Source: Microvirga ossetica
GTDB lineage: Bacteria > Pseudomonadota > Alphaproteobacteria > Rhizobiales > Beijerinckiaceae
Reading direction: 5' to 3'
Assembly: GCF_002741015.1 (NCBI RefSeq)
Contig: NZ_CP016616.1
Span: forward strand, 3,877,501-3,941,500
Length of the DNA stretch: 64,000 bases
The number at the start of each line of letters is the position of its first letter. Positions within the stretch are counted from its first letter, which is position 1. The notes beneath the pieces were generated by a model, which did not search any database, was not told where the DNA came from, and worked only from the letters and a program-made list of their open reading frames with translations. Shown piece after piece: positions 1-64,000 of this stretch. The position numbers and the translations under genes are program-made.

Positions 1-5
1 AGGCC

Positions 6-117
6 TGTCATCCGGCGAAACACGACGTCTCACGATGAGGCGATCGGCGTTGCGAACTTTCCTGCAGCGTCAGCGGTTATGGATTCCGGACGCCGCTGCG
101 CAGCCCGGAATGACAGA
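6..117. repeat. Interspersed palindromic repeat (GTCATCC family)
   Basis: Starts with GTCATCCGG and ends with CCCGGAATGAC, with ATGGATTCCGG in the middle. The same three landmarks recur near 14076, 22364, 33880 and 63043. This copy lies upstream of the Tim44-like gene and I see no ORF in it that looks real. Confidence 0.6.
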
Positions 118-223
118 AGAGGCTTGAAGCCCGAAATTGGGCACGTCGACTCTTCCGCAACGCTTTGGGCATCACCACATATGCCGCAGGAGCCTTCTGC
201 TCCACAGGGATGAAACGAAGACG

Positions 224-1285
224 ATGATGAAAATTGCTTCTCGCCGCAGCCGGGTCATGATCGCCCTGGCGGCCGCTCTGGTCCTGGCCGGTTCCGCGGC
301 CGAGGCTCGCGTCGGGCGGGGAAGCGGCAGCTTCGGCTCGCGCGGCGCGCGCACCTATACCGCGCCGCCGGCCACTCGGACGGCGCCGGAAGCGGCAGCC
401 CCGATCCAGCGCTCGCAGATTCCGAACCAGGGTCCGAACGTCACCCGTCCTGGCACCCCGGCTCCGAACGTGGCGCAGCCGCGCCGCTTCGGCTTCGGCA
501 CGGGCCTGATGGCCGGCCTCTTCGGCGCGGGCCTGCTCGGCATGCTGATGGGCCACGGCTTCTTCGGCGGCCTCGGGGGCCTCGCCTCGATCTTCGGCCT
601 GCTGCTCCAGATCGGCCTCGTGGTCCTGCTGGTCTCCTTCGCTATGAAGTGGTTCCGCAACAGGCGCCAGCAGCCGGCCTATGCCGGCGCGGGCCAAGGC
701 TATGCCCGTTCAACGGGCGGCAGCGTGCCCCCCACGGGCGGACGGCCCATGAACAGCGGACTTGGTGGTGGACTTGGCAGTGGACTTCGCGGCGGCCTGG
801 GTGCCGGCCTCGGCGGTGCTCTGGGCGGCGCCCTCGGTGGCCGGGCTCAGCAGGCGCAGGCCCGTCCGGGCGTGCGCGACGAGATCGGCATCGGCGAGCA
901 GGATTTTGCCGCCTTCGAGAAGGGTCTCGTCGAGATGCAGGACGCCTATTCCCGCGAGGATGTCGCCAAGCTCTGGACGCTCGCAACGCCCGAGATGGCC
1001 GGCTACATCCAGGAGGAGCTGAACGACAACGCCGCCCGCGGCGTCGTGAACAAGCTCTCCAACGTGCGCCTCAACCAGGGTGACCTGTCGGAGGCCTGGC
1101 GTGAGGGCGCAGCCGACTACGCGACCGTCGCCATGCGCTTCGGCATCACCGACGTGATGACCGACCGCACCACGGGCCGCGTGGTGGAAGGCGATCCGAA
1201 CAAGGTCGAAGAGGCGACCGAGCTCTGGACCTTCCGCCGTGACCAGGGCGGTGAGTGGAAAGTCTCGGCGATCCAGCAGGCCTAA
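224..1285 (+). CDS. Tim44-like domain protein, exported or membrane-anchored
   Basis: About 353 residues. The N-terminus is a basic stretch followed by a hydrophobic signal segment ending near an AEA site (about residues 11-28). A Pro/Thr-rich linker follows, then a Gly-rich hydrophobic region with one clear membrane segment just before KWFRNRRQQ, then a Gly-rich low-complexity stretch. The last ~135 residues resemble the bacterial Tim44/MRPL45 (calcium-binding-like) fold. Bacterial members have no settled function; a role at the inner membrane is inferred. ATG 224 and ATG 227 are adjacent and cannot be told apart. A strong terminator follows, so the gene is probably monocistronic. Confidence 0.8.
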   Translation: MMKIASRRSRVMIALAAALVLAGSAAEARVGRGSGSFGSRGARTYTAPPATRTAPEAAAPIQRSQIPNQGPNVTRPGTPAPNVAQPRRFGFGTGLMAGLFGAGLLGMLMGHGFFGGLGGLASIFGLLLQIGLVVLLVSFAMKWFRNRRQQPAYAGAGQGYARSTGGSVPPTGGRPMNSGLGGGLGSGLRGGLGAGLGGALGGALGGRAQQAQARPGVRDEIGIGEQDFAAFEKGLVEMQDAYSREDVAKLWTLATPEMAGYIQEELNDNAARGVVNKLSNVRLNQGDLSEAWREGAADYATVAMRFGITDVMTDRTTGRVVEGDPNKVEEATELWTFRRDQGGEWKVSAIQQA

Positions 1286-1308
1286 CGAATCCTCTTCATG
1301 CAAATACG

Positions 1309-1340
1309 AAAGCGGCCGGTGAAAACCGGCCGCTTTTTTA
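1309..1340 (+). terminator. Intrinsic terminator
   Basis: AAGCGGCCGGT and ACCGGCCGCTT pair around a GAAA-type loop and are followed by a T-rich run. It separates the Tim44-like gene from the convergent PfpI-family gene and may serve both. Confidence 0.85.
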
Positions 1341-1362
1341 TTTCGGTCACTGGATGGCGGGA

Positions 1363-1944
1363 TTACTCCGCCGCCTGACGACGGCCTGCATGTGAGCCTT
1401 CGCGCACCTCTTCGATGATCTTGTTCACGAAGGCTTCGAGATCGCCTGGATTGCGGCTGGTGATGAGGCCTTGATCGGTCACGACCGTCTCGTCGCGCCA
1501 TTGCCCGCCCGCATTGATCACGTCGGTCTTGATCGAATGGTAGGACGTGCACTTCTTGCCCTTGATGATGCCCGCCTCGATCAGCAGCCACGGCGCGTGG
1601 CAGATCGCGGCGACCGTCTTGCCGGAAGAGTAGAAGGCGCGAATGATCTCGATGGCCTTCGGCTCGGCGCGCAGCTTGTCCGGATTGATCTGGCCGCCGG
1701 GCAGCACGAGCGCGTCGTATTCCGCCGGGTTCACATCGTCGATGTCCTTGTCGACGGACACCGTCTTGCCCCAATCCGTCTTGTCCCAGCCATAGATCTT
1801 GCCGGACTTCATGCGCGATTTCGGAGCGGCGATTTCGACGGTCGCGCCGGCATCCGACAGCTTCTCCTGCGGCACCATCAGTTCCGATTGCTCGAAGCCG
1901 TCGGTCGCCATGATGAGGATCTTGGCCTGTTTGATGTCAGGCAT
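1363..1944 (-). CDS. DJ-1/PfpI family protein (YhbO/PfpI-like)
   Basis: 193 residues, the usual length for PfpI/YhbO proteins. Seen: an N-terminal beta-alpha start (AKILIMATDGFEQSEL), a central LPGG turn near residue 82, and the nucleophile elbow AAICHAPW with Cys115-His116. A C-terminal region with VTDQGLITSRNPGD closes the fold. Family members act as stress-protective deglycase- or protease-like enzymes; the exact activity here is not provable from sequence. Translation is taken from ATG 1944, because the longer upstream reading frame has no family similarity. Confidence 0.9.
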   Translation of the reverse strand: MPDIKQAKILIMATDGFEQSELMVPQEKLSDAGATVEIAAPKSRMKSGKIYGWDKTDWGKTVSVDKDIDDVNPAEYDALVLPGGQINPDKLRAEPKAIEIIRAFYSSGKTVAAICHAPWLLIEAGIIKGKKCTSYHSIKTDVINAGGQWRDETVVTDQGLITSRNPGDLEAFVNKIIEEVREGSHAGRRQAAE

Positions 1945-2080
1945 GATGGTCTCCGTTTCTGTGTGGGGAATATGGTTGGAAACGGGTGGAGCGGTGTGCG
2001 GTTCCTGCGAGATCGTCCCGGAACATCGCCTCTGCGGGCCTGTTGACCCAGTCAGAAACCTGCAGAGATCGAGGATGCAA

Positions 2081-2302
2081 ATGGTCAATCCAGGCGTACC
2101 GACGAACGAGCCGACGCCCGGCGGCAATATTCCGAGTGAAGTGCCGCCTGGGACGATGCCCGATGAGGAGCCGGATATCGGACCGACCGGGCCGCGCTCG
2201 CCCTATCCCGTCAACGATCCCAGGATCTCCGATCCGAAGGGGCCGGGCTCCGAGCCCGACTATCTGCCGGGCAATCCCACCGATCCGGGCACGCGCTATT
2301 GA
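2081..2302 (+). CDS. Small Pro/Gly-rich hypothetical protein
   Basis: 73 residues, very rich in Pro, Gly, Asp and Glu, with no hydrophobic segment and many PPG/DPG turns, so probably disordered. A GAGG ribosome site lies 6 nt before ATG 2081; ATG 2075 is the alternative. It sits alone between divergent PfpI and a convergent phosphoesterase. Similar short proline-rich proteins are common hypothetical genes in Methylobacteriaceae. No function is claimed. Confidence 0.55.
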   Translation: MVNPGVPTNEPTPGGNIPSEVPPGTMPDEEPDIGPTGPRSPYPVNDPRISDPKGPGSEPDYLPGNPTDPGTRY

Positions 2303-2343
2303 GATGACGAGAAAACGTGGGCCGGCCGCGATGCGATGCCGGC

Positions 2344-3087
2344 TCAGATCTCGATGATGGCGTAGGGTTTGCCGGTCGGCTTCTCGATATGCTTGGCGAC
2401 GTTGTAGACCGGCTGCCCGCCGGGTGTCCTGCCCTCGAAACGGCCGCGATGCGCATGTCCGTGGACGATGGCGTTGACCTTGAAGCGGTCGATGGTTTCC
2501 GCAAGACGCGACGAGCCGAGGAAGGGATAGATCTCGAGCGGCTCGCTCTCGATGGTCTCGGTGATCGGCGCGTAATGCAGGATGACCATGGAGCGCTTGG
2601 CGCGCACCTGCCGCATGGCGTTCTCGAGCCGCAGGGTTTCGTTCATGGTCTCGCCGACGAACTGCTTGATGGCGGGTTCGCCGAAGGAGCCGAGCATGCG
2701 GCGCCCGAAGCCGCCGGCAAAGCCTTTCACGCCGACGAAGCCGACGCCGTCGATCTCCACCGATTGCCCGTCGAGCACGCGCATGCCGGCATCGCGCAGG
2801 ATATGCGTAACCTCTTCGTGCGCGCCGCATTCGTAATCGTGATTGCCGAGAACGCCGACGACGGGAATCGAGCAGGACTTGATGTCCTGCGCCAGTAACT
2901 CGGCTTCCCTGGGCTTTCCGAGATCGGTCAGGTCTCCGGCCAGCACGAGAACGTCGGCCTCCTTGGAGATTTCGCCGAACAGATCGCGATAGGAGATCCA
3001 GTTATCCTCGCGCACGTGAAGATCGCCCATGGCGGCGATCTTCATGAGTTGCTGCGGCTCGCTGCGCTGCTGTGGTTCGTCACTCAT
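2344..3087 (-). CDS. Metallophosphoesterase (calcineurin-like)
   Basis: 247 residues with the full dimetal phosphoesterase signature: GDLH (Asp22, His24), GDLTD (Asp52), GNHD (81-84), a lone His171 and GHAH (residues 210-213). Hydrolysis of a phosphomonoester or diester is expected; the substrate is unknown. The chosen ATG overlaps the stop of the upstream nucleotidyltransferase-like gene by 8 nt (ATGAGTGA), so the two are translationally coupled. An internal ATG at 3045 would remove 14 non-conserved residues and remains possible. Confidence 0.88.
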   Translation of the reverse strand: MSDEPQQRSEPQQLMKIAAMGDLHVREDNWISYRDLFGEISKEADVLVLAGDLTDLGKPREAELLAQDIKSCSIPVVGVLGNHDYECGAHEEVTHILRDAGMRVLDGQSVEIDGVGFVGVKGFAGGFGRRMLGSFGEPAIKQFVGETMNETLRLENAMRQVRAKRSMVILHYAPITETIESEPLEIYPFLGSSRLAETIDRFKVNAIVHGHAHRGRFEGRTPGGQPVYNVAKHIEKPTGKPYAIIEI

Positions 3088-3895
3088 TCCGCCATTCACC
3101 TTCGCCGCCGACATCGGCGAAGCCCCATTGCTTGACATCGATCTCGTAATCGATGCGGGAGAACATCCGACCGCGGCAGACTTTCATTTGCGGCGGCGGA
3201 AGATCGAGCTGCTTCGAAAGCCTGTCGAGAAGCTCGTCCATCACCCAGCGCGGGACCTTGTCGCGCTCGGAAGGGTAGATCCAGCGGAAGTTGAGCAGGT
3301 GCATGAGCAGCACCTCCCAATGCACTTCCATATAAGCGAGCAGCGCGTGCCAATCGATCTGGTCGTGGGCCTTCAGGATCGTGTGCGCCACATCGGCGCC
3401 GTCATAGCGGTGGCGCAGCTGGATGAAGCATTTCGACCAGACGAGTTCCGTCGGCCCGACGATCCGCACCGGCTGGCCGAACACCTCGATCTGGCGCGCA
3501 CGCTGGAACCACTGATCGCCGATCGGCATGGTGCCGTTCGACGAGGCGAAGATGACGTCGAAGAAATACTGGCCCTTGAAGACCTTGCCGAGCCAGCGGT
3601 CGTCCTCGATCTCGACCGAGTAGCCGAGGTGCTTGAAATGCGAGAGGACGCGCGTGTAGTCGCCGGCCTTGCAGAAGATGTCCAGGTCCTTGGTCGGCCG
3701 CGTGATGCCGGTATAGGCCGAGAGCGCATAGGTGCCGGCAAGCAGGAAGGGCAGGCCGAGCTGGTTCAGCTCCCGCAGCGATTCGGCATAGAAGGCTTCG
3801 GATTCCGGGTATTTAAGGGTCGGTTCTGCCTTGGCATCCATGAGGGGCACGCCGTGATGGAGACCGGAAACCAGATCTGGATCGTGAACTGCCAT
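3080..3895 (-). CDS. Nucleotidyltransferase-fold protein
   Basis: 271 residues. The N-terminal part carries a minimal nucleotidyltransferase motif: AGTYALSAYTG (residues 53-63), then RPTKDLDIF with Asp70 and Asp72 as likely metal ligands. The rest is helical. Such proteins are often toxin- or tRNA-related transferases, but the acceptor cannot be told. It is the first gene of a two-gene unit with the phosphoesterase that begins inside its stop codon, which suggests opposing or sequential chemistry on one substrate. First ATG is 3895; a TTG start at 3919 is less likely. Confidence 0.75.
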   Translation of the reverse strand: MAVHDPDLVSGLHHGVPLMDAKAEPTLKYPESEAFYAESLRELNQLGLPFLLAGTYALSAYTGITRPTKDLDIFCKAGDYTRVLSHFKHLGYSVEIEDDRWLGKVFKGQYFFDVIFASSNGTMPIGDQWFQRARQIEVFGQPVRIVGPTELVWSKCFIQLRHRYDGADVAHTILKAHDQIDWHALLAYMEVHWEVLLMHLLNFRWIYPSERDKVPRWVMDELLDRLSKQLDLPPPQMKVCRGRMFSRIDYEIDVKQWGFADVGGEGEWRNE

Positions 3896-3999
3896 GGGCC
3901 CTGTCCGAAGCGCGGCCAAGAGCGACCCGCGTTCGACAACCGGAATGGCAGGAATGAAGTTCCGTAGCGGCCGAGCTTAATGCGCCGGGCGGTTCCGGC

Positions 4000-5577
4000 T
4001 CAGGCCCGCAGACGCCGCTGCTCGGCGGTTTTCTGCGGCTGGGGAGCCCCGAGGCCGAGAAGGGACCAGATGGCGAGCTGATCGCCCTCGAACTCGGCCA
4101 CGCGCTGCCGCAGCTCTTTCAGCTGAGCGTCTCCGTCCATCGGCTTGCCGTCCTTCAGCAGGCGCTGGCCAGCGTCGGACAGGACCTTTCCGACATAGCG
4201 GGCAAGGTCCGTTTCTTCGTCGTGCAAGGCGAGCCACATGAACTGCGTCATGCGGTCTGCCCCGAGGCCGCCGCCGGTGACGGGCGATGCGAAATAACTG
4301 TACTTGCGCTCGGCGCGCGATTCCTCGGCAACCGCCCTGTTGAAGCGGTCGGTCTGCAGCTTCCGCTCGGCGAGCCCCTTGGCCGGCAGGCAGGGGTGGC
4401 AGGCGCCGAGGGCGACCAGAAAGGTGACGGCTTGAACCAGACGGCTGAAGCCGATCGCGGCCAAAGCGGGCTCGCTCATGATCTCGCGCAGGGTCTTGGG
4501 ACCCTGTTCGAGGGAGGCGATCAATGGGTCGTAGATCGCATTCTGCAGCTTCACCGTATGGCGGATGCCGCGCACTTCGCGCGGGACCTTGGCCCCCTTC
4601 ATGGTTAAGGCGAAGCGCATGTCGAGCCATCGCTCGCGGGCCTTATGGGCGGGCAGGCGCACCGGCCCCTTGATGAAGATGTCGCGCCGGAACTGCTGGT
4701 CGATCATGTGATCGCGCGTCGTCTGGCGCAGGGCGACATCGTCGACGCCGCCGAGAAAATCGCGCTGCTCCTTCGTCAGGCTGACCTCGTCCAAGGTGTC
4801 GAGCGCGTTCGCCGGTCCGACCCAGCTGAGCTTGGCCTCGGCGAGCTCCTGCGCCAGGTCCATGAAGTAGAACGGGTTGGAGTCCTGGTTGAAATATTCA
4901 TGGACGATGTAGTTGGGGTGGTGGCTCTTGAGCCGCTCGAGACGCTTCGCCAGCTTGGGATGAGTGGCGAAATAGCGCATGTCCAGGCTGCCGAACTTGT
5001 CTGCGAGGTCGAGGAACGTCGAGGCCCGCGACGGCGCGGAGAGGGAGCCGCGGGCCAGCGTATGCTCGACGAGAAGACGCCGCAGCGGCATCATGGCGGC
5101 CCAGCCGGGCATGCATTTGTAGGAGATGTAGACGATGCCGCCGGGCTTGAGCTTGCGGCGCATGAACTCGACGATGGTGCGGCGGTTCTCGGGCGAGATC
5201 CAGCTGTAGATCCCGCGCAGGGTGATGAAGTCGAAATCCGGAAGATCGCTGCGCTCCACGAATTCGGCGAAGCTGTCGTCGTAGAAATGGACGTTCTTCA
5301 GTCCTGCCGATTGCGCGAACGCCTGGGCGCCGACGATATGGCCGGGATTGAAATCGGTGGCGTCAAACTGGATGTGCGGGTTGGCGGCGGCGAGAAGGTT
5401 GGTCGAGAAGCCTTGGCCGCATCCGAGCTCGCAGTAATTCAGAGAAGACTGGCCGAGATCGGGCGACTGCACGCCTTGCAAAAGCGCCAGGAAGCCGAGC
5501 AGGCTCGGGGTCAGCTCCTGATAGAAACCGTGGGTGTATTCCACATCGACCACGTAGCCCGAGGACCAATCCGCCAT
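4000..5577 (-). CDS. Class I SAM methyltransferase with methyltransferase regulatory domain
   Basis: 525 residues. The N-terminal half has a Rossmann SAM-binding start, ELGCGQGF at about residues 50-57, an acidic ATDFNPGHI after strand 2 and a GGIVYISYK strand. The middle and C-terminal parts match the regulatory-domain architecture seen in many alphaproteobacterial methyltransferases (PF10119-type). The acceptor is unknown. It follows a 124-residue conserved gene on the same strand with 128 bp between them, and that gap holds an unusually AT-rich block (about 5620-5640) that may contain its promoter. Confidence 0.85.
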   Translation of the reverse strand: MADWSSGYVVDVEYTHGFYQELTPSLLGFLALLQGVQSPDLGQSSLNYCELGCGQGFSTNLLAAANPHIQFDATDFNPGHIVGAQAFAQSAGLKNVHFYDDSFAEFVERSDLPDFDFITLRGIYSWISPENRRTIVEFMRRKLKPGGIVYISYKCMPGWAAMMPLRRLLVEHTLARGSLSAPSRASTFLDLADKFGSLDMRYFATHPKLAKRLERLKSHHPNYIVHEYFNQDSNPFYFMDLAQELAEAKLSWVGPANALDTLDEVSLTKEQRDFLGGVDDVALRQTTRDHMIDQQFRRDIFIKGPVRLPAHKARERWLDMRFALTMKGAKVPREVRGIRHTVKLQNAIYDPLIASLEQGPKTLREIMSEPALAAIGFSRLVQAVTFLVALGACHPCLPAKGLAERKLQTDRFNRAVAEESRAERKYSYFASPVTGGGLGADRMTQFMWLALHDEETDLARYVGKVLSDAGQRLLKDGKPMDGDAQLKELRQRVAEFEGDQLAIWSLLGLGAPQPQKTAEQRRLRA

Positions 5578-5705
5578 GACATCATCCCGATCGCCCGGCC
5601 AGGTATCCCGTCCTGGACCGAATGTATATTTATAATGTTACATATGTCAGGCGCCGCTATTCGGATCAATTCTTTTCTGCTTCCCCCGAGGAAGATTGGT
5701 TAAAT

Positions 5706-6080
5706 CTAGTGGTCGCCGTGCGAGATCCTGGCGTCCCGCGGGCTGTTGAGGATTTCGATCAGGCTGTTGGCGATGTGGCGAGCCTCGTCGTCCTTCAGGC
5801 GCAGCAGGAAGGGCGGCATCATGCCGGCCTGGAGAGCCACCACGGCCATCCCGTGCTCGTCCATGCCGACATCGATGGTCTGCGAGGTTACGTCGACCAG
5901 TTCTTCCGGCATGTCTTCGCTCTCCTCTGCGGCTTCGCCGATGGCGGAGAGCAGCTGGCTGACGGCACGGACCAGCGAGCGGGCGGCATGGGGGTCCATG
6001 ACCACCGCGGTTGATTGCTCGCCCTTCTGGAATGCCAGCTGGATGTTGTCGCCTTCGAGCGTGACGGAAATGCCTGCCAT
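5706..6080 (-). CDS. Conserved hypothetical protein, 124 aa
   Basis: 124 residues, acidic, without signal or membrane segments. It has a beta-rich N-terminus, a central EAAEESEDMPEEL acidic helix region and a C-terminal helix containing ARHIANSLIEIL. I do not recognise a family with certainty. ATG 6080 is preferred over the longer frame because upstream codons look non-coding. It lies between the BON-domain gene and the methyltransferase on the same strand. Confidence 0.65.
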   Translation of the reverse strand: MAGISVTLEGDNIQLAFQKGEQSTAVVMDPHAARSLVRAVSQLLSAIGEAAEESEDMPEELVDVTSQTIDVGMDEHGMAVVALQAGMMPPFLLRLKDDEARHIANSLIEILNSPRDARISHGDH

Positions 6081-6214
6081 GTATGTCCTCGTCCTTCCCG
6101 CCCCCCATATGGGGGTCATTTCTGTCCAGGGGAAGGCAGAGCCTTTCGTACGACAGATGCGCTCCCGCCCCAAGGGGAGAAGCGCATCCTGGTAAACCGC
6201 CACGGGGCGTACGG

Positions 6215-7078
6215 TCAGATCCCGCTGTCCGACGGGCCGCCGGTCCGGCGGCGGATCGCGGCGGCCGTGCCGCTGCCCGAGGTTTCCGGCATGCCGACGC
6301 TGCCGGCCCCCGCCGCGCCGGCGGAGCGCGCGCTGCCGCTGATGCCCGCGTCCGCCGCCTGCTGGATGCGCAGGTTGTTCTGCACATGGGTGACGCCCGA
6401 GACGGATTCGGCGAGGTCTTCCGCGTGCCGCTTCTCGAAGCGGCTGTTGACCGTGCCGGTAAGCGTCACCTCGCGGTTCTCGACCCGCACCTCGATCTCG
6501 GAGGCGTCGATATGCGGATCCTCGGTGAGGCGGTCGTTCACATCCTCCAGGATGCGGGCATCGGAACGCTGATAGCCGCGCGGGCCGCGGCCGCGATGCT
6601 GGCCGGCCTCGCGCATGTCCCTGTCGCGGCGCCGTTCGGCATCCTCGTCGCCGAACCAGGACCGGACCTCGTCGCCGGCCCGCTCGAAGAAGCCGCGCTC
6701 CTCGTCGTAGTCGCGCGAGCCGCGCCCGAAGCTGTCCGAGCCGTAGCGGTCGCGCCGGTAGGCGTCCCGCTCGCGCCGGCGTTCGGTGCCGAAGAAAGGC
6801 TTCTCGGTGCCGCCCTCGTCGCCGACCACGTCGCGCCAGTCGAGGGCGGAGCCGCCGGTGCCGTAGCCGGCGGAATCTCCGTAATCGCGCTCGCGGACCT
6901 CACGCTCGAAGCGCCAGCCGCGGTCCTCGTCCGCGCCCCAGCGCCTGCTTTCATCCTCGTCGGAGCGGCGGTCGTAGCCCGCGCTGCGGTTGCCGAAGCC
7001 GCGCCGGGCGATGTAGCCGTCGTCCTCCCGGTCGCGCCGGTCGAAATCCTGATTGCCATAGCGGCGGTCGGTGGCCAT
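6215..7078 (-). CDS. BON domain protein with SWFGD motif, stress-inducible
   Basis: 287 residues. The first ~135 are an Arg/Asp/Gly/Tyr-rich low-complexity region. Next comes RSWFGDEDAERRR, a motif seen in alphaproteobacterial BON proteins. A BON domain follows at about 165-240 (DARILEDVNDRLTEDP, then VRVENREVTLTGTV), and the tail is Gly/Ser/Ala-rich. BON domains bind lipid or protein in the periplasm or at membranes, but no signal peptide is visible. A perfect EcfG-type promoter (GGAAC-N16-CGTT) lies 60-84 bp upstream, so control by the general stress response is likely. Confidence 0.85.
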   Translation of the reverse strand: MATDRRYGNQDFDRRDREDDGYIARRGFGNRSAGYDRRSDEDESRRWGADEDRGWRFEREVRERDYGDSAGYGTGGSALDWRDVVGDEGGTEKPFFGTERRRERDAYRRDRYGSDSFGRGSRDYDEERGFFERAGDEVRSWFGDEDAERRRDRDMREAGQHRGRGPRGYQRSDARILEDVNDRLTEDPHIDASEIEVRVENREVTLTGTVNSRFEKRHAEDLAESVSGVTHVQNNLRIQQAADAGISGSARSAGAAGAGSVGMPETSGSGTAAAIRRRTGGPSDSGI

Positions 7079-7137
7079 GGTTGCGCTCCTCCTGCTGGTG
7101 GATCGGGCCGCGCCGGGGCGGCCCCCTCGCGCAAACC

Positions 7138-7162
7138 AACGTGAGCCGCTTGCGAGTGTTCC
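7138..7162 (-). promoter_or_regulatory. EcfG (general stress sigma) promoter for the BON gene
   Basis: On the minus strand: GGAAC, 16 nt, CGTT. This is the established alphaproteobacterial EcfG consensus. It points at the BON-domain gene, whose start is at 7078. The cognate sigma gene is itself in this window at 8625. Confidence 0.75.
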
Positions 7163-7287
7163 TGGGGAACGACGCGTCCTCCGGCCGGCTTTTTTTGGCT
7201 TTCCCCGAACGGCCGCGCCGCCGCTGCATTGACCGGCAGGGTGCGGGACTCCATCCTGCGCGGAGCGAGAACGATCGGGGTTGTCAG

Positions 7288-7548
7288 ATGGCGGATCTGT
7301 CCGGATTGAGCGACGAGGCGCTGGCGGTCTTCGCCTTTGCCGCCTATCACCGGCTGGCGACCGGCCAGAAGATCCTCAGCGTGGTCCGCAAGGACGGCGC
7401 CGGCCACAGGGCGAGCGCGGCCGCCACGGACGAGCTCGACGGGCGCGGCCTCGTGCGGGCGGAGGAGCGCGAGATCGTCTTCACCCCGGCCGGCGAAGAG
7501 GCGCTGGAGCGCGTGGTCGCGGCCATTCGGAGCGCCCGAAAGACCTGA
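7288..7548 (+). CDS. Small hypothetical protein, 86 aa
   Basis: 86 residues, helical, Ala-rich, soluble. It starts MADLSGLSDEAL and ends with a helix EEALERVVAAIRSARK. The pattern (helix, ALVRK-type turn, ELDGRGLV, then TPAGEEAL) resembles a small winged-helix protein; this is a guess. It is transcribed away from the BON gene and toward cspA, 215 bp upstream of it. Confidence 0.5.
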   Translation: MADLSGLSDEALAVFAFAAYHRLATGQKILSVVRKDGAGHRASAAATDELDGRGLVRAEEREIVFTPAGEEALERVVAAIRSARKT

Positions 7549-7763
7549 CTTTGAAGATCTTTTTCGCCCGGCCAAGGCAGAGGCTTTGCCTTGTAATTGC
7601 CCCATCTGTGTCCTAGGTAGCTTCCATCGACATTTGGCCGGACGACTGGGCTTCACGCTTTGGCACTGCCGAGCGCACGTTCCTTCTCTCTACCATCTAT
7701 CGACTAACGGGTGTGCGGGCTCGCCCCTCATCCACGTGCAAACGACAGTGAAGAGGATTTCCC

Positions 7764-7973
7764 ATGGAACAGGGAACCGTGAAGTGGTACAATGAAACCA
7801 AGGGTTATGGTTTCATCCAGCCCGACAACGGCGGCAAGGATGTGTTCGTTCATGCGACCGCGCTCGAGCGCGCCGGCATGCGCGGCTTGCGCGAAGGCCA
7901 GAAGATCTCGTACGAGCTTCAGACCGACCAGCGCACCGGTCGCCAGTCTGCAGTGAACCTGCAGAATGCCTAA
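7764..7973 (+). CDS. cspA: Cold-shock domain protein (CspA family)
   Basis: 69 residues, a single OB-fold cold-shock domain. RNP1 (KGYGFIQ, residues 13-19) and RNP2 (VFVHA, residues 28-32) are intact, as is the N-terminal GTVKWYN. It should bind single-stranded RNA and DNA as an RNA chaperone. The 215-bp leader upstream is long enough for a regulatory 5' UTR. The infA-type gene follows 91 bp downstream in the same direction. Confidence 0.97.
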   Translation: MEQGTVKWYNETKGYGFIQPDNGGKDVFVHATALERAGMRGLREGQKISYELQTDQRTGRQSAVNLQNA

Positions 7974-7985
7974 GGTTTGATGCCG

Positions 7986-8008
7986 GAGGACGTGCCCCGC
8001 ACGTCCTC
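7986..8008 (+). terminator. Hairpin after cspA, possible terminator
   Basis: GAGGACGTGC and GCACGTCCTC form a perfect 10-bp stem with a 3-nt loop, 13 bp after the cspA stop. Only a weak T stretch follows, so termination may be partial and infA could be co-transcribed. Confidence 0.5.
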
Positions 8009-8064
8009 TTGCATATGGCCGTTCCGTTTCAGGGGCGGCTTTTTTGTTATGAGGAAGGCTTTGC

Positions 8065-8346
8065 ATGGCAAAGGAAGAACTGATCACCTTCGAAGGACTT
8101 GTGACCGAAATTCTCCCCGATGCGCGCTACCGCGTGCAGCTCGACAACGGGCACGAGGTCATCGCCTACACGGCCGGCAAGATGAAGAAGAACCGCATCA
8201 AGACCCTCGCCGGCGACCGCGTGACCGTCGAGATGTCTCCTTATGATCTCGAGAAGGGCCGTCTCATCTTCCGTCACAAGGATTCGGGTGCCTCTTCCGG
8301 TCCGCGCCCGCCGCAGCGCGGCAACCAGCAGTTCCGGCGCCGCTAA
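8065..8346 (+). CDS. infA: Translation initiation factor IF-1, extended form
   Basis: 93 residues with the S1-like OB fold of IF-1: the N-terminal [13 protein letters not shown], then [24 protein letters not shown] and the [17 protein letters not shown] core. IF-1 is normally about 72 residues. This copy has a basic, Pro/Gly/Gln-rich tail (about residues 75-93). It binds the 30S A site during initiation. The tail and position next to cspA suggest a second, possibly cold-related IF-1 paralogue, but a second infA cannot be checked here. Confidence 0.92.
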
Positions 8347-8349
8347 AAC

Positions 8350-8384
8350 AATCGGCGCACCCATGCTGGACGCGCCGATTGGTT
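8350..8384 (+). terminator. Hairpin terminator after infA
   Basis: AATCGGCGC and GCGCCGATT pair across a 13-nt loop directly after the infA stop and are followed by GGTTT. The U-tract is weak. Confidence 0.55.
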
Positions 8385-8440
8385 TGAGCTGAGAGTGACG
8401 GCTTAACGTCCGAGGCCCGCCAGATAAGCTCTACGCTGCG

Positions 8441-8607
8441 TTTCCCTCCCCCTTGAGGGGAGGGGTAGGGGTGGGGGTCGGACGACGGGGTGAGAGATCA
8501 AACGAGCAAGACGCTGTAGCAGCCTTTATGCTCTCTGAGGGAAGCACAGAGCTTCGACTTTGCGACCCCCACCCTTTCATCCCTCCCCGCAAGGGGAGGG
8601 AAGAGCG
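8441..8607. repeat. Interspersed CCCTCCCC-type inverted repeat
   Basis: Two inverted arms, each a nested C-rich/G-rich hairpin (CCCTCCCCC..GGGGAGGG and CCCTCCCCGC..GGGGAGGG), enclose about 80 bp. Related units occur at 21562, 41719 and 62131. The unit fills the gap between infA and the convergent ecfG; I see no gene in it. Confidence 0.6.
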
Positions 8608-8624
8608 TTGCGCTCCCTTGGAAC

Positions 8625-9173
8625 TCAGGCGACCGCGTGCATCACCGAGAGGGTGACGCGGTCCGGGCCGAGATCCTCCTCCAGATCGGTGAAGTGCAGG
8701 AGCTCGGCGAGCCGGTTGCGGGCGCGGTTGACGCGGCTCTTGATGGTGCCGACCGCGCAGCCGCAGATCTCCGCCGCCTGCTCGTAGGAGAAGCCCGAGG
8801 CGCCCACCAGCAGCAGCGCCTCGCGCTGGTCGTGGGGCAGGCGGGCGAGCGCCCGCTGCAGATCCTCGAAATCGAGATGCGGCAGCTGGTCCGGCTGGAC
8901 CGAGAGGGCGGCGGCGTATTTGCCGTCGGCATCCTCCACCTCGCGGCGGCGCTTGCGGTATTCGGAATGAAACAGGTTGCGCAGGATGGTGAAGAGCCAG
9001 GCCTGCATGTTGGTGCCGGGCTGGAAGCGGTCGATATTGGCGATCGCCCGCATCAGGGTCTCCTGCACGAGGTCGTCGGCCCGGTCGACGTTGTTCGTGA
9101 GGGAGATGGCGAAGGCGCGCAGGTTCGGCGTCGCCTTCAGCATGGAATTGCGCAAATCCAGATCGATACTCAT
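8625..9173 (-). CDS. ecfG: EcfG-type general stress response sigma factor
   Basis: 182 residues with sigma region 2 (DDLVQETLMRAIANIDRF, then QAWLFTILRN) and region 4 (LPHDQREALLLVGASGFSY, then GTIKSRVNRARNRL). A short N-terminus and no C-terminal domain are typical of ECF15/EcfG. Its start codon overlaps the nepR stop (ATGA). EcfG directs RNA polymerase to GGAAC-N16/17-CGTT promoters when PhyR releases it from NepR. One such promoter precedes this operon, implying autoregulation. phyR is not in the window. Confidence 0.93.
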   Translation of the reverse strand: MSIDLDLRNSMLKATPNLRAFAISLTNNVDRADDLVQETLMRAIANIDRFQPGTNMQAWLFTILRNLFHSEYRKRRREVEDADGKYAAALSVQPDQLPHLDFEDLQRALARLPHDQREALLLVGASGFSYEQAAEICGCAVGTIKSRVNRARNRLAELLHFTDLEEDLGPDRVTLSVMHAVA

Positions 9174-9397
9174 GAGGATTGTTGCTCCGGCTTACGCTCG
9201 TCGAGGCGATTGATGATCTCGATGAAACGTTCCGGCACCGGCTGCTCGCCCAGCGCCAGCGCCTCGTAGAACTGGCGCAGCCTTTGCCCGAGCTGGGCCT
9301 GCACGGACCGGCTCAGGGCGGGAGAGGAAGAACGGTGAAGGCCAGGAACGGTTTCGGGATCGTCGATGGGCATGATGTTGGCGTTCTTCTTCTGCAT
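9170..9397 (-). CDS. nepR: NepR anti-sigma factor
   Basis: 75 residues. The helical core SRSVQAQLGQRLRQFYEALALGEQPVPERFIEIINRLD is diagnostic for NepR (about residues 29-67), with flexible ends. It sequesters EcfG until PhyR-P binds it. The start at ATG 9397 has an AGGA site 7 nt upstream; ATG 9415 lacks one. The stop codon overlaps the ecfG start by 4 nt, giving 1:1 coupling of anti-sigma and sigma. Confidence 0.93.
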   Translation of the reverse strand: MQKKNANIMPIDDPETVPGLHRSSSPALSRSVQAQLGQRLRQFYEALALGEQPVPERFIEIINRLDERKPEQQSS

Positions 9398-9475
9398 TGC
9401 GTTGTCCTGGACCATCGAGGGCAGCGACCTCCCGCAGGGGATGCGTTGAGGGCATCTCCCGATCGCCGAGGAGGT

Positions 9476-9500
9476 AACGCCAAGCCGGGGTCTTCGTTCC
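9476..9500 (-). promoter_or_regulatory. EcfG promoter of nepR-ecfG
   Basis: Minus strand GGAAC, 16 nt, CGTT, about 80 bp upstream of the nepR start. It matches the EcfG consensus exactly and fits the known positive autoregulation of nepR-ecfG operons. Confidence 0.85.
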
Positions 9501-9546
9501 GCCCCGGACCTACCCCGCCGGAACCCATCCACAGGCAAAATAGGCG

Positions 9547-9572
9547 GGAACTTTTTCCCTTACGGTCAAGTT
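9547..9572 (+). promoter_or_regulatory. Near-consensus EcfG promoter for the DUF3309 gene
   Basis: Plus strand GGAAC, 17 nt, AGTTT (consensus CGTT), 56 bp before the DUF3309 start. The one mismatch in the -10 makes this a tentative call. Confidence 0.4.
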
Positions 9573-9627
9573 TCCCTCACCGGACGGCCGCACCGAACGC
9601 GGCCGAGTTGGAAGGGAGAAACCCGCG

Positions 9628-9786
9628 ATGGCACTTAGCACCATCCTGCTCATTCTGGTCATTCTGCTGCTCATCGGCGCCGTGCCGGCCTGGCCCCACA
9701 GCCGCGGCTGGGGCTACGGCCCGAGCGGCCTCTTGGGCGTGATCCTGCTCATCCTCATCATCCTGCTGCTGATGGGACGGCTGTAA
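9628..9786 (+). CDS. DUF3309 small membrane protein
   Basis: 52 residues: a hydrophobic N-terminal helix, a short WPHSRGWGYGPSG loop, and a second hydrophobic helix ending MGRL. This two-helix layout with the WGYGPSG loop is the DUF3309 family. A GAAGGGAG ribosome site lies 7-14 nt before the ATG. It is divergent from nepR-ecfG across a region holding one consensus and one near-consensus stress promoter, suggesting membership in the stress regulon. Function unknown. Confidence 0.8.
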   Translation: MALSTILLILVILLLIGAVPAWPHSRGWGYGPSGLLGVILLILIILLLMGRL

Positions 9787-9814
9787 CGGTCTGGCGAGAC
9801 CGCTGGAACGAAAG

Positions 9815-9839
9815 AGGGCGGCCTTGAGCCGCCCTTTTT
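9815..9839 (+). terminator. Intrinsic terminator
   Basis: AGGGCGGC and GCCGCCCT pair around CTTGA and are followed by four more Ts. It marks the right edge of GC-rich host sequence; base composition drops sharply just beyond. Confidence 0.85.
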
Positions 9840-9870
9840 GCACAAATCGAGGCTATGGGAAATCTGCAAC

Positions 9871-10434
9871 CTATTCGTTATTTGCAATTGCTTCCCATGT
9901 TATTGTTCTAAAAATTGCAGCTGTCGCAGAAACAAGCATCATTATCGAATAGATAAACAACAAGAAGACAAAACCTTTAAAGCATTGATACAAAATAAAT
10001 AGTGGATAGTCGATATACCTTAATGCATCCATCTTGGTGAAAATTCTAACCAATGTTGCCCCTAAGCCGCTATATGATATGATTCCAAAAATCAGCGTTA
10101 GTGCCTGAACCATAATAAAATGCATGAACGTCGCTGATAGTTCTTCAGCTGGGGTAAATTTATCGCCTTCTTCTCTCTCAAACATGAATGGACCAATTTT
10201 CCCCTGGAACGACGAAAATAATATAGCAAAAGCTCCAATCGAGAAGCCAAGTAGATTGGGCATTATTTGTACTATCAACTCTTTCCATCGCGATCCATCC
10301 TGCCATACTTGGAGGCAAATGAAGGTTATAATTGTCGATAATTGAAAATAAGGACTGCAAAATACGGCTCTCCAGCCGCCATAAGCGGTGAAATACTCCT
10401 TGATAACGGTCCACGCCCCTTTGTAGTGTTTCAT
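9871..10434 (-). CDS. Multi-pass membrane protein of an AT-rich island
   Basis: 187 residues with about four hydrophobic segments: near STIITFICLQV, LLGFSIGAFAILFSS, FIMVQALTLIFGII and FVFLLFIYSIMMLV. The loops are short, and PFMFEREEGDKFTPAEELS is the main polar loop. I do not recognise the family. It starts only 9 nt after the stop of a DUF4747-like gene on the same strand, so both form an operon. GC content is far below the flanking genes. A membrane effector paired with a soluble partner is a plausible reading, not a proven one. Confidence 0.75.
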   Translation of the reverse strand: MKHYKGAWTVIKEYFTAYGGWRAVFCSPYFQLSTIITFICLQVWQDGSRWKELIVQIMPNLLGFSIGAFAILFSSFQGKIGPFMFEREEGDKFTPAEELSATFMHFIMVQALTLIFGIISYSGLGATLVRIFTKMDALRYIDYPLFILYQCFKGFVFLLFIYSIMMLVSATAAIFRTITWEAIANNE

Positions 10435-10443
10435 ATTCTTGGC

Positions 10444-11013
10444 TCAAAAATTCCTAATCGAGGTTATAAAAGCCTGGTTATTAGATATCACGTCTGGATC
10501 ATACGATACTGTCTCAATCGCGGGGTATGAGCGTGTAGAGCGCGTGACGCTTGCTCCATTCTCATCGCGTCCAGTCGCCGAGACTTCGCCGTTAATCGTA
10601 GCAACTTTGGCAAGTGCAAGCGTATCTTCATCTGGGTCGAATGTTTCTCCAGGCGCCGCTTGTAGCGTTTCAGTTAGAGATGATGCTCGCTGCCTTCTCA
10701 ATCTGTCGCGCATTCTTCGATCTAAATCTTGGTGATCGTCCGGGTTTGGTCGTTGTATGCGAATTGCTAGTTTTTTTAGATCAAGACCAGAAAGTATCTT
10801 ATCAATACTTTCCCGACGTGAAACAAGATTCACATAGACTGGGCCATATTTCTCAAACAGTTCTCTTTGAGTGAGCAGGATTGCAAAAAACCTCTCGACT
10901 TCTGTTGGAGCAATAGACCCGTCAGGTCCTTTGATCTCAAAGAAGAGCTGATGCTTTTGTGAGTCGAAGAAAAAAAGGAAGGGCACGAAATTTGGGCGCA
11001 GGTAGGTAATTAC
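10444..11013 (-). pseudogene. DUF4747-like gene, 3' part (interrupted by IS66-type element)
   Basis: Encodes the C-terminal ~190 residues from VITYLRPNFVPFLFFFD onward. A beta-rich block comes first, then ELFEKYGPVYVNLVSRRESIDKIL, and a disordered charged tail rich in Asp/Arg/Ser. The 5' part lies at 12365-12672. Joining the two parts through a single copy of the 8-bp GTAATTAC duplication gives an uninterrupted frame (..DNLRVITYLRPNF..). The DUF4747 assignment is from recall of family sequence features. As it stands the gene is split and probably inactive, unless the insertion is still mobile. Confidence 0.75.
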
Positions 11014-12364
11014 CCAGGCCCTTGCGCAAAGCGGGTTTCGCTGATTCCCTGTTGTCATGGGCCGCAGCGATCTTGAGCGTCTGAGCAAGGAAGAGCTGAT
11101 CGAGCTGGTGCTGCGACTGCAGCGGCCGCAAAGACCTCACGCACATCCTCCAAGCCGCCCTCGACCGATCGCAAAGAGCAGCGCGAGCGCTCCAAACCGG
11201 GCGGAGCCAAGCCCGGTCACGAAGGCCACAGCCGGATCATCAGCGCCACGCCGGATGAGGTGGTCGAGCACCGTCCTGACCGGTGCTCGTGCTGTTCGGC
11301 TGTCCTGATGGCGGATTGGCCGGCGGAGACGATCAGCATCCACGAGCAGATCGAGCTGCCGGAGGTGGCGCCCCGTGTCACCCAGCATCGGCGCCTGGCG
11401 GTGCGCTGCCGGGCGTGTGGAACCCGGGTCGCCGCGGCCGTGCCGGACGCCGCAAAGGGGACGCCGTTCGGGCCCCGCGTCCATGCCATGGCGACTTATC
11501 TCAAGACCTTCCAGGCTCTGTCCTACGAGCGGCTGCAAAGCGCATTCGCGGATCTGTTCGGGCTCACCGTCAGCCAGGGCGGCCTGATGACCATGCTGCG
11601 CCGGGCGCAGGGCGCCTTCGCGGGCGAGCGCGACAGGGCGGTTGCGGCGTTGCGCCGGGCCCGGGTCACCGCTTCCGATGAGACCGGCGTCCGGATCGAG
11701 GGCTCGAACGCCTCTCATTGGGTGTTTCGCTGTTCGGAGGCGGTGGTCCATTACGCCTCGCCGACCCGGGGCGCCATCGTGGTCCGGACGATGATGGACG
11801 GGCACCGACCCGAGGTCTGGTGCTCCGACCGCTACAGCGCGCAACAGGGCCATGCCGACGCCCACCAGACCTGCCTGGCCCATCTTTCCCGCGACGTCGC
11901 CTCTGCCGATGAGGCGAGCGCGGATGTCCTGCCCTCCCGCCTCCAGCTGTGGCTGCACCGGGCCTTTGCCCTGGCGGAGGAGGTCGGATCCCTTGCCGCC
12001 TCGACCCTCGCTCGCAAGCGCCGGGCCCTGGAGCGAAGTCTGGAGGCGATCCTGGCTGCGCCGACCTCCTGCGATCTGGCCCGTGACATTCAGAGCAAGG
12101 TCCGGCGCGCCCGCGATCAGCTTCTGACCTTCGCCCAGTGGCCCGGACTGGTTGATGCGACCAACAACGCCTGCGAACGCGCGCTCAGACCGGCCGTCGT
12201 TCAGCGCAAGGTGACCAACGGTTATCGGGCCATGTGGGCTGCCAAGGGCGAGGCGGACATTCGAACGGTCGTCGACACGGCTCGTCTCGGTCCGGGAACC
12301 AATGCGTTCAACACAATCCTTCAGACCGTGTCCGTCTGAACCTCAGTGCGAAATAGGGGCGTGG
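11014..12364 (+). mobile_element. IS66-family insertion sequence, 1351 bp
   Basis: Flanked by direct repeats GTAATTAC (11006-11013 and 12365-12372), the 8-bp duplication size typical of IS66. Ends are imperfect inverted repeats beginning CCA(G/C)GCCC. It carries a single transposase gene with a frameshift and no tnpA/tnpB, like the single-ORF IS66 subgroup. It sits inside the DUF4747-like gene, opposite in strand. Its GC content matches the host rather than the AT-rich island, so it arrived after the island did. Confidence 0.88.
11057..12339 (+). pseudogene. IS66-family transposase, frameshifted
   Basis: Frame 1 encodes the N-terminal MGRSDLERLSKEELIELVLRL helix; a different frame then continues with TSRTSSKPPSTDRKEQRERSKPGGAKPGHEGHSR and the rest. 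The break is near 11124-11133, and one missing base explains it. Downstream are the IS66 zinc-binding motif (CSCC..CRAC), DETG, a long catalytic core and the C-terminal NNACERALRP signature holding the catalytic Glu. A GTG at 11260 opens a 359-codon frame that lacks the N-terminal helix. Slippage at CAAAG cannot be excluded. Confidence 0.8.
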
Positions 12365-12672
12365 GTAATTACGCGCAGGTTGTCTGGAATTGATATAGAG
12401 CTTGTGGTTTCATCATCCGCTTGATTTAGAGCTTCAATATCGAACCAAGGGAGATCCGGATCTATTTCGTTATAGCGTGCAAATGTACCGCGTAAGCCAG
12501 TAGCATCCCGAGATATATGATTTAAGATAACGAACTTATGAGCGCTGAGCTTAACTGGTCGCTTTAGGCGAAATGCTGATCTGATGAGTTCGCTATAAGT
12601 AGTTGCGCTTTCGTTTGGATTGGAAATATTTAAGCAACCAACCGTAATCAAACGCGGCCGAGCCATCTCCAT
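12365..12672 (-). pseudogene. DUF4747-like gene, 5' part
   Basis: Encodes the N-terminal ~103 residues, starting MEMARPRLITVGCLNISN, with FVILNHISR, GLRGTFARYNEIDPDLPWFDIE and ISIPDNLR. The NeSATTYSELIRSAF helix and PWFD motif are reminiscent of DUF4747 proteins. An AGGGGG site precedes ATG 12672; ATG 12666 is the alternative. The frame runs into the IS at 12364. See the 3' part at 10444-11013 for the reconstruction. Confidence 0.75.
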
Positions 12673-12783
12673 ATGCCCCCTGTAATACTTGCAGCATTGC
12701 AAAAATTCTTATTTAGCTTTTTGACGCTGCTAGCCGAATTCATGCTATAGTTGTGAGGACTAGAAAATATCGCGCTCAGATTG

Positions 12784-12807
12784 TTGTCAATATGCGAATT
12801 GTGACAA
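12784..12807. promoter_or_regulatory. Candidate operator or promoter region of the AT-rich operon
   Basis: TTGTCA, 12 nt, TGACAA forms an inverted repeat about 110-135 bp upstream of the DUF4747-like start; its minus-strand arm is also a TTGACA-like -35. The stretch 12703-13000 is AT-rich, has no convincing ORF and divides the island operon from the cyclase gene. Confidence 0.3.
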
Positions 12808-13000
12808 CTGCGGTTTAATTAACAATGATCTGACAGTTCCATTTTCAACACTTAGGTTTTGAGTTCGGAACAAACTGACCCGTGCTTGCCACCCTGCGCG
12901 TTTCGCGAGAGATCCTAGCTTAAACCGGCGCATAGATTTATTGACATTCTAGCCCCCACCCAAACCATGTAAACTCCGCAAGGGGGCGCGGAGGAAACCG

Positions 13001-13813
13001 ATGCCTATCTTCCTCGACCGGCATGACCTGAAGGGCCTGAGTGCCGCCGATATCGCCGAGGCGCATCGCCGGGATCTGGAGGTCCAGGGGCAGTATGGGG
13101 TGCGGTTCCTGACCTACTGGTTCGACGACACCCGCGGCACGGCCTTCTGCCTCGTCGATGCGCCCGACATCGAGACCGCCATGCGCGTCCACGACGAGGC
13201 CCATGGGCAGGTCGCCCGCGACGTGATCGAGGTCGATCTCTCCGCCGTCGAGGCCTTTTTGGGGCGCGTCTCCGATCCGGAGCCGGCGGGCTGCTGCTCC
13301 CATGAGCGCGTCGATCCGGCCATGCGCACCATCATGTTCACCGACATCGTCGACTCGACCGCCATGACCGCGCGCCTCGGCGACGTGCGCGCCGTCGAGA
13401 TGGTGCGGGCGCACGACGCCATGGTCCGCCGGGCCCTCAACGGCCGGGGCGGGCGCGAGGTCAAGCATACGGGGGACGGCATCATGGCCTCCTTCGAGGA
13501 GGCCGCTTCAGGGGTCGATTGCGCCCGCGCCATTCAGCAGGCCTTCGAGGCCTTCAACCTCGCAAGCCGCGAGAAGCTGCAGCTGCGCATCGGCCTCGAT
13601 GCCGGCGAGCCCGTCGCCGACCACAACGACCTGTTCGGCGCCACCGTGCAGATGGCCGCCCGCCTGTGCCAGAGCGCCGAGCCCGACACCATCGTCGTCT
13701 CCGCGGCGATCCGCGGCCTCCTGCCCGAACCCTCCCGCCTCACCGGCCTCGGCCGCCGCAGCCTGAAGGGCTTCGCGCAGCCGGTCGACGCCTACGAGGT
13801 GCCGTGGAAGTGA
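13001..13813 (+). CDS. DUF4242 domain fused to class III adenylate/guanylate cyclase
   Basis: 270 residues. Residues 1-90 match the DUF4242 (SCO4226-like, nickel-binding-type) ferredoxin fold: MPIFLDRHDL, then VRFLTYWFDDTRGTAFCLVDAP, then MRVHDEAHG. Residues 108-268 are a class III nucleotide cyclase with FTDIVDST (Asp115 metal ligand), KHTGDGIMASF (Asp159) and FGATVQMAARLC (Arg221). The usual transition-state Asn is Gln217 here. Making cAMP or another cyclic nucleotide in response to a ligand of the first domain is the natural reading. No membrane segments. Start ATG 13001 follows GCGGAGG. Confidence 0.88.
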   Translation: MPIFLDRHDLKGLSAADIAEAHRRDLEVQGQYGVRFLTYWFDDTRGTAFCLVDAPDIETAMRVHDEAHGQVARDVIEVDLSAVEAFLGRVSDPEPAGCCSHERVDPAMRTIMFTDIVDSTAMTARLGDVRAVEMVRAHDAMVRRALNGRGGREVKHTGDGIMASFEEAASGVDCARAIQQAFEAFNLASREKLQLRIGLDAGEPVADHNDLFGATVQMAARLCQSAEPDTIVVSAAIRGLLPEPSRLTGLGRRSLKGFAQPVDAYEVPWK

Positions 13814-14075
13814 GCGCGACGCTCATCGGCGCGTGTCTCGCGTGCGGGAGAGGGAGACCCGCACATGCCATCCCTGCCTCCGCAGCCGACAGGCGAGCGA
13901 CACTGACGACAAGCGAGCGACACTCCCTCTCCCGTGCGGGAGAGGGCCGGGGTGAGGGCAGGCCGGTGCCGGATGAGGCGCTGAGCGGGACGCACCGCAG
14001 GAGAGGGTGGACGCGCTTTGCTTGTGAAAGCCCCACCCCTGCCCCTCTCCCACCCGGGAGAGGGGAATAGCGCCG

Positions 14076-14186
14076 GTGTCATCCCCGGCGGTCCGCAGGA
14101 CCGGGAAGGGGATCCAGTCCCACGCTCTACGCTATGGATTCCCGTTCTCTCCGCTGGCCGCGCCATCTCCGGCCGGGAATGACACT
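14076..14186. repeat. Interspersed palindromic repeat (GTCATCC family)
   Basis: Starts GTGTCATCCCCGG, has CTATGGATTCCC in the middle and ends CCGGGAATGACAC. Related to the elements at 6, 22364, 33880 and 63043. Confidence 0.7.
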
Positions 14187-14338
14187 GACGGTTCGCCTCA
14201 CCCTCTCACGTCATCACCGGCCTTGTGCCGGTGATCTCGATTGTTTGGAGCGCGGCGCTTGTCCGCATCGGGATGGCCGGCACGAGGCCGGCCATGACGT
14301 GGAGGGGGACGGGAGAGGATGCGCGCGGGCAACGTTGT

Positions 14339-14382
14339 GTTCTCACTTTGTTCTTGACGGCGGCCATAAGCTCTGCTATATC
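14339..14382 (+). promoter_or_regulatory. LexA-box overlapped sigma70 promoter
   Basis: GTTC-N7-GTTC at 14339-14353 is the alphaproteobacterial LexA (SOS) box. It abuts a -35 TTGACG (14354-14359), a 17-nt spacer and a -10 TATATC (14377-14382). The second copy at 62839-62882 keeps the same box, a perfect TTGACA and 17-nt spacing, though the spacer sequences differ. Confidence 0.8.
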
Positions 14383-14386
14383 GTGA

Positions 14387-14712
14387 GGGTCTCTTCTTCG
14401 AGGGGCGCGCTCGCGAGGCGTCGCAGTGTGGAAGCAGACCCGGTCTCGCTGGTTCGCCTCGCACGCGGGCCAGGCGAGTGGCCCAGGCTGTGCGCCGCTG
14501 AATAGGGATTGGGTCGAGGCCGCCGCTGACATTGCGGTCACCGCCTCGGGCAGTCGCCGAACCGGCGCCGCCTGTCCGCCGAAACAAACCGGACGCGAAG
14601 CGGCCTCCCGGCTCTTCCATCATCACCATGCATCATCGAGCCGGGCCGCCCTTCGCGCCACCCTCGATCTCACCACAGGCTCGCAGCACATCGCTGCGGG
14701 CCTACAGGTGCT
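14387..14712 (+). ncRNA. Candidate SOS-regulated structured RNA, copy A
   Basis: Begins about 7 nt after the -10. Helices seen: P1 GGGTCT (14387) with AGACCC (14436); P2 CTCGC-TGG (14445) with CCA-G-GCGAG (14470), loop containing CTCGCAC; P3 CGAGGC (14515) with GCCTCG (14543); a long stem GCGAAG..CCCGGCTC with GAGCCGGG..CTTCGC; and terminal P4 with CACC/GGTG, GGCTC/GGGCC and GCAGC/GCTGC. The second copy keeps these helices with different bases. No U-tract is visible, so the 3' end is a guess. Frames through this region are open in both copies, but substitutions track pairing at least as well as codons. Confidence 0.7.
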
Positions 14713-14761
14713 GGCCTTCGCACAGGAAAGGAAAATGGCTCCTGGGATTCGAGCGGGCGTG

Positions 14762-17436
14762 TCAGAACCGGGCCGTGAACTGGCCGCGGACGGATTGGCT
14801 CCGATTGCGGTCTCCGAACTCGCCGCCATAGCGCAGGCCCAGGGTCGCGAAGGAGGTCATGGCCCAGTCGAGCCCGGTCTCCGCGATCAGGCTGTCGCGA
14901 GCGACGGGAGCGCCGATGATCAGGAACGGATCGCCCCCGGCGATGAACTGGTTGACCGTCTCCGGCAGACGATCGCCGAAGGCGTGCCGCCAGCCGAGGA
15001 AGGAATAGCCCGTGAGGCGGCCATCGCCCGAGAGATCGCCGGAGAGACGCAGGCCCAGGGTCGAGCTGAGCGTGTCGAAACTGCGCGTCGTGCCGAAAAG
15101 CGCCATGGCGCCGGCCTCTTCGACGAAGGAGCCCGAGCCCGTGTGCAGATAGGACAGGTTGGCGATGGGCTCGGCGGTCAGGCTCGCGAACCGCACCGGA
15201 TAGCCGATCTCCGCGAAGAGGCCGGCGCTGTCGAGGGACAGCGTGCCATGGGCCTTGTCGCGAAAGCCCACGAAGACGGCGCTGCGATCCGCATCGAGCT
15301 CATGGCGCGCATAGGTGGCGCCGCCGCGGAGATTGAAGCCGCTGACGGCGCCGGAGCCGTAGAGGGCGGCATGATAGCCGTCGAGGCGGCCCGACGAGAG
15401 GCGGCCGGTCGGATCGAACGAGGTCTGGGTATAGGCGCCGGCCATGCCGATCCGCCACGCCGTGTCGAATGCCGTCTCCGCCCCGAGGATGAAGCCTCCG
15501 GTGGTCCTGTCGATCAAGGCGGAACCGATCACCGACTGGCCGCTCTGATGCCCCCACGCGCCGAAGCCTTGCCCCCACAGATCGATCGATAGGCTGCGGC
15601 GCGGCGGGACTCCTGCCGGAAAGGCCGGGGCCGGCGCATAGGCCAGGGGCTCCGCCGCGGGGGAGGGCGCTCCGACGGTCCGCAGGCGGGTGAGCAACGT
15701 ACGGTGAATGGTCTCGGCATCCATCGAGCAAGGCCGACGCTGCTCGCATAGATCTCGCCGGACAGGAGATCGAGCGCCTGCAGGACCTCCGGAATCGTCG
15801 GCTGCGCCAGCACCGTTTTCAGAAGCGGGCCGCTCAGGCCCTGCGATTCGACGGCACGGCCGGTGCTGATCTGGTTCCACGTGCGGCCGACCTGGTCGAG
15901 GGTGATCACCGGGGGCGGCTCGTCAGGTTCGTCCGGCTGGTTCGGATTGTCCGGCTGGTTCGGATCGTCCGGCTGGTTCGGATCGTCCGGCTGGTTCAGA
16001 TCGTCCGGTGGCTGCATTGTCCGCTCGAGCGTCACATAGACATTCGTGGCATCGTAGCTCAGCACGGTCTGCAGCAGGGCGAGGCTTGCCGTCGAGCTCT
16101 GAAAGCGTCCGCCCGCCAGGGTGTTCGCGGTCAGGATGCGGTAGGGCGTGCTGAGCACGTAGCCGCGCGAGACATCCACGGAGACTGCGCCTCCATTGAT
16201 CGTCGCGGTGCCGTTCACCTGGAGCCTGTCGCTGCCGCCCTGGTCGTTGACCCGCACAAGGTAGCGCGAGCCCGCCTCAAGGGTTGCCGAAGCGGCCGTG
16301 AGGATCCCGATGGACGTCCGCCCGCCGGGCGCCAACGCTCCACCCGAAACGACGGCGACCGCGCCGACCGAGCCCGTTCCGCCGAGGGTGCCGCCGCTGG
16401 CGACGTTCACGGCTGAATTCGGCATGGTGGCGTCGACGAACAGGCGGCCTTCACCGACGGTGATCGGCAGGGTCGCGTTGTTGGTGCCCGTGAGCGTCCA
16501 GTCGAAGCTCCCGATCTTCTCCAACCGCTCGAAGTTGCGATAGGCACCTGCCGTGGATTCGATCCGCGAGACGTCGAGGCTGCCGGAGTCGAGGCCGAAT
16601 GCCAGCGTGTCGATATCCGCGCCGCCATCGATGAAAGTGTCGAACGATGAAGCGCCACCGATCACGTAGGTGTCGTTGCCTGAGCCCAGGGTGACAGCTG
16701 CAAAGGTCGGCTCGCTGCGAATGATGCCGAAGTTCTCCAGACGCTCATTTCCCGCTCCCGAGAAGAAGCCGAAGCCAAGTGTTGACTCGATTAGTCCCCG
16801 GTTGACGACCAGGCTTGATTGACCCGGCCCACTGCTGATGACGATTCCGTAGCCGCCGGGCTGAGAAGCCCGGCCCGTGATTTCGCCGTTGTTGATGATT
16901 GTGGCATTGTCGGCACCTATCAGGAATAGGCCGTAATGAGCGCTGCTGGTGGTCCGGATGAATCCATCATTGCGGATTGTGTTCCCGCTTCCATTGTCGA
17001 CGATAATCCCCGTCCCCGTATTGTTGATGAGGGTGCCGGTGTTGGTGACGGTGTTGTTGTTCCCCGAGACCACAAATATGGAGCTGCCGTCGATCGTTGC
17101 GGCAGTGAGGGTGGCCGCATTCGTGATCAGGCTGTCGTTCCTGATCGTGACGTAGGTTGTGTCGGAGGTAAAGGTCGCTCCGTTCTGGATGGTGACCTGC
17201 ACGTCCGAGCTGCCCGCCTCGGCCGCGACCGGAGTGTCCTCGGCTCCTCCAGCGGCCTGACAGGTGACGCGCGCGCCGCCTTGCGGATTGTCCGCCGTTC
17301 CGGGCCCGCTCGTCAGCACGCAATCCGCCGCCGCGCGGTCGATGGCGCAGAGGGACGTCGTGGCGGCGAGAACGAGGAGCAGCAGGCGCGACCGGGTCGT
17401 GCGGGAAGCGACGTCGGAACGGTGGGAAAGGGCCAT
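14762..17436 (-). pseudogene. Autotransporter (type Va), apparent frameshift
   Basis: Signal peptide at about residues 1-37 (LLLLVLAATTSLCAIDRAAA). The passenger is rich in beta-helix-like N/G/T/I repeats (NNTVTNTGTLINNTGTG, GNTIRNDGFI). Then come a PDDPNQ repeat linker, the ISTGRAVESQ..SGEIYASS junction common before autotransporter barrels, and a beta-barrel ending FTARF with terminal Phe. The passenger frame runs from 17436 to about 15740, and the barrel frame from about 15750 to 14762. One missing or extra base near 15730-15745 joins them. It is either a real inactivating or phase-variable shift, or a sequencing error. Confidence 0.8.
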
Positions 17437-17596
17437 CAGAGCAGGACCGAAACGAGGGACACTCGAATCGTTATTCCATATGGGTTTCGCCGCTTCTGCT
17501 CTCTAAACGGAGGGGGAGGTCGATAAGGGGCCTCATTTGCAGCGGCTGTTGCCGCTGCGCCACTGGCTCGGGCGAGCCTTGCCGTCCGCCTAGGGT

Positions 17597-20308
<2,712 letters not shown>

Positions 20309-20355
20309 AGAACGAATATGGTACGAACGGCCGGGGATTGGAAGAGTGCAGGGAG

Positions 20356-21411
20356 TTATACCGTATGCTTCTCGGCCTTGCGGCTCCCGCCCCGCAGGGC
20401 CTTCGCGACCGGCACGGCCACGTAATGGGTGAGGGGAATCAGGATGGCGCCGAGGATCAGCCCGAAGAGACCGGCGGCTGCCGCCGAGACCAGCCATTCC
20501 ACCGCACTGCCGAGGCTCGGGACCGCATGGCCCGCCGCGGCGGCGATATCGTGGATGGCGTGGGCGAGGCCGGCGAAGCCGTAGCCTTCGAGGCCGTGGA
20601 TGATGATGCCGCCGCCGACCCAGATCATGGCGGCCGTGCCGACGATGGCGAGGAGCTTGAGCAGGATCGGCATGGCCTTCACGAGGCCGCGCCCGAAACC
20701 CTTCGTGAGCGGCGCCAGAAGCCGGTCCGTATGCAGCTTGGCGCTCGCATCGTCGCGGCGCAGGAGGCTCGAGACCGGCCTGTCGTTGGCGGCGAGCGCC
20801 AGGCCGGCATCGTCCGCCTTCACGATCAGCGCCACGCCTCCATAGACCAGGGCCGTGATGCCGATGCCGACGACAGCGAGCACCAGGGCCTGCATCCAGG
20901 TCGAGCCGGAGGGTAGGCTCGCGAGCGTGATCGCCATGATCTCGGCCGAGAGGATGAAGTCGGTCTTGATCGCGCCGCTCACCTTCTCGTCCTCGACGTT
21001 CTGCTCCGTCTGCGTGGCGGCGCCGACGGCAGCTTCATGCTCGTGCGCCCCATGCGGAAACAGCGCCTCGAACACCTTCTCGGAACCTTCGTAGCAGAGA
21101 TAGGCGCCGCCGATCATGAGCAGCGGCGTGATCGCCCAGGGCGCGACGAAGCTGAGGATCAGCGCCGCGGGCAGGAGATAGATCAGCTTGTTCCTGAGCG
21201 AGCCGAGGGCGATCCTGCCGACGATGGGCAACTCCCGCGAGGCGGCAAAGCCGACCACATAGCGCGGCGTCACGGCGGCATCGTCGATCACCACGCCGGC
21301 TGCCTTCGCGCCCGCCTTGACGGCCTGCGCTCCCACATCGTCGAGCGAGGCGGCAGCGACCTTGGCCAGGCCCGCAATGTCGTCCAGCAAGGCGATCAGG
21401 CCGATGCTCAT
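20356..21411 (-). CDS. DUF808 (YedI-like) inner membrane protein
   Basis: 351 residues. The N-terminal [25 protein letters not shown] and the following [13 protein letters not shown] are the DUF808/YedI signature. About six to eight hydrophobic segments follow, among them [30 protein letters not shown] and the C-terminal [18 protein letters not shown]. An acidic/His cytoplasmic loop (GAHEHEAAV) lies between segments. The family has no assigned function. It is transcribed in the same direction as uvrB, whose start is 47 bp downstream, so co-transcription is possible. Confidence 0.9.
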
Positions 21412-21561
21412 GAGGGCTCCCGTCGAAATCCAAACCGTGACTGTCGGAATCAGCTACACGGCTGCTCCAGCTTCGACAACGTCTTGAGACCGGATTGGGT
21501 GCAGGATTGCGCGTCGTCCCGGAGGGCTAAGCCGACCCAGGATGGTGAGCGGGATGAGGCT

Positions 21562-21800
21562 CCCTTGCCCTCCCACTTGCGGGGGGTGGGGGTGGGCCGG
21601 CTGGGTGAGACCGTCCCGTCGCACCCGCCACGTCATGGCGGCCTCGTGCCGGCCATCCCGGCCCGTAAGGCACGGCGTTTCACACAATCGAGATCACCGG
21701 CACGAGGCCGGCGATGACGTCGAGAGAGTTACGACGGGCAGCGCTTAGACTTTCCGACCCCCACCCTCAATCCCTCCCCGCAAGGGGGAGGGAAGGCGGC
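21562..21800. repeat. Mosaic of interspersed repeats
   Basis: Contains the two arms of a CCCTCCC-type unit (about 21562-21590 and 21760-21795). These enclose a two-hairpin unit with CGTCATGGCGGCCTCGTGCCGG and a CACCGGCACGAGGCCGG arm (21628-21722), also found in the large inverted repeat copies. No gene is seen between the DUF808 start and the restriction-modification gene. Confidence 0.6.
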
Positions 21801-21827
21801 ATGCCACTCTCCTCCGCCGTTCCCGCC

Positions 21828-24800
21828 TCACGCCGCCCGGCGTGCGAGGTAGCGGCCGTCCTGGGTCATGCCGATGCGCCCGTAGCGGACGAGGGTGGTG
21901 AGCGCCTGCGCGATCCGCGGCTCGATGCGCTTGCCGCCGCGCCTGAACCCGCGTGCCAGCGCCGACGCATCCATCGGACGGCCGGCGGCGAGGAGGGCGT
22001 GCTCGACGGCGAGCGGGTCCTCGTGCCGGTCCTTCGGGAAATCCGGAAGGGAGCGGTCGATAGCGACGACGTTTTCGCCAAGATCGAGCTCGCCGGTCCT
22101 CGCCGTTGCGGCGCCCTTGGCGAAGCGCGGGATCTGGTAGTCGGGCCTCAGCCATCGCACGAGGCCCGCAGCTTCCTCCTTCGCCCGCTCGGCGTTGAGC
22201 GCCACCAAGCGCTCGAGGATTTCTTCGTCGGTGAGGGTGTCAGGCCAGCCATAGGCCCGGAACACGAGCGCATCGAGGCGCTCGTGCAACTCCTTCAGGA
22301 TGAGGATCAGGCCTTCGTCCTTGATCCGCTCCTCGTCGGAGGTGAGGGCAACTGCTTCACCCCGTGTCATCCCCGGCGAGCCGGAGGCGAGGGAAGGGGA
22401 TTGACGATCATGCTCAACGCTATGGATTCCCTTCCCCTCCGCTGCGCTCCGGCCGGGAATGACACTGGAGGCTCGTTGTGCCGCCGCCATCGCCTTCAGC
22501 TTCTCCAGCACGTTGTACATCTGCGTCAGCGTGAGTTTCGGGTGCTCGGCCTGACGGGCTTTGCGGAACGCATCGAGTTCCTCCGCGACGGCGCGGATTT
22601 CGGACTTGAGGGATTCGGGCGGATCGGGGAACGGGAAGGGGTCGAAAACTTTAGACTTCACGTAGACCGAGTCATTGCCAACACCGAGCCAACCTCCGGC
22701 ACGTAGAGACCAAACAACGTGAATCCTCGATTGTAGAGTGCCCAGAAGCCAGGCATCATCCGCAGCTATGATCACACTCTTGTCGTCGCAAACTATTGCG
22801 GGGTCTAAGAACTGGAAGACGCGATGGCGGGCCGTATCTACAGTGGCGATATACCTTCGTAAACCAGAGAGCGCAGGGCGCAGTTCCTGCCGAGGTTTCC
22901 CAAAGAGCCACCATAATCTTGCATAGGCCTCAGAATCTTTTGTCCGAGATCTCTGAGCGACCTTATCTCGTTCAGCTTTCACAGTAGCTAGCAAGTGCTG
23001 GTACACCTCCGGAAAACGTTGTCGCACTTCACAAGCGTCCAGGCCGTAAAGATCGATAACCCTAAGATCGCGTGATAAGGCAGCAAGATCACGGCCATTC
23101 CGATATGGCCGAATGTATTGATCAAGGTCTTCTCGAATTTGTAACCCAAGCTGCTGAGCTTCCTGCGAGGTAACAATAAAGCCGCGTCCATGAAGCTTCA
23201 CACCATCGTGGCATATACCTACGCTCGCAGTTAGTGAACGACTTGCCGTTATATCAGCTCCAATGCTTAAATCCGTGTTGATGCGCCCCGCGCGCTCCAC
23301 AAGTTCAACGGATGGCTCATCCGTATCGAGCCCACTCTGGCGCACGACTTCGCACAACATACCATCCCGCTCACCCTTCGCCGCCACGGTCATCGCGATC
23401 CGCACCGCAGCTGAATCTGCTGCTGATTTCGTCCAAGGATGATCCGGAATCGCCATCACAAGTGAGATCGGCGTCTTCGCCTCCATGCGCTTCTTCATCA
23501 CGCGGCGTGAGAATTCCAGTGTGATCGAGTTGGTGGTGACGAAGCCGAAGCGGCGCAGGGGCGAGCCTTTCGCGGTCAAGAACTCCGCCGCGCGATCCCA
23601 CCAGTACATGACGAAATCGGCACTGTCGTTCATATGCTTGTGCGCGGCCCAAAGCGCTTCCGTGTAGGCATCGCCGAGGCGGGCTCGCAGGTCCTTGCCG
23701 CCGATGAACGGTGGATTGCCCACGAGGAACTCCGCTTCGGGCCATTCCGGCCGCCGCGCGTTCGGATAGGCCTCGATGCGCCTGCCATCCTTCTCCATCA
23801 CCTGCGGCATGGGATAGCCGTCCCAGGTGAGCACGGCGTCATAACCCTGGCGCCGCCCGAGATTGATGTTCTCGAAGGCGCGCAGGATCGGCTCGGAGGG
23901 GTGGCCGGTGCGGTTGCGGTAGTGCTGCTGCAGATAGCCGATCCACACCACCAGTTCGGCAATCGCTGCAGCGCGTGGATTGAGCTCTAATCCGAGGAAC
24001 TGGTGCGGGTCGACGGTCTCGCGGTCGAGACCCATGCTCTCCGGTTCACCGAGCTGCGCCAGCGCTTCCAGCACCTCGCCTTCGAGCTTCTTCATCAGCT
24101 CCAGCGAGACGTACAAGAAATTGCCGGTGCCGCAGGCAGGGTCGAGCACGCGTGTGGCGCAGAGCTGGCGATGGAAAGCACGGATGGTGGCGATGGCCGC
24201 CCTCTCGTCGCCGGTCTCTTTCGCATGCTCGGCCTTGCGCAGGGCGTACTGCCAATCCTCGCGCAGGGGCTCCATGACGGTCGCTTCGACGAGGCGCTGC
24301 ACATAGGCGCGGAGCGTATAATGCGCGCCGAGCTTCCTGCGTTCGGTCCTGTCGAGGGCCTGTTCGAGCAGGGTGCCGAAGATCGCGGGATCGACCTCGG
24401 TCCAGGAATAGCCCGCGGCCGCCAGAAGCTCGCCGATCTCCTCGCGGCCCAGCGGGAAGGCGCGGGCCCGCTTGAACAGGCTGCCGTTGAAGTGGCGCAG
24501 ATGTGTCTTGAACAGGGAGTAGAAACGCCGCTCGTGCTGCGGTTCGTCCATCTTCAACCAGAGTTCCTCGATCAGCGGCGCGAACGCATCGGGATGATCG
24601 ATGCACTCCTTCAGAAGCTGCGTGAACGCGCCTTTCGGCAGAAGCTCCGCATCCTCCGCGAACATGGTGAAGATGCAGCGCATGAGAAAATGCGCCACAT
24701 CCTCCGCGGTGCATCCGCGCTCCTCCAGCCCCTTGCTCACCTGCGCAAGGCGCTTGGCGATGTCGCGGGTGACGCGGGCGGCTTCCTTCGACGGGTCGAG

Positions 24801-25433
24801 GGAATGCGGCTCCTGCCAGATGCGCTTCAGATGCGCGCGAACGTCGTCCTTGCGGAGATCGTCCATGTAGATCCGAAACCGGTTGCGGTCGGAGAAATGG
24901 CCATAGGCGCGCCCGGTTCCGGTGAAGTCGGCGTAAAGCTCCAGGCAGTGGCCGACGTCGCAGACAATGATGAAGGGCGGCGCCGGATGATCCGCATCGA
25001 GCAGGAAGACGTAAGACTCCGCTTGCTGGCGCGCATTCTTCATCAGCACGTCCCAGCCCTTCGCGATGCTGCGTTGGCCGAGATTGGCGGGCTCGTCAGT
25101 GACAGGTGCGAGTTTGCCTCGCTCAACCTTTCGTCCGTCAGGCAGGCGCGACTGCTTGGCCTCGAGAATGAAGGCACTTTTCTTGTAGAGATCGATGAAT
25201 TTTGATCCGTTCGTTGTGGCGCTTTCGCGAAGGCTTACGGCACGCTCGAAAGCATAATCATTCAGCTCGCGCTGATGTCCCGAAGGCGCAGGGCGCGGGA
25301 CACCGATGATGTCACACAACTCCAAGAGAAACAACGGGAAGTTGGCCCGTTCCGCGCCGCCTTCACGGGCCGTCCATCGGTTGATGAATGCCTCGACGGC
25401 GTCGGAATTCGGGAAGGAAGGTGGAGAAGGCAA
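21828..25433 (-). CDS. Single-chain MmeI-like (type IIL) restriction-modification enzyme
   Basis: 1200 residues. The N-terminal nuclease site has D-x9-E-x-K spacing typical of MmeI-type enzymes (Asp81, Glu91, Lys93 in DLYKKSAFILEAK). A helical connector follows, then an N6-adenine methyltransferase core: motif I DPACGTGNF (431-439), motif IV NPPF (573-576). A target-recognition region lies at about 650-960, and a C-terminal extension includes ERLDALVFRAYGWPD. It should methylate one strand of an unknown asymmetric site and cut at a distance. Residues ~990-1023 are encoded by a dispersed genomic repeat inserted in frame. An AT-rich promoter region lies directly upstream, then an IS630 element. 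Confidence 0.88.
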   Translation of the reverse strand: MPSPPSFPNSDAVEAFINRWTAREGGAERANFPLFLLELCDIIGVPRPAPSGHQRELNDYAFERAVSLRESATTNGSKFIDLYKKSAFILEAKQSRLPDGRKVERGKLAPVTDEPANLGQRSIAKGWDVLMKNARQQAESYVFLLDADHPAPPFIIVCDVGHCLELYADFTGTGRAYGHFSDRNRFRIYMDDLRKDDVRAHLKRIWQEPHSLDPSKEAARVTRDIAKRLAQVSKGLEERGCTAEDVAHFLMRCIFTMFAEDAELLPKGAFTQLLKECIDHPDAFAPLIEELWLKMDEPQHERRFYSLFKTHLRHFNGSLFKRARAFPLGREEIGELLAAAGYSWTEVDPAIFGTLLEQALDRTERRKLGAHYTLRAYVQRLVEATVMEPLREDWQYALRKAEHAKETGDERAAIATIRAFHRQLCATRVLDPACGTGNFLYVSLELMKKLEGEVLEALAQLGEPESMGLDRETVDPHQFLGLELNPRAAAIAELVVWIGYLQQHYRNRTGHPSEPILRAFENINLGRRQGYDAVLTWDGYPMPQVMEKDGRRIEAYPNARRPEWPEAEFLVGNPPFIGGKDLRARLGDAYTEALWAAHKHMNDSADFVMYWWDRAAEFLTAKGSPLRRFGFVTTNSITLEFSRRVMKKRMEAKTPISLVMAIPDHPWTKSAADSAAVRIAMTVAAKGERDGMLCEVVRQSGLDTDEPSVELVERAGRINTDLSIGADITASRSLTASVGICHDGVKLHGRGFIVTSQEAQQLGLQIREDLDQYIRPYRNGRDLAALSRDLRVIDLYGLDACEVRQRFPEVYQHLLATVKAERDKVAQRSRTKDSEAYARLWWLFGKPRQELRPALSGLRRYIATVDTARHRVFQFLDPAIVCDDKSVIIAADDAWLLGTLQSRIHVVWSLRAGGWLGVGNDSVYVKSKVFDPFPFPDPPESLKSEIRAVAEELDAFRKARQAEHPKLTLTQMYNVLEKLKAMAAAQRASSVIPGRSAAEGKGIHSVEHDRQSPSLASGSPGMTRGEAVALTSDEERIKDEGLILILKELHERLDALVFRAYGWPDTLTDEEILERLVALNAERAKEEAAGLVRWLRPDYQIPRFAKGAATARTGELDLGENVVAIDRSLPDFPKDRHEDPLAVEHALLAAGRPMDASALARGFRRGGKRIEPRIAQALTTLVRYGRIGMTQDGRYLARRAA
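22364..22466. repeat. GTCATCC-family repeat inserted in frame in the type IIL gene
   Basis: Starts GTGTCATCCCCGG, contains CTATGGATTCCC and ends GGGAATGACACT, like the intergenic copies near 14076 and 63043. On the minus strand it is read without stops as SSVIPGRSAAEGKGIHSV and onward, adding about 34 codons between the recognition region and the C-terminal part. Confidence 0.8.
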
Positions 25434-25558
25434 CGCACATAACCGAGGCGTGTATCGTTATATTTATACATCCATAAGATATAGTACCCAAGTCAATCAA
25501 CCTAAGATTTGTATTATTCTCCAGGACAGTAATCCAAGTTCCGCAGGCGTCCGCTCTA

Positions 25559-26609
25559 GAGCATCGGACGGTTAAACGGACGCATATCCGGCAGCCTTAA
25601 GGTAGTTCCAGCACTCTTGTGGTTCGAACAGGTTGCAGATCTCACCGAGCGCTCGCCAGAGCGCGTCGAACGTTCGGGCCTCGGCCTTGCGCAAGTGCGC
25701 TTTGATCTTGGCAAAGGCCTGTTCAATTGGATTAAGATCAGGCGAATAAGCAGGTAAAAACAGGAACCAGGCTCCGCGTTGCTTCAGACACTGAGCGGCC
25801 TTCTCGCTCTTGTGGACAGCCAGGTTGTCGAGGATCACCACATCGCCTTTGCGCAGCGTCGGCGCGAGCTGCGTCTCAATGTAAGCCTCGAACGCCAACC
25901 GGGTGATCGGGCCATCGATGATCCACGGCGCGCACAACTCGTTGCACCGTAGCCCAGCCAGAAAGGTATGGGTTTTCCAGTGTCCAAAGGGAGCTTTCAT
26001 GCGTAGGCGCTGGCCCCTGCGGCTCCGCCCGCGCAGGCGCGTCATCTTGGTGTTGACATACGTCTCGTCCAGGAACACCAGCCGGTGCGTCTCCTGGCGC
26101 ATGCGCGGCTGGCGCTGGGCATGCCAGACCCGGCGCTCATCCCGCACATCGGCGCGTGCGCACTCCGCCGCCATCAGGCATTTTTTTATATGAGAAGCCG
26201 TGCCGGCACAGGAAGCGCGAGAGCATCGCGGGAGCCGCAACGATCCCATGCTCAGTCAGCAGCCTTGCGGCCAGCTCGGGCATGGTGATGGCCGGCTCGG
26301 CCTCGACCGTCTGGATCAAGAAGCTCTCATAGGGCACCAGCTTGCCGCGTCCGGGCGGACGGCCTTGCCGGGCCGGTGCCGGCGAGCCGAACCGCCGCTT
26401 CCGCTGCACCAGCTTGATGGCGAAACTCTCGCTGACGTCAAAGTGCTGGGCTGCCGCCCGGCAGGAATGACCTGCATCGACAAAGTCGGCGACGCGCACC
26501 CGCAGATCCAGGGAATAGCAATGACCCATAATCCACCTCCCAGTCCAGGCAGTGAATCACAGCTCGGCCTCGCACAGAAGCCAGGAGTCTCATTTCCGGT
26601 CCGAGGCTC
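25559..26609 (-). mobile_element. IS630-family insertion sequence, 1051 bp
   Basis: Inserted at a TA dinucleotide (TA at 25557-25558 and 26610-26611), the IS630 hallmark. Inverted ends share GAGC(A/C)TCGGAC. It carries the transposase in two overlapping frames. It lies between the type IIL gene and the fasciclin gene and disrupts no visible gene. Confidence 0.85.
25572..26529 (-). CDS. IS630-family transposase, two overlapping frames
   Basis: The first frame (26529 to about 26180) gives the N-terminal helix-turn-helix region: [22 protein letters not shown], then [18 protein letters not shown]. The second frame gives the DDE core: VFLDETYVN (first Asp), [12 protein letters not shown] (second Asp) and [15 protein letters not shown] (Glu). 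The frames meet at a run of seven A on the coding strand (26181-26187), and a +1 (or -2) shift there joins FSYKK to CLMAAE. Programmed or transcriptional slippage at the A7 run would produce the full transposase; an inactivating indel is the alternative. Confidence 0.82.
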
Positions 26610-26616
26610 TAAACGG

Positions 26617-26645
26617 CAAAAGGGCAGCCTCAAAAGGCTGCCCTC
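26617..26645 (-). terminator. Intrinsic terminator for the fasciclin gene
   Basis: AGGGCAGCCT and AGGCTGCCCT form a 10-bp stem with a 4-nt loop; read on the minus strand it is followed by TTTTGCC. It lies 29 bp past the fasciclin stop and just outside the IS630 end. Confidence 0.8.
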
Positions 26646-26673
26646 ATTGGAAATTACTGGGATAGCCTGCTTC

Positions 26674-27243
26674 TTAACCCGGCAGCAGAACCGTATCCAC
26701 AACGTGGATGACGCCGTTCGACTGCATCACGTCGGCGATGCTGACGGTGGATTTGCCGCCCTTCTTGTCGGTGATCGTGAGCGTATTGCCGGAGGGGGTG
26801 ACCGTCAGCATCTCGCCCTGGACGGTCTTCAGCATGGCCTTGCCGCCGCCGTCCTTCACCTTCATGGCGAGGTCCTGCGCGGTCATCTTGCCGGGCACGA
26901 CATGATAGGTGAGCACGCCCGTGAGCTGGGCCTTGTTCTCGGGCCTGAGCAGGGTGTCGACCGTGCCGGCGGGCAGCTTGGAGAAGGCTGCGTTGGTGGG
27001 TGCAAAGACCGTGAAAGGCCCCTTGCCCTGCAGGGTCTCGACGAGGCCGGCGGCCTTCACCGCGGCCACCAGGGTCGTATGGTCCTTCGAATTGACGGCA
27101 TTCTCGACGATGGACTTCGAGGCATACATCGGCGCGCCGCCCACCGTCTTGGTCTGCTCCTGGGCGGTCACGGGCAATGACATTACGAGGGCGGGAGCCG
27201 CAAAGGCGAAAGCGGCGGTCATGCAGGCGATGCGAATGTTCAT
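26674..27243 (-). CDS. Secreted fasciclin (FAS1) domain protein
   Basis: 189 residues. The signal peptide (MNIRIACMTAAFAFAAPALVMSLPVTAQ) is followed by one FAS1 domain. It contains SIVENAVNSKDHTTLVAAVKAAGL, the H1 motif FTVFAPTNAAF, LTYHVVPGKM and the H2 motif NGVIHVVDTVLLP at the C-terminus. FAS1 domains mediate adhesion or matrix contacts. An ECF-type promoter motif shared with the nearby sigma operon and DUF4394 gene lies 73-104 bp upstream. ATG 27243 begins a good signal peptide; the ATG at 27270 adds nine residues without one. Confidence 0.92.
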   Translation of the reverse strand: MNIRIACMTAAFAFAAPALVMSLPVTAQEQTKTVGGAPMYASKSIVENAVNSKDHTTLVAAVKAAGLVETLQGKGPFTVFAPTNAAFSKLPAGTVDTLLRPENKAQLTGVLTYHVVPGKMTAQDLAMKVKDGGGKAMLKTVQGEMLTVTPSGNTLTITDKKGGKSTVSIADVMQSNGVIHVVDTVLLPG

Positions 27244-27315
27244 GGAATTGGATCCCTGAATGGGTTGCATGGGTTTCCGGCCCGGTTGCCGGAAACCGAA
27301 GGGTCAACCTTCAGG

Positions 27316-27347
27316 GCGGGTACCCTGCATCGACGCGATTGGATGCA
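27316..27347 (-). promoter_or_regulatory. ECF promoter upstream of the fasciclin gene
   Basis: Minus strand TGCATCCA, 16 nt, GTACCCGC. The same layout occurs at 28983-29014 and 29042-29073. The -35 resembles the CCATCC reported for mycobacterial SigK. Confidence 0.65.
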
Positions 27348-27367
27348 GGGTCACGCAAAAATATAAG

Positions 27368-27598
27368 TCAGGCCGTAAAGGCGGTCGGTCCCTTCATGTA
27401 GGCCTCGATGCGGTCGATTTCGACTTGCGTCTCGTCCACGGATTCGGGTTCGGGCAGGTCCTGCTGCATTTCGGTGAGGGGTTGTTCCTCCACAGGGACA
27501 TTCACCGGCACGGCGTCGTTGAGCGCCCGATGAACGGCTCGCAGCAAATCACTCTGCCTGTCGTCGTCCGGATTTTCCGGCGGCTGGCGCGGAGCCAT
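27368..27598 (-). CDS. Small acidic hypothetical protein, 76 aa
   Basis: 76 residues, Pro/Glu/Asp-rich with a central VPVEEQPLTEMQQDLPEPES stretch and no membrane segment. A strong GGAGG lies 5-6 nt before ATG 27598, which supports translation. It sits between the anti-sigma gene and the fasciclin gene on the same strand and lacks its own copy of the local ECF motif. Unrecognised. Confidence 0.6.
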   Translation of the reverse strand: MAPRQPPENPDDDRQSDLLRAVHRALNDAVPVNVPVEEQPLTEMQQDLPEPESVDETQVEIDRIEAYMKGPTAFTA

Positions 27599-27660
27599 GA
27601 CATCCTCCTTCGGGAGTAGGCCGAAGTATTGGCCTGATCCATGTCACAAATAGGGCACCG

Positions 27661-28395
27661 TCACAGGGCCGTCGTTGCAGTTCCCTTCATGATGACGGGC
27701 CCTGTGGGGAGACCCGTCGGCGATCCGGAGAGGGGTTCGACGGATATCGCGAACAGTTGATCGGTGTGCGGCTGCGGAAGGTTCCGCAGGTCGAGGAAAA
27801 CCGTTCTCGCCGCATGGACGATTCCGACCGAGACCGGTGCCGAGGCCGGGTCGGGGAACGTCCAGACCTGGATGGAATGGTTGTGCGGGATCTGCATGTC
27901 GCCCAGGGGGGTCAGCTCGACCCGGCCATCGGCGAAGGTGCGCAGCACAGCGCCGGGCTGGTTGGCGTCGTTCATCAGCACGGCCACGAGGATCGGCTGG
28001 CGCGAGGCTTTCAGGGCAAAGAAGCCCATACCCATAGCGAGGAGAAGAGCCGCGAGCGCTCCGGCAAGGCCGAATGCGCGCCAGAAGGCGAGACTGTCCC
28101 ACAGGCTCCGAAGTGGCCCCGAGGGAGACGAAAGCGGGGCTGCCGCGAGCGGGCGCTGCGTTGCCCGTGCCGGCTCGGCCGCGAGGCCCGCTTCGATACG
28201 CTGCCAGAGAGCATTGCCTGGTGGCAGGGCGGCTGCCGTGCTGTCCCATTCGGAAAAGCGGCTGCGCCACTCTTCGACCATGGCCTGGAAAGTCGCATCG
28301 GAAGCGAGCAGGCGCTCGGCCTGTCCGCGCTCCTCGCCTTCGAGGAGCCCCAGGACGTGTTCCGCTGCCAGCCGTTCCTGCTCGTCCCGCGTCAT
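27661..28395 (-). CDS. RskA-like membrane anti-sigma factor
   Basis: 244 residues. The cytoplasmic N-terminus holds an anti-sigma helix set (EQERLAAEHVLGLLEGEER, then MVEEWRSRFSEWD) without a zinc-binding HxxxCxxC. One membrane segment follows (FGLAGALAALLLAMGMGFFAL, about residue 115-135), then a C-terminal RskA-type domain with PHNHSIQVWTFPDP and LFAISVEPLSGSPTGLPTGPV. It should hold the adjacent ECF sigma at the membrane until regulated proteolysis. Its ATG overlaps the sigma stop by 4 nt. Confidence 0.9.
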   Translation of the reverse strand: MTRDEQERLAAEHVLGLLEGEERGQAERLLASDATFQAMVEEWRSRFSEWDSTAAALPPGNALWQRIEAGLAAEPARATQRPLAAAPLSSPSGPLRSLWDSLAFWRAFGLAGALAALLLAMGMGFFALKASRQPILVAVLMNDANQPGAVLRTFADGRVELTPLGDMQIPHNHSIQVWTFPDPASAPVSVGIVHAARTVFLDLRNLPQPHTDQLFAISVEPLSGSPTGLPTGPVIMKGTATTAL

Positions 28396-28958
28396 GCCAT
28401 GCACTCCCGCAGGGAGACCAGGGCGCGGCGGATCCACGACTTGATCGTGCCGAGGGGAACGCCGAGGCGTCCGGCGAGCTCGCCGTGGCTGAGGCCGTGG
28501 ATATAGGCGAGCGTAATGGCCTGGCGCCGCGAAGGCTCCAGGCGCTGCAGGCAGCCCTTCAGGCGGCCCGTATCGGACAGGCGCAGCATCACGGTCTCGG
28601 CGTCCTCCTCCTCGCTCACGAGACCCATCGGCTCGAAATCCTCAACCAGATCCGTCCTGTTTTCGCCGCGCAGGATGTTGAGCGCGCGGTTGCGCAGGAT
28701 GGCATAGAGCCAGGAGCGGGCATCGCCCTTCATCGGATCGAAGCTGTCCGCCTTGCGCCAGATCTGCAGAAAGGTGTCGTGCACGGCTTCCTCGGCCAGC
28801 GCCCGTCGGCGCAGGAGTCGCATGGCGACACCCAGCATCCGCGGCGCTTCGCTGTCATAGACGGCACGCAAGGCCGAGCGATCGCCTCCGGCGCAGAGGC
28901 TCAGGGCGCGATTCAGGTCCGAAGCCGGGGAGGCTGCCTCCCCCAGCACTGCCTTCAC
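28392..28958 (-). CDS. ECF sigma factor (SigK/ECF19-like)
   Basis: 188 residues with region 2 (LAEEAVHDTFLQIWRKADSFDP, then ARSWLYAILRNRALNILR) and region 4 (LEPSRRQAITLAYIHGLSHGELAGRLGVPLGTIKSW). The pairing with an RskA-like anti-sigma and a fasciclin gene parallels SigK-RskA-Mpt70/83 of mycobacteria. The start is a GTG at 28958 with GGAG 7 nt upstream; the longer frame upstream would cover the promoter. A GCATCCA-N16-GTA motif just upstream suggests autoregulation. Confidence 0.9.
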   Translation of the reverse strand: MKAVLGEAASPASDLNRALSLCAGGDRSALRAVYDSEAPRMLGVAMRLLRRRALAEEAVHDTFLQIWRKADSFDPMKGDARSWLYAILRNRALNILRGENRTDLVEDFEPMGLVSEEEDAETVMLRLSDTGRLKGCLQRLEPSRRQAITLAYIHGLSHGELAGRLGVPLGTIKSWIRRALVSLRECMA

Positions 28959-28982
28959 GCGAGATCTCCGTTTCCACTTGCG

Positions 28983-29014
28983 GACAATACACTCGGATCC
29001 AGCCTCTGGATGCG
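28983..29014 (-). promoter_or_regulatory. ECF promoter of the sigma/anti-sigma operon
   Basis: Minus strand CGCATCCA, 16 nt, GTATTGTC, ending 25 bp before the GTG start. It matches the motifs at 27316 and 29042 in both blocks and spacing. Confidence 0.6.
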
Positions 29015-29041
29015 CTGGGTGCCGAAAAAATTCACGGCCCC

Positions 29042-29073
29042 TGCATCCATAGGGGATTCCCGTGGGTATCCGC
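29042..29073 (+). promoter_or_regulatory. ECF promoter of the DUF4394 gene
   Basis: Plus strand TGCATCCA, 16 nt, GTATCCGC, 45 bp before the DUF4394 start. It is nearly back to back with the sigma-operon promoter. A palindrome GCCGGCCATGCATGGCCGGC sits between it and the ribosome site. Confidence 0.65.
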
Positions 29074-29117
29074 AACGCCGGCCATGCATGGCCGGCGCCA
29101 TTCGCCGGAGGAAGATC

Positions 29118-29897
29118 ATGAAAATCACGTCATTGGCCGCGGCTCTCGTCGGGTCGAGTCTGTTGGCCGGGGCCGCCCATGCGCAGAGCGTCGCCGCACT
29201 TGTCGGAGACGACACGATCGCCATCGTCGACGTCGCGGCAAAGAAGGTCGACCGGTCGATGAAGGTTTCGGGTCTCACCGGGACGCTCGTCGGGATCGAT
29301 GTCCGCCCGGCCGACGGCATGCTCTACGGGGTCGTGGCCGACGGCACGGTGGTCACGATCGATCCGGCTTCGGGCAAGGCGACCATGAAGTCGAAGCTCG
29401 ACGCTATGCTCACACCGGGCACCATGGCGACCGTCGATTTCAATCCGGTCGCGGACAGGCTGCGGATCATCGGCGCCGACGGCATGAACCTGCGGGCCAA
29501 TGTGGATGACGGAAAGGTCACGAAGGACGGACAGCTCAAATTTGCGGAAGCCGACATGCACAAGGGCAAGATGCCGAAGGTCGTGGCCGGCGCCTATACG
29601 AATTCCATGAAGGGCGCGAAGGAAACGACGCTGTACGATATCGAGGCGAGCGGCGTTCTGGTCAAGCAGTCGCCGCCCAATGACGGCGTGCTCAACTCGG
29701 TCGGCATGCTGGGCATGGAAGCAGGCTCCATCGCCTTTAACATCGTGTCAGGAGATGCCATGAGCGAGGGCTGGCTCATGAGCGGCAAGACGCTCTACAA
29801 GGTCGATCTGACGACCGGCAAAGCTTCGCAGGTCGCCGTGGTATCAGGCGTCGAGGGCAATGTGCGCGACATCGCCGCGATGCCGAAGGCCATGTAG
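29118..29897 (+). CDS. Secreted DUF4394 protein
   Basis: 259 residues. The signal peptide (LAAALVGSSLLAGAAHAQ) precedes a beta-propeller-like DUF4394 domain with repeats such as TGTLVGIDVRPADGMLYGVVADGTVVTID, ATVDFNPVADRLRIIGADGMNLR and LVKQSPPNDGVLNSVG. GGAGGAAGATC precedes the ATG. It is divergent from the ECF sigma operon and shares its promoter motif, so it is probably a direct target. The molecular role is unknown; an envelope or matrix protein is inferred from the fasciclin neighbour. Confidence 0.9.
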   Translation: MKITSLAAALVGSSLLAGAAHAQSVAALVGDDTIAIVDVAAKKVDRSMKVSGLTGTLVGIDVRPADGMLYGVVADGTVVTIDPASGKATMKSKLDAMLTPGTMATVDFNPVADRLRIIGADGMNLRANVDDGKVTKDGQLKFAEADMHKGKMPKVVAGAYTNSMKGAKETTLYDIEASGVLVKQSPPNDGVLNSVGMLGMEAGSIAFNIVSGDAMSEGWLMSGKTLYKVDLTTGKASQVAVVSGVEGNVRDIAAMPKAM

Positions 29898-29940
29898 GCT
29901 GGGGGCGGCGACGCACCGGACGTCCGGTGCGTCGCCTGCC

Positions 29941-30330
29941 TCAGGCGCAGCTGCGCCCCATGGCGTTGAGGCCCTCGTCGAGGAGGTCGGCGAGGTTCGG
30001 GATGCCAATGAGCCAGTCGGCCGTCGACAGCGAGCTGGCGGCCTCCCGCTCGCGGGCGAGACGCACGGCGGCGCCCCATTCCTCCGGCTCCATATCGCCG
30101 CGGCCGATATAGACCATGGCGATCAGGTCGGCGCGCTCGTCGTCGTTGAGGCCGGCGATCACGTCGCGAAGCTCGTCCTCCGTGGCATCGTCCGGATCGG
30201 AGGTGAGGGCGTCGATGCTGCCGTCGTCGATAGGGTTCGAGCCCGAGGCCGGATCTGTGATGCCCTCTTTGACGTCGATGGCCCGGACGCGGAGAATGAG
30301 TTCGCAAACCTTGTCGAGCGCGATGTCCAT
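29941..30330 (-). CDS. DUF3775 family protein
   Basis: 129 residues, acidic and helical: MDIALDKVCELILRVRAIDVKEG, then LTSDPDDATEDELRDVIAGLNDDERADLIAMVYIGRGDMEPEEW, then a helical tail. The ERADLIALVYIGRGD core is the DUF3775 signature. No signal or membrane segment. Start ATG 30330 is favoured by the family N-terminus; the ORF extends further upstream without similarity. Function unknown. Confidence 0.85.
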   Translation of the reverse strand: MDIALDKVCELILRVRAIDVKEGITDPASGSNPIDDGSIDALTSDPDDATEDELRDVIAGLNDDERADLIAMVYIGRGDMEPEEWGAAVRLAREREAASSLSTADWLIGIPNLADLLDEGLNAMGRSCA

Positions 30331-30463
30331 GTAAGCCCTCTCGAGAAATCTCTGACAGAGAAACCCGGAAGAGGGGATTCGGTTCGGCAGATGCCGTTCA
30401 CTGGGCCGATCCATGGCTTTCGGCACCGGCTGCGCGTAAAGTAAGTCGAGGGTGGGGTGTTCG

Positions 30464-31234
30464 ATGCGCCGGTTGATCGCTTTCTGTCTGGTTGGGCTCT
30501 CGCTCGCCTTGAGCCCGCTTCACGACGCCCATGCGCAGGCGGCACGCCGGGCCGACCCGGTCCGGCTGGCGGCGCAGCGTCCGGGCCAAGTCGATGTCTA
30601 CGTCCTGTCCTTCGGGCTCTGGGGTCCGCAGAGCGTGTTCGAGAGCGAGGCCAAGGGCGCGGCGCGCGTCCTCGAGGCGCAGCTAGACGCGAAGGGACGT
30701 TCCATCGTCCGGTTCAACACCAAGCGCCGGGCGGGCGCGACGCCGGAAACCCTCCTGGCTGCAGCGACGACCGCGGGACAGGTTCTCGACCCGGCGGAAG
30801 ATATCGTTGTCCTCGTCCTCACCTCGCATGGGGCGCCGGAGGGAATCGGGCTCGTGGCCGGACGGGACGCCCGCCTCGTGACGCCGCGGGATGTCAGGAC
30901 GCTGCTGGACCGGACCCGGGCGCAGAATCGGGTCCTGATTGTCTCGGCCTGCTATTCGGGCGTCTTCGCCCGGGAGCTGGCCGATGCGCGCACCCTCGTC
31001 ATCACGGCGGCCGCAGCCGACAAGCCGTCCTTCGGCTGCCGCGACGGCGCGACCTGGACCTATTTCGGCGATGCCTTCTTCAACAAGGCTCTCCGCGGCG
31101 AGCGCCGACTCGATATCGCTTTCGAGCGCGCCCGCGGCCTCGTCACGCAGCGGGAGCGGCGCGAAGGCTTCGATCCATCCAATCCGCAGATTGCCGGCGG
31201 CTCTCAGGTGCTGGAGCGCCTCGGCGCCCGTTAG
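30464..31234 (+). CDS. Exported C13 (legumain-like) family peptidase
   Basis: 256 residues. The signal peptide at about 1-25 ends at HAQA. The clan CD fold has a catalytic dyad: His122 in LVLTSHGAPEG and Cys163 in VLIVSACYSGVF. FGLWGPQSVFESEAKGAARVL matches bacterial C13 relatives. It probably cleaves in the periplasm; the substrate is unknown. A GTG at 30452 would add four residues. The gene stands alone, with divergent DUF3775 upstream and a palindromic repeat downstream. Confidence 0.85.
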   Translation: MRRLIAFCLVGLSLALSPLHDAHAQAARRADPVRLAAQRPGQVDVYVLSFGLWGPQSVFESEAKGAARVLEAQLDAKGRSIVRFNTKRRAGATPETLLAAATTAGQVLDPAEDIVVLVLTSHGAPEGIGLVAGRDARLVTPRDVRTLLDRTRAQNRVLIVSACYSGVFARELADARTLVITAAAADKPSFGCRDGATWTYFGDAFFNKALRGERRLDIAFERARGLVTQRERREGFDPSNPQIAGGSQVLERLGAR

Positions 31235-31265
31235 CGCATCCAACGATGCGGCCTTCAAAGAGTGG

Positions 31266-31313
31266 CGCATCGGATGGGATCCCAAAAGTGGGTCCACGTT
31301 TGGGTCCGATGCT
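31266..31313. repeat. Palindromic repeat (GCATCGGACCC family), degenerate
   Basis: GCATCGGATGGGATCCC, AAAAGTGG, then GGGTCCGATGC. Better copies are at 36313 and 58196. It lies 31 bp after the peptidase stop. Confidence 0.65.
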
Positions 31314-31410
31314 CTAAGGCTGCTTCCTTTCTGCAACTTGACATGGCTGTGGGGAGGAATAGGGCAGGGCGGTTCTTCCAAATTCTCTCCCATCTCCTCC
31401 GGTCTTCCCC

Positions 31411-31752
31411 ATGAGCCCTCACACCGCGCCCGTCCTGATGCTGATCGCATCGAATGTCTTCATGACCTTCGCCTGGTACGGGCATCTGAAGTTCAAGACA
31501 TCGCCGCTCTGGCTTGCGGTCATGGCCAGCTGGGGCATTGCCTTCGTGGAATATTGGTTTGCCGTGCCCGCCAACCGCATCGGCTCTGAGGTCTATTCGG
31601 CGGCCGAGCTCAAGACCATGCAGGAGGTGATCACCCTCGTGGTCTTCGCGGGCTTCTCGGTGCTCTACCTCAAGGAGCCGCTGGGGTGGAACCATCTCAT
31701 CGGCTTCATCCTGATCGCGGGCGGCGCGGCGTTCATCTTCCAGGGGCGCTGA
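31411..31752 (+). CDS. DUF486 family small membrane protein (DMT superfamily)
   Basis: 113 residues with four membrane segments: APVLMLIASNVFMTFAWY, LWLAVMASWGIAFVEYWF, VITLVVFAGFSVLYL and LIGFILIAGGAAFIF. The KEPLGWNHLIGFILI block and VPANRIG are the DUF486 signature. Members resemble half-size drug/metabolite transporters and may dimerise. It ends 12 bp before the YnfA remnant. Confidence 0.9.
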   Translation: MSPHTAPVLMLIASNVFMTFAWYGHLKFKTSPLWLAVMASWGIAFVEYWFAVPANRIGSEVYSAAELKTMQEVITLVVFAGFSVLYLKEPLGWNHLIGFILIAGGAAFIFQGR

Positions 31753-31764
31753 GCGGGGCCGCCC

Positions 31765-31895
31765 ATGACGCTTCTCGTCTACGCGACGGCCGCACTCGCC
31801 GAGATCCTGGGCTCTGGATCGCAGAAGGCGCGAAGCCCAACCGATGGAACATCGCCGGCGCGGCTCTCACCCTGTTCGGGCCTCGCGCCTGCAGT
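31765..31895 (+). pseudogene. YnfA/UPF0060 membrane protein remnant
   Basis: Begins MTLLVYATAALAEI, the N-terminus of YnfA-type proteins. It then jumps, with a frame change, to LWIAEGAKPNRWNIAGAALTLFGPR, the C-terminal signature of the same family. The middle of the protein, about 60-65 residues and two helices, is missing. A single internal deletion joining near 31810 explains this. The end runs into the stop of the convergent dehydrogenase gene. Confidence 0.75.
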
Positions 31896-31898
31896 CCG

Positions 31899-33038
31899 TC
31901 AGGTCGCGGGCTTCATCCGCAGGATGCGTCCGTCGCGGGAATCGGTGAGGAGATAGACGAAGCCATCCGGACCCTGGCGCACATCGCGGATGCGCTCGCC
32001 GAGATTCTGCAGCATGCGCTCCTCGCCCGTCACCCGGTTGCCGTTGGTCTCGAGCCGCGAGACGAGCTTGCCTGCGAGCGCGCCGACGAGAATGCTGCCG
32101 CGCCAGGCCGGGAACTTGTCGCCGGTGTAGAAGGCCATGCCGGACGGTGCGATAGACGGGTCCCAATAATAGACCGGCTGCTCCAGCCCCGTTTTTTTGG
32201 TGCCTTCGCCGATCTTGGCTCCGGAATAATCGACGCCGTAGGAGATGATCGGCCAGCCGTAATTCTTGCCCTTCTGCGGGATGTTGACTTCGTCGCCGCC
32301 ACGGGCTCCGTGCTCGACGGTCCAGAGCTCACCGGTGGTCGGGTGAAGAGCGGCCGATTGCAGGTTCCTGTGGCCGAGAGACCAGATCTCGGGCTTGGCA
32401 TCCTCGCGATTCAGGAATGGATTGTTCGGTGCCGCCCCGCCATTCGACTTGATACGAACGATCTTGCCGAGGTGATTGGCCGGGTTCTGAGCCTGGTTGC
32501 GAAGGTCGAACCGGTCGCCCAGGGTTACGAAGAGGTTGCCGTCGCGGTCGAAGACGAGGCGCGAGCCCCAATGGTTGTTGCCGGTATGGGTCGGCTCCTG
32601 GCGGAAGATGACCTGAACGGTTTCGAGCGCGCTGCTGTTCTGGCTCAGGCGTCCTCGCGCCACGCTGGTGCCGGCACGGCCTTCGCCGCGATCCTCCGCG
32701 AAGCTCAGATAGACGAGCCGGTTCTGCGCGAAATTCGGATCGAGCGCCACATCGAGAAGCCCGCCCTGCCCGCGGGCAGCGACGCGCGGGACGCCCTGAA
32801 CCGGCTCGGAGAGCGAACCGTCGGCATCGGCGATGCGCAGGCGGCCGGGCCGTTCCGTGACCAGCATGCGGCCGTCCGGCAGGAAGGCGAGGCCCCAGGG
32901 ATTTTGGAGATTGCGGGCGACCGTCTCGACGATCACTTCCACCTTGTCGGTGCGAAGACGCTGCGTGTCCTGGGCCAGGGCGGAGGGGTGCGCGCCAAAG
33001 GTCAGGGCGCAGGCCAGGGCAAGGCGAACTCTCAACAT
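31899..33038 (-). CDS. PQQ-dependent soluble aldose/sugar dehydrogenase family protein
   Basis: 379 residues. The signal peptide (MLRVRLALACALTFGAHPSALAQ) precedes a six-bladed propeller of the GSDH/YliI type: LQNPWGLAFLPDGRMLVTERPGRL, GQGGLLDVALDPNF, HTGNNHWGSRLVF, GDRFDLRNQAQNPANHLGKI, WSLGHRNLQ and VEHGARGGDEVN. A periplasmic PQQ/calcium enzyme oxidising sugars is expected; the true substrate is open. Flanking genes do not suggest a pathway. Confidence 0.92.
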   Translation of the reverse strand: MLRVRLALACALTFGAHPSALAQDTQRLRTDKVEVIVETVARNLQNPWGLAFLPDGRMLVTERPGRLRIADADGSLSEPVQGVPRVAARGQGGLLDVALDPNFAQNRLVYLSFAEDRGEGRAGTSVARGRLSQNSSALETVQVIFRQEPTHTGNNHWGSRLVFDRDGNLFVTLGDRFDLRNQAQNPANHLGKIVRIKSNGGAAPNNPFLNREDAKPEIWSLGHRNLQSAALHPTTGELWTVEHGARGGDEVNIPQKGKNYGWPIISYGVDYSGAKIGEGTKKTGLEQPVYYWDPSIAPSGMAFYTGDKFPAWRGSILVGALAGKLVSRLETNGNRVTGEERMLQNLGERIRDVRQGPDGFVYLLTDSRDGRILRMKPAT

Positions 33039-33116
33039 CGTTCTCTCCGTCGTTCCGATGCCGGAGAGCTAAACTCCTGCGCGAGGGCGTCAACCGCCAC
33101 GCAGTTCAATCACACG

Positions 33117-33308
33117 TTACCGCTGGAAATGGATGTGGGCAGCCTTCGTGTCCTGAGCCGAAAGGGTCTGGGTGGTCGCCATCACGGAGAGCGTCGCAAG
33201 GCTCATTAGCATGATCAGAGCGAGCGAGCAGCGGCTTTCCCGGCGCGGATCGAGACGCTGGGCACGTGAGGAGACGTGGCAGGCGTTTCTCGGCTGGAAT
33301 GTTTTCAT
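33117..33308 (-). CDS. Possible short exported peptide, 63 aa
   Basis: 63 residues, with a hydrophobic stretch (LALIMLMSLATLSVMATTQTLSA) that could be a signal peptide and a short polar end KAAHIHFQR. No clear ribosome site precedes ATG 33308; an internal ATG would give about 31 residues. It fills the gap between the sugar dehydrogenase and the VOC gene. Coding status is uncertain. Confidence 0.3.
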   Translation of the reverse strand: MKTFQPRNACHVSSRAQRLDPRRESRCSLALIMLMSLATLSVMATTQTLSAQDTKAAHIHFQR

Positions 33309-33455
33309 CGGACCATACCCTGCAACCGAACGGTGGCTGCGGGAGAAAAACTTGTGCGATTCAAGAAAGTTCCCGCATCATCCGAAAGTGCCGCTTCCGG
33401 AATCTTGGCTAAGTATCGGCGTTAACTAATCATTAACCAATGTGGCAGCGTGGCA

Positions 33456-33863
33456 TTAGGCCTTTGCACGCACCACGACGGATTCCGAAGAGCGTTCGGC
33501 CGGTCCATGGAAGACTGCCTCGATATTGTGTCCGTCCGGATCGAAGGCGAAGGCGGCATAATAGCCCGGGTGATAGGATCGTTCTCCCGGCTCGCCGTTG
33601 TCGCGTCCGCCATTGGCGAGTGCCGCCGCATGGAAGGCCTGAACGGCCTCCCGGTCGCGGGCCTGGAACGCGAGGTGGATCCGTGACACCGGGCCGTCCG
33701 CCCGATCGACCCACAATTCGTCGCAGGCGAAATGCTTGGGGCTTTCCGAGGAGAACTCACGCCCGACCGCCTTCAGAACGGCCCGATAGAACCGCCGGCT
33801 CGCCTCAAGATCCGAGACGCGAAGGTGGACGTGATCGATCAGGCGGCCCAGATGAAATTCCAT
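33456..33863 (-). CDS. VOC family (glyoxalase-like) protein
   Basis: 135 residues, one vicinal-oxygen-chelate domain made of two beta-alpha-beta-beta-beta modules: LIDHVHLRVSDLEASRRFYRAVL, then a second module ending YYAAFAFDPDGHNIEAVFHG. Potential metal ligands are the early His (DHVHL) and the late Glu (NIEAV). The substrate is unknown. ATG 33863 begins right before the conserved first strand. A GTCATCCC-type repeat lies directly upstream. Confidence 0.88.
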   Translation of the reverse strand: MEFHLGRLIDHVHLRVSDLEASRRFYRAVLKAVGREFSSESPKHFACDELWVDRADGPVSRIHLAFQARDREAVQAFHAAALANGGRDNGEPGERSYHPGYYAAFAFDPDGHNIEAVFHGPAERSSESVVVRAKA

Positions 33864-33879
33864 GCAGTCGCTCCTTCGC

Positions 33880-33979
33880 GTCATCCCGGGGCTGCGTAGG
33901 AGACCCCAAGATCGGTTGACGAATATGGCGCCCTTTTCTGAAGGCGATCCCGGAGCGGCTGAAGCCGTCCGGGATGACC
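33880..33979. repeat. Interspersed palindromic repeat (GTCATCC family)
   Basis: Starts GTCATCCCGGGGCTGCG and ends CCGTCCGGGATGAC. It has a more diverged middle than the copies at 14076 and 63043. It fills the gap between the VOC gene and the TctC gene. Confidence 0.6.
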
Positions 33980-33992
33980 GTGGCGAGAACCT

Positions 33993-34973
33993 TCATTCAG
34001 CCTTGATGTTCGCCGCCTTGATGATCTCAGCCCAGGTCTGGATCTCCTTGGCGAGATACGGCTTGAACGCTTCCGGATCGCGGACGTTCAGGGTGAAGCC
34101 GAGCTTGGTGATGCGCTCCTTCACGTCGGGCTTGTTGAGGATTGCGATGATCGTGCCGGACAGCTTGTCGAGGACGGGCTTCGGCGTATTCACCGGCGCG
34201 AAGAAGGCGGCCCAGGATTCCGCATCCGCATCGGTGATGCCCTGTTCGCGCAGGGTCGGAACGTCGGGCGCCTGCGGGTTGCGCTGCGGGCTGGCGATGC
34301 CGATGGCGCGCATCTGGCCGGCCTGGAACTGGGACAGCACGCTGGGCAGGGTCGAGTTCGACACGTCGATGCGACCGGCCATGAGCTCGGTGACCAGGGG
34401 TGCTGCGCCCCGGAAGGGCACGTGGGTCATCTTGGTGCCGGTGCGGGTCATGAACAGCTCGGTCGCCAGGTGCGAGCCCGAGCCCACGCCCGTGGAGCCG
34501 TAATTCAGCTTGCCGGGGTCCTTCTTGGCGATCTCGATCAGCTCGGGGATCGTCTTGGCGGGCAGGTCGTTCTTGACCACGAAGACATGCTCGAAGGCGC
34601 CGGCGCCGGCAAGCGGCGCGAAATCCTTCACCGCGTCGTAGCCCGGCTCCTTCAGCAGGAACATGTTGTTCCCGTGCGTCTGGTTGTTGCCGAACACGAT
34701 GGTGTAGCCGTCGGGATCCGCCTTCGCGACGGAGCGGGTGCCGACCGCGCCGGAGGCGCCGGCGAGGTTCTCGACGATGACGTTCTGGCCGAGAGACTTG
34801 CCCATCTCCTCCGCCACGATGCGGGCGATCACGTCGGTCGGCCCGCCGGCCGGATAGGGGACCACCATCTTGATGACGCGGTTCGGGAATTCCTGGGCGG
34901 CGGCGGCGGTGGCCAGAAGGGTCGCGCCGGCGACGAGGCCGAACGCAAGGCGGCGGGTGACGGATGTGGTCAT
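33993..34973 (-). CDS. TctC/Bug family tripartite tricarboxylate transporter substrate-binding protein
   Basis: 326 residues. The signal peptide (RRLAFGLVAGATLLATAAAAQ) is followed by the Bug fold: FPNRVIKMVVPYPAGGPTDVIARIV, the VENLAGASGAVGTRSVAKADPDGYT turn, NQTH and the GTGVGSGSHLATELF region. It binds a small carboxylate in the periplasm. No TctA or TctB membrane genes are nearby, so it is an orphan binding protein, as is common for this expanded family. Confidence 0.93.
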   Translation of the reverse strand: MTTSVTRRLAFGLVAGATLLATAAAAQEFPNRVIKMVVPYPAGGPTDVIARIVAEEMGKSLGQNVIVENLAGASGAVGTRSVAKADPDGYTIVFGNNQTHGNNMFLLKEPGYDAVKDFAPLAGAGAFEHVFVVKNDLPAKTIPELIEIAKKDPGKLNYGSTGVGSGSHLATELFMTRTGTKMTHVPFRGAAPLVTELMAGRIDVSNSTLPSVLSQFQAGQMRAIGIASPQRNPQAPDVPTLREQGITDADAESWAAFFAPVNTPKPVLDKLSGTIIAILNKPDVKERITKLGFTLNVRDPEAFKPYLAKEIQTWAEIIKAANIKAE

Positions 34974-35087
34974 CGGAAAAGGCGGCTCCTCAAAAACCCG
35001 TTTGGGAAGGGTTATTTTACTGGCTGTTTTGCTTGCTTGGGCGGCTTGACCGCATTAGGGTCCGCCGCCGTCACGGTCCTTATCTAA

Positions 35088-36311
<1,224 letters not shown>

Positions 36312-36312
36312 A

Positions 36313-36353
36313 GCATCGGACCCAAAAGTGGGGACCACTTTTGGGTCCGATGC
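36313..36353. repeat. Palindromic repeat A (GCATCGGACCC family)
   Basis: GCATCGGACCCAAAAGTGG mirrors CCACTTTTGGGTCCGATGC, a near-perfect hairpin starting immediately after the aminotransferase stop. It could end transcription or stabilise the 3' end. A B-type palindrome follows at 36369. Confidence 0.8.
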
Positions 36354-36368
36354 CTAGTCTCTTAAGGA

Positions 36369-36416
36369 GCACATCGTTGATGCGGAAAACTGGGACCACT
36401 TTTCCACACGATGTGC
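36369..36416. repeat. Palindromic repeat B (GCACATCGTTG family)
   Basis: GCACATCG..CGATGTGC arms enclose GCGGAAAAC and CCACTTTTCC sub-arms. It is the partner of repeat A; the same A-B order occurs at 58196-58305. Its last bases precede the start of the next small gene by 2 nt. Confidence 0.75.
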
Positions 36417-36418
36417 GG

Positions 36419-36706
36419 ATGAGCCTGCCGCGGACCTTTCATCCGGATCCTGCGGCGGAGGCCTATCGGGCCGATCCCGCCTCCACGCACCGCGTGAAAT
36501 TCGACGCCCGCGTCGACTTCACCAATGGCGGCCATGTGGAGGCGAAGGATTTTCTGCTCGACATCGAGGGCGAAAGCGTCGCCCCGGAGCGCCTGGCCGA
36601 GATGATCGTCTCGGCCATGAACCTGCTCCGCGCCGGCCCCGTGACGATCACCGCCATGCGGGTGGTGCGCCGCGGCGAGCATCAGGATTCCGCTCCCTCG
36701 TCTTAA
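36419..36706 (+). CDS. Small hypothetical protein, 95 aa
   Basis: 95 residues, soluble, mixed alpha/beta: TFHPDPAAEAY, then HRVKFDARVDFTNGGHVEAKDFLLDIE, then APERLAEMIVSAMNLLRAGPVTITAMRVVRRGEH. The regular strand-helix pattern and good codon use suggest a real gene; the family is not recognised. The ATG begins 2 nt after the B-type palindrome, so the repeat supplies the ribosome-binding region and no good Shine-Dalgarno is visible. Confidence 0.55.
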   Translation: MSLPRTFHPDPAAEAYRADPASTHRVKFDARVDFTNGGHVEAKDFLLDIEGESVAPERLAEMIVSAMNLLRAGPVTITAMRVVRRGEHQDSAPSS

Positions 36707-36724
36707 GGTTGACAGCCTCCGCAT

Positions 36725-36749
36725 GGAACGGCGCCGCTTCTGCGCCGTT
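36725..36749 (+). promoter_or_regulatory. EcfG promoter upstream of the DUF992 gene
   Basis: GGAAC, 16 nt, CGTT, 26 bp before the DUF992 start. The site also forms a hairpin (AACGGCGC with GCGCCGTT), so a terminator for the preceding gene is the competing reading. Confidence 0.55.
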
Positions 36750-36774
36750 GAACGCTAAGCTTAGGAGTTCACCC

Positions 36775-37248
36775 ATGGTCCGTGCCGCTTTCCCCCTTGC
36801 CGCTCTCGCGCTCCTGGCATCCCTCGGGGTGACCGAGGCTCAAGCCCAGAACCGCACCCGCGCGGGCGTCCTGACCTGCAACGTGTCCGGCGGCATCGGG
36901 CTCATCGTCGGATCGCAGAAGAGCACCGTCTGCACCTTCAACCCGCGCCGCGGGCGCAACGAACGGTATGTCGGCTTCATCCGCCGGTTCGGCCTCGACA
37001 TCGGCGTGACCCGCCGCGGCGTGCTGGCCTGGGCGGTCTTCTCCGGCGGCAGCGTGGCGCCGGGCTCTCTCGCCGGCAGCTATGTGGGCGGTGCCGCCGA
37101 GGCGACGGTGGGGGCGGGGCTCGGCGCCAACGTCCTCGTCGGCGGCTCCAACCGTTCCATCGCCCTCCAGCCCGTCTCCGTCGGCGGCCAGACCGGCCTC
37201 AACTTCGCCCTCGGCGTCGGCGACCTCGAGCTGCGCGCGGCGCGGTAA
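36775..37248 (+). CDS. Exported DUF992 family protein
   Basis: 157 residues. The signal peptide (MVRAAFPLAALALLASLGVTEAQAQ) precedes a DUF992 domain: RAGVLTCNVSGGIGLIVGSQKSTVCTF with two Cys, YVGFIRRFGLDIGVTRRGVLAWAVF, GALAGSYVGGAAEATVGAGLGANVLVGGSNRSIALQPVSV. The family is common in Rhizobiales periplasm and has no known role. TTAGGAG lies 9 nt before the ATG. A GGAAC-N16-CGTT site upstream suggests stress control. Confidence 0.9.
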   Translation: MVRAAFPLAALALLASLGVTEAQAQNRTRAGVLTCNVSGGIGLIVGSQKSTVCTFNPRRGRNERYVGFIRRFGLDIGVTRRGVLAWAVFSGGSVAPGSLAGSYVGGAAEATVGAGLGANVLVGGSNRSIALQPVSVGGQTGLNFALGVGDLELRAAR

Positions 37249-37422
37249 TTTCACGGATATTGCTTACAAGGAACGGTCGGACGCGAGTCTGGCCGTTTCT
37301 GCATGCGATCCCCCTTGAACCTAAATGACCTCTTGCCAACTCTGCGCCAGAGGCAGAGCATCGACCTAACGCGTCCTGACAAGAACGCGCCAAAAGGTGG
37401 GAGCAGGGAAGGATGACGTCCT

Positions 37423-39462
37423 ATGGCACCCAACGGCAGACTAGCTGCGGGCCCGCGATGCATCGCGATCGTCGGCCCGTTTCAGAGCGGCAAGACCACC
37501 CTGCTCGAGGCGATTCTGGAGCGGACGGGAGCTGTCTCCCGCGCCGGCCGCGTTGCGAACGGGGACAGCGTGGGCGATGCGAGCGCCGAGGCCCGCGCCC
37601 ATTCCATGAGCATCGAGCCCAACGTGGCGAGTGTCGATTTTCTCGGTGAGAGCATGACCTTCGTGGACTGCCCCGGCTCGACCGAGTTCCTGCACGAGAT
37701 GCGCAACGTCACGCCGGTCTGCGATGCGGCGGTTGTCGTCTGCGAGGCTGATGAGCGCAAGATTCCGGCGCTCGAGATCATCCTGCGCGAGCTGGAAGAA
37801 GCCGATATCCCCCGCTTCCTCTTCATCAACAAGATCGACACCGCCAACCAGCGCATCCGCGAGACGCTCGCGTTGCTGCAGCAGGCATCGCGCACGCCGC
37901 TTCTGCTGCGTCAGATCCCGCTCTGGAAGGACGGCATCGCCGTCGGCTTCATCGATCTCGCCCTCGAGCGCGCCTTCATCTATCGCGAGCATGCGCCGAG
38001 CGAGATCGTGGATCTGCCCGAGGGCGAGTTGCCGCGCGAGAAGGAAGCGCGCTTCGCCATGCTCGAGCGTTTGGCCGACCATGACGATGAGCTGATGGAA
38101 GAGCTGATCTCCGAGATCGAGCCGCCGCGCGACCAGATCTTCGACGATCTTTCGAAGGAGCTGAAGGAGCGCCACGTGGTGCCGGCCCTGATCGGCTCGG
38201 CCGAGCGCGGCAACGGAGTCACGCGGCTGCTCAAGGCGCTGCGCCACGAGGCGCCGACTTTGACAGAAACCCGCGCGCGCCTCGGCATTCCCGAGGAGGG
38301 CCCGCCGCTCGCTCAAGGCATGAAGACCCTGCATATGGGTCAAGGCGGCAAGCTCTCCGTCTCCCGCGTCATGCGCGGCACTTTCCATGAGGGCGATACG
38401 GTGGTCGGCTCGCGCAGCGCCGAGGCGCGGATCGGCAGCCTGCTGACGCTCATGGGCAGCGCGACGACCCGCAAGGCCGAGGCCGGTGCAGGCGACACGG
38501 TCGGGTTCGGCCGGTTGGAGGGCATCGCCACGGGAGACAGCTTCGCTGCCGGCAAGGCGCGGCCCGACGCCATCGTATCGCCGGCACCGCCGGAGCCGGT
38601 TTACGTGCTCGCCCTCAAAGTGAAGGACCGCAAGGACGACGTGCGTCTCTCGAGCGCGCTTGCCAAGATCACGGAGGAGGATCCGTCCCTCGCGGTGGAA
38701 ACCCGGCCCGAGATGGGCGAGATCCGCCTGCACGGGCAGGGCGAGATGCATCTGCGCGTGGCGGTGGAAAAGCTCGCCTCCCGCTTCCAGGTCGGCGTCG
38801 AGACCGCCCGGCCGAAGGTCGCCTATTGCGAGACGATCAAGCTCCCGTCATCGGCCCGGGGGCGGCACCGCAAGCAGACCGGCGGCCACGGCCAGTTCGG
38901 CGACGTGATGATCGAGATCAAGCCGCTACCGCGCGGGGAGGGCTTCGCCTTCCAGGACAAGATCACCGGCGGCGTGGTGCCCCGCCAGTATATCCCCTCC
39001 GTCGAGACCGGCGTCCGGGATGCGCTCAAATGCGGGCCGCTGGGCTTTCCGGTGGTCGATCTGGCCGTGACGCTGACGGACGGCTCCTACCACACGGTCG
39101 ATTCCTCGGATGCGGCCTTCCAGGCGGCGGCCAGGCTCGCCCTGGCGGATGCCCTGCCGAAGGCGAAGCCGGTCCTGCTGGAGCCCGTGCTGTCGGTCGA
39201 GATCACGATCCCGTCCGACGCGCTGGCCAAGGCGACCGCCCTCGCGACCGGACGGCGCGGGCAGATCCTCGGCTATGACGAGCGGCCCGGCTGGAACGGA
39301 TGGCAGGTGCTCAGCGCCACCATTCCGGAATCGGAGATCGGCGATCTCATCGTCGAGCTGCGCTCGGCCACGGCCGGCGTCGGGACGTTCTCGACCCGCT
39401 TCGACCATATGGCGGAACTCAGCGGCCGCCCAGCCGAGATGGTGCTGCAGAAGGCGCATTGA
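37423..39462 (+). CDS. Elongation factor G-like GTPase (EF-G paralogue)
   Basis: 679 residues with the EF-G domain order. The GTPase domain has P-loop GPFQSGKTT (18-26), DCPG (G3) and NKID (G4). A beta-barrel domain II follows, then domains III-V with GEMHLRVAVEKL, GGHGQFGDVMIEI and PEMVLQKAH-type ends. It is shorter than canonical FusA, and the switch I region after RVANGDSVGDASAEARAHSMSI fits paralogous EF-G. It may act in ribosome rescue, recycling or a specialised condition; FusA proper is not in the window. ATG 37423 is the likely start. Confidence 0.88.
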   Translation: MAPNGRLAAGPRCIAIVGPFQSGKTTLLEAILERTGAVSRAGRVANGDSVGDASAEARAHSMSIEPNVASVDFLGESMTFVDCPGSTEFLHEMRNVTPVCDAAVVVCEADERKIPALEIILRELEEADIPRFLFINKIDTANQRIRETLALLQQASRTPLLLRQIPLWKDGIAVGFIDLALERAFIYREHAPSEIVDLPEGELPREKEARFAMLERLADHDDELMEELISEIEPPRDQIFDDLSKELKERHVVPALIGSAERGNGVTRLLKALRHEAPTLTETRARLGIPEEGPPLAQGMKTLHMGQGGKLSVSRVMRGTFHEGDTVVGSRSAEARIGSLLTLMGSATTRKAEAGAGDTVGFGRLEGIATGDSFAAGKARPDAIVSPAPPEPVYVLALKVKDRKDDVRLSSALAKITEEDPSLAVETRPEMGEIRLHGQGEMHLRVAVEKLASRFQVGVETARPKVAYCETIKLPSSARGRHRKQTGGHGQFGDVMIEIKPLPRGEGFAFQDKITGGVVPRQYIPSVETGVRDALKCGPLGFPVVDLAVTLTDGSYHTVDSSDAAFQAAARLALADALPKAKPVLLEPVLSVEITIPSDALAKATALATGRRGQILGYDERPGWNGWQVLSATIPESEIGDLIVELRSATAGVGTFSTRFDHMAELSGRPAEMVLQKAH

Positions 39463-39470
39463 GAAAACTG

Positions 39471-39502
39471 GGTCTGAGCGATCCGATATGATCGTTCAGA
39501 CC
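39471..39502. terminator. Hairpin after the EF-G-like gene
   Basis: GGTCTGAGCGATC and GATCGTTCAGACC pair across CGATAT, 8 bp past the stop. No U-tract follows, so it may be another palindromic repeat rather than a Rho-independent terminator. Confidence 0.4.
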
Positions 39503-39604
39503 TAAACTATTTCCATCGACAAACGCGGTCTTCCGCGCCAAGTTGTGCTTTACGGAGACGCCATCTCCCATGAAGCAAACCTCGCCGCGAAGCGGAGGAC
39601 AACG

Positions 39605-41335
39605 ATGAATGCCACCACCCAGGCGCCTGCCACCGCAGGCGCTCAGGACCCTTATGCGTCCCGCCCCTGGCTGAGCTCCTATCCGAGCCAAGTTCCCCCG
39701 ACGATCGACGAGGCGAGGATCGGCACTCTCACCGATATCTTCCGCAAGGCCGTCGCGGATTATCCGAACCGGGCCGCCATCGAGAGCTTCGGCAAGCGCA
39801 TGACCTATGCCGCTTTGGGTCGAGAGGCCGATGCGGTGGCCTCATGGCTGCAGGGGCAGGGGCTGAAGAAGGGGGATCGGGTGGCGATCATGCTGCCGAA
39901 CGTGATGGCTTTTCCCGCCATCCTGTTCGGAGTCCTGGTGGCCGGCGGCACCGTGGTCAACGTCAATCCGCTCTATACGCCGCGCGAGCTCACCTATCAG
40001 CTCAAGGATTCCGGCGCACGCTTCCTGTTCGTGCTGGAGAACTTCGCGGCAACCGTTCAGGAATCGCTGCCCGAGGTGAAGCTCGATCGCGTGGTGCTGG
40101 TCACGCCCGGCGATTTGCTCGGTCTCAAGGGCGCCATCGTCAATCTGGTTTCACGGCATGTGAAGAAGGCGGTGAAGCCGTTCCAGCTGCCGCAGGCAAT
40201 CGCCTTCAAGGCTGTCATTGCGGAGGGTGCGAAACGCAAAGCCCAATCGGTGTCCGTTTCGCCCGAGGACATCGCGTTCCTGCAATATACGGGCGGCACG
40301 ACCGGCGTCGCCAAGGGCGCCACGCTGCTCCATCGCAACGTGGCCGCCAACGTGATCCAGTGCGAGGCCTGGATGCGCCCGTTCTTCGGCGATCGCGAGG
40401 ACCATGTGATGGTGACGGCCCTGCCGCTCTACCACATCTTCGCACTCACGGTTTGCGCCCTGCTGATGACGCGCATCGGCGGATGCCAGCTGCTGATCGC
40501 CAATCCGCGCGACATACCCGGTTTCGTCAAGACGCTGCAGAAAAGCCGGATCACGCTGATGTCCGGACTCAACACGCTCTACAATGCGCTCGCCAATGCG
40601 CCCGGCATCGAGACGGTGGATTTCTCGCAGATGGTCTTCGCCGTGTCCGGCGGCATGGCGACCCAGGAGGTCGTGGCAAGGAAATGGAAGCAGGTGACGG
40701 GGCAGCCCATCGTCGAAGGCTACGGCCTGTCGGAGACCTCGCCCGTGGTCTGCGCCAACCGCCTCGACATCGAGGAGTTCACCGGCACCATCGGTTATCC
40801 TCTGCCGTCGACGGACATCTCCGTGCGCTCTGCCGACGGCGCGGTCCTGCCTCCCGGCGAGCGGGGTGAGCTCTGCGTGAAGGGACCGCAGGTCATGGCC
40901 GGCTACTGGCAGCGGCCGGACGAGACCGCGAAGGTGATGACGGCGGACGGCTACTTCCGCACCGGCGACGTGGCGGTCGTTCTACCCGACGGGCAGGTGA
41001 AGATCGTCGACCGGATGAAGGACATGGTCCTCGTCTCCGGCTTCAACGTTTATCCCAACGAGGTCGAGGAGGTGATCGTCAAGCATCCCGGCGTTGTGGA
41101 AGCGGCGGTCATCGGTCTGCCGGACGAGCATTCGGGTGAGGCTGTCGTCGCCTATGTGGTGCGCCGCGACCCGGCCCTCACCACCGATGAACTGCGCAAG
41201 TTCTGCCGGGAGAACATGACCGGCTACAAGGTGCCGCGCCGGATCGAGTTCCGCGAGACGCTTCCCAAGACCAATGTCGGCAAGGTGCTGCGGCGCGCGC
41301 TCAAAGAAGAGGTGGAAGGGTCCACGCCGCGTTGA
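39605..41335 (+). CDS. fadD: Long-chain fatty acid-CoA ligase
   Basis: 576 residues, an ANL-superfamily adenylating enzyme: P-loop-like YTGGTTGVAKGA, MSGLNTLYNALAN, GYGLSETSP (A5), RTGDVAVV with the catalytic Asp, DRMKDMVLVSGFNVYPNEVEE hinge and the C-terminal LPKTNVGKVLRR Lys. It activates fatty acids to acyl-CoA at the inner membrane. The start ATG 39605 has a GCGGAGGA site 6-8 nt upstream; an in-frame start at 39545 lacks one. Confidence 0.93.
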   Translation: MNATTQAPATAGAQDPYASRPWLSSYPSQVPPTIDEARIGTLTDIFRKAVADYPNRAAIESFGKRMTYAALGREADAVASWLQGQGLKKGDRVAIMLPNVMAFPAILFGVLVAGGTVVNVNPLYTPRELTYQLKDSGARFLFVLENFAATVQESLPEVKLDRVVLVTPGDLLGLKGAIVNLVSRHVKKAVKPFQLPQAIAFKAVIAEGAKRKAQSVSVSPEDIAFLQYTGGTTGVAKGATLLHRNVAANVIQCEAWMRPFFGDREDHVMVTALPLYHIFALTVCALLMTRIGGCQLLIANPRDIPGFVKTLQKSRITLMSGLNTLYNALANAPGIETVDFSQMVFAVSGGMATQEVVARKWKQVTGQPIVEGYGLSETSPVVCANRLDIEEFTGTIGYPLPSTDISVRSADGAVLPPGERGELCVKGPQVMAGYWQRPDETAKVMTADGYFRTGDVAVVLPDGQVKIVDRMKDMVLVSGFNVYPNEVEEVIVKHPGVVEAAVIGLPDEHSGEAVVAYVVRRDPALTTDELRKFCRENMTGYKVPRRIEFRETLPKTNVGKVLRRALKEEVEGSTPR

Positions 41336-41355
41336 CGTTTCTCGATGGCCCGAAA

Positions 41356-41385
41356 GCAAAAAAAAGCCGGGCTCGAAGCCCGGCT
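41356..41385 (-). terminator. Strong intrinsic terminator, minus strand
   Basis: AGCCGGGC and GCCCGGCT form the stem; read on the minus strand a run of about nine T follows. It can end a transcript coming from the LysR side and marks the 3' end of the candidate AbcR-like sRNA. Confidence 0.85.
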
Positions 41386-41480
41386 AAAGTAGAGGTCCGA
41401 CAAAAGTCAAAACCTTCCAGAGGGAACGGCCGACACGGCATCGCCGGGAGGAAGAAAGCGGTGCCGCGTTGAAATCAGCC
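41356..41480 (-). ncRNA. AbcR-type (alpha-r15) trans-acting sRNA candidate
   Basis: About 120 nt ending in a textbook terminator. It contains two C/U-rich single-stranded-type blocks, TTCTTCCTCCC and GTTCCCTCTGG, which look like the anti-Shine-Dalgarno motifs of AbcR RNAs. It lies directly downstream of an LsrB/VtlR-type LysR gene; in Sinorhizobium and Agrobacterium AbcR genes sit next to this regulator. A LysR-type box lies 17 nt upstream of the proposed start. The 5' end is estimated. AbcR RNAs bind Hfq and repress transporter mRNAs. Confidence 0.65.
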
Positions 41481-41496
41481 AAGGGTGATATCGGCC

Positions 41497-41518
41497 GCAT
41501 TGCGCTTATTTGCAATGC
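41497..41518 (-). promoter_or_regulatory. LysR-type operator upstream of the sRNA
   Basis: GCATTGC-N8-GCAATGC is a perfect inverted repeat containing the T-N11-A pattern of LysR regulators, placed where an activator site is expected for the sRNA. The adjacent LysR gene is the obvious candidate to bind. Confidence 0.6.
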
Positions 41519-41718
41519 AGCATGCCTCATAAAAGGGCTGCGTGAGGCGCATGGCTCCGTCATGGCCGTGACAAAATTGGAATATTGCCGAGCTTGATCG
41601 GCGCCCCGGCTTCGGTGCTCAAGGGCTGAAAAGCGCTTTTTTGAGAGGACTCTAGAGTCCGGACCGTAAGCGGCTTCCGCTCCTATCTTCATCTTGAAAG
41701 TCTGGCTCGAAAAGCGCG

Positions 41719-41832
41719 GGCAACCCTCCTCCCCCTTGTGGGGAGGAGTTGGAGGTGGGGGTGTGGGCGCTACGCTGGTCCAGTTCAGCGCCTACACCCC
41801 CACCCCGGCCCTCCCCACAAGGGGGAGGGAGA
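41719..41832. repeat. Interspersed CCCTCC-type inverted repeat
   Basis: CCTCCCCCTTGTGGGGAGG and its mirror CCTCCCCACAAGGGGGAGG enclose about 75 bp with TGGGGGTG..CACCCCCA inner arms. It lies between the sRNA region and the LysR stop. The 41540-41700 stretch holds no gene I can support. Confidence 0.65.
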
Positions 41833-41900
41833 TGGCCTGTGCACCTTTCAATGATGAGCCAGCCTCTCAGGATTAGGGGAGAGATTGACGAGCCAGCCTC

Positions 41901-42791
41901 TTAGAAGGTCCAGCGTTGGGCCTTGGAGATCAGGAAGTCCCGAAAAGCCTGGACGCGGGCGACGGAGCGCATCTCCTCGGCATAGACGAGGTAGCTGTCG
42001 AGGGAGGGCATCTCCACATCGCGCAGGATCTGGACGAGATCCGGATTGCCCACCACCGCGTAATCCGGCAGCACGGCGATGCCGGCACCGGTCTCGACGG
42101 CGAGCTTCAGGGCGGTGATGTTGTTGACCACGTAATGGTACTGGCGCGGTTCGCGCCCCTCGCGCCCGGCGGTCGAAAGCCAATGCACCGCCATGAGATA
42201 GGAGGGCTGGTCGCCGCCGAAGGACACGATGCGGTGCTCATCGAGATCCTCCAGGGTCTTGGGCTCGCCGAACCGCTTCAGGTAGTCGGCCGAGGCATAG
42301 ACGTGGAAATGCACCGTGAAGAGCCGGCGCTGGATCAGGTCCGGCTGGGCGGGTCGGCGCAGGCGGATCGCCACATCGGCCTCGCGCATGGCCAGATCCA
42401 ACTCCTCGTTGGAGAGGATCAGCTCCACGCGCACATCCGGGTAAAGGTCGAGGAATTCGGCGATGCGCTGGGCCAGCCAGATCGAGCCGAGGCCGACCGT
42501 CGTCGTCACCTTCAACTCGCCCGAGGGACGCTCGCTGGTCTCGACGAGGCGCGCCTTGGTCGTTTCCAGCCGCATGCGCATGTCCCGGGCGGCCCGGAAC
42601 AGCAAGTCGCCCTGCTCGGTCAGGATCAGCCCGCGGGCATGACGGTGGAAGAGGGGAGCCTTCAACTCGCGCTCGAGGGCGCTGATCTGACGGCTCACGG
42701 CGGATTGGCTCAAGCCCAGATCGTCACCGGCCCGCGTGAAGCTGCCCGCTTCTGCGACCGTATAGAAAATCCGGATCTTGTCCCAGTCCAC
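41901..42791 (-). CDS. lsrB: LsrB/VtlR-type LysR transcriptional regulator
   Basis: 296 residues. The N-terminal winged helix (DWDKIRIFYTVAEAGSFTRAGDDLGLSQSAVSRQISALE) is followed by a LysR substrate-binding domain. The WDKLRIFxxxAEAGSF start and position next to trxB and an Lrp gene match LsrB of Sinorhizobium and VtlR of Brucella. These control envelope, redox and AbcR sRNA genes. GTG 42791 is preferred: GAGGGG lies 6 nt before it and family proteins begin at this point; ATG 42827 adds 12 residues. A LysR box and candidate AbcR sRNA lie downstream. Confidence 0.85.
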   Translation of the reverse strand: MDWDKIRIFYTVAEAGSFTRAGDDLGLSQSAVSRQISALERELKAPLFHRHARGLILTEQGDLLFRAARDMRMRLETTKARLVETSERPSGELKVTTTVGLGSIWLAQRIAEFLDLYPDVRVELILSNEELDLAMREADVAIRLRRPAQPDLIQRRLFTVHFHVYASADYLKRFGEPKTLEDLDEHRIVSFGGDQPSYLMAVHWLSTAGREGREPRQYHYVVNNITALKLAVETGAGIAVLPDYAVVGNPDLVQILRDVEMPSLDSYLVYAEEMRSVARVQAFRDFLISKAQRWTF

Positions 42792-42906
42792 GGCGTTCCC
42801 CTCATGCCCCGCATGCTCCTTATGCAAGGCTTCTTTTATCTCTTATGAGCCGAGGGTTCGACGCAACAGGAAATCGGCCTGAGAGCTAACCAGTTGTTAA
42901 TAAATT

Positions 42907-44882
<1,976 letters not shown>

Positions 44883-45057
44883 TCGATCAACGAGCCTGTG
44901 GAGTTCATGAAGTTCGTTGCGACTTAATCGCCTGTCCTTCTTGTGCAGACCCTCTACACGGTCTACTCAGCCAAGACGAGATTTTTTGACCTGATCCCGC
45001 ACGATCCGGGCCGCCGGCCGGTTCCCGCCCTCCCGATCGTGCTCTAGCGGAGTTACC

Positions 45058-45543
45058 GTGCGCGGACGCCTCGATTCCATCGACTGGGCCATCCTGAAAG
45101 AACTGCAGGCTGACGGCAGCATCACCAATGTGGAGCTGGCGCGCCGTGTCGGCCTGTCGGCGCCGCCATGCCTGCGCCGGGTGCGGGCGCTCGAGAGCGC
45201 CGGCATCATCAAGGCTTATCGCGCGATCCTCGACCCGAAGAATCTCGGCTTCGAGATCGTCTGCTTCGCCATGGTCCAGCTCGATGTGCAGGGCAAGAAG
45301 GAGCTCAAGGAATTCGAGCAGAAGGTGAAGGACTGGTCCATGGTCCGCGAGTGCTGGACCCTGTCGGGCGACATCGACTTCATCATGAAATGCGTCGCGC
45401 CGAACCTCGCCTCCTTCCAGAGCCTCGTCTCCGAGCTGACCTCCCTGCCGAATGTGCGCAACGTCCGCACGGCCCTGACTCTCGACCTGATCAAGGACGA
45501 TCCTCTGGTGCCGATCGAGGAAGTCGAGCCGGAGAAGGCCTGA
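45058..45543 (+). CDS. lrp: Lrp/AsnC family transcriptional regulator
   Basis: 161 residues. The N-terminal helix-turn-helix (LDSIDWAILKELQADGSITNVELARRVGLSAPPCLRRVRALE) is followed by an RAM/AsnC domain with ECWTLSGDIDFIMKC and RNVRTALTLD. It should bind amino-acid ligands and regulate metabolism. GTG 45058 is preceded by GGAG at 6 nt. It is divergent from the ELM1-trxB operon, matching the lrp-trxB-lsrB cluster of rhizobia. Confidence 0.93.
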   Translation: MRGRLDSIDWAILKELQADGSITNVELARRVGLSAPPCLRRVRALESAGIIKAYRAILDPKNLGFEIVCFAMVQLDVQGKKELKEFEQKVKDWSMVRECWTLSGDIDFIMKCVAPNLASFQSLVSELTSLPNVRNVRTALTLDLIKDDPLVPIEEVEPEKA

Positions 45544-45560
45544 TCCGGCGGGGCCGGATC
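45542..45560. terminator. Palindrome between convergent genes
   Basis: GATCCGGC-GGG-GCCGGATC lies between the Lrp stop and the end of the first RTX-type gene. It lacks a U-tract and could act weakly in both directions. Confidence 0.35.
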
Positions 45561-45577
45561 CACCTCCCGCGGCAGGC

Positions 45578-48064
45578 TCAGATCACGAAGAAGTCGGCGT
45601 AGGTGAGCTTGGGCTTGTTGGTGAAGACCGCGATCTCGACAGCTTTTCCCGCTTTGTTGCCATCGGCGTCGTAGGACAGCACGCCCGTTTTCCGGTTGTA
45701 GATCAGGTAGTCGTTGGCGTCGTTCGGTGCGTCGAACTCGAGATAGGTCTTGGAGAGCTTCACCGGCTTCTCGAGCGAGCCCTTCTTCCCCAGCTTCGTG
45801 AAGAAGGCATTGTCGAGATAGAGCGAGTCCTTGCGTGGATCGAAATCGGTGATCGTGTCGCGGTTGCTGCTCGACGGGCGCCGGTCGAAGACCACCACAT
45901 CCTTGCCGCTGCCGGTGGAAATCCGGTCGCGCCCGAGGTCGCCATGCAGGCGATCGTTGCCGCCCGCACCCGACAGCGTGTCGTTGCCGAGCTCGCCGAA
46001 CAGGATGTCGTTGCCCGCGGTGCCGTTTTTCCGCAGAGGCGTTTTTTCGCGCACGTTGGTGACGCTCACGGCCACGTCCTGAACATGGCTGCCGCCAAAG
46101 GCGTCTGTTACCTTGACGCGCAGATTGTGGGATGTCGCAACCTCGTAATTGAGCTTGGCGCCCGACTTGAGCTTGATCGTGCTGCCCGAGACCTCGAAAA
46201 GCTGATGCGTAGCCGGCGCGTTGCCCGCGTCGACGAGCGTGAAGGTGTGTCTGTCGGACTGATCGAGATCGACGGTCGAGAGTGTGCCCGCCGTTGTGCC
46301 CGCGGCTGCCGTTTCCTGGATCGATCCGCTGACGGCGATGCTCTCCGGCGCCGAATTGATCTTGAAGCGCTGGAAGAACAGGCCTCCGTTCCCGTCTTGC
46401 TGGTCAGGCTGATCGCCGACACCCTCCCAGCCTACCAAGAGCGTACCATCCGCCGTGAATTCCAGGAACGTGCCCATCTGAGCGCCGGTCTTCGAGGTGT
46501 TGACCAGGATCTCGCCGCCGACGCGTTGGCCATTGGCATCGAAGGCCTGCATGAAGAGGCCGGTTTCGCTGCCGTCGGATCCGTTCCAGGCCACCACGAA
46601 GCTGCCGTTCGGCAATACGCGGATCATGGCGCCGCTCTGGACCCCTTCCGTGCTGCTGTTGACGCGCACCTCCGCGCCGATCCTCGTGCCGTTGACGTCG
46701 AAGAGCTGCATGAAGATTCCGGCATCGTCCTCGTGTCCCTGTCGCGTACTCTTGCCCGACCAGGTTAGAACGGAACGCCCGATGGTAGGGAGATACGCAA
46801 AGTTCGTATCGAGAAAGTCGCCGACTGCCTGGAAGCGGATTTCAGGGCCGATCTTGCCCCCGGACGGATCGAGCACCTGGACGAATAGATCATCGGGATC
46901 CTGCGCCTCGGGGTCACCGATTGTCCAAGCTGTGACGTAGTGCTTGACGACGTATCGGCTGGTGCTCTCATTGAACTGGTAGCTGGTGAAGATCCGGAGG
47001 TTGGACTGTTCCCCGTCGACGGTCGTGTTGAGACGCGTTTCGGAGCCGATCTTCCTCCCATGGGCATCGAAGCGCTGGTAGAAGAGCCCATGATCGTCCT
47101 CCTGGCCCTCCTGCGTGCCATTCCCCTGCCAGAATATCAGCGGGCCGCCGCTCTCCATCGTCAGGGTGGCTGCTCTGATCTGATCTCCGTCGACGGTTGT
47201 ATTGACGGTTTTTGCCTCGCCGTCGGCTGTGCCATCGGCGTTGAAGACTTGGTAGTAGATGTCCCTGATTTGGGCGGTGACGGGAAGATTCCAGAAGGTC
47301 GCCCATTTGCCATCCGCCAGGCTGCGGGCGGATGGCGTGATGCTCGCGTTGGAGATGAGGGTGAATTCTTCCCCGACCTTCGCACCATTGCGGTCGAAGG
47401 CCTGTTGAAACGCCTCGGATCCAGCACGATAGGTGACGACAAATCCGCCGTTCGAGAGAGCCGTGACGCCACTCAGCTTTTCTTCACGCCCCTCCACGGC
47501 AACGTTCACGCGCGTCTCCCCTCCGATGAAGTCGCCATCCTCGTCCATGAGGCGGAAGAAGATGCCTGCGTCGTCCGTCTGATCTTCCTGAGTGCCTTTT
47601 CCGTTCCAGAGGACGATCGAATTGGCGTTGCGCAGGAACACGTTCCGCCAGTCTTCCGATATGCCGTTCTCTGTCTCGTTGATCCTGAGCTGCTGCCCGG
47701 GAGTACCGTTCATGTCAAAGGTGCGGAAATAGGCGTTGCCGCCGACAGCAGGATCGTCCGAGACTGACTTCCAGATGGAGCCCCATCCGACGCCAGGGAG
47801 GGCGACCGAAACGAAATCCGGTTTGACCTCGCCGTCCGTCATGGCGTTGACGCGAACCTCTCTGCCGATCTTCACCCCGTTGGCATCGAAAAGCTGCTGA
47901 AAATAGCCGTTTGTACCCTCCTGTCCCTGAACGGTTCCGTTGCCGACCCATTGCAGGATGAAACGCCCGTCCGGCAGCCTGATGAACTGGGGTGCAGCCT
48001 GCACTCCGCCCATAGACGTGTGGATGCGGGTTTCCCCGCCGAGGCTGACAACATTGTAAGGCAT
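45578..48064 (-). CDS. Secreted RTX/cadherin-like calcium-binding protein 1
   Basis: 828 residues without an N-terminal signal. Residues ~1-590 consist of about ten ~55-residue repeats of the type [28 protein letters not shown]. A cadherin-like domain follows (ESIAVSGSIQETAAAGTTAGTLSTVDLD), then RTX nonapeptides ([28 protein letters not shown]) and a C-terminus ending LTYADFFVI, typical of type I secretion signals. It should be exported through a type I system and bind calcium outside. No T1SS genes are nearby. It is paralogous to the gene at 48899. Confidence 0.85.
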   Translation of the reverse strand: MPYNVVSLGGETRIHTSMGGVQAAPQFIRLPDGRFILQWVGNGTVQGQEGTNGYFQQLFDANGVKIGREVRVNAMTDGEVKPDFVSVALPGVGWGSIWKSVSDDPAVGGNAYFRTFDMNGTPGQQLRINETENGISEDWRNVFLRNANSIVLWNGKGTQEDQTDDAGIFFRLMDEDGDFIGGETRVNVAVEGREEKLSGVTALSNGGFVVTYRAGSEAFQQAFDRNGAKVGEEFTLISNASITPSARSLADGKWATFWNLPVTAQIRDIYYQVFNADGTADGEAKTVNTTVDGDQIRAATLTMESGGPLIFWQGNGTQEGQEDDHGLFYQRFDAHGRKIGSETRLNTTVDGEQSNLRIFTSYQFNESTSRYVVKHYVTAWTIGDPEAQDPDDLFVQVLDPSGGKIGPEIRFQAVGDFLDTNFAYLPTIGRSVLTWSGKSTRQGHEDDAGIFMQLFDVNGTRIGAEVRVNSSTEGVQSGAMIRVLPNGSFVVAWNGSDGSETGLFMQAFDANGQRVGGEILVNTSKTGAQMGTFLEFTADGTLLVGWEGVGDQPDQQDGNGGLFFQRFKINSAPESIAVSGSIQETAAAGTTAGTLSTVDLDQSDRHTFTLVDAGNAPATHQLFEVSGSTIKLKSGAKLNYEVATSHNLRVKVTDAFGGSHVQDVAVSVTNVREKTPLRKNGTAGNDILFGELGNDTLSGAGGNDRLHGDLGRDRISTGSGKDVVVFDRRPSSSNRDTITDFDPRKDSLYLDNAFFTKLGKKGSLEKPVKLSKTYLEFDAPNDANDYLIYNRKTGVLSYDADGNKAGKAVEIAVFTNKPKLTYADFFVI

Positions 48065-48143
48065 GGCTGGAGACCTTAAGAACGCGGTGCGGCGTAGCTT
48101 AGGGAAAGGTTATATATTTGCAATATTTTTAGTTCGAGCCGTC

Positions 48144-48668
48144 TTAGATCTGCCGCCGCAGCCAGCGGACGTAATGCTGCGCCACGGCGACGGCGCGAGC
48201 CTGTTCGTCGGGCGTTAGAGGACTGGTGTTCACGTCGCGCACGGCCAGCATCGGATGGCTCGCCAGAACCTCGCCCCTGCGGCCGACGGCCAGGGCCTCG
48301 CCTTCCATCGCATCGTGCCCGCTGTTGCCGCCGCCGCGGCTGCCTCCGTGGCCAAGGCGGCCGGAGCTATTGTCGGGAAACGGCGTGAAAAACACGCTCG
48401 TCACGCGCAGGACGAGACGGGGGCCGCGCGGGTCGACGCGGTCGGCGAAGGAGCGCTGCAATTCATCGAGGGCGGCCGCGCCGATGAGATCGGCGAAAGG
48501 GCCGAGACCCTTGGCCTTCAGGGCGCTGACATCCACCGAGAACCCGGAGAAAGCCTGCGGAAAGGGCGAGCCGTCGGATGAAAGACCCGCCGGGACGCAG
48601 CCCGCCCCTGTAATAGTGATGCCGACCGTCATAGCTCCCAGAACCGAACGGCGGGAAAAGAGGGTCAT
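48144..48668 (-). CDS. Small exported (possible Tat/lipo-) protein
   Basis: 174 residues. The start MTLFSRRSVLGAMTVGITITGAGC has a twin-arginine-like SRRSVLG and a Cys where a lipobox would lie, though the box is imperfect. The mature part has FSGFSVDVSALKAKGLGPFADLIGAAAL and a Gly/Ser/His-rich loop. It lies between two RTX-type paralogues on the same strand. I cannot name a family; a role with the secreted proteins is only suggested by position. ATG 48683 is an alternative start. Confidence 0.6.
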   Translation of the reverse strand: MTLFSRRSVLGAMTVGITITGAGCVPAGLSSDGSPFPQAFSGFSVDVSALKAKGLGPFADLIGAAALDELQRSFADRVDPRGPRLVLRVTSVFFTPFPDNSSGRLGHGGSRGGGNSGHDAMEGEALAVGRRGEVLASHPMLAVRDVNTSPLTPDEQARAVAVAQHYVRWLRRQI

Positions 48669-48898
48669 GGGCTTCTCTTGCATCGTGAACGGTCCTCGAC
48701 CCTCTCAGGAGCCGATCCCGCTTGTGCGAAACCGATCCTCACTTGAACGTGCTGCATGCTCTGAACGGCGAAACGATTTCGCTCCTCTACGGATTGTTCT
48801 AGTGCAGCGCGCGAAAATGTGGACTCGGCCGCCCGCTCTCACGGCATCACAGCATCCGAAGACCGGGCGCCGTTACGGACCCTCGCGCCGCGGCAGCA

Positions 48899-51214
48899 TC
48901 AGACGATCAGGAAGTCGGCGGAGGTCAGCTTGAGGTTCTTGGTGAGGGCAGCGATCTCGACCGCCTTCTTCGACCCGGAACCATCCGCGTCGTAGGAGAG
49001 GACGCCGGTCTTCTTGTTGTAGATCAGGTAATCGTCTTTCTCCCTCGCCTTGGTGTCGATGACGAAGAACTCCTTGTCGAGCTTGCCTTTCTTCGTCAGG
49101 CTGCCCTTGCCCAGTTTCTTGAAGACCGCATTGTCGAGCCAGATCGTGTCGTCCTTCACGCTAAAGTCGGCGATCCGGTCGAGATTGGTCTTCTTGTTGG
49201 GAGCCTTGTTGAAAACGAAGATGTCCCGGCCCACGCCGCCCTTCAGGAGGTCCTTGCCTGCGCCGCCGTAGAGGAGATCGTTCCCAGCATCGCCGTCGAG
49301 GGTGTCGTTCCCGCTGCCGCCCTGCAGCGTGTCGTTGCCCAGCTCGCCGAAGAGCGCATCGTCGCCGGGCGTGCCGGTCCTGACGAAGGGTGTCGTCTCG
49401 AGAGTGTTCGTAACGGTGACGGTCAGATCGCGAACATGGCTTTCCCCATAACCGTCATCGGCCTCGATGCGCAGGGTGAGAGACGGTGCCGTCTCATGGT
49501 CGAGCGTCGCGCCGGGCTTGAGACGCAAGGTGGTGCCGGCGATCTCGAACAGGTTCTGATGCGAGAGCAAGGTGAAGGCGAGGCTGTCGCCGTCCGGGTC
49601 GGTGCCCGACAGAACTCCCACCGCATCGCCGCCTTTCGCGTCCTCCCGAATGGAGGCCCCGGCCAGAGCGATGCTCGTCGGCGCTGCGTTGAACCCGAAG
49701 CGCTGGAAGAAGAGGCCCCAGCTGTCCTCCTGATCCTTCTGCGTGCCTCGGCCTGACCAGATGACCGCCCACGAGCCGTCGGGAAGGACGTTGATCTGGG
49801 GCACGCTCTGGTAGCCGTCGACCGACGTCGCCACGCGGGTCTCGCCGCCGACGCGCCGGAAATCGGCGTCGAAGACCTGCTGAAAGACGCCCGCGTCATC
49901 CTGCTGCCCTGGCTGAGTGCCTGCGCCGTTCCAAGTGAGGACGAAGTGGCCACTCGGAAGGGCCGCGGCCTGCAGGTTGAAGATCTCGCCATTCGTCGAG
50001 GTGTTGATCCGCGTCTCACCGCCGACCTTCCGGCCCTGCGCGTCAAAGCGCTGGAAGAACAGGCCGTCAGGATCCTCCTGGCCCTCCTGCGTGCCAGTGC
50101 CTCCCCAAAAGAGCACGAGGCCGCCGTCCCGCAGCCGCACGGTTTGCGCGGTCAGGGACTGAGAGTTTGAAGTGGATGCGGAAACGCGGACAGGTTCGCC
50201 GTCCGAAGTGCCATCGGCGTTGTAGACCTGGTAATAGGCGTCGGTGACGTTGCCCGGGGTTATTCCGCTCCAGGCCACCATCCATTTGCCGTCCTCCAGG
50301 GCATAGACGAGGGGAGGGTAATATTCCCCACCCTGGCTCGGACCCTCGGGGACGGTGATTTCGCGAATCTTCGTGCCGTCTGCGTCGAAGAGCTGCTGGA
50401 AATACCCTCCGGGATTGCCATAGACGATCACGAACCTGCCATCCGACAGCTGTGCATGGCCGCCGCTAGAAAAACTCTCGGCGCGACCCTCCACGGCCTC
50501 GTTGACGCGGGTCGCCGCCTCGCCCAGCGGTTCGAAGTTCTTGTCGAAGCGGCGCAGCAAAACGTCTGGATCCTCGCCGGTGTCGTTGATCTTCGTGTTC
50601 CAGATGGCAGTGAATCCGTCGTCCGTCTCGACCACGGAAAGGTCGTACAATCCGGCGGTGCCGGACCCGCCGACTGCCTGCGGGTCGCCGACCGTGGCGC
50701 CCGTCCGATCGAAACGCTGCATGTAAACGTCTTCGCGGCCCTCGCTGCTTTCGCCGCCCCAGATTGCGACGAAGCCACCGTCCGCCTGCGGAAAGGTCCA
50801 CACCTGCCAGTTCAGGATCTCCCCTTGCTCGGCGTCGAGCTGGATCTCGCTCCCGACTTTTCCCTGAGCGTCGAAAATCTGGACATAGGCACCGAGCGGT
50901 TTGGAGACCCCGTCGTGCGTCACCCATGAGGTTGCCCAGCGTCCGCCGGGAAGGGCGATCGTCCTGACGGTGCTGTCAAACGAGGCCGCGGCCGTCGTGT
51001 TGACCTGCACTTCAGCGCCGATGCGGTTTCCCAGACGGTCGAAACGCTGCTGAAAGACGCCCGGCGCCACCCCCTCGTCCCCGTTGTCCACGATCATCCA
51101 GGTGGCGACCATGGTCCCGTCGGAGAGGGTGGTGAGAAGCCTTTCGGCATTTCTCTCCTCTCCCGCGGTGGTCGTGTGGGTACGAGTTTCAGAACCGCGG
51201 CGAACGTAAGGCAT
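48899..51214 (-). CDS. Secreted RTX/cadherin-like calcium-binding protein 2
   Basis: 771 residues, same architecture as the 45578 gene: N-terminal ~55-residue repeats ([23 protein letters not shown], then [25 protein letters not shown]), a cadherin-like domain, RTX nonapeptides ([35 protein letters not shown]) and an end LTSADFLIV. The starts are also alike ([18 protein letters not shown] here, MPYNVVSLGGETRIHTSMGG there). The pair probably arose by tandem duplication with the small exported gene trapped between. Confidence 0.85.
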
Positions 51215-51348
51215 GATCGGCCCCTTAGGGAAAGCGACAGCCTAGTTAAATGGAATTATATAAAATAACAAACGAATGCGCTGATTCTGCCTTGATTGTC
51301 CGCTTCGTGAGGAACGGGCCCGTTCCAGGCCCGCTCCTCTTTCGCCGA

Positions 51349-51828
51349 TCAGGTGGCGCCGAACCGGACGCCCACAACCTCGTAGGACTTGCCGCCCCCC
51401 GGGGTGGAAACCTCCACGGTATCGCCGATGGTCTTGCCCATGAGCGCACGGGCGATGGGGGAGGCGACCGAGACCCTGCCCGAGCGCACGTCGGCTTCGG
51501 GCTCGCCTACGATCTGGTAGGTCTTCTCTTCCTCGGTGTCCTCGTCGACGAGCTTCACCGTGGCGCCGAACTTGATCCGGTCGCCGGAGAGCTTCGCGAT
51601 ATCGATGACCTCGGCGCGGGAAATCAGGCTTTCGAGTTCGAGAACCCGGCCCTCGTTGAGGGATTGGGCTTCCTTGGCTGCATGGTATTCGGCGTTTTCC
51701 GACAGGTCGCCAAGCGCGCGGGCTTCCGCAATCGCCTGGATGATCCGGGGGCGTTCAACCTGCTGCCGGTGCTTGAGCTCCTCCTCGAGCGCCGCATAAC
51801 CCTTGATCGTCAGAGGGACCTTGTCCAT
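51349..51828 (-). CDS. greA: Transcription elongation factor GreA
   Basis: 159 residues. The N-terminal coiled coil ([55 protein letters not shown]) carries the acidic DLSENAEY tip. The C-terminal FKBP-like domain ends with [20 protein letters not shown]. It rescues backtracked RNA polymerase by stimulating transcript cleavage. Start ATG 51828 matches the family; carB lies directly upstream on the same strand (107-bp gap), a common arrangement in Rhizobiales. Confidence 0.96.
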
Positions 51829-51934
51829 CGTTTGTCTCGTCCAAAAAGAGGTACGAGGCCGCTGTCGCCAGCGCCCTCGCATGTCAACGAAAACTTACCA
51901 GAAGCTTCGCAGTTCCAATGTGAGGCCGGATGCC

Positions 51935-55405
<3,471 letters not shown>

Positions 55406-55605
55406 TGGGCCACCCAGGCGTGTCCAGCCGCGCGGCCGTAAAGCTACGGCGCTTCGAGCGCAGCCGGGATGTGATCGGATTGTAGGTTGAGAGAGGCTCT
55501 TACACGGACCTTGAGCAAATTCAAAGGCCCGAGCCATGATTTAGACAGGCAATGCCCATGCGGTTAGATCCGCTAAAGGCGAGGCAGGAACGGAGCTGGG
55601 AAAAC

Positions 55606-56397
55606 ATGGCCATGATCGAAGAACCGCGCTGGGCGTTGATCACGGGGGCATCGAGCGGCATCGGCGCGGAGCTGGCCCGCGCTTTTGCCGCCCGGGGATA
55701 TGCGCTCGCCCTGACCGCCCGACGGCACGAGAGGCTCGAGGGGCTCGGCGAAGAGATTCGCCAAGCCCATGGCGTCCCGGTCGAGCCGATCGCCCTCGAC
55801 CTCGGGGACCGGGAGGCGCCCTTGGACCTTCACGACATGCTCCGGGAGCGGGGCATCGCGGTCCACACCCTCGTCAACAATGCCGGGTTCGGGCTGCGGG
55901 GGTATTTCGAAAGCCTTCCGCACGAGAAGCAGCTGGCCATGATCGACCTCAACGTGACGGCGCTGACCTCCCTCTGCCGCCTCATGCTGCCCGGAATGAT
56001 CGAGCGCCGGCAGGGCGGCATCCTGAACGTTGCCTCCCTCGCGGCCTTCCAGGCCGGGCCCTACATGGCGGTCTATTACGCGACCAAGGCCTTCGTGCTG
56101 TCCCTGTCCGAGGCGCTGCACGACGAGGCCAAGCCGCATGGGGTCACCGTGACGGCGCTCTGTCCCGGACCGACCGAGAGCGAGTTCTCGGATACGGCGG
56201 GCCTGAAGGATTCGCGGCTCTTCGAGGCGGGCGTCATGTCCTCGGCGGAAGTCGCCCGTGCCGGAATCGACGGCTACGAGGCGGGAAGGGCCATCGTCAT
56301 TCCCGGGACCAGGAACCGGGCGGGGGCGCTTGGCTCGAAGTTCGCGCCACGCTCCGTCTCCCGCAGGATCGCCGGGCTCCTACAGGGAATGAGGTGA
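55606..56397 (+). CDS. SDR family oxidoreductase
   Basis: 263 residues, a classical short-chain dehydrogenase: TGASSGIGAELARAFAARGY cofactor motif (about 14-33), LVNNAGFGLRG, catalytic Ser in NVASLAAFQ, and YYATK with the catalytic Tyr/Lys. CPGPTESEF follows. Arg residues after strand 2 (LTARRHERL) favour NADP(H). The substrate is unknown. ATG 55606 and ATG 55612 are both possible; upstream in-frame codons are not conserved-looking. Confidence 0.93.
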   Translation: MAMIEEPRWALITGASSGIGAELARAFAARGYALALTARRHERLEGLGEEIRQAHGVPVEPIALDLGDREAPLDLHDMLRERGIAVHTLVNNAGFGLRGYFESLPHEKQLAMIDLNVTALTSLCRLMLPGMIERRQGGILNVASLAAFQAGPYMAVYYATKAFVLSLSEALHDEAKPHGVTVTALCPGPTESEFSDTAGLKDSRLFEAGVMSSAEVARAGIDGYEAGRAIVIPGTRNRAGALGSKFAPRSVSRRIAGLLQGMR

Positions 56398-56428
56398 CGG
56401 GCCGGCCTGAAGCGGCTATCGAAGCGCC

Positions 56429-56824
56429 GTGACCGTCTCTCGTCCTCTTCACGGCCTCGCCCGGCAGTTTTCCGCCTTCTTCGGCGTCGGCCTCGCCGCG
56501 GCCGTGGTCCATTACGGGCTTCTCATTGCGCTCGTGGAGGGAGCCGGCGCGCACCCGGTTCCGGCGACGCTTGCGGGCTATGTGGCCGGCGGTGCTGTTT
56601 CCTACGTCCTCAATCGCAGGCACACCTATGCCAGCGACCGGCCGCACCGGGAGGCCACCTGGCGCTTCGCCCTCGTCGCCTTCGTCGGCTTCCTGGTGAC
56701 CTGGGTCCTGATGCATGCCTTCACGGTGTGGCTCGACGGGCCCTATCTTCCAGCGCAGATCGTCACCACGGGCGTGGTCATGCTCTGGAGCTTCGTGGCG
56801 CACAAGATTTGGACATTCGCCTAG
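56429..56824 (+). CDS. GtrA family membrane protein
   Basis: 131 residues with four membrane segments (FSAFFGVGLAAAVVHYGLLIALV, LAGYVAGGAVSYVLNRRHTY, FALVAFVGFLVTWVLMHAF, IVTTGVVMLWSFVAHKIWTF). The YVLNRRHTY and HKIWTFA motifs are the GtrA signature. Members flip lipid-linked sugars or support polysaccharide assembly. It starts with GTG 56429, 31 bp after the SDR stop, so the two may be an operon. Confidence 0.9.
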   Translation: MTVSRPLHGLARQFSAFFGVGLAAAVVHYGLLIALVEGAGAHPVPATLAGYVAGGAVSYVLNRRHTYASDRPHREATWRFALVAFVGFLVTWVLMHAFTVWLDGPYLPAQIVTTGVVMLWSFVAHKIWTFA

Positions 56825-56982
56825 ACTGTCTGTCCGTTAATGCGGCATCGGACGAGGTTTCAAACGTCCCGTGCAGGGCAGGGCTGCATTCCGGCGGGTC
56901 CCGCGAATCTTTTTGCGGTGCAATATAAAGCTTCGTTCCTTTTCCGATATTTCCCAAGAAGCCTGGGGCCTTCATTTCCGAC

Positions 56983-58194
56983 ATGACCGTTGCCGAGGAA
57001 GTCTGTCCGACCGCGAAGGACGGGGCTCCCGCCGTTGTGCAATCGCGACTGGCCGTCGCGCTGATCGAGCTGGCGCTTGCGGTCGGCAGCTTCGGCATCG
57101 GCACGGGCGAGTTCGCGATCATGGGCCTGCTGCCGAACCTCGCCCAGGAATTCAACGTCACGACGCCCCAGGCCGGACACGCCATCAGCGCCTATGCGCT
57201 CGGCGTCGTGGTCGGCGCTCCGATCATCGCCGTGCTGGCGGCGAAGCTCGCGCGCCAGACGCTTCTCCTCTTGCTAATGGCGGTCTTCGCCGTCGGCAAT
57301 GTGGTCAGCGCCGTGGCGCCGACCTTCGAATCCTTCGTGCTCCTGCGCTTCCTCACCGGCCTGCCGCACGGCGCCTATTTCGGCGTCGCCGCGCTGGTGG
57401 CCGCCTCCCTGGTCCCGCCCAACAAGCGCACCCAGGCGGTCGCCCGGGTCATGATGGGCCTGACGGTCGCGACCCTGCTCGGCACGCCAGTAGCGACCTG
57501 GTTCGGGCAGGCCCTGAGCTGGCGCATCGCCTTCGGCGCCGTCGGCTTCATGGGCGCGCTGACGGTCGTCCTGATCTGGCTCTTCCTGCCGAAGGACAAG
57601 GTGCAGGAGGGCGCAAGCCCGATGCGCGAGCTCGGGGCCTTCAGGCGCAAGCAGGTCTGGTTCACGCTTGGCATCGGCGCGGTCGGCTTCGGCGGCCTGT
57701 TCTCCGTCTTCTCCTACATCGCCTCGACCGCGACGGAGGTCGCCGGGATGCCGGAAAGCGCCGTCCCGATGATGATGGCACTCTTCGGCTCCGGCATGAT
57801 CGTGGGCAATCTCGTCGGCGCGTGGTTCGCCGACAGGAACCTGATGGCGACCATCGGCGGAACGCTGGCTTGCAGCGTGGTGGTGATGACGGTGCTCTGG
57901 CTCACCGCCGAGAACCCGTTCATGCTCTCGGCCTGCGTCTTCCTCGTCGGCTGCAGCGTCGCCATCGGGCCGGCGCTTCAGACCCGGCTCATGGACGTGG
58001 CGGCCGACGCGCAGACCCTTGCTGCGGCCCTCAACCACTCGGCCTTCAACATCGCCAATGCGCTCGGCGCCTGGCTCGGTGGGCTTGCGATCGGGGCAGG
58101 CTACGGCTTCGCCGCGACCGGATGGGTCGGCGCGGCTCTCGCCGTTGCAGGGCTGGTGGTGTTCGGCGTGTCGCTCTTAAGCGATCAGCGCTAA
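56983..58194 (+). CDS. MFS efflux transporter (AraJ/YdhP type)
   Basis: 403 residues with about twelve membrane segments. GTGEFAIMGLLPNLAQEFNVTTPQAGHAISAYALGVVVGAP is the typical N-terminal block of drug/arabinose efflux permeases. Between helices 2-3 the usual basic loop is reduced (AAKLARQTLLL). LPHGAYFGVAALVA and the C-terminal ALNHSAFNIANALGAWLGG match the same subgroup. It exports an unknown small molecule by proton antiport. A pair of palindromic repeats follows its stop. Confidence 0.92.
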   Translation: MTVAEEVCPTAKDGAPAVVQSRLAVALIELALAVGSFGIGTGEFAIMGLLPNLAQEFNVTTPQAGHAISAYALGVVVGAPIIAVLAAKLARQTLLLLLMAVFAVGNVVSAVAPTFESFVLLRFLTGLPHGAYFGVAALVAASLVPPNKRTQAVARVMMGLTVATLLGTPVATWFGQALSWRIAFGAVGFMGALTVVLIWLFLPKDKVQEGASPMRELGAFRRKQVWFTLGIGAVGFGGLFSVFSYIASTATEVAGMPESAVPMMMALFGSGMIVGNLVGAWFADRNLMATIGGTLACSVVVMTVLWLTAENPFMLSACVFLVGCSVAIGPALQTRLMDVAADAQTLAAALNHSAFNIANALGAWLGGLAIGAGYGFAATGWVGAALAVAGLVVFGVSLLSDQR

Positions 58195-58195
58195 A

Positions 58196-58241
58196 GCATC
58201 GGACCCAAAAGTGGTCCCACTTTTGGGATCAAATCCGATGC
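58196..58241. repeat. Palindromic repeat A (GCATCGGACCC family)
   Basis: GCATCGGACCCAAAAGTGG with CCACTTTTGGG-ATCAAAT-CCGATGC, a hairpin with a small insertion in one arm. It starts right after the MFS stop, as at 36313. Confidence 0.8.
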
Positions 58242-58256
58242 TCTCCCTCTTGGCTG

Positions 58257-58305
58257 GCGCATCGTTGAAGGCGGAAAACCGGAACCACTTTTCCGCACGA
58301 TGCGC
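58257..58305. repeat. Palindromic repeat B (GCGCATCGTTG family)
   Basis: GCGCATCGT..ACGATGCGC outer arms with GCGGAAAACCGG and CCACTTTTCCGC inner parts. It is in the same A-B order and spacing as the 36313-36416 pair and touches the stop codon of the convergent methyltransferase gene at 58305. Confidence 0.8.
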
Positions 58306-59021
58306 TAGACGAGGTCCTCGCTGTCGCGGGCCTGAGCGGGACGCGCCACAAAGGTCATGCGGGCCTGATTGTGGCCGAGATTGCGCGCGGCACGCTCGGG
58401 CTCGAAGCCGACATCCTTGAGAAGGTCGACGATCTCCTCCTCGCTGTATTGGGCAAGGCCGATTTCCTCGCGGATCTTGCGATATTCCGAGAACGCGGTG
58501 CGGGCGAGGCCGGTGACGGCCGACCGTAGGAACCCACCCTGCCAGGCGAAGGAGAGCAGCGCCTTCGCATCGGTGATGGGGCTGATGTCGGGCGGGATGA
58601 TGTCGCCCAGAACCAGCCGTCCATCGCTCTTCAGCTTATCGCGCGACAGCGACAGCAGAGCGCGGAACTCGTCGAGGGAGAGATACTGGACGAGCGAGTT
58701 CACCACGATGAGGTCGAGCGAAGCCTCGGGCAGATGGGGGACGTCATCCGTCGAGAGAACGGTGATCCGCCCGTTGCCCCTGAACCTGTCGTTCAGGCGC
58801 TCACGCACCAGCGGCGCGGCATCGCTCAGATAGAGACGGGCGCATTTGGTCGCGATCGTATCCGCGAACAGCGCTTCGCCGCAGCCGTAGTCGAGCACGA
58901 TCGCCTCAGGCGAGGGGATGAGACCCGCGATGTCGCTGGCGATCAGGCGGTAGTGCAGAAGCTTGTGCCGCTCGCTCGTATAGATCGGCGTGTCCTGGTT
59001 CCAGTAATCGCGCCAGTTCAT
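58305..59021 (-). CDS. Class I SAM-dependent methyltransferase
   Basis: 238 residues. NWRDYWNQDTPIYTSERHKLLHY opens the protein. Motif I is VLDYGCGEALFADTIA, with LYLSDAAPLV after strand 2, DLIVVNSLVQYLS at strand 4 and GRLVLGDIIPP at strand 5. The acceptor is unknown. ATG 59021 starts just before the conserved NWRDYW; ATG 59054 adds 11 residues. The stop codon lies within the edge of a palindromic repeat. Confidence 0.85.
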   Translation of the reverse strand: MNWRDYWNQDTPIYTSERHKLLHYRLIASDIAGLIPSPEAIVLDYGCGEALFADTIATKCARLYLSDAAPLVRERLNDRFRGNGRITVLSTDDVPHLPEASLDLIVVNSLVQYLSLDEFRALLSLSRDKLKSDGRLVLGDIIPPDISPITDAKALLSFAWQGGFLRSAVTGLARTAFSEYRKIREEIGLAQYSEEEIVDLLKDVGFEPERAARNLGHNQARMTFVARPAQARDSEDLV

Positions 59022-59120
59022 TGGAAGAAGTGCCCCGCTTAAGTCCCTGGCCATGAGTCATGGAGCGTACGGCACCGTTTCGCAACACCGGCTTTCGACG
59101 TTTGGAAGGTCTTCGCGCTC

Positions 59121-59669
59121 TCAGGTCCAGAGCTTGACGAGCGGACCGTCGGCGCCGTCCACCGGATCGGCGTCCGGCACGGGGACTTGCGCGATGCGCT
59201 GCTGCGAGGCTGCGAGCGTTCCGGGATCGTCACGGATCGTGTCGTAATCGGCGCCGTTCGGATAGGCGCCGACCACCGAGAAATCGTCGCTCGCTTCGAT
59301 GCAGGCATGGGCGACGCCGGCCGGGATCACGACCACGTCGCCGGCGCTCACGCCGACGAGGTCGCCATCCTCGCCGCCGAAACGGACCTGGGCCGACCCG
59401 GAGACGATGCCCAGCACCTCATGGGCGTTGGAATGATAGTGATGGAAGTCATGGATGCCGTTGATCCAGGCATTCGTCCAGCCGTTCCTGGCGAAGGTCG
59501 CCTTGAAGGTCCTGACCGCGTCATGTTCGGAGGGCGAGACCGCCCCGCGCCGCACGATCAGCGGCAGGGACGAGTTCGGAACGATGCCGTTGCTGCGGAA
59601 GACGTAAGTCTCCGTCCCGAGCGGGGCATTGTAGCCATGCGGGTCGCCATAACCTTTTGCCTGAGCCAT
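59121..59669 (-). CDS. Cupin domain protein (YjlB-like)
   Basis: 182 residues. A single cupin barrel has HHYHSNAHEVLGIVSGSAQVRFGG (metal-binding His, His and Glu) and a second motif VVIPAGVAHAC. The N-terminal ETYVFRSNGIVPNSSLPLIV and the PNGADYDTIRDDP tail match YjlB-type cupins. A metal-dependent isomerase or oxygenase is possible; substrate unknown. The downstream gene (59021) may be co-transcribed across a 99-bp gap. Confidence 0.88.
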   Translation of the reverse strand: MAQAKGYGDPHGYNAPLGTETYVFRSNGIVPNSSLPLIVRRGAVSPSEHDAVRTFKATFARNGWTNAWINGIHDFHHYHSNAHEVLGIVSGSAQVRFGGEDGDLVGVSAGDVVVIPAGVAHACIEASDDFSVVGAYPNGADYDTIRDDPGTLAASQQRIAQVPVPDADPVDGADGPLVKLWT

Positions 59670-59749
59670 GAAACTCTCCCGTGAGGTCGGGAGAAAACGT
59701 CCGGCGCAGGCGAAAGATCGAACGGGGCCTCGCGAAGCCTCTTCCAGTC

Positions 59750-60124
59750 CTACATGCCGATGAGCATCGCCGCGACGGCGCGGTCGATGGACAGGTAGAA
59801 CATCCCGAAGGCGACGAGGGCGGCGATGGCGAATTCGGCCGCCTGGCTCTTCATGATGCGGAACCGGGCGAACAGGTTCTGCCCGAAGACCGAGATCAGC
59901 CAGGCCGCCGTGAGCACCACCGGGAAGATGAAGAGATAGGACCAGGTGCTCTCGACCGTGCCCACATGGCCGGGGTCGATCAGGGGACGGATGTTGCGCA
60001 CCCAGGGAGCGTAGAGCGCGGCATAGAGCGAGGTCAGCCAGGAGAGCGTGACCGCGATGCCGAGATGAAACGTGAACAGGTTGTGCAGACGGCTGAATTC
60101 GCCGGAATCGTCATCGAAATCCAT
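59750..60124 (-). CDS. Small membrane protein, three helices
   Basis: 124 residues with segments near LFTFHLGIAVTLSWLTSLYAALY, YLFIFPVVLTAAWLISVFG and EFAIAALVAFGMFYLSI. The polar N-terminus MDFDDDSGEFSRLHN is probably cytosolic. The family is not recognised. ATG 60124 is favoured over ATG 60157, which is preceded by AT-rich sequence without a ribosome site. Convergent genes are absent; carA ends 108 bp before that ATG. Confidence 0.6.
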   Translation of the reverse strand: MDFDDDSGEFSRLHNLFTFHLGIAVTLSWLTSLYAALYAPWVRNIRPLIDPGHVGTVESTWSYLFIFPVVLTAAWLISVFGQNLFARFRIMKSQAAEFAIAALVAFGMFYLSIDRAVAAMLIGM

Positions 60125-60265
60125 TGGAGAAACCCCCAAACCAAGGACCGGAATCATTTGCTTTTTATGGTTAATGATCGGTTACCGTGATTTGGGCGGC
60201 CGGCGCAACCGACCCATTGTCGCGGCGCCGGCTCTCCCAACACATTTTCGTCAGGCTTTGATCTG

Positions 60266-61480
60266 TCAGGCCTTCTTCTTCTCGTCCATCAGCTGCACGA
60301 AGCGGTCGAACAGGTAATGGCTGTCCTGCGGGCCGGGCGAGGCCTCGGGGTGGTACTGCACCGAGAACGCCGGGCGGTCGGTGAGCGAGATGCCGCAATT
60401 CGAGCCGTCGAAGAGCGAGACATGGGTCTCGACCGCGTTCGTCGGCAGGGTCTGCGGGTCGACCGCGAAGCCGTGGTTCATGGAGGTGATCTCGACCTTG
60501 CCGGTGGTCCTGTCCTTCACCGGATGGTTCGCCCCATGGTGGCCCTGGTGCATCTTCTTGGTCTTGGCGCCGACGGCGAGGCTCAGCATCTGGTGGCCGA
60601 GGCAGATGCCGAAGGTCGGGATCTTCTCGTCGAGCACCTTGCGGATCACCGGCACCGCATATTCGCCGGTCGCGGCCGGATCGCCGGGGCCGTTCGACAG
60701 GAAAACGCCGTCGGGCTTGAGCGCCAGCACGTCCTCGGCCGAGGCGGTGGCGGGGACCACCGTAACCTTGCAGCCGGCGCGTGCCAGAAGCCGCAGGATG
60801 TTGCGCTTCACGCCGTAATCGATGGCGACCACGTGATGCTTGGTCGCGCCGTCCTGATGGCCGTAGCCTTCGCCCCGCGTCCAGGTGGTCTCGTCCCAGC
60901 CGTAGCGCTGCGCGCTGGTGACGAGCGGCACGAGGTCCTGGCCGTCCATGGAGGGGAGGGCGGCGGCCTTGGCCTTCAGGGCTTCGAGGTCGAAATTGCC
61001 CTCAGGGCTATGGGCGATGACCGCGTTCGGCATGCCCTTGTCGCGGATGAGCGCGGTCAGAGCCCGCGTATCGATGCCGGTGAGGCCGACGATGCTGCGG
61101 GCTTTCAGCCAGGCATCGAGATCGCGGGAGGCGCGCCAGTTGGAGGGTTCGGTGATCGAGGCCGCCAGCACGGCGCCGCGCACCCCGGAGGACGAGGCGG
61201 CGTTGACGCTCTCGGTGTCTTCCTCGTTGGTGCCCACATTGCCGATATGCGGGAAGGTGAAGGTGATGATCTGGCCGGCATAGGACGGGTCGGTCAGGAT
61301 CTCCTGGTAGCCCGTCATCGCGGTGTTGAAGCAGACCTCGCCGGTCGCCTCGCCGAGAGCGCCGATGCCGAAGCCTTCGAGAATCGTGCCGTCCTGAAGC
61401 ACGAGAACGGCCGTCGCGCGCGGCTCGGTCCAGCCACCCGAGAGGGACCCGGCGGTGTCTTTGTCTTGCAGCATCGTCAT
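60266..61480 (-). CDS. carA: Carbamoyl-phosphate synthase small subunit
   Basis: 404 residues. The N-terminal CarA domain (ATAVLVLQDGTILEGFGIGALGEATGEVCFNTAMTGYQEILTDPSY) is followed by a class I glutamine amidotransferase domain. The nucleophile is in FGICLGHQ and the His/Glu pair in QYHPEASPGP. It hydrolyses glutamine and passes ammonia to CarB (gene at 51935). It is divergent from the GatB/YqeY gene across 137 bp, the usual pairing in alphaproteobacteria. Confidence 0.97.
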   Translation of the reverse strand: MTMLQDKDTAGSLSGGWTEPRATAVLVLQDGTILEGFGIGALGEATGEVCFNTAMTGYQEILTDPSYAGQIITFTFPHIGNVGTNEEDTESVNAASSSGVRGAVLAASITEPSNWRASRDLDAWLKARSIVGLTGIDTRALTALIRDKGMPNAVIAHSPEGNFDLEALKAKAAALPSMDGQDLVPLVTSAQRYGWDETTWTRGEGYGHQDGATKHHVVAIDYGVKRNILRLLARAGCKVTVVPATASAEDVLALKPDGVFLSNGPGDPAATGEYAVPVIRKVLDEKIPTFGICLGHQMLSLAVGAKTKKMHQGHHGANHPVKDRTTGKVEITSMNHGFAVDPQTLPTNAVETHVSLFDGSNCGISLTDRPAFSVQYHPEASPGPQDSHYLFDRFVQLMDEKKKA

Positions 61481-61617
61481 GATCTCTTGTAAGTCCGGGG
61501 CCGAGAGGCCGTGCTTGAGCAGGCCAGAACCAAGCCGCCCGTGAACTATCCCCGTGACTTAAGGGGCCATGCGCGTCCCGTCAACGCTCGAGCGACTGAA
61601 AAACCAAGGAGAACCCC

Positions 61618-62076
61618 ATGCTGCGCGACCGTTTCACCGCCGAGATGAAGGAGGCCATGAAGGCCGGCGAGAAGGGCCGCCTCGGCGCCATCCGCCTGAT
61701 CCAGGCTGCCCTGAAGGACAAGGACATCGAGGCCCGCGGCAACGGCAAGGAGCCCCTCTCGGACGAGGAGATCCTGGCTCTCCTGCAGAAAATGGTGAAG
61801 CAGCGCCAGGAATCGATCGCCATGTACGAGCAGGGCGGGCGCACCGAGCTTGCCCAGCAGGAGAAGGACGAGGTCGCGGTGATCACCTCCTACCTGCCGC
61901 AGCAGATGGACGAGGCCGAGACCAAGGCCGCCATCGAGGCCGCCATCGCCGAGACCGGCGCCGCCTCCATGAAGGACATGGGCAAGGTCGTCGGCGCGCT
62001 GCGCGCCAAATACGCCGGCCGCATGGACTTCGCCAAGGCGAGCGGCCTCGTGAAGGATCTGCTGCCGAAGGGGTAA
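61618..62076 (+). CDS. GatB/YqeY domain protein
   Basis: 152 residues, all helical: MLRDRFTAEMKEAMKAGEKGRLGAIRLIQAALKDKDIEARG, then EEILALLQKMVKQRQESIAMYEQGGR, then a C-terminal domain ending SGLVKDLLPKG. This is the stand-alone YqeY family related to the tail of GatB, thought to help tRNA-dependent amidation. AAGGAG lies 7 nt before the ATG. Confidence 0.95.
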   Translation: MLRDRFTAEMKEAMKAGEKGRLGAIRLIQAALKDKDIEARGNGKEPLSDEEILALLQKMVKQRQESIAMYEQGGRTELAQQEKDEVAVITSYLPQQMDEAETKAAIEAAIAETGAASMKDMGKVVGALRAKYAGRMDFAKASGLVKDLLPKG

Positions 62077-62130
62077 ACCGGCTGTCACCGCGGACGGTGC
62101 GCGAGTGACGATCCGGGATCGGGTGCTCTT

Positions 62131-62345
62131 CTCTCCCCACCTATCTCGGGCTTGCCCGAGGGTGGGGGTCGCAAAGACGGGATGCTGCGTGTCATCCAGC
62201 AGGCCTCAGCGCCGATACAGCCACCTCTCCCCGGTGGGGAGAGGTCGAGCGCAGCGAGGGTGAGGGGGTACAGGTCGATCCGGAGAGGGTGTAACCCCTC
62301 CCCCGCGCCTCCGGCGCGACCTCTCCCGCAAGGAGAGGTGGGCTG
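62131..62345. repeat. Mosaic of CTCTCCCC-type interspersed repeats
   Basis: Nested hairpins such as CACCTCTCCCCGG..CGGGGAGAGGT and CCTCTCCCGCAAGGAGAGG, plus GTGAGGGGGT with its mirror, fill this stretch. Similar material continues to about 62480. No gene is seen from 62077 to 63480 apart from the candidate RNA. Confidence 0.55.
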
Positions 62346-62504
62346 CGCCCGTCTCGTCCAGCTCTCTCAAGCCCCACCTCGTCCCGGGGATCCACGTCTT
62401 GACAGCGCAGAGGGTCGCAAGACGTGGGTGGCCGGATCGAGTCCAGCCATGACGGCGAGGGGAGTGGCGATCTTCGATGTCAAAGAGCGATGTCAAACAG
62501 CCAG

Positions 62505-62832
62505 CACCATGGGGCCCGGAGCCGTTTGGCTCCGAGCCTTTTGGTGCGATCGAGGGTGGCGCGAAGGGCGGCCCGGCTCGATGATGCATGGTGATGATGG
62601 AAGAGCCGGGAGGCCGCTTCGCGCACGGCTTTTTTAGGCGGACAGGCGGTGCCGGTTCGGTGACTGCGCCAGGCGGGAACCGCAACGTCAGCGGGGGCCT
62701 GGGACCAATCCCTATTCAGCGGCACGCAGCCTGGGCCTCCCGTCGACAGGGGTGCGAGACCTGTCACGGGACCGTGCCTGCTCCCACACTGCGACGCCTC
62801 GCGAGCGCGCCCCTCGTCAGGAGCAGATCCTG
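62505..62832 (-). ncRNA. Candidate SOS-regulated structured RNA, copy B
   Basis: Starts about 7 nt after the -10 on the minus strand. Helices: P1 CTGCTCC with GGAGCAG; P2 TCCCGTGACAGG with CCTGTC-G-ACGGGA around a loop with TCTCGCAC (62738-62771); P3 CCAGGC with GCCTGG; the invariant long stem around TTCCATCATCACC; and P4 with CACC/GGTG, GGCTC/GGGCC and GGAGCC/GGCTCC (62505-62546). Compared with copy A, P1, P2 and P4 use different bases but still pair, and P3 shows a clean G-C to C-G exchange. The 3' end is estimated. Confidence 0.7.
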
Positions 62833-62838
62833 CGCAAG

Positions 62839-62882
62839 GGTATAGCTAAGATTGGGAATGATGTCAAGAACAAAGTGAGAAC
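62839..62882 (-). promoter_or_regulatory. LexA-box overlapped sigma70 promoter, copy B
   Basis: Minus strand: GTTC-N7-GTTC (62868-62882), then TTGACA (62862-62867), 17-nt spacer, TATACC (62839-62844). The spacer differs from copy A while the box, hexamer positions and spacing are kept. Confidence 0.85.
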
Positions 62883-63042
62883 ATAACGTTGCCCGCGCTC
62901 TTCCGCTCACCCCCTCCTGTCACCCTCCCACGTCATGGCCGGCCTCGTGCCGGCCATCCCGAACGGTGAGGCGCGGCGCCTTTCGCATCGAGATCCCCGG
63001 GACAAGCCCGGGGATGACGTGAGAGGATGAGGCGAACCGTCA

Positions 63043-63152
63043 GTGTCAGTCCCGGCCGGAGATGGCGCGGCCAGCGGAGAGAACGGGAATCCATAGCGTA
63101 GAGCGTGGGACTGGATCCCCTTCCCGGTCCTGCGGACCGCCGGGGATGACAC
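63043..63152. repeat. Interspersed palindromic repeat (GTCATCC family)
   Basis: Reverse complement of the 14076-14186 element, differing at only a few positions. It is one block of the large inverted repeat. Confidence 0.75.
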
Positions 63153-63480
63153 CGGCGCTATTCCCCTCTCCCGGGCGGGAGAGGGGCAGGGGTGGGGCTT
63201 TCACAAGCAAAGCGCGTCCACCCTCTCCTGCGGTGCGTCCCGCTCAGCGCCTCATCCGGCACCGGCCTGCCCTCACCCCGACCCTCTCCCGACCGGGAGA
63301 GGGAATGTCGCTTGCCCGTCGGCTGCGGATCGCCGGGCGGCGGCTCGGGATTGGGCAGTGGAGGGAGACGGGCGATGCGGCAGGCGATTTCCTGCTCGGG
63401 GTTTTCCCGCCCATCGTGTTAAGAAGGGCGACGGTTCTCCTTATCGATGAGGCATCCGCGGGAGCGGGCGACGGTGACAC

Positions 63481-64000
63481 ATGGGCCTTGAACTCTGGCT
63501 GATCTATCTCGTGTCCGCCATCGGCCTCTCGCTCACACCCGGACCCAACGGGTTGCTGTCGTTGACGCATGGAGTCTGCTACGGCTTTCGGCCGACGATC
63601 TACACCGTGCTCGGCGGGGCGCTCGGGTTCTTCATCCTCATCGCCGCGTCGCTCGCCGGCATGGGGGCCCTGCTCGCCGCCTCGGAGCAGGCCTTCACCA
63701 TCGCCAAGTGGATCGGTGCGGCCTACCTCGTCTATCTCGGCATCCGCATCTGGCGGGCGCCGGCTTCCGTCCTGGAGGTTGCCCGGCAGGAGGAGGGACC
63801 GCGCAGGGCGCGTCCGCTCTGGATGTTCAACCAGGGCTTCCTGGTGGCCGTGTCGAACCCGAAGGCGCTGATCTTCTTCGCGGCCTTCCTGCCGCAATTC
63901 ATGGTGACGGGCGTCTCCTTCACGGTTCAGCTTGCCATCTTCGGCGGCACCTTCGTCATCGTGGAGGTCCTCTACGAGCTGCTCCTTGCCGTCATGGCCG
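63481..64000 (+). CDS. LysE/RhtB family amino-acid exporter (3' end beyond window)
   Basis: The first 173 residues are visible. Membrane segments begin LWLIYLVSAIGLSLTPGPNGLLSLTHGV, with the LTPGPN motif of LysE/RhtB proteins. They continue with YTVLGGALGFFILIAASLAGMGALL and IAKWIGAAYLVYLGIRIWR, then FNQGFLVAVSNPKALIFFAAFLPQF. It exports amino acids or related compounds. GGTGAC lies just before ATG 63481. The reading frame is open at the window edge. Confidence 0.9.
   Translation, partial: MGLELWLIYLVSAIGLSLTPGPNGLLSLTHGVCYGFRPTIYTVLGGALGFFILIAASLAGMGALLAASEQAFTIAKWIGAAYLVYLGIRIWRAPASVLEVARQEEGPRRARPLWMFNQGFLVAVSNPKALIFFAAFLPQFMVTGVSFTVQLAIFGGTFVIVEVLYELLLAVMA

What the first reader, a model, noticed from the sequence alone, without database searches (positions are those of the whole stretch)
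14387..14712. Two-copy structured RNA of ~325 nt with covarying helices
This segment and 62505-62832 (opposite strand) are homologous but diverged, and the divergence respects base pairing. P3 is CGAGGC/GCCTCG here and CCAGGC/GCCTGG there. P4 is GCAGC/GCTGC versus GGAGCC/GGCTCC inside constant CACC..GGTG and GGCTC..GGGCC arms. P2 has almost no sequence in common yet both copies form a stem with one bulged G on the 3' side and keep CTCGCAC in the loop. The 5' P1 helix is also re-paired. Flanking single-stranded-type blocks such as GCTGAATAGGGATTGG are invariant. Two sequences are few, but the pattern is that of a selected RNA fold. I cannot name a family; the Rfam Methylobacterium-1 RNA is one candidate to test.
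Basis: partly seen in the sequence, partly recalled or inferred. Interest (0 to 1): 0.9.

Follow-up and report, generated by a model that had tools for sequence, protein, structure and literature searches.

The report
DNA-damage-linked multicopy structured RNA family
The two segments belong to an apparently undescribed family of folded RNAs about 330 nucleotides long, found in up to dozens of copies per genome in Microvirga soil bacteria, nearly every copy sitting behind the DNA motif that bacteria of this group use to switch on genes after DNA damage.

Summary
The window's Microvirga-type genome has 18 copies plus one divergent copy. The RNA was found in 41 of 48 genomes of the genus, own included, up to 34 copies each, and patchily in other Hyphomicrobiales; phage, plasmid and viral collections gave no match. 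P1, P2, P5, the middle domain and the 3' hairpin show copy-specific pairing; changes across families support a closing helix that makes a pseudoknot with P1. No shared reading frame was found and no Rfam family reached its threshold. Of 155 distinct copies 149 carry GTTC-N7-GTTC, the Caulobacter SOS box, before the promoter; 137 of 138 recognisable promoters have a 17-base spacer. All three recA genes carry it too. Copies often keep gene order across species yet group by genome: concerted evolution. In five genomes all 127 matches lie on contig C1. Most likely: LexA-repressed, SOS-induced noncoding RNA genes. Regulation is inferred from sequence; the partner is unknown.

The parts
14339..14353 (+). 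LexA-type box GTTC-N7-GTTC, copy 1
   Evidence: present in 149 of 155 distinct copies
14354..14382 (+). promoter, copy 1: -35 TTGACG (14354-14359), 17-nt spacer, -10 TATATC (14377-14382)
   Evidence: the generic consensus scan did not list it
14387..14716 (+). structured noncoding RNA, copy 1 (start near the predicted +1; 3' end inferred from the end of homology)
14387..14441 (+). P1 helix: 5' strand 14387-14396, 3' strand about 14430-14441
14399..14405 (+). P0 5' strand CGAGGGG inside the P1 loop; pairs with 14659-14666 (pseudoknot with P1)
14408..14420 (+). small hairpin CGCTCGCGAGGCG with the palindrome CTCGCGAG
   Evidence: no double changes in this helix
14440..14592 (+). P3 long-range helix CCGGT (14440-14444) / ACCGG (14588-14592); CACGGT/GCCGTG in copy 2
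   Evidence: strands read by eye (the P3b print hit another place)
14446..14478 (+). P2 hairpin with CTCGCAC loop
14479..14578 (+). middle domain of the long form, with the GCTGAATAGGGATTGG block and helix GTCGAGGC/GCCTCGG
   Evidence: limits by eye
14594..14657 (+). P5 long hairpin
14659..14666 (+). P0 3' strand CACCCTCG
14677..14703 (+).
   Evidence: no terminator-like match
62868..62882 (-). LexA-type box, copy 2
62839..62867 (-). promoter, copy 2: TTGACA (62867-62862), 17-nt spacer, TATACC (62844-62839)
   Evidence: the -35 print hit another TTGACA; position read; not listed
62491..62832 (-). structured noncoding RNA, copy 2

Best explanation
The segments are two of 19 detected members of a noncoding RNA gene family in this genome. 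Each gene is an intergenic unit of about 400 bp: a LexA-type box abutting the -35 element of a sigma-70-type promoter, then an RNA of about 330 nt (about 260 in a short form) with a pseudoknotted core and a closing 3' hairpin. In undamaged cells LexA should occupy the box and block RNA polymerase; after DNA damage RecA-driven LexA cleavage should release all copies at once, giving a burst of one RNA. Exchange between copies (gene conversion) keeps those of one genome similar, which suggests that dose and uniformity matter. I think the RNA acts in trans as a structured RNA that binds a protein or assembles into an RNP, rather than as an mRNA, a cis leader or a plain antisense RNA. Shown by computation: family, fold, box and promoter position, distribution, grouping of copies by genome. 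Inferred: LexA binding, induction, transcript ends, gene conversion as the cause. Guess (about 0.3): the protein-binding mode of action.
For: Fold: and cross-family P0 changes. No shared frame. LexA control: 149 of 155 boxes, 137 of 138 recognisable promoters with a 17-nt spacer; the six copies without a box are L033, L153, L178 and three of strain YIM 77505. In the own genome GTTC-N7-GTTCTTG has 23 matches against 4 for the backwards control; 18 are the copies and one (L215) precedes the divergent copy. Divergent-class copies in G023 also have the box. Three recA genes have it. It is the Caulobacter SOS box (PMC9578287, PMC6237742; passages seen). Stand-alone genes: 0 same-genome pairs of copies shared genes on both sides. 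Concerted evolution, two N-bearing copies left out: mean identity 0.81 for 429 same-genome pairs, 0.74 for 69 syntenic pairs, 0.67 for 7758 others; without the own genome 0.78, 0.745, 0.665. On a tree of 49 syntenic copies the genome label needs 22 changes (60 shuffles: mean 37.8, least 35) and the position label 39 (shuffles: mean 39.9, least 36). 9 of 17 syntenic groups mix long and short forms.
Against: No expression data were available. No exact box was found upstream of lexA in the fetched stretch. The relatives outside Microvirga that I could read lack the box, so SOS control is not part of the RNA's basic function. The tree-aware covariation test gave few pairs: 6 in the long set, 4 of them at least 85% paired, and 2 in the short set, 1 of them so. 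In one search the number of pairs with changes on both sides (6) is no higher than in shuffles (mean 5.5); the cell counts and the score are. The GTTC-N7-GTTC pattern is expected 1.7 times in this window by chance, so its weight rests on position. No consensus promoter or T-run terminator was listed by the generic scans. In 7 of 48 Microvirga genomes neither model found the RNA, so it seems dispensable. Without the own genome the excess of paralogue over syntenic identity is small (0.78 against 0.745).
Confidence: 0.7

Rival explanations
1. A selfish dispersed element: the 400-bp unit spreads through the chromosome, helped by a trans-acting enzyme, and the LexA box times its spread to DNA damage, as in many prophages and integrative elements.
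For: Multi-copy and patchy: 5 of 40 genomes searched around G249 (one of them G051, of another family) and 2 of 40 around G051, at E up to 0.01. Copies group by genome, and positions do not predict sequence better than shuffles. In YIM 77505 the homology of two copies starts near the transcript start behind different upstream sequences (read by eye).
Against: 62 of 131 copies lie in 20 groups with shared neighbours on both sides in other genomes. All 127 matches in five genomes are on contig C1; for the four with known C1 length, 11 to 46% of the genome is elsewhere and the chance is about 7e-17 with rounded genome sizes (G020 is flagged 18% contaminated). No match in plasmid, phage or viral collections. 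A travelling transposase was not searched for.
Confidence: 0.13
2. An SOS-induced type I toxin mRNA like tisB or dinQ: a highly structured transcript that encodes a short hydrophobic peptide.
For: SOS box and strong structure resemble tisB mRNA (abstract start seen in the listing).
Against: No plus-strand start with an open frame of 12 or more codons is shared by more than 39 of 71 long or 40 of 80 short copies; 11% of gap lengths are multiples of three. Shared stop columns were commoner (up to 62 frames in the long set, several starts per copy), which this simple count does not exclude as coding.
Confidence: 0.05
3. A cis-acting leader or riboswitch for the downstream gene.
For: Size and compact fold.
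Against: Copies of one genome stand beside different genes: 0 same-genome pairs shared both sides and 1 shared the downstream side. Copy 1 faces a convergent autotransporter gene. A hairpin closes the homology.
Confidence: 0.04
4. The DNA, not the RNA, matters: many LexA sites titrate LexA.
For: 18 or more boxed promoters in the own genome, up to 34 copies in another.
Against: Selection acts on RNA pairing over 300 nt downstream of the box, and relatives keep the RNA without the box.
Confidence: 0.03

Closest known systems
Large structured bacterial RNAs of unknown or partly known function (GOLLD, ROOL, OLE; recalled, not compared)
   Same: Long, highly structured, noncoding (recalled).
   Different: Many paralogous copies on one chromosome, LexA-type box on nearly every Microvirga copy, no match in phage or viral collections.
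Methylobacterium-1 RNA, RF01712
   Different: No Rfam match to the window or to the 10 loci tested.
SOS-linked RNAs of Escherichia coli (tisB mRNA, dinQ; abstract starts seen in the and 59 listings)
   Same: SOS-controlled, structured transcripts.
   Different: No shared coding frame found here; a family of up to 34 genes.
DNA-damage-induced sRNAs of Caulobacter such as ChvR (PMC6237742, passages seen)
   Same: Alphaproteobacterial RNAs linked to DNA damage.
   Different: That study states that no SOS box lies near the start sites of its nine induced sRNAs; here the box is on 149 of 155 copies.
LhrC multicopy sRNA of Listeria (abstract start seen in the listing)
   Same: A multicopy, stress-induced sRNA.
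   Different: Another phylum and regulator, fewer copies (recalled).

Membership tests
Conserved structured noncoding RNA | compensatory changes in helices over many homologues | tested here: met
   few pairs in a tree-aware test
Conserved structured noncoding RNA | no conserved reading frame | tested here: met
   (shared starts and gap lengths; no codon-substitution test)
Alphaproteobacterial LexA (SOS) regulon | GTTC-N7-GTTC at the promoter | tested here: met
   149 of 155; recA genes
Alphaproteobacterial LexA (SOS) regulon | LexA binding and induction by DNA damage | not testable with these tools
   no expression data held
Methylobacterium-1 RNA RF01712 | match to an Rfam covariance model | tested here: not met
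Type I toxin mRNA | short conserved peptide frame | tested here: not met
Mobile element | presence on plasmids or phages | tested here: not met
Mobile element | empty sites and target duplications | not tested
   no comparison of empty sites was made
Cis leader or riboswitch | same downstream gene | tested here: not met

The most novel reading that the evidence does not exclude
In Microvirga a large part of the SOS response, counted in promoters, is RNA and not protein. DNA damage would release 18 to 34 genes for the same RNA at once. The RNA, whose core hairpin carries a self-complementary loop in most copies (CUCGCGAG, with CUCAUGAG and CUCUAGAG in other lineages), would assemble into an RNA or RNA-protein complex that acts in damage survival. 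RecA-dependent gene conversion between copies keeps the dose uniform.
Probability: 0.2. Interest if true: 0.92.

Novelty: new variant of a known kind. Interest (0 to 1): 0.8.

Why it matters
I found no description of this family (paper searches; open-licence papers only, listings read). A LexA-linked RNA gene family with up to 34 members, confined to one contig in the five genomes checked and grouped by genome, would be an unusual SOS output and makes a direct test possible: what does a burst of one structured RNA do after DNA damage? In the one Caulobacter study whose passages I read, no SOS box was found on damage-induced sRNAs. The fold and promoters give ready handles for northern blots, probing and pull-downs.

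Tried and rejected
Rfam membership: none at gathering and none near it in 10 loci. Coding gene: no support. Cis leader: no support. Phage, plasmid or virus origin: no match. Even spacing round the chromosome: G017 (P 0.0001), but not G000, G020 or G036; G341 is borderline with an assumed contig length, so not claimed. Tree-aware covariation on MAFFT alignments gave few pairs; misregistered P1 strands were visible, so swap tests and model-based alignments were added. RNAalifold cannot draw a pseudoknot: its long-set consensus shows P0 without P1, its short-set consensus P1 without P0; I combined them. A first print of non-Microvirga copies with a fuzzy pattern showed wrong places and was replaced, in which L295, L298, L300 and L306 gave no motif, and L299, L303 and L304 (E 0.005) showed no clear copy. 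One search uses 155 distinct copies from 195 extracted stretches; 4 (L032, L100, L186, L199) could not be typed and were dropped from later counts. A6 has seven weak opposite-strand matches among its 58 rows. The first identity count treated N as mismatch; one search corrects it.

Full report
What is there. The two segments are present as described. A search of the window's own genome (9.63 Mb, 6 contigs) found 18 copies, all on the 5.84-Mb contig C1. A scan for GTTC-N7-GTTCTTG gave 23 matches, 4 for the backwards control; 18 are these copies, and one more, L215, precedes a divergent copy with the same layout. The genome is Microvirga-type: congener G020 has a contig of the same length, 5,422,403, as the chromosome record of Microvirga sp. 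VF16, and 117 of 120 stretches of a public pattern scan are in Microvirga records. The size suggests M. ossetica, but that name is recalled and untested.

Distribution. A DNA search matched 31 of 61 genomes: the own one, 30 of 36 congeners, 0 of 24 others. A model of the 3' domain (R2) matched 40 of 48 genomes of the genus, own included, with 1 to 34 matches; a model of the 5' domain (R1), run on the other 8, added G023 with two divergent copies, so 41 of 48. R1 matched 3 of 297 genomes in the order and, in a class-wide draw of 385, the own genome only, own included in both; such surveys score few candidates per genome and can miss weak relatives. Around the two distant hits, 5 of 40 and 2 of 40 genomes matched at E up to 0.01, with 2 to 8 matches each. 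Strain YIM 77505 has three copies. IMG/VR (exact 24-base pattern), PLSDB and INPHARED (blastn) gave none.

Fold. RNAalifold on 71 long and 80 short copies, read together, gives: P1; P0, whose 5' strand lies in the P1 loop and whose 3' strand lies near the 3' end, hence a pseudoknot; a small hairpin; P3, a long-range helix; P2; a middle domain, long or short; P5; and a closing 3' hairpin. The nested consensus shows P0 without P1 in the long set and P1 without P0 in the short set. Pairs with double substitutions: P2 11 of 13, a middle helix 10 of 12, the 3' hairpin 6 of 10 (long set), P1 7 of 8 (short set); P0 0 of 6 and the outer P5 helix 0 of 10 in the long set. Swap tests, which need no alignment but do not correct for relatedness, support P1, P2, P5, the middle domain and the 3' hairpin. 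On a model-fitted alignment of 69 copies, non-Microvirga ones included, 6 of 7 P1 pairs show changes on both sides and 104 cells do against 37.8 in shuffles (0 of 500), though the count of such pairs itself is not above shuffles; slid controls drop from 96.5% to at most 57.8% paired. P0 is nearly invariant in Microvirga; in distant copies GAGGGG/CCCUC becomes AAGGGG/CCCCUU (L307, L309) and GAGGGA/UCCCUC (L215), while L250 (GAAGGGG) has no equally good partner (pairings read by eye). P3 differs between the window copies as CCGGU/ACCGG and CACGGU/GCCGUG (by eye). A tree-aware null was passed by few pairs.

Not a protein gene, as far as tested. No plus-strand start with at least 12 open codons is shared by more than 39 of 71 long or 40 of 80 short copies, and 11% of gaps are multiples of three, most being single bases.

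Promoter. Of 155 distinct copies 149 have GTTC-N7-GTTC 58 to 68 bases before the conserved core; 138 also fit TTGAC-spacer-TATA-like, and 137 of these have a 17-base spacer. Of three divergent-class copies two have box plus TTGAC and one box plus TTTAC. recA on C1 and both recA genes on C2 carry the box upstream; lexA showed no exact one. GTTC-N7-GTTC is the SOS box of Caulobacter. The non-Microvirga copies that I could read have no box; several share CTTATCCCCGC or a near form upstream. So the RNA is separable from SOS control.

Evolution. Of 131 copies, 62 lie in 20 groups that share neighbours on both sides across genomes. Yet copies of one genome are more alike (mean 0.81, 429 pairs) than syntenic copies (0.74, 69 pairs); without the own genome 0.78 and 0.745 (N-bearing copies left out). 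On the tree the genome label is strongly clustered and the position label is not better than shuffles, and 9 of 17 syntenic groups contain both forms. I read this as concerted evolution; repeated insertion at the same places is not excluded. In five genomes all 127 matches are on contig C1; for the four with known C1 length the chance is about 7e-17 if copies fell at random.

Reading. The best explanation is a family of LexA-repressed, SOS-induced structured RNA genes. Fold, box position and grouping are computed; induction and LexA binding are inferred from sequence; the partner is unknown. I favour a trans-acting structured RNA with a protein partner because the most conserved parts are the pseudoknotted core and junctions rather than one exposed antisense stretch, and because copy number and homogeneity suggest that dose matters. 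The central hairpin carries a self-complementary octamer in most Microvirga copies (CTCGCGAG), CTCATGAG in L243, L250 and L296 and CTCTAGAG in L248 and L252; L215, L294, L297, L301, L302, L244, L246 and L254 do not keep it whole, so dimer formation is only a proposal.

Noticed in passing
window 13955-14238 and the matching stretch upstream of copy 2 (minus strand, about 62990-63275): A 284-base block upstream of both copies is 97.5% identical while the RNA is about 81%. Among the 18 own loci it is whole at 2, partial at 2 and present as 45 bases at 1, so it looks like a separate dispersed repeat.
   Followed up: partly
L215:1500-1990: Divergent class of the same RNA with a LexA-type box, near a chorismate mutase-like and a metX-like gene (names by eye); G023 has two copies of this class and no R2 match.
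   Followed up: partly
L294, L297, L301, L302, L307, L309 upstream of the RNA: Copies outside Microvirga share CTTATCCCCGC or a near form in place of the LexA box, perhaps another shared regulator.
   Followed up: no
G017:C1: 34 copies are spaced more evenly than random (CV 0.52, P 0.0001); G000, G020 and G036 do not show this.
   Followed up: partly
L238, L239, L240: The genome has three recA genes over the family cut-off, one on C1 and two on C2, all with a GTTC-N7-GTTC box upstream.
   Followed up: no
L232-L236: Five LexA_DNA_bind matches in 115-aa frames with identical scores, three on C1 and two on C3, possibly a repeated element.
   Followed up: no
L100, L186, L199: In YIM 77505 the homology between L186 and L199 begins near the transcript start behind different upstream sequences (by eye).
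   Followed up: no
window 47025-47167 and 50001-50143: Direct repeat of 143 bases, 72% identical, 2976 bases apart.
   Followed up: no
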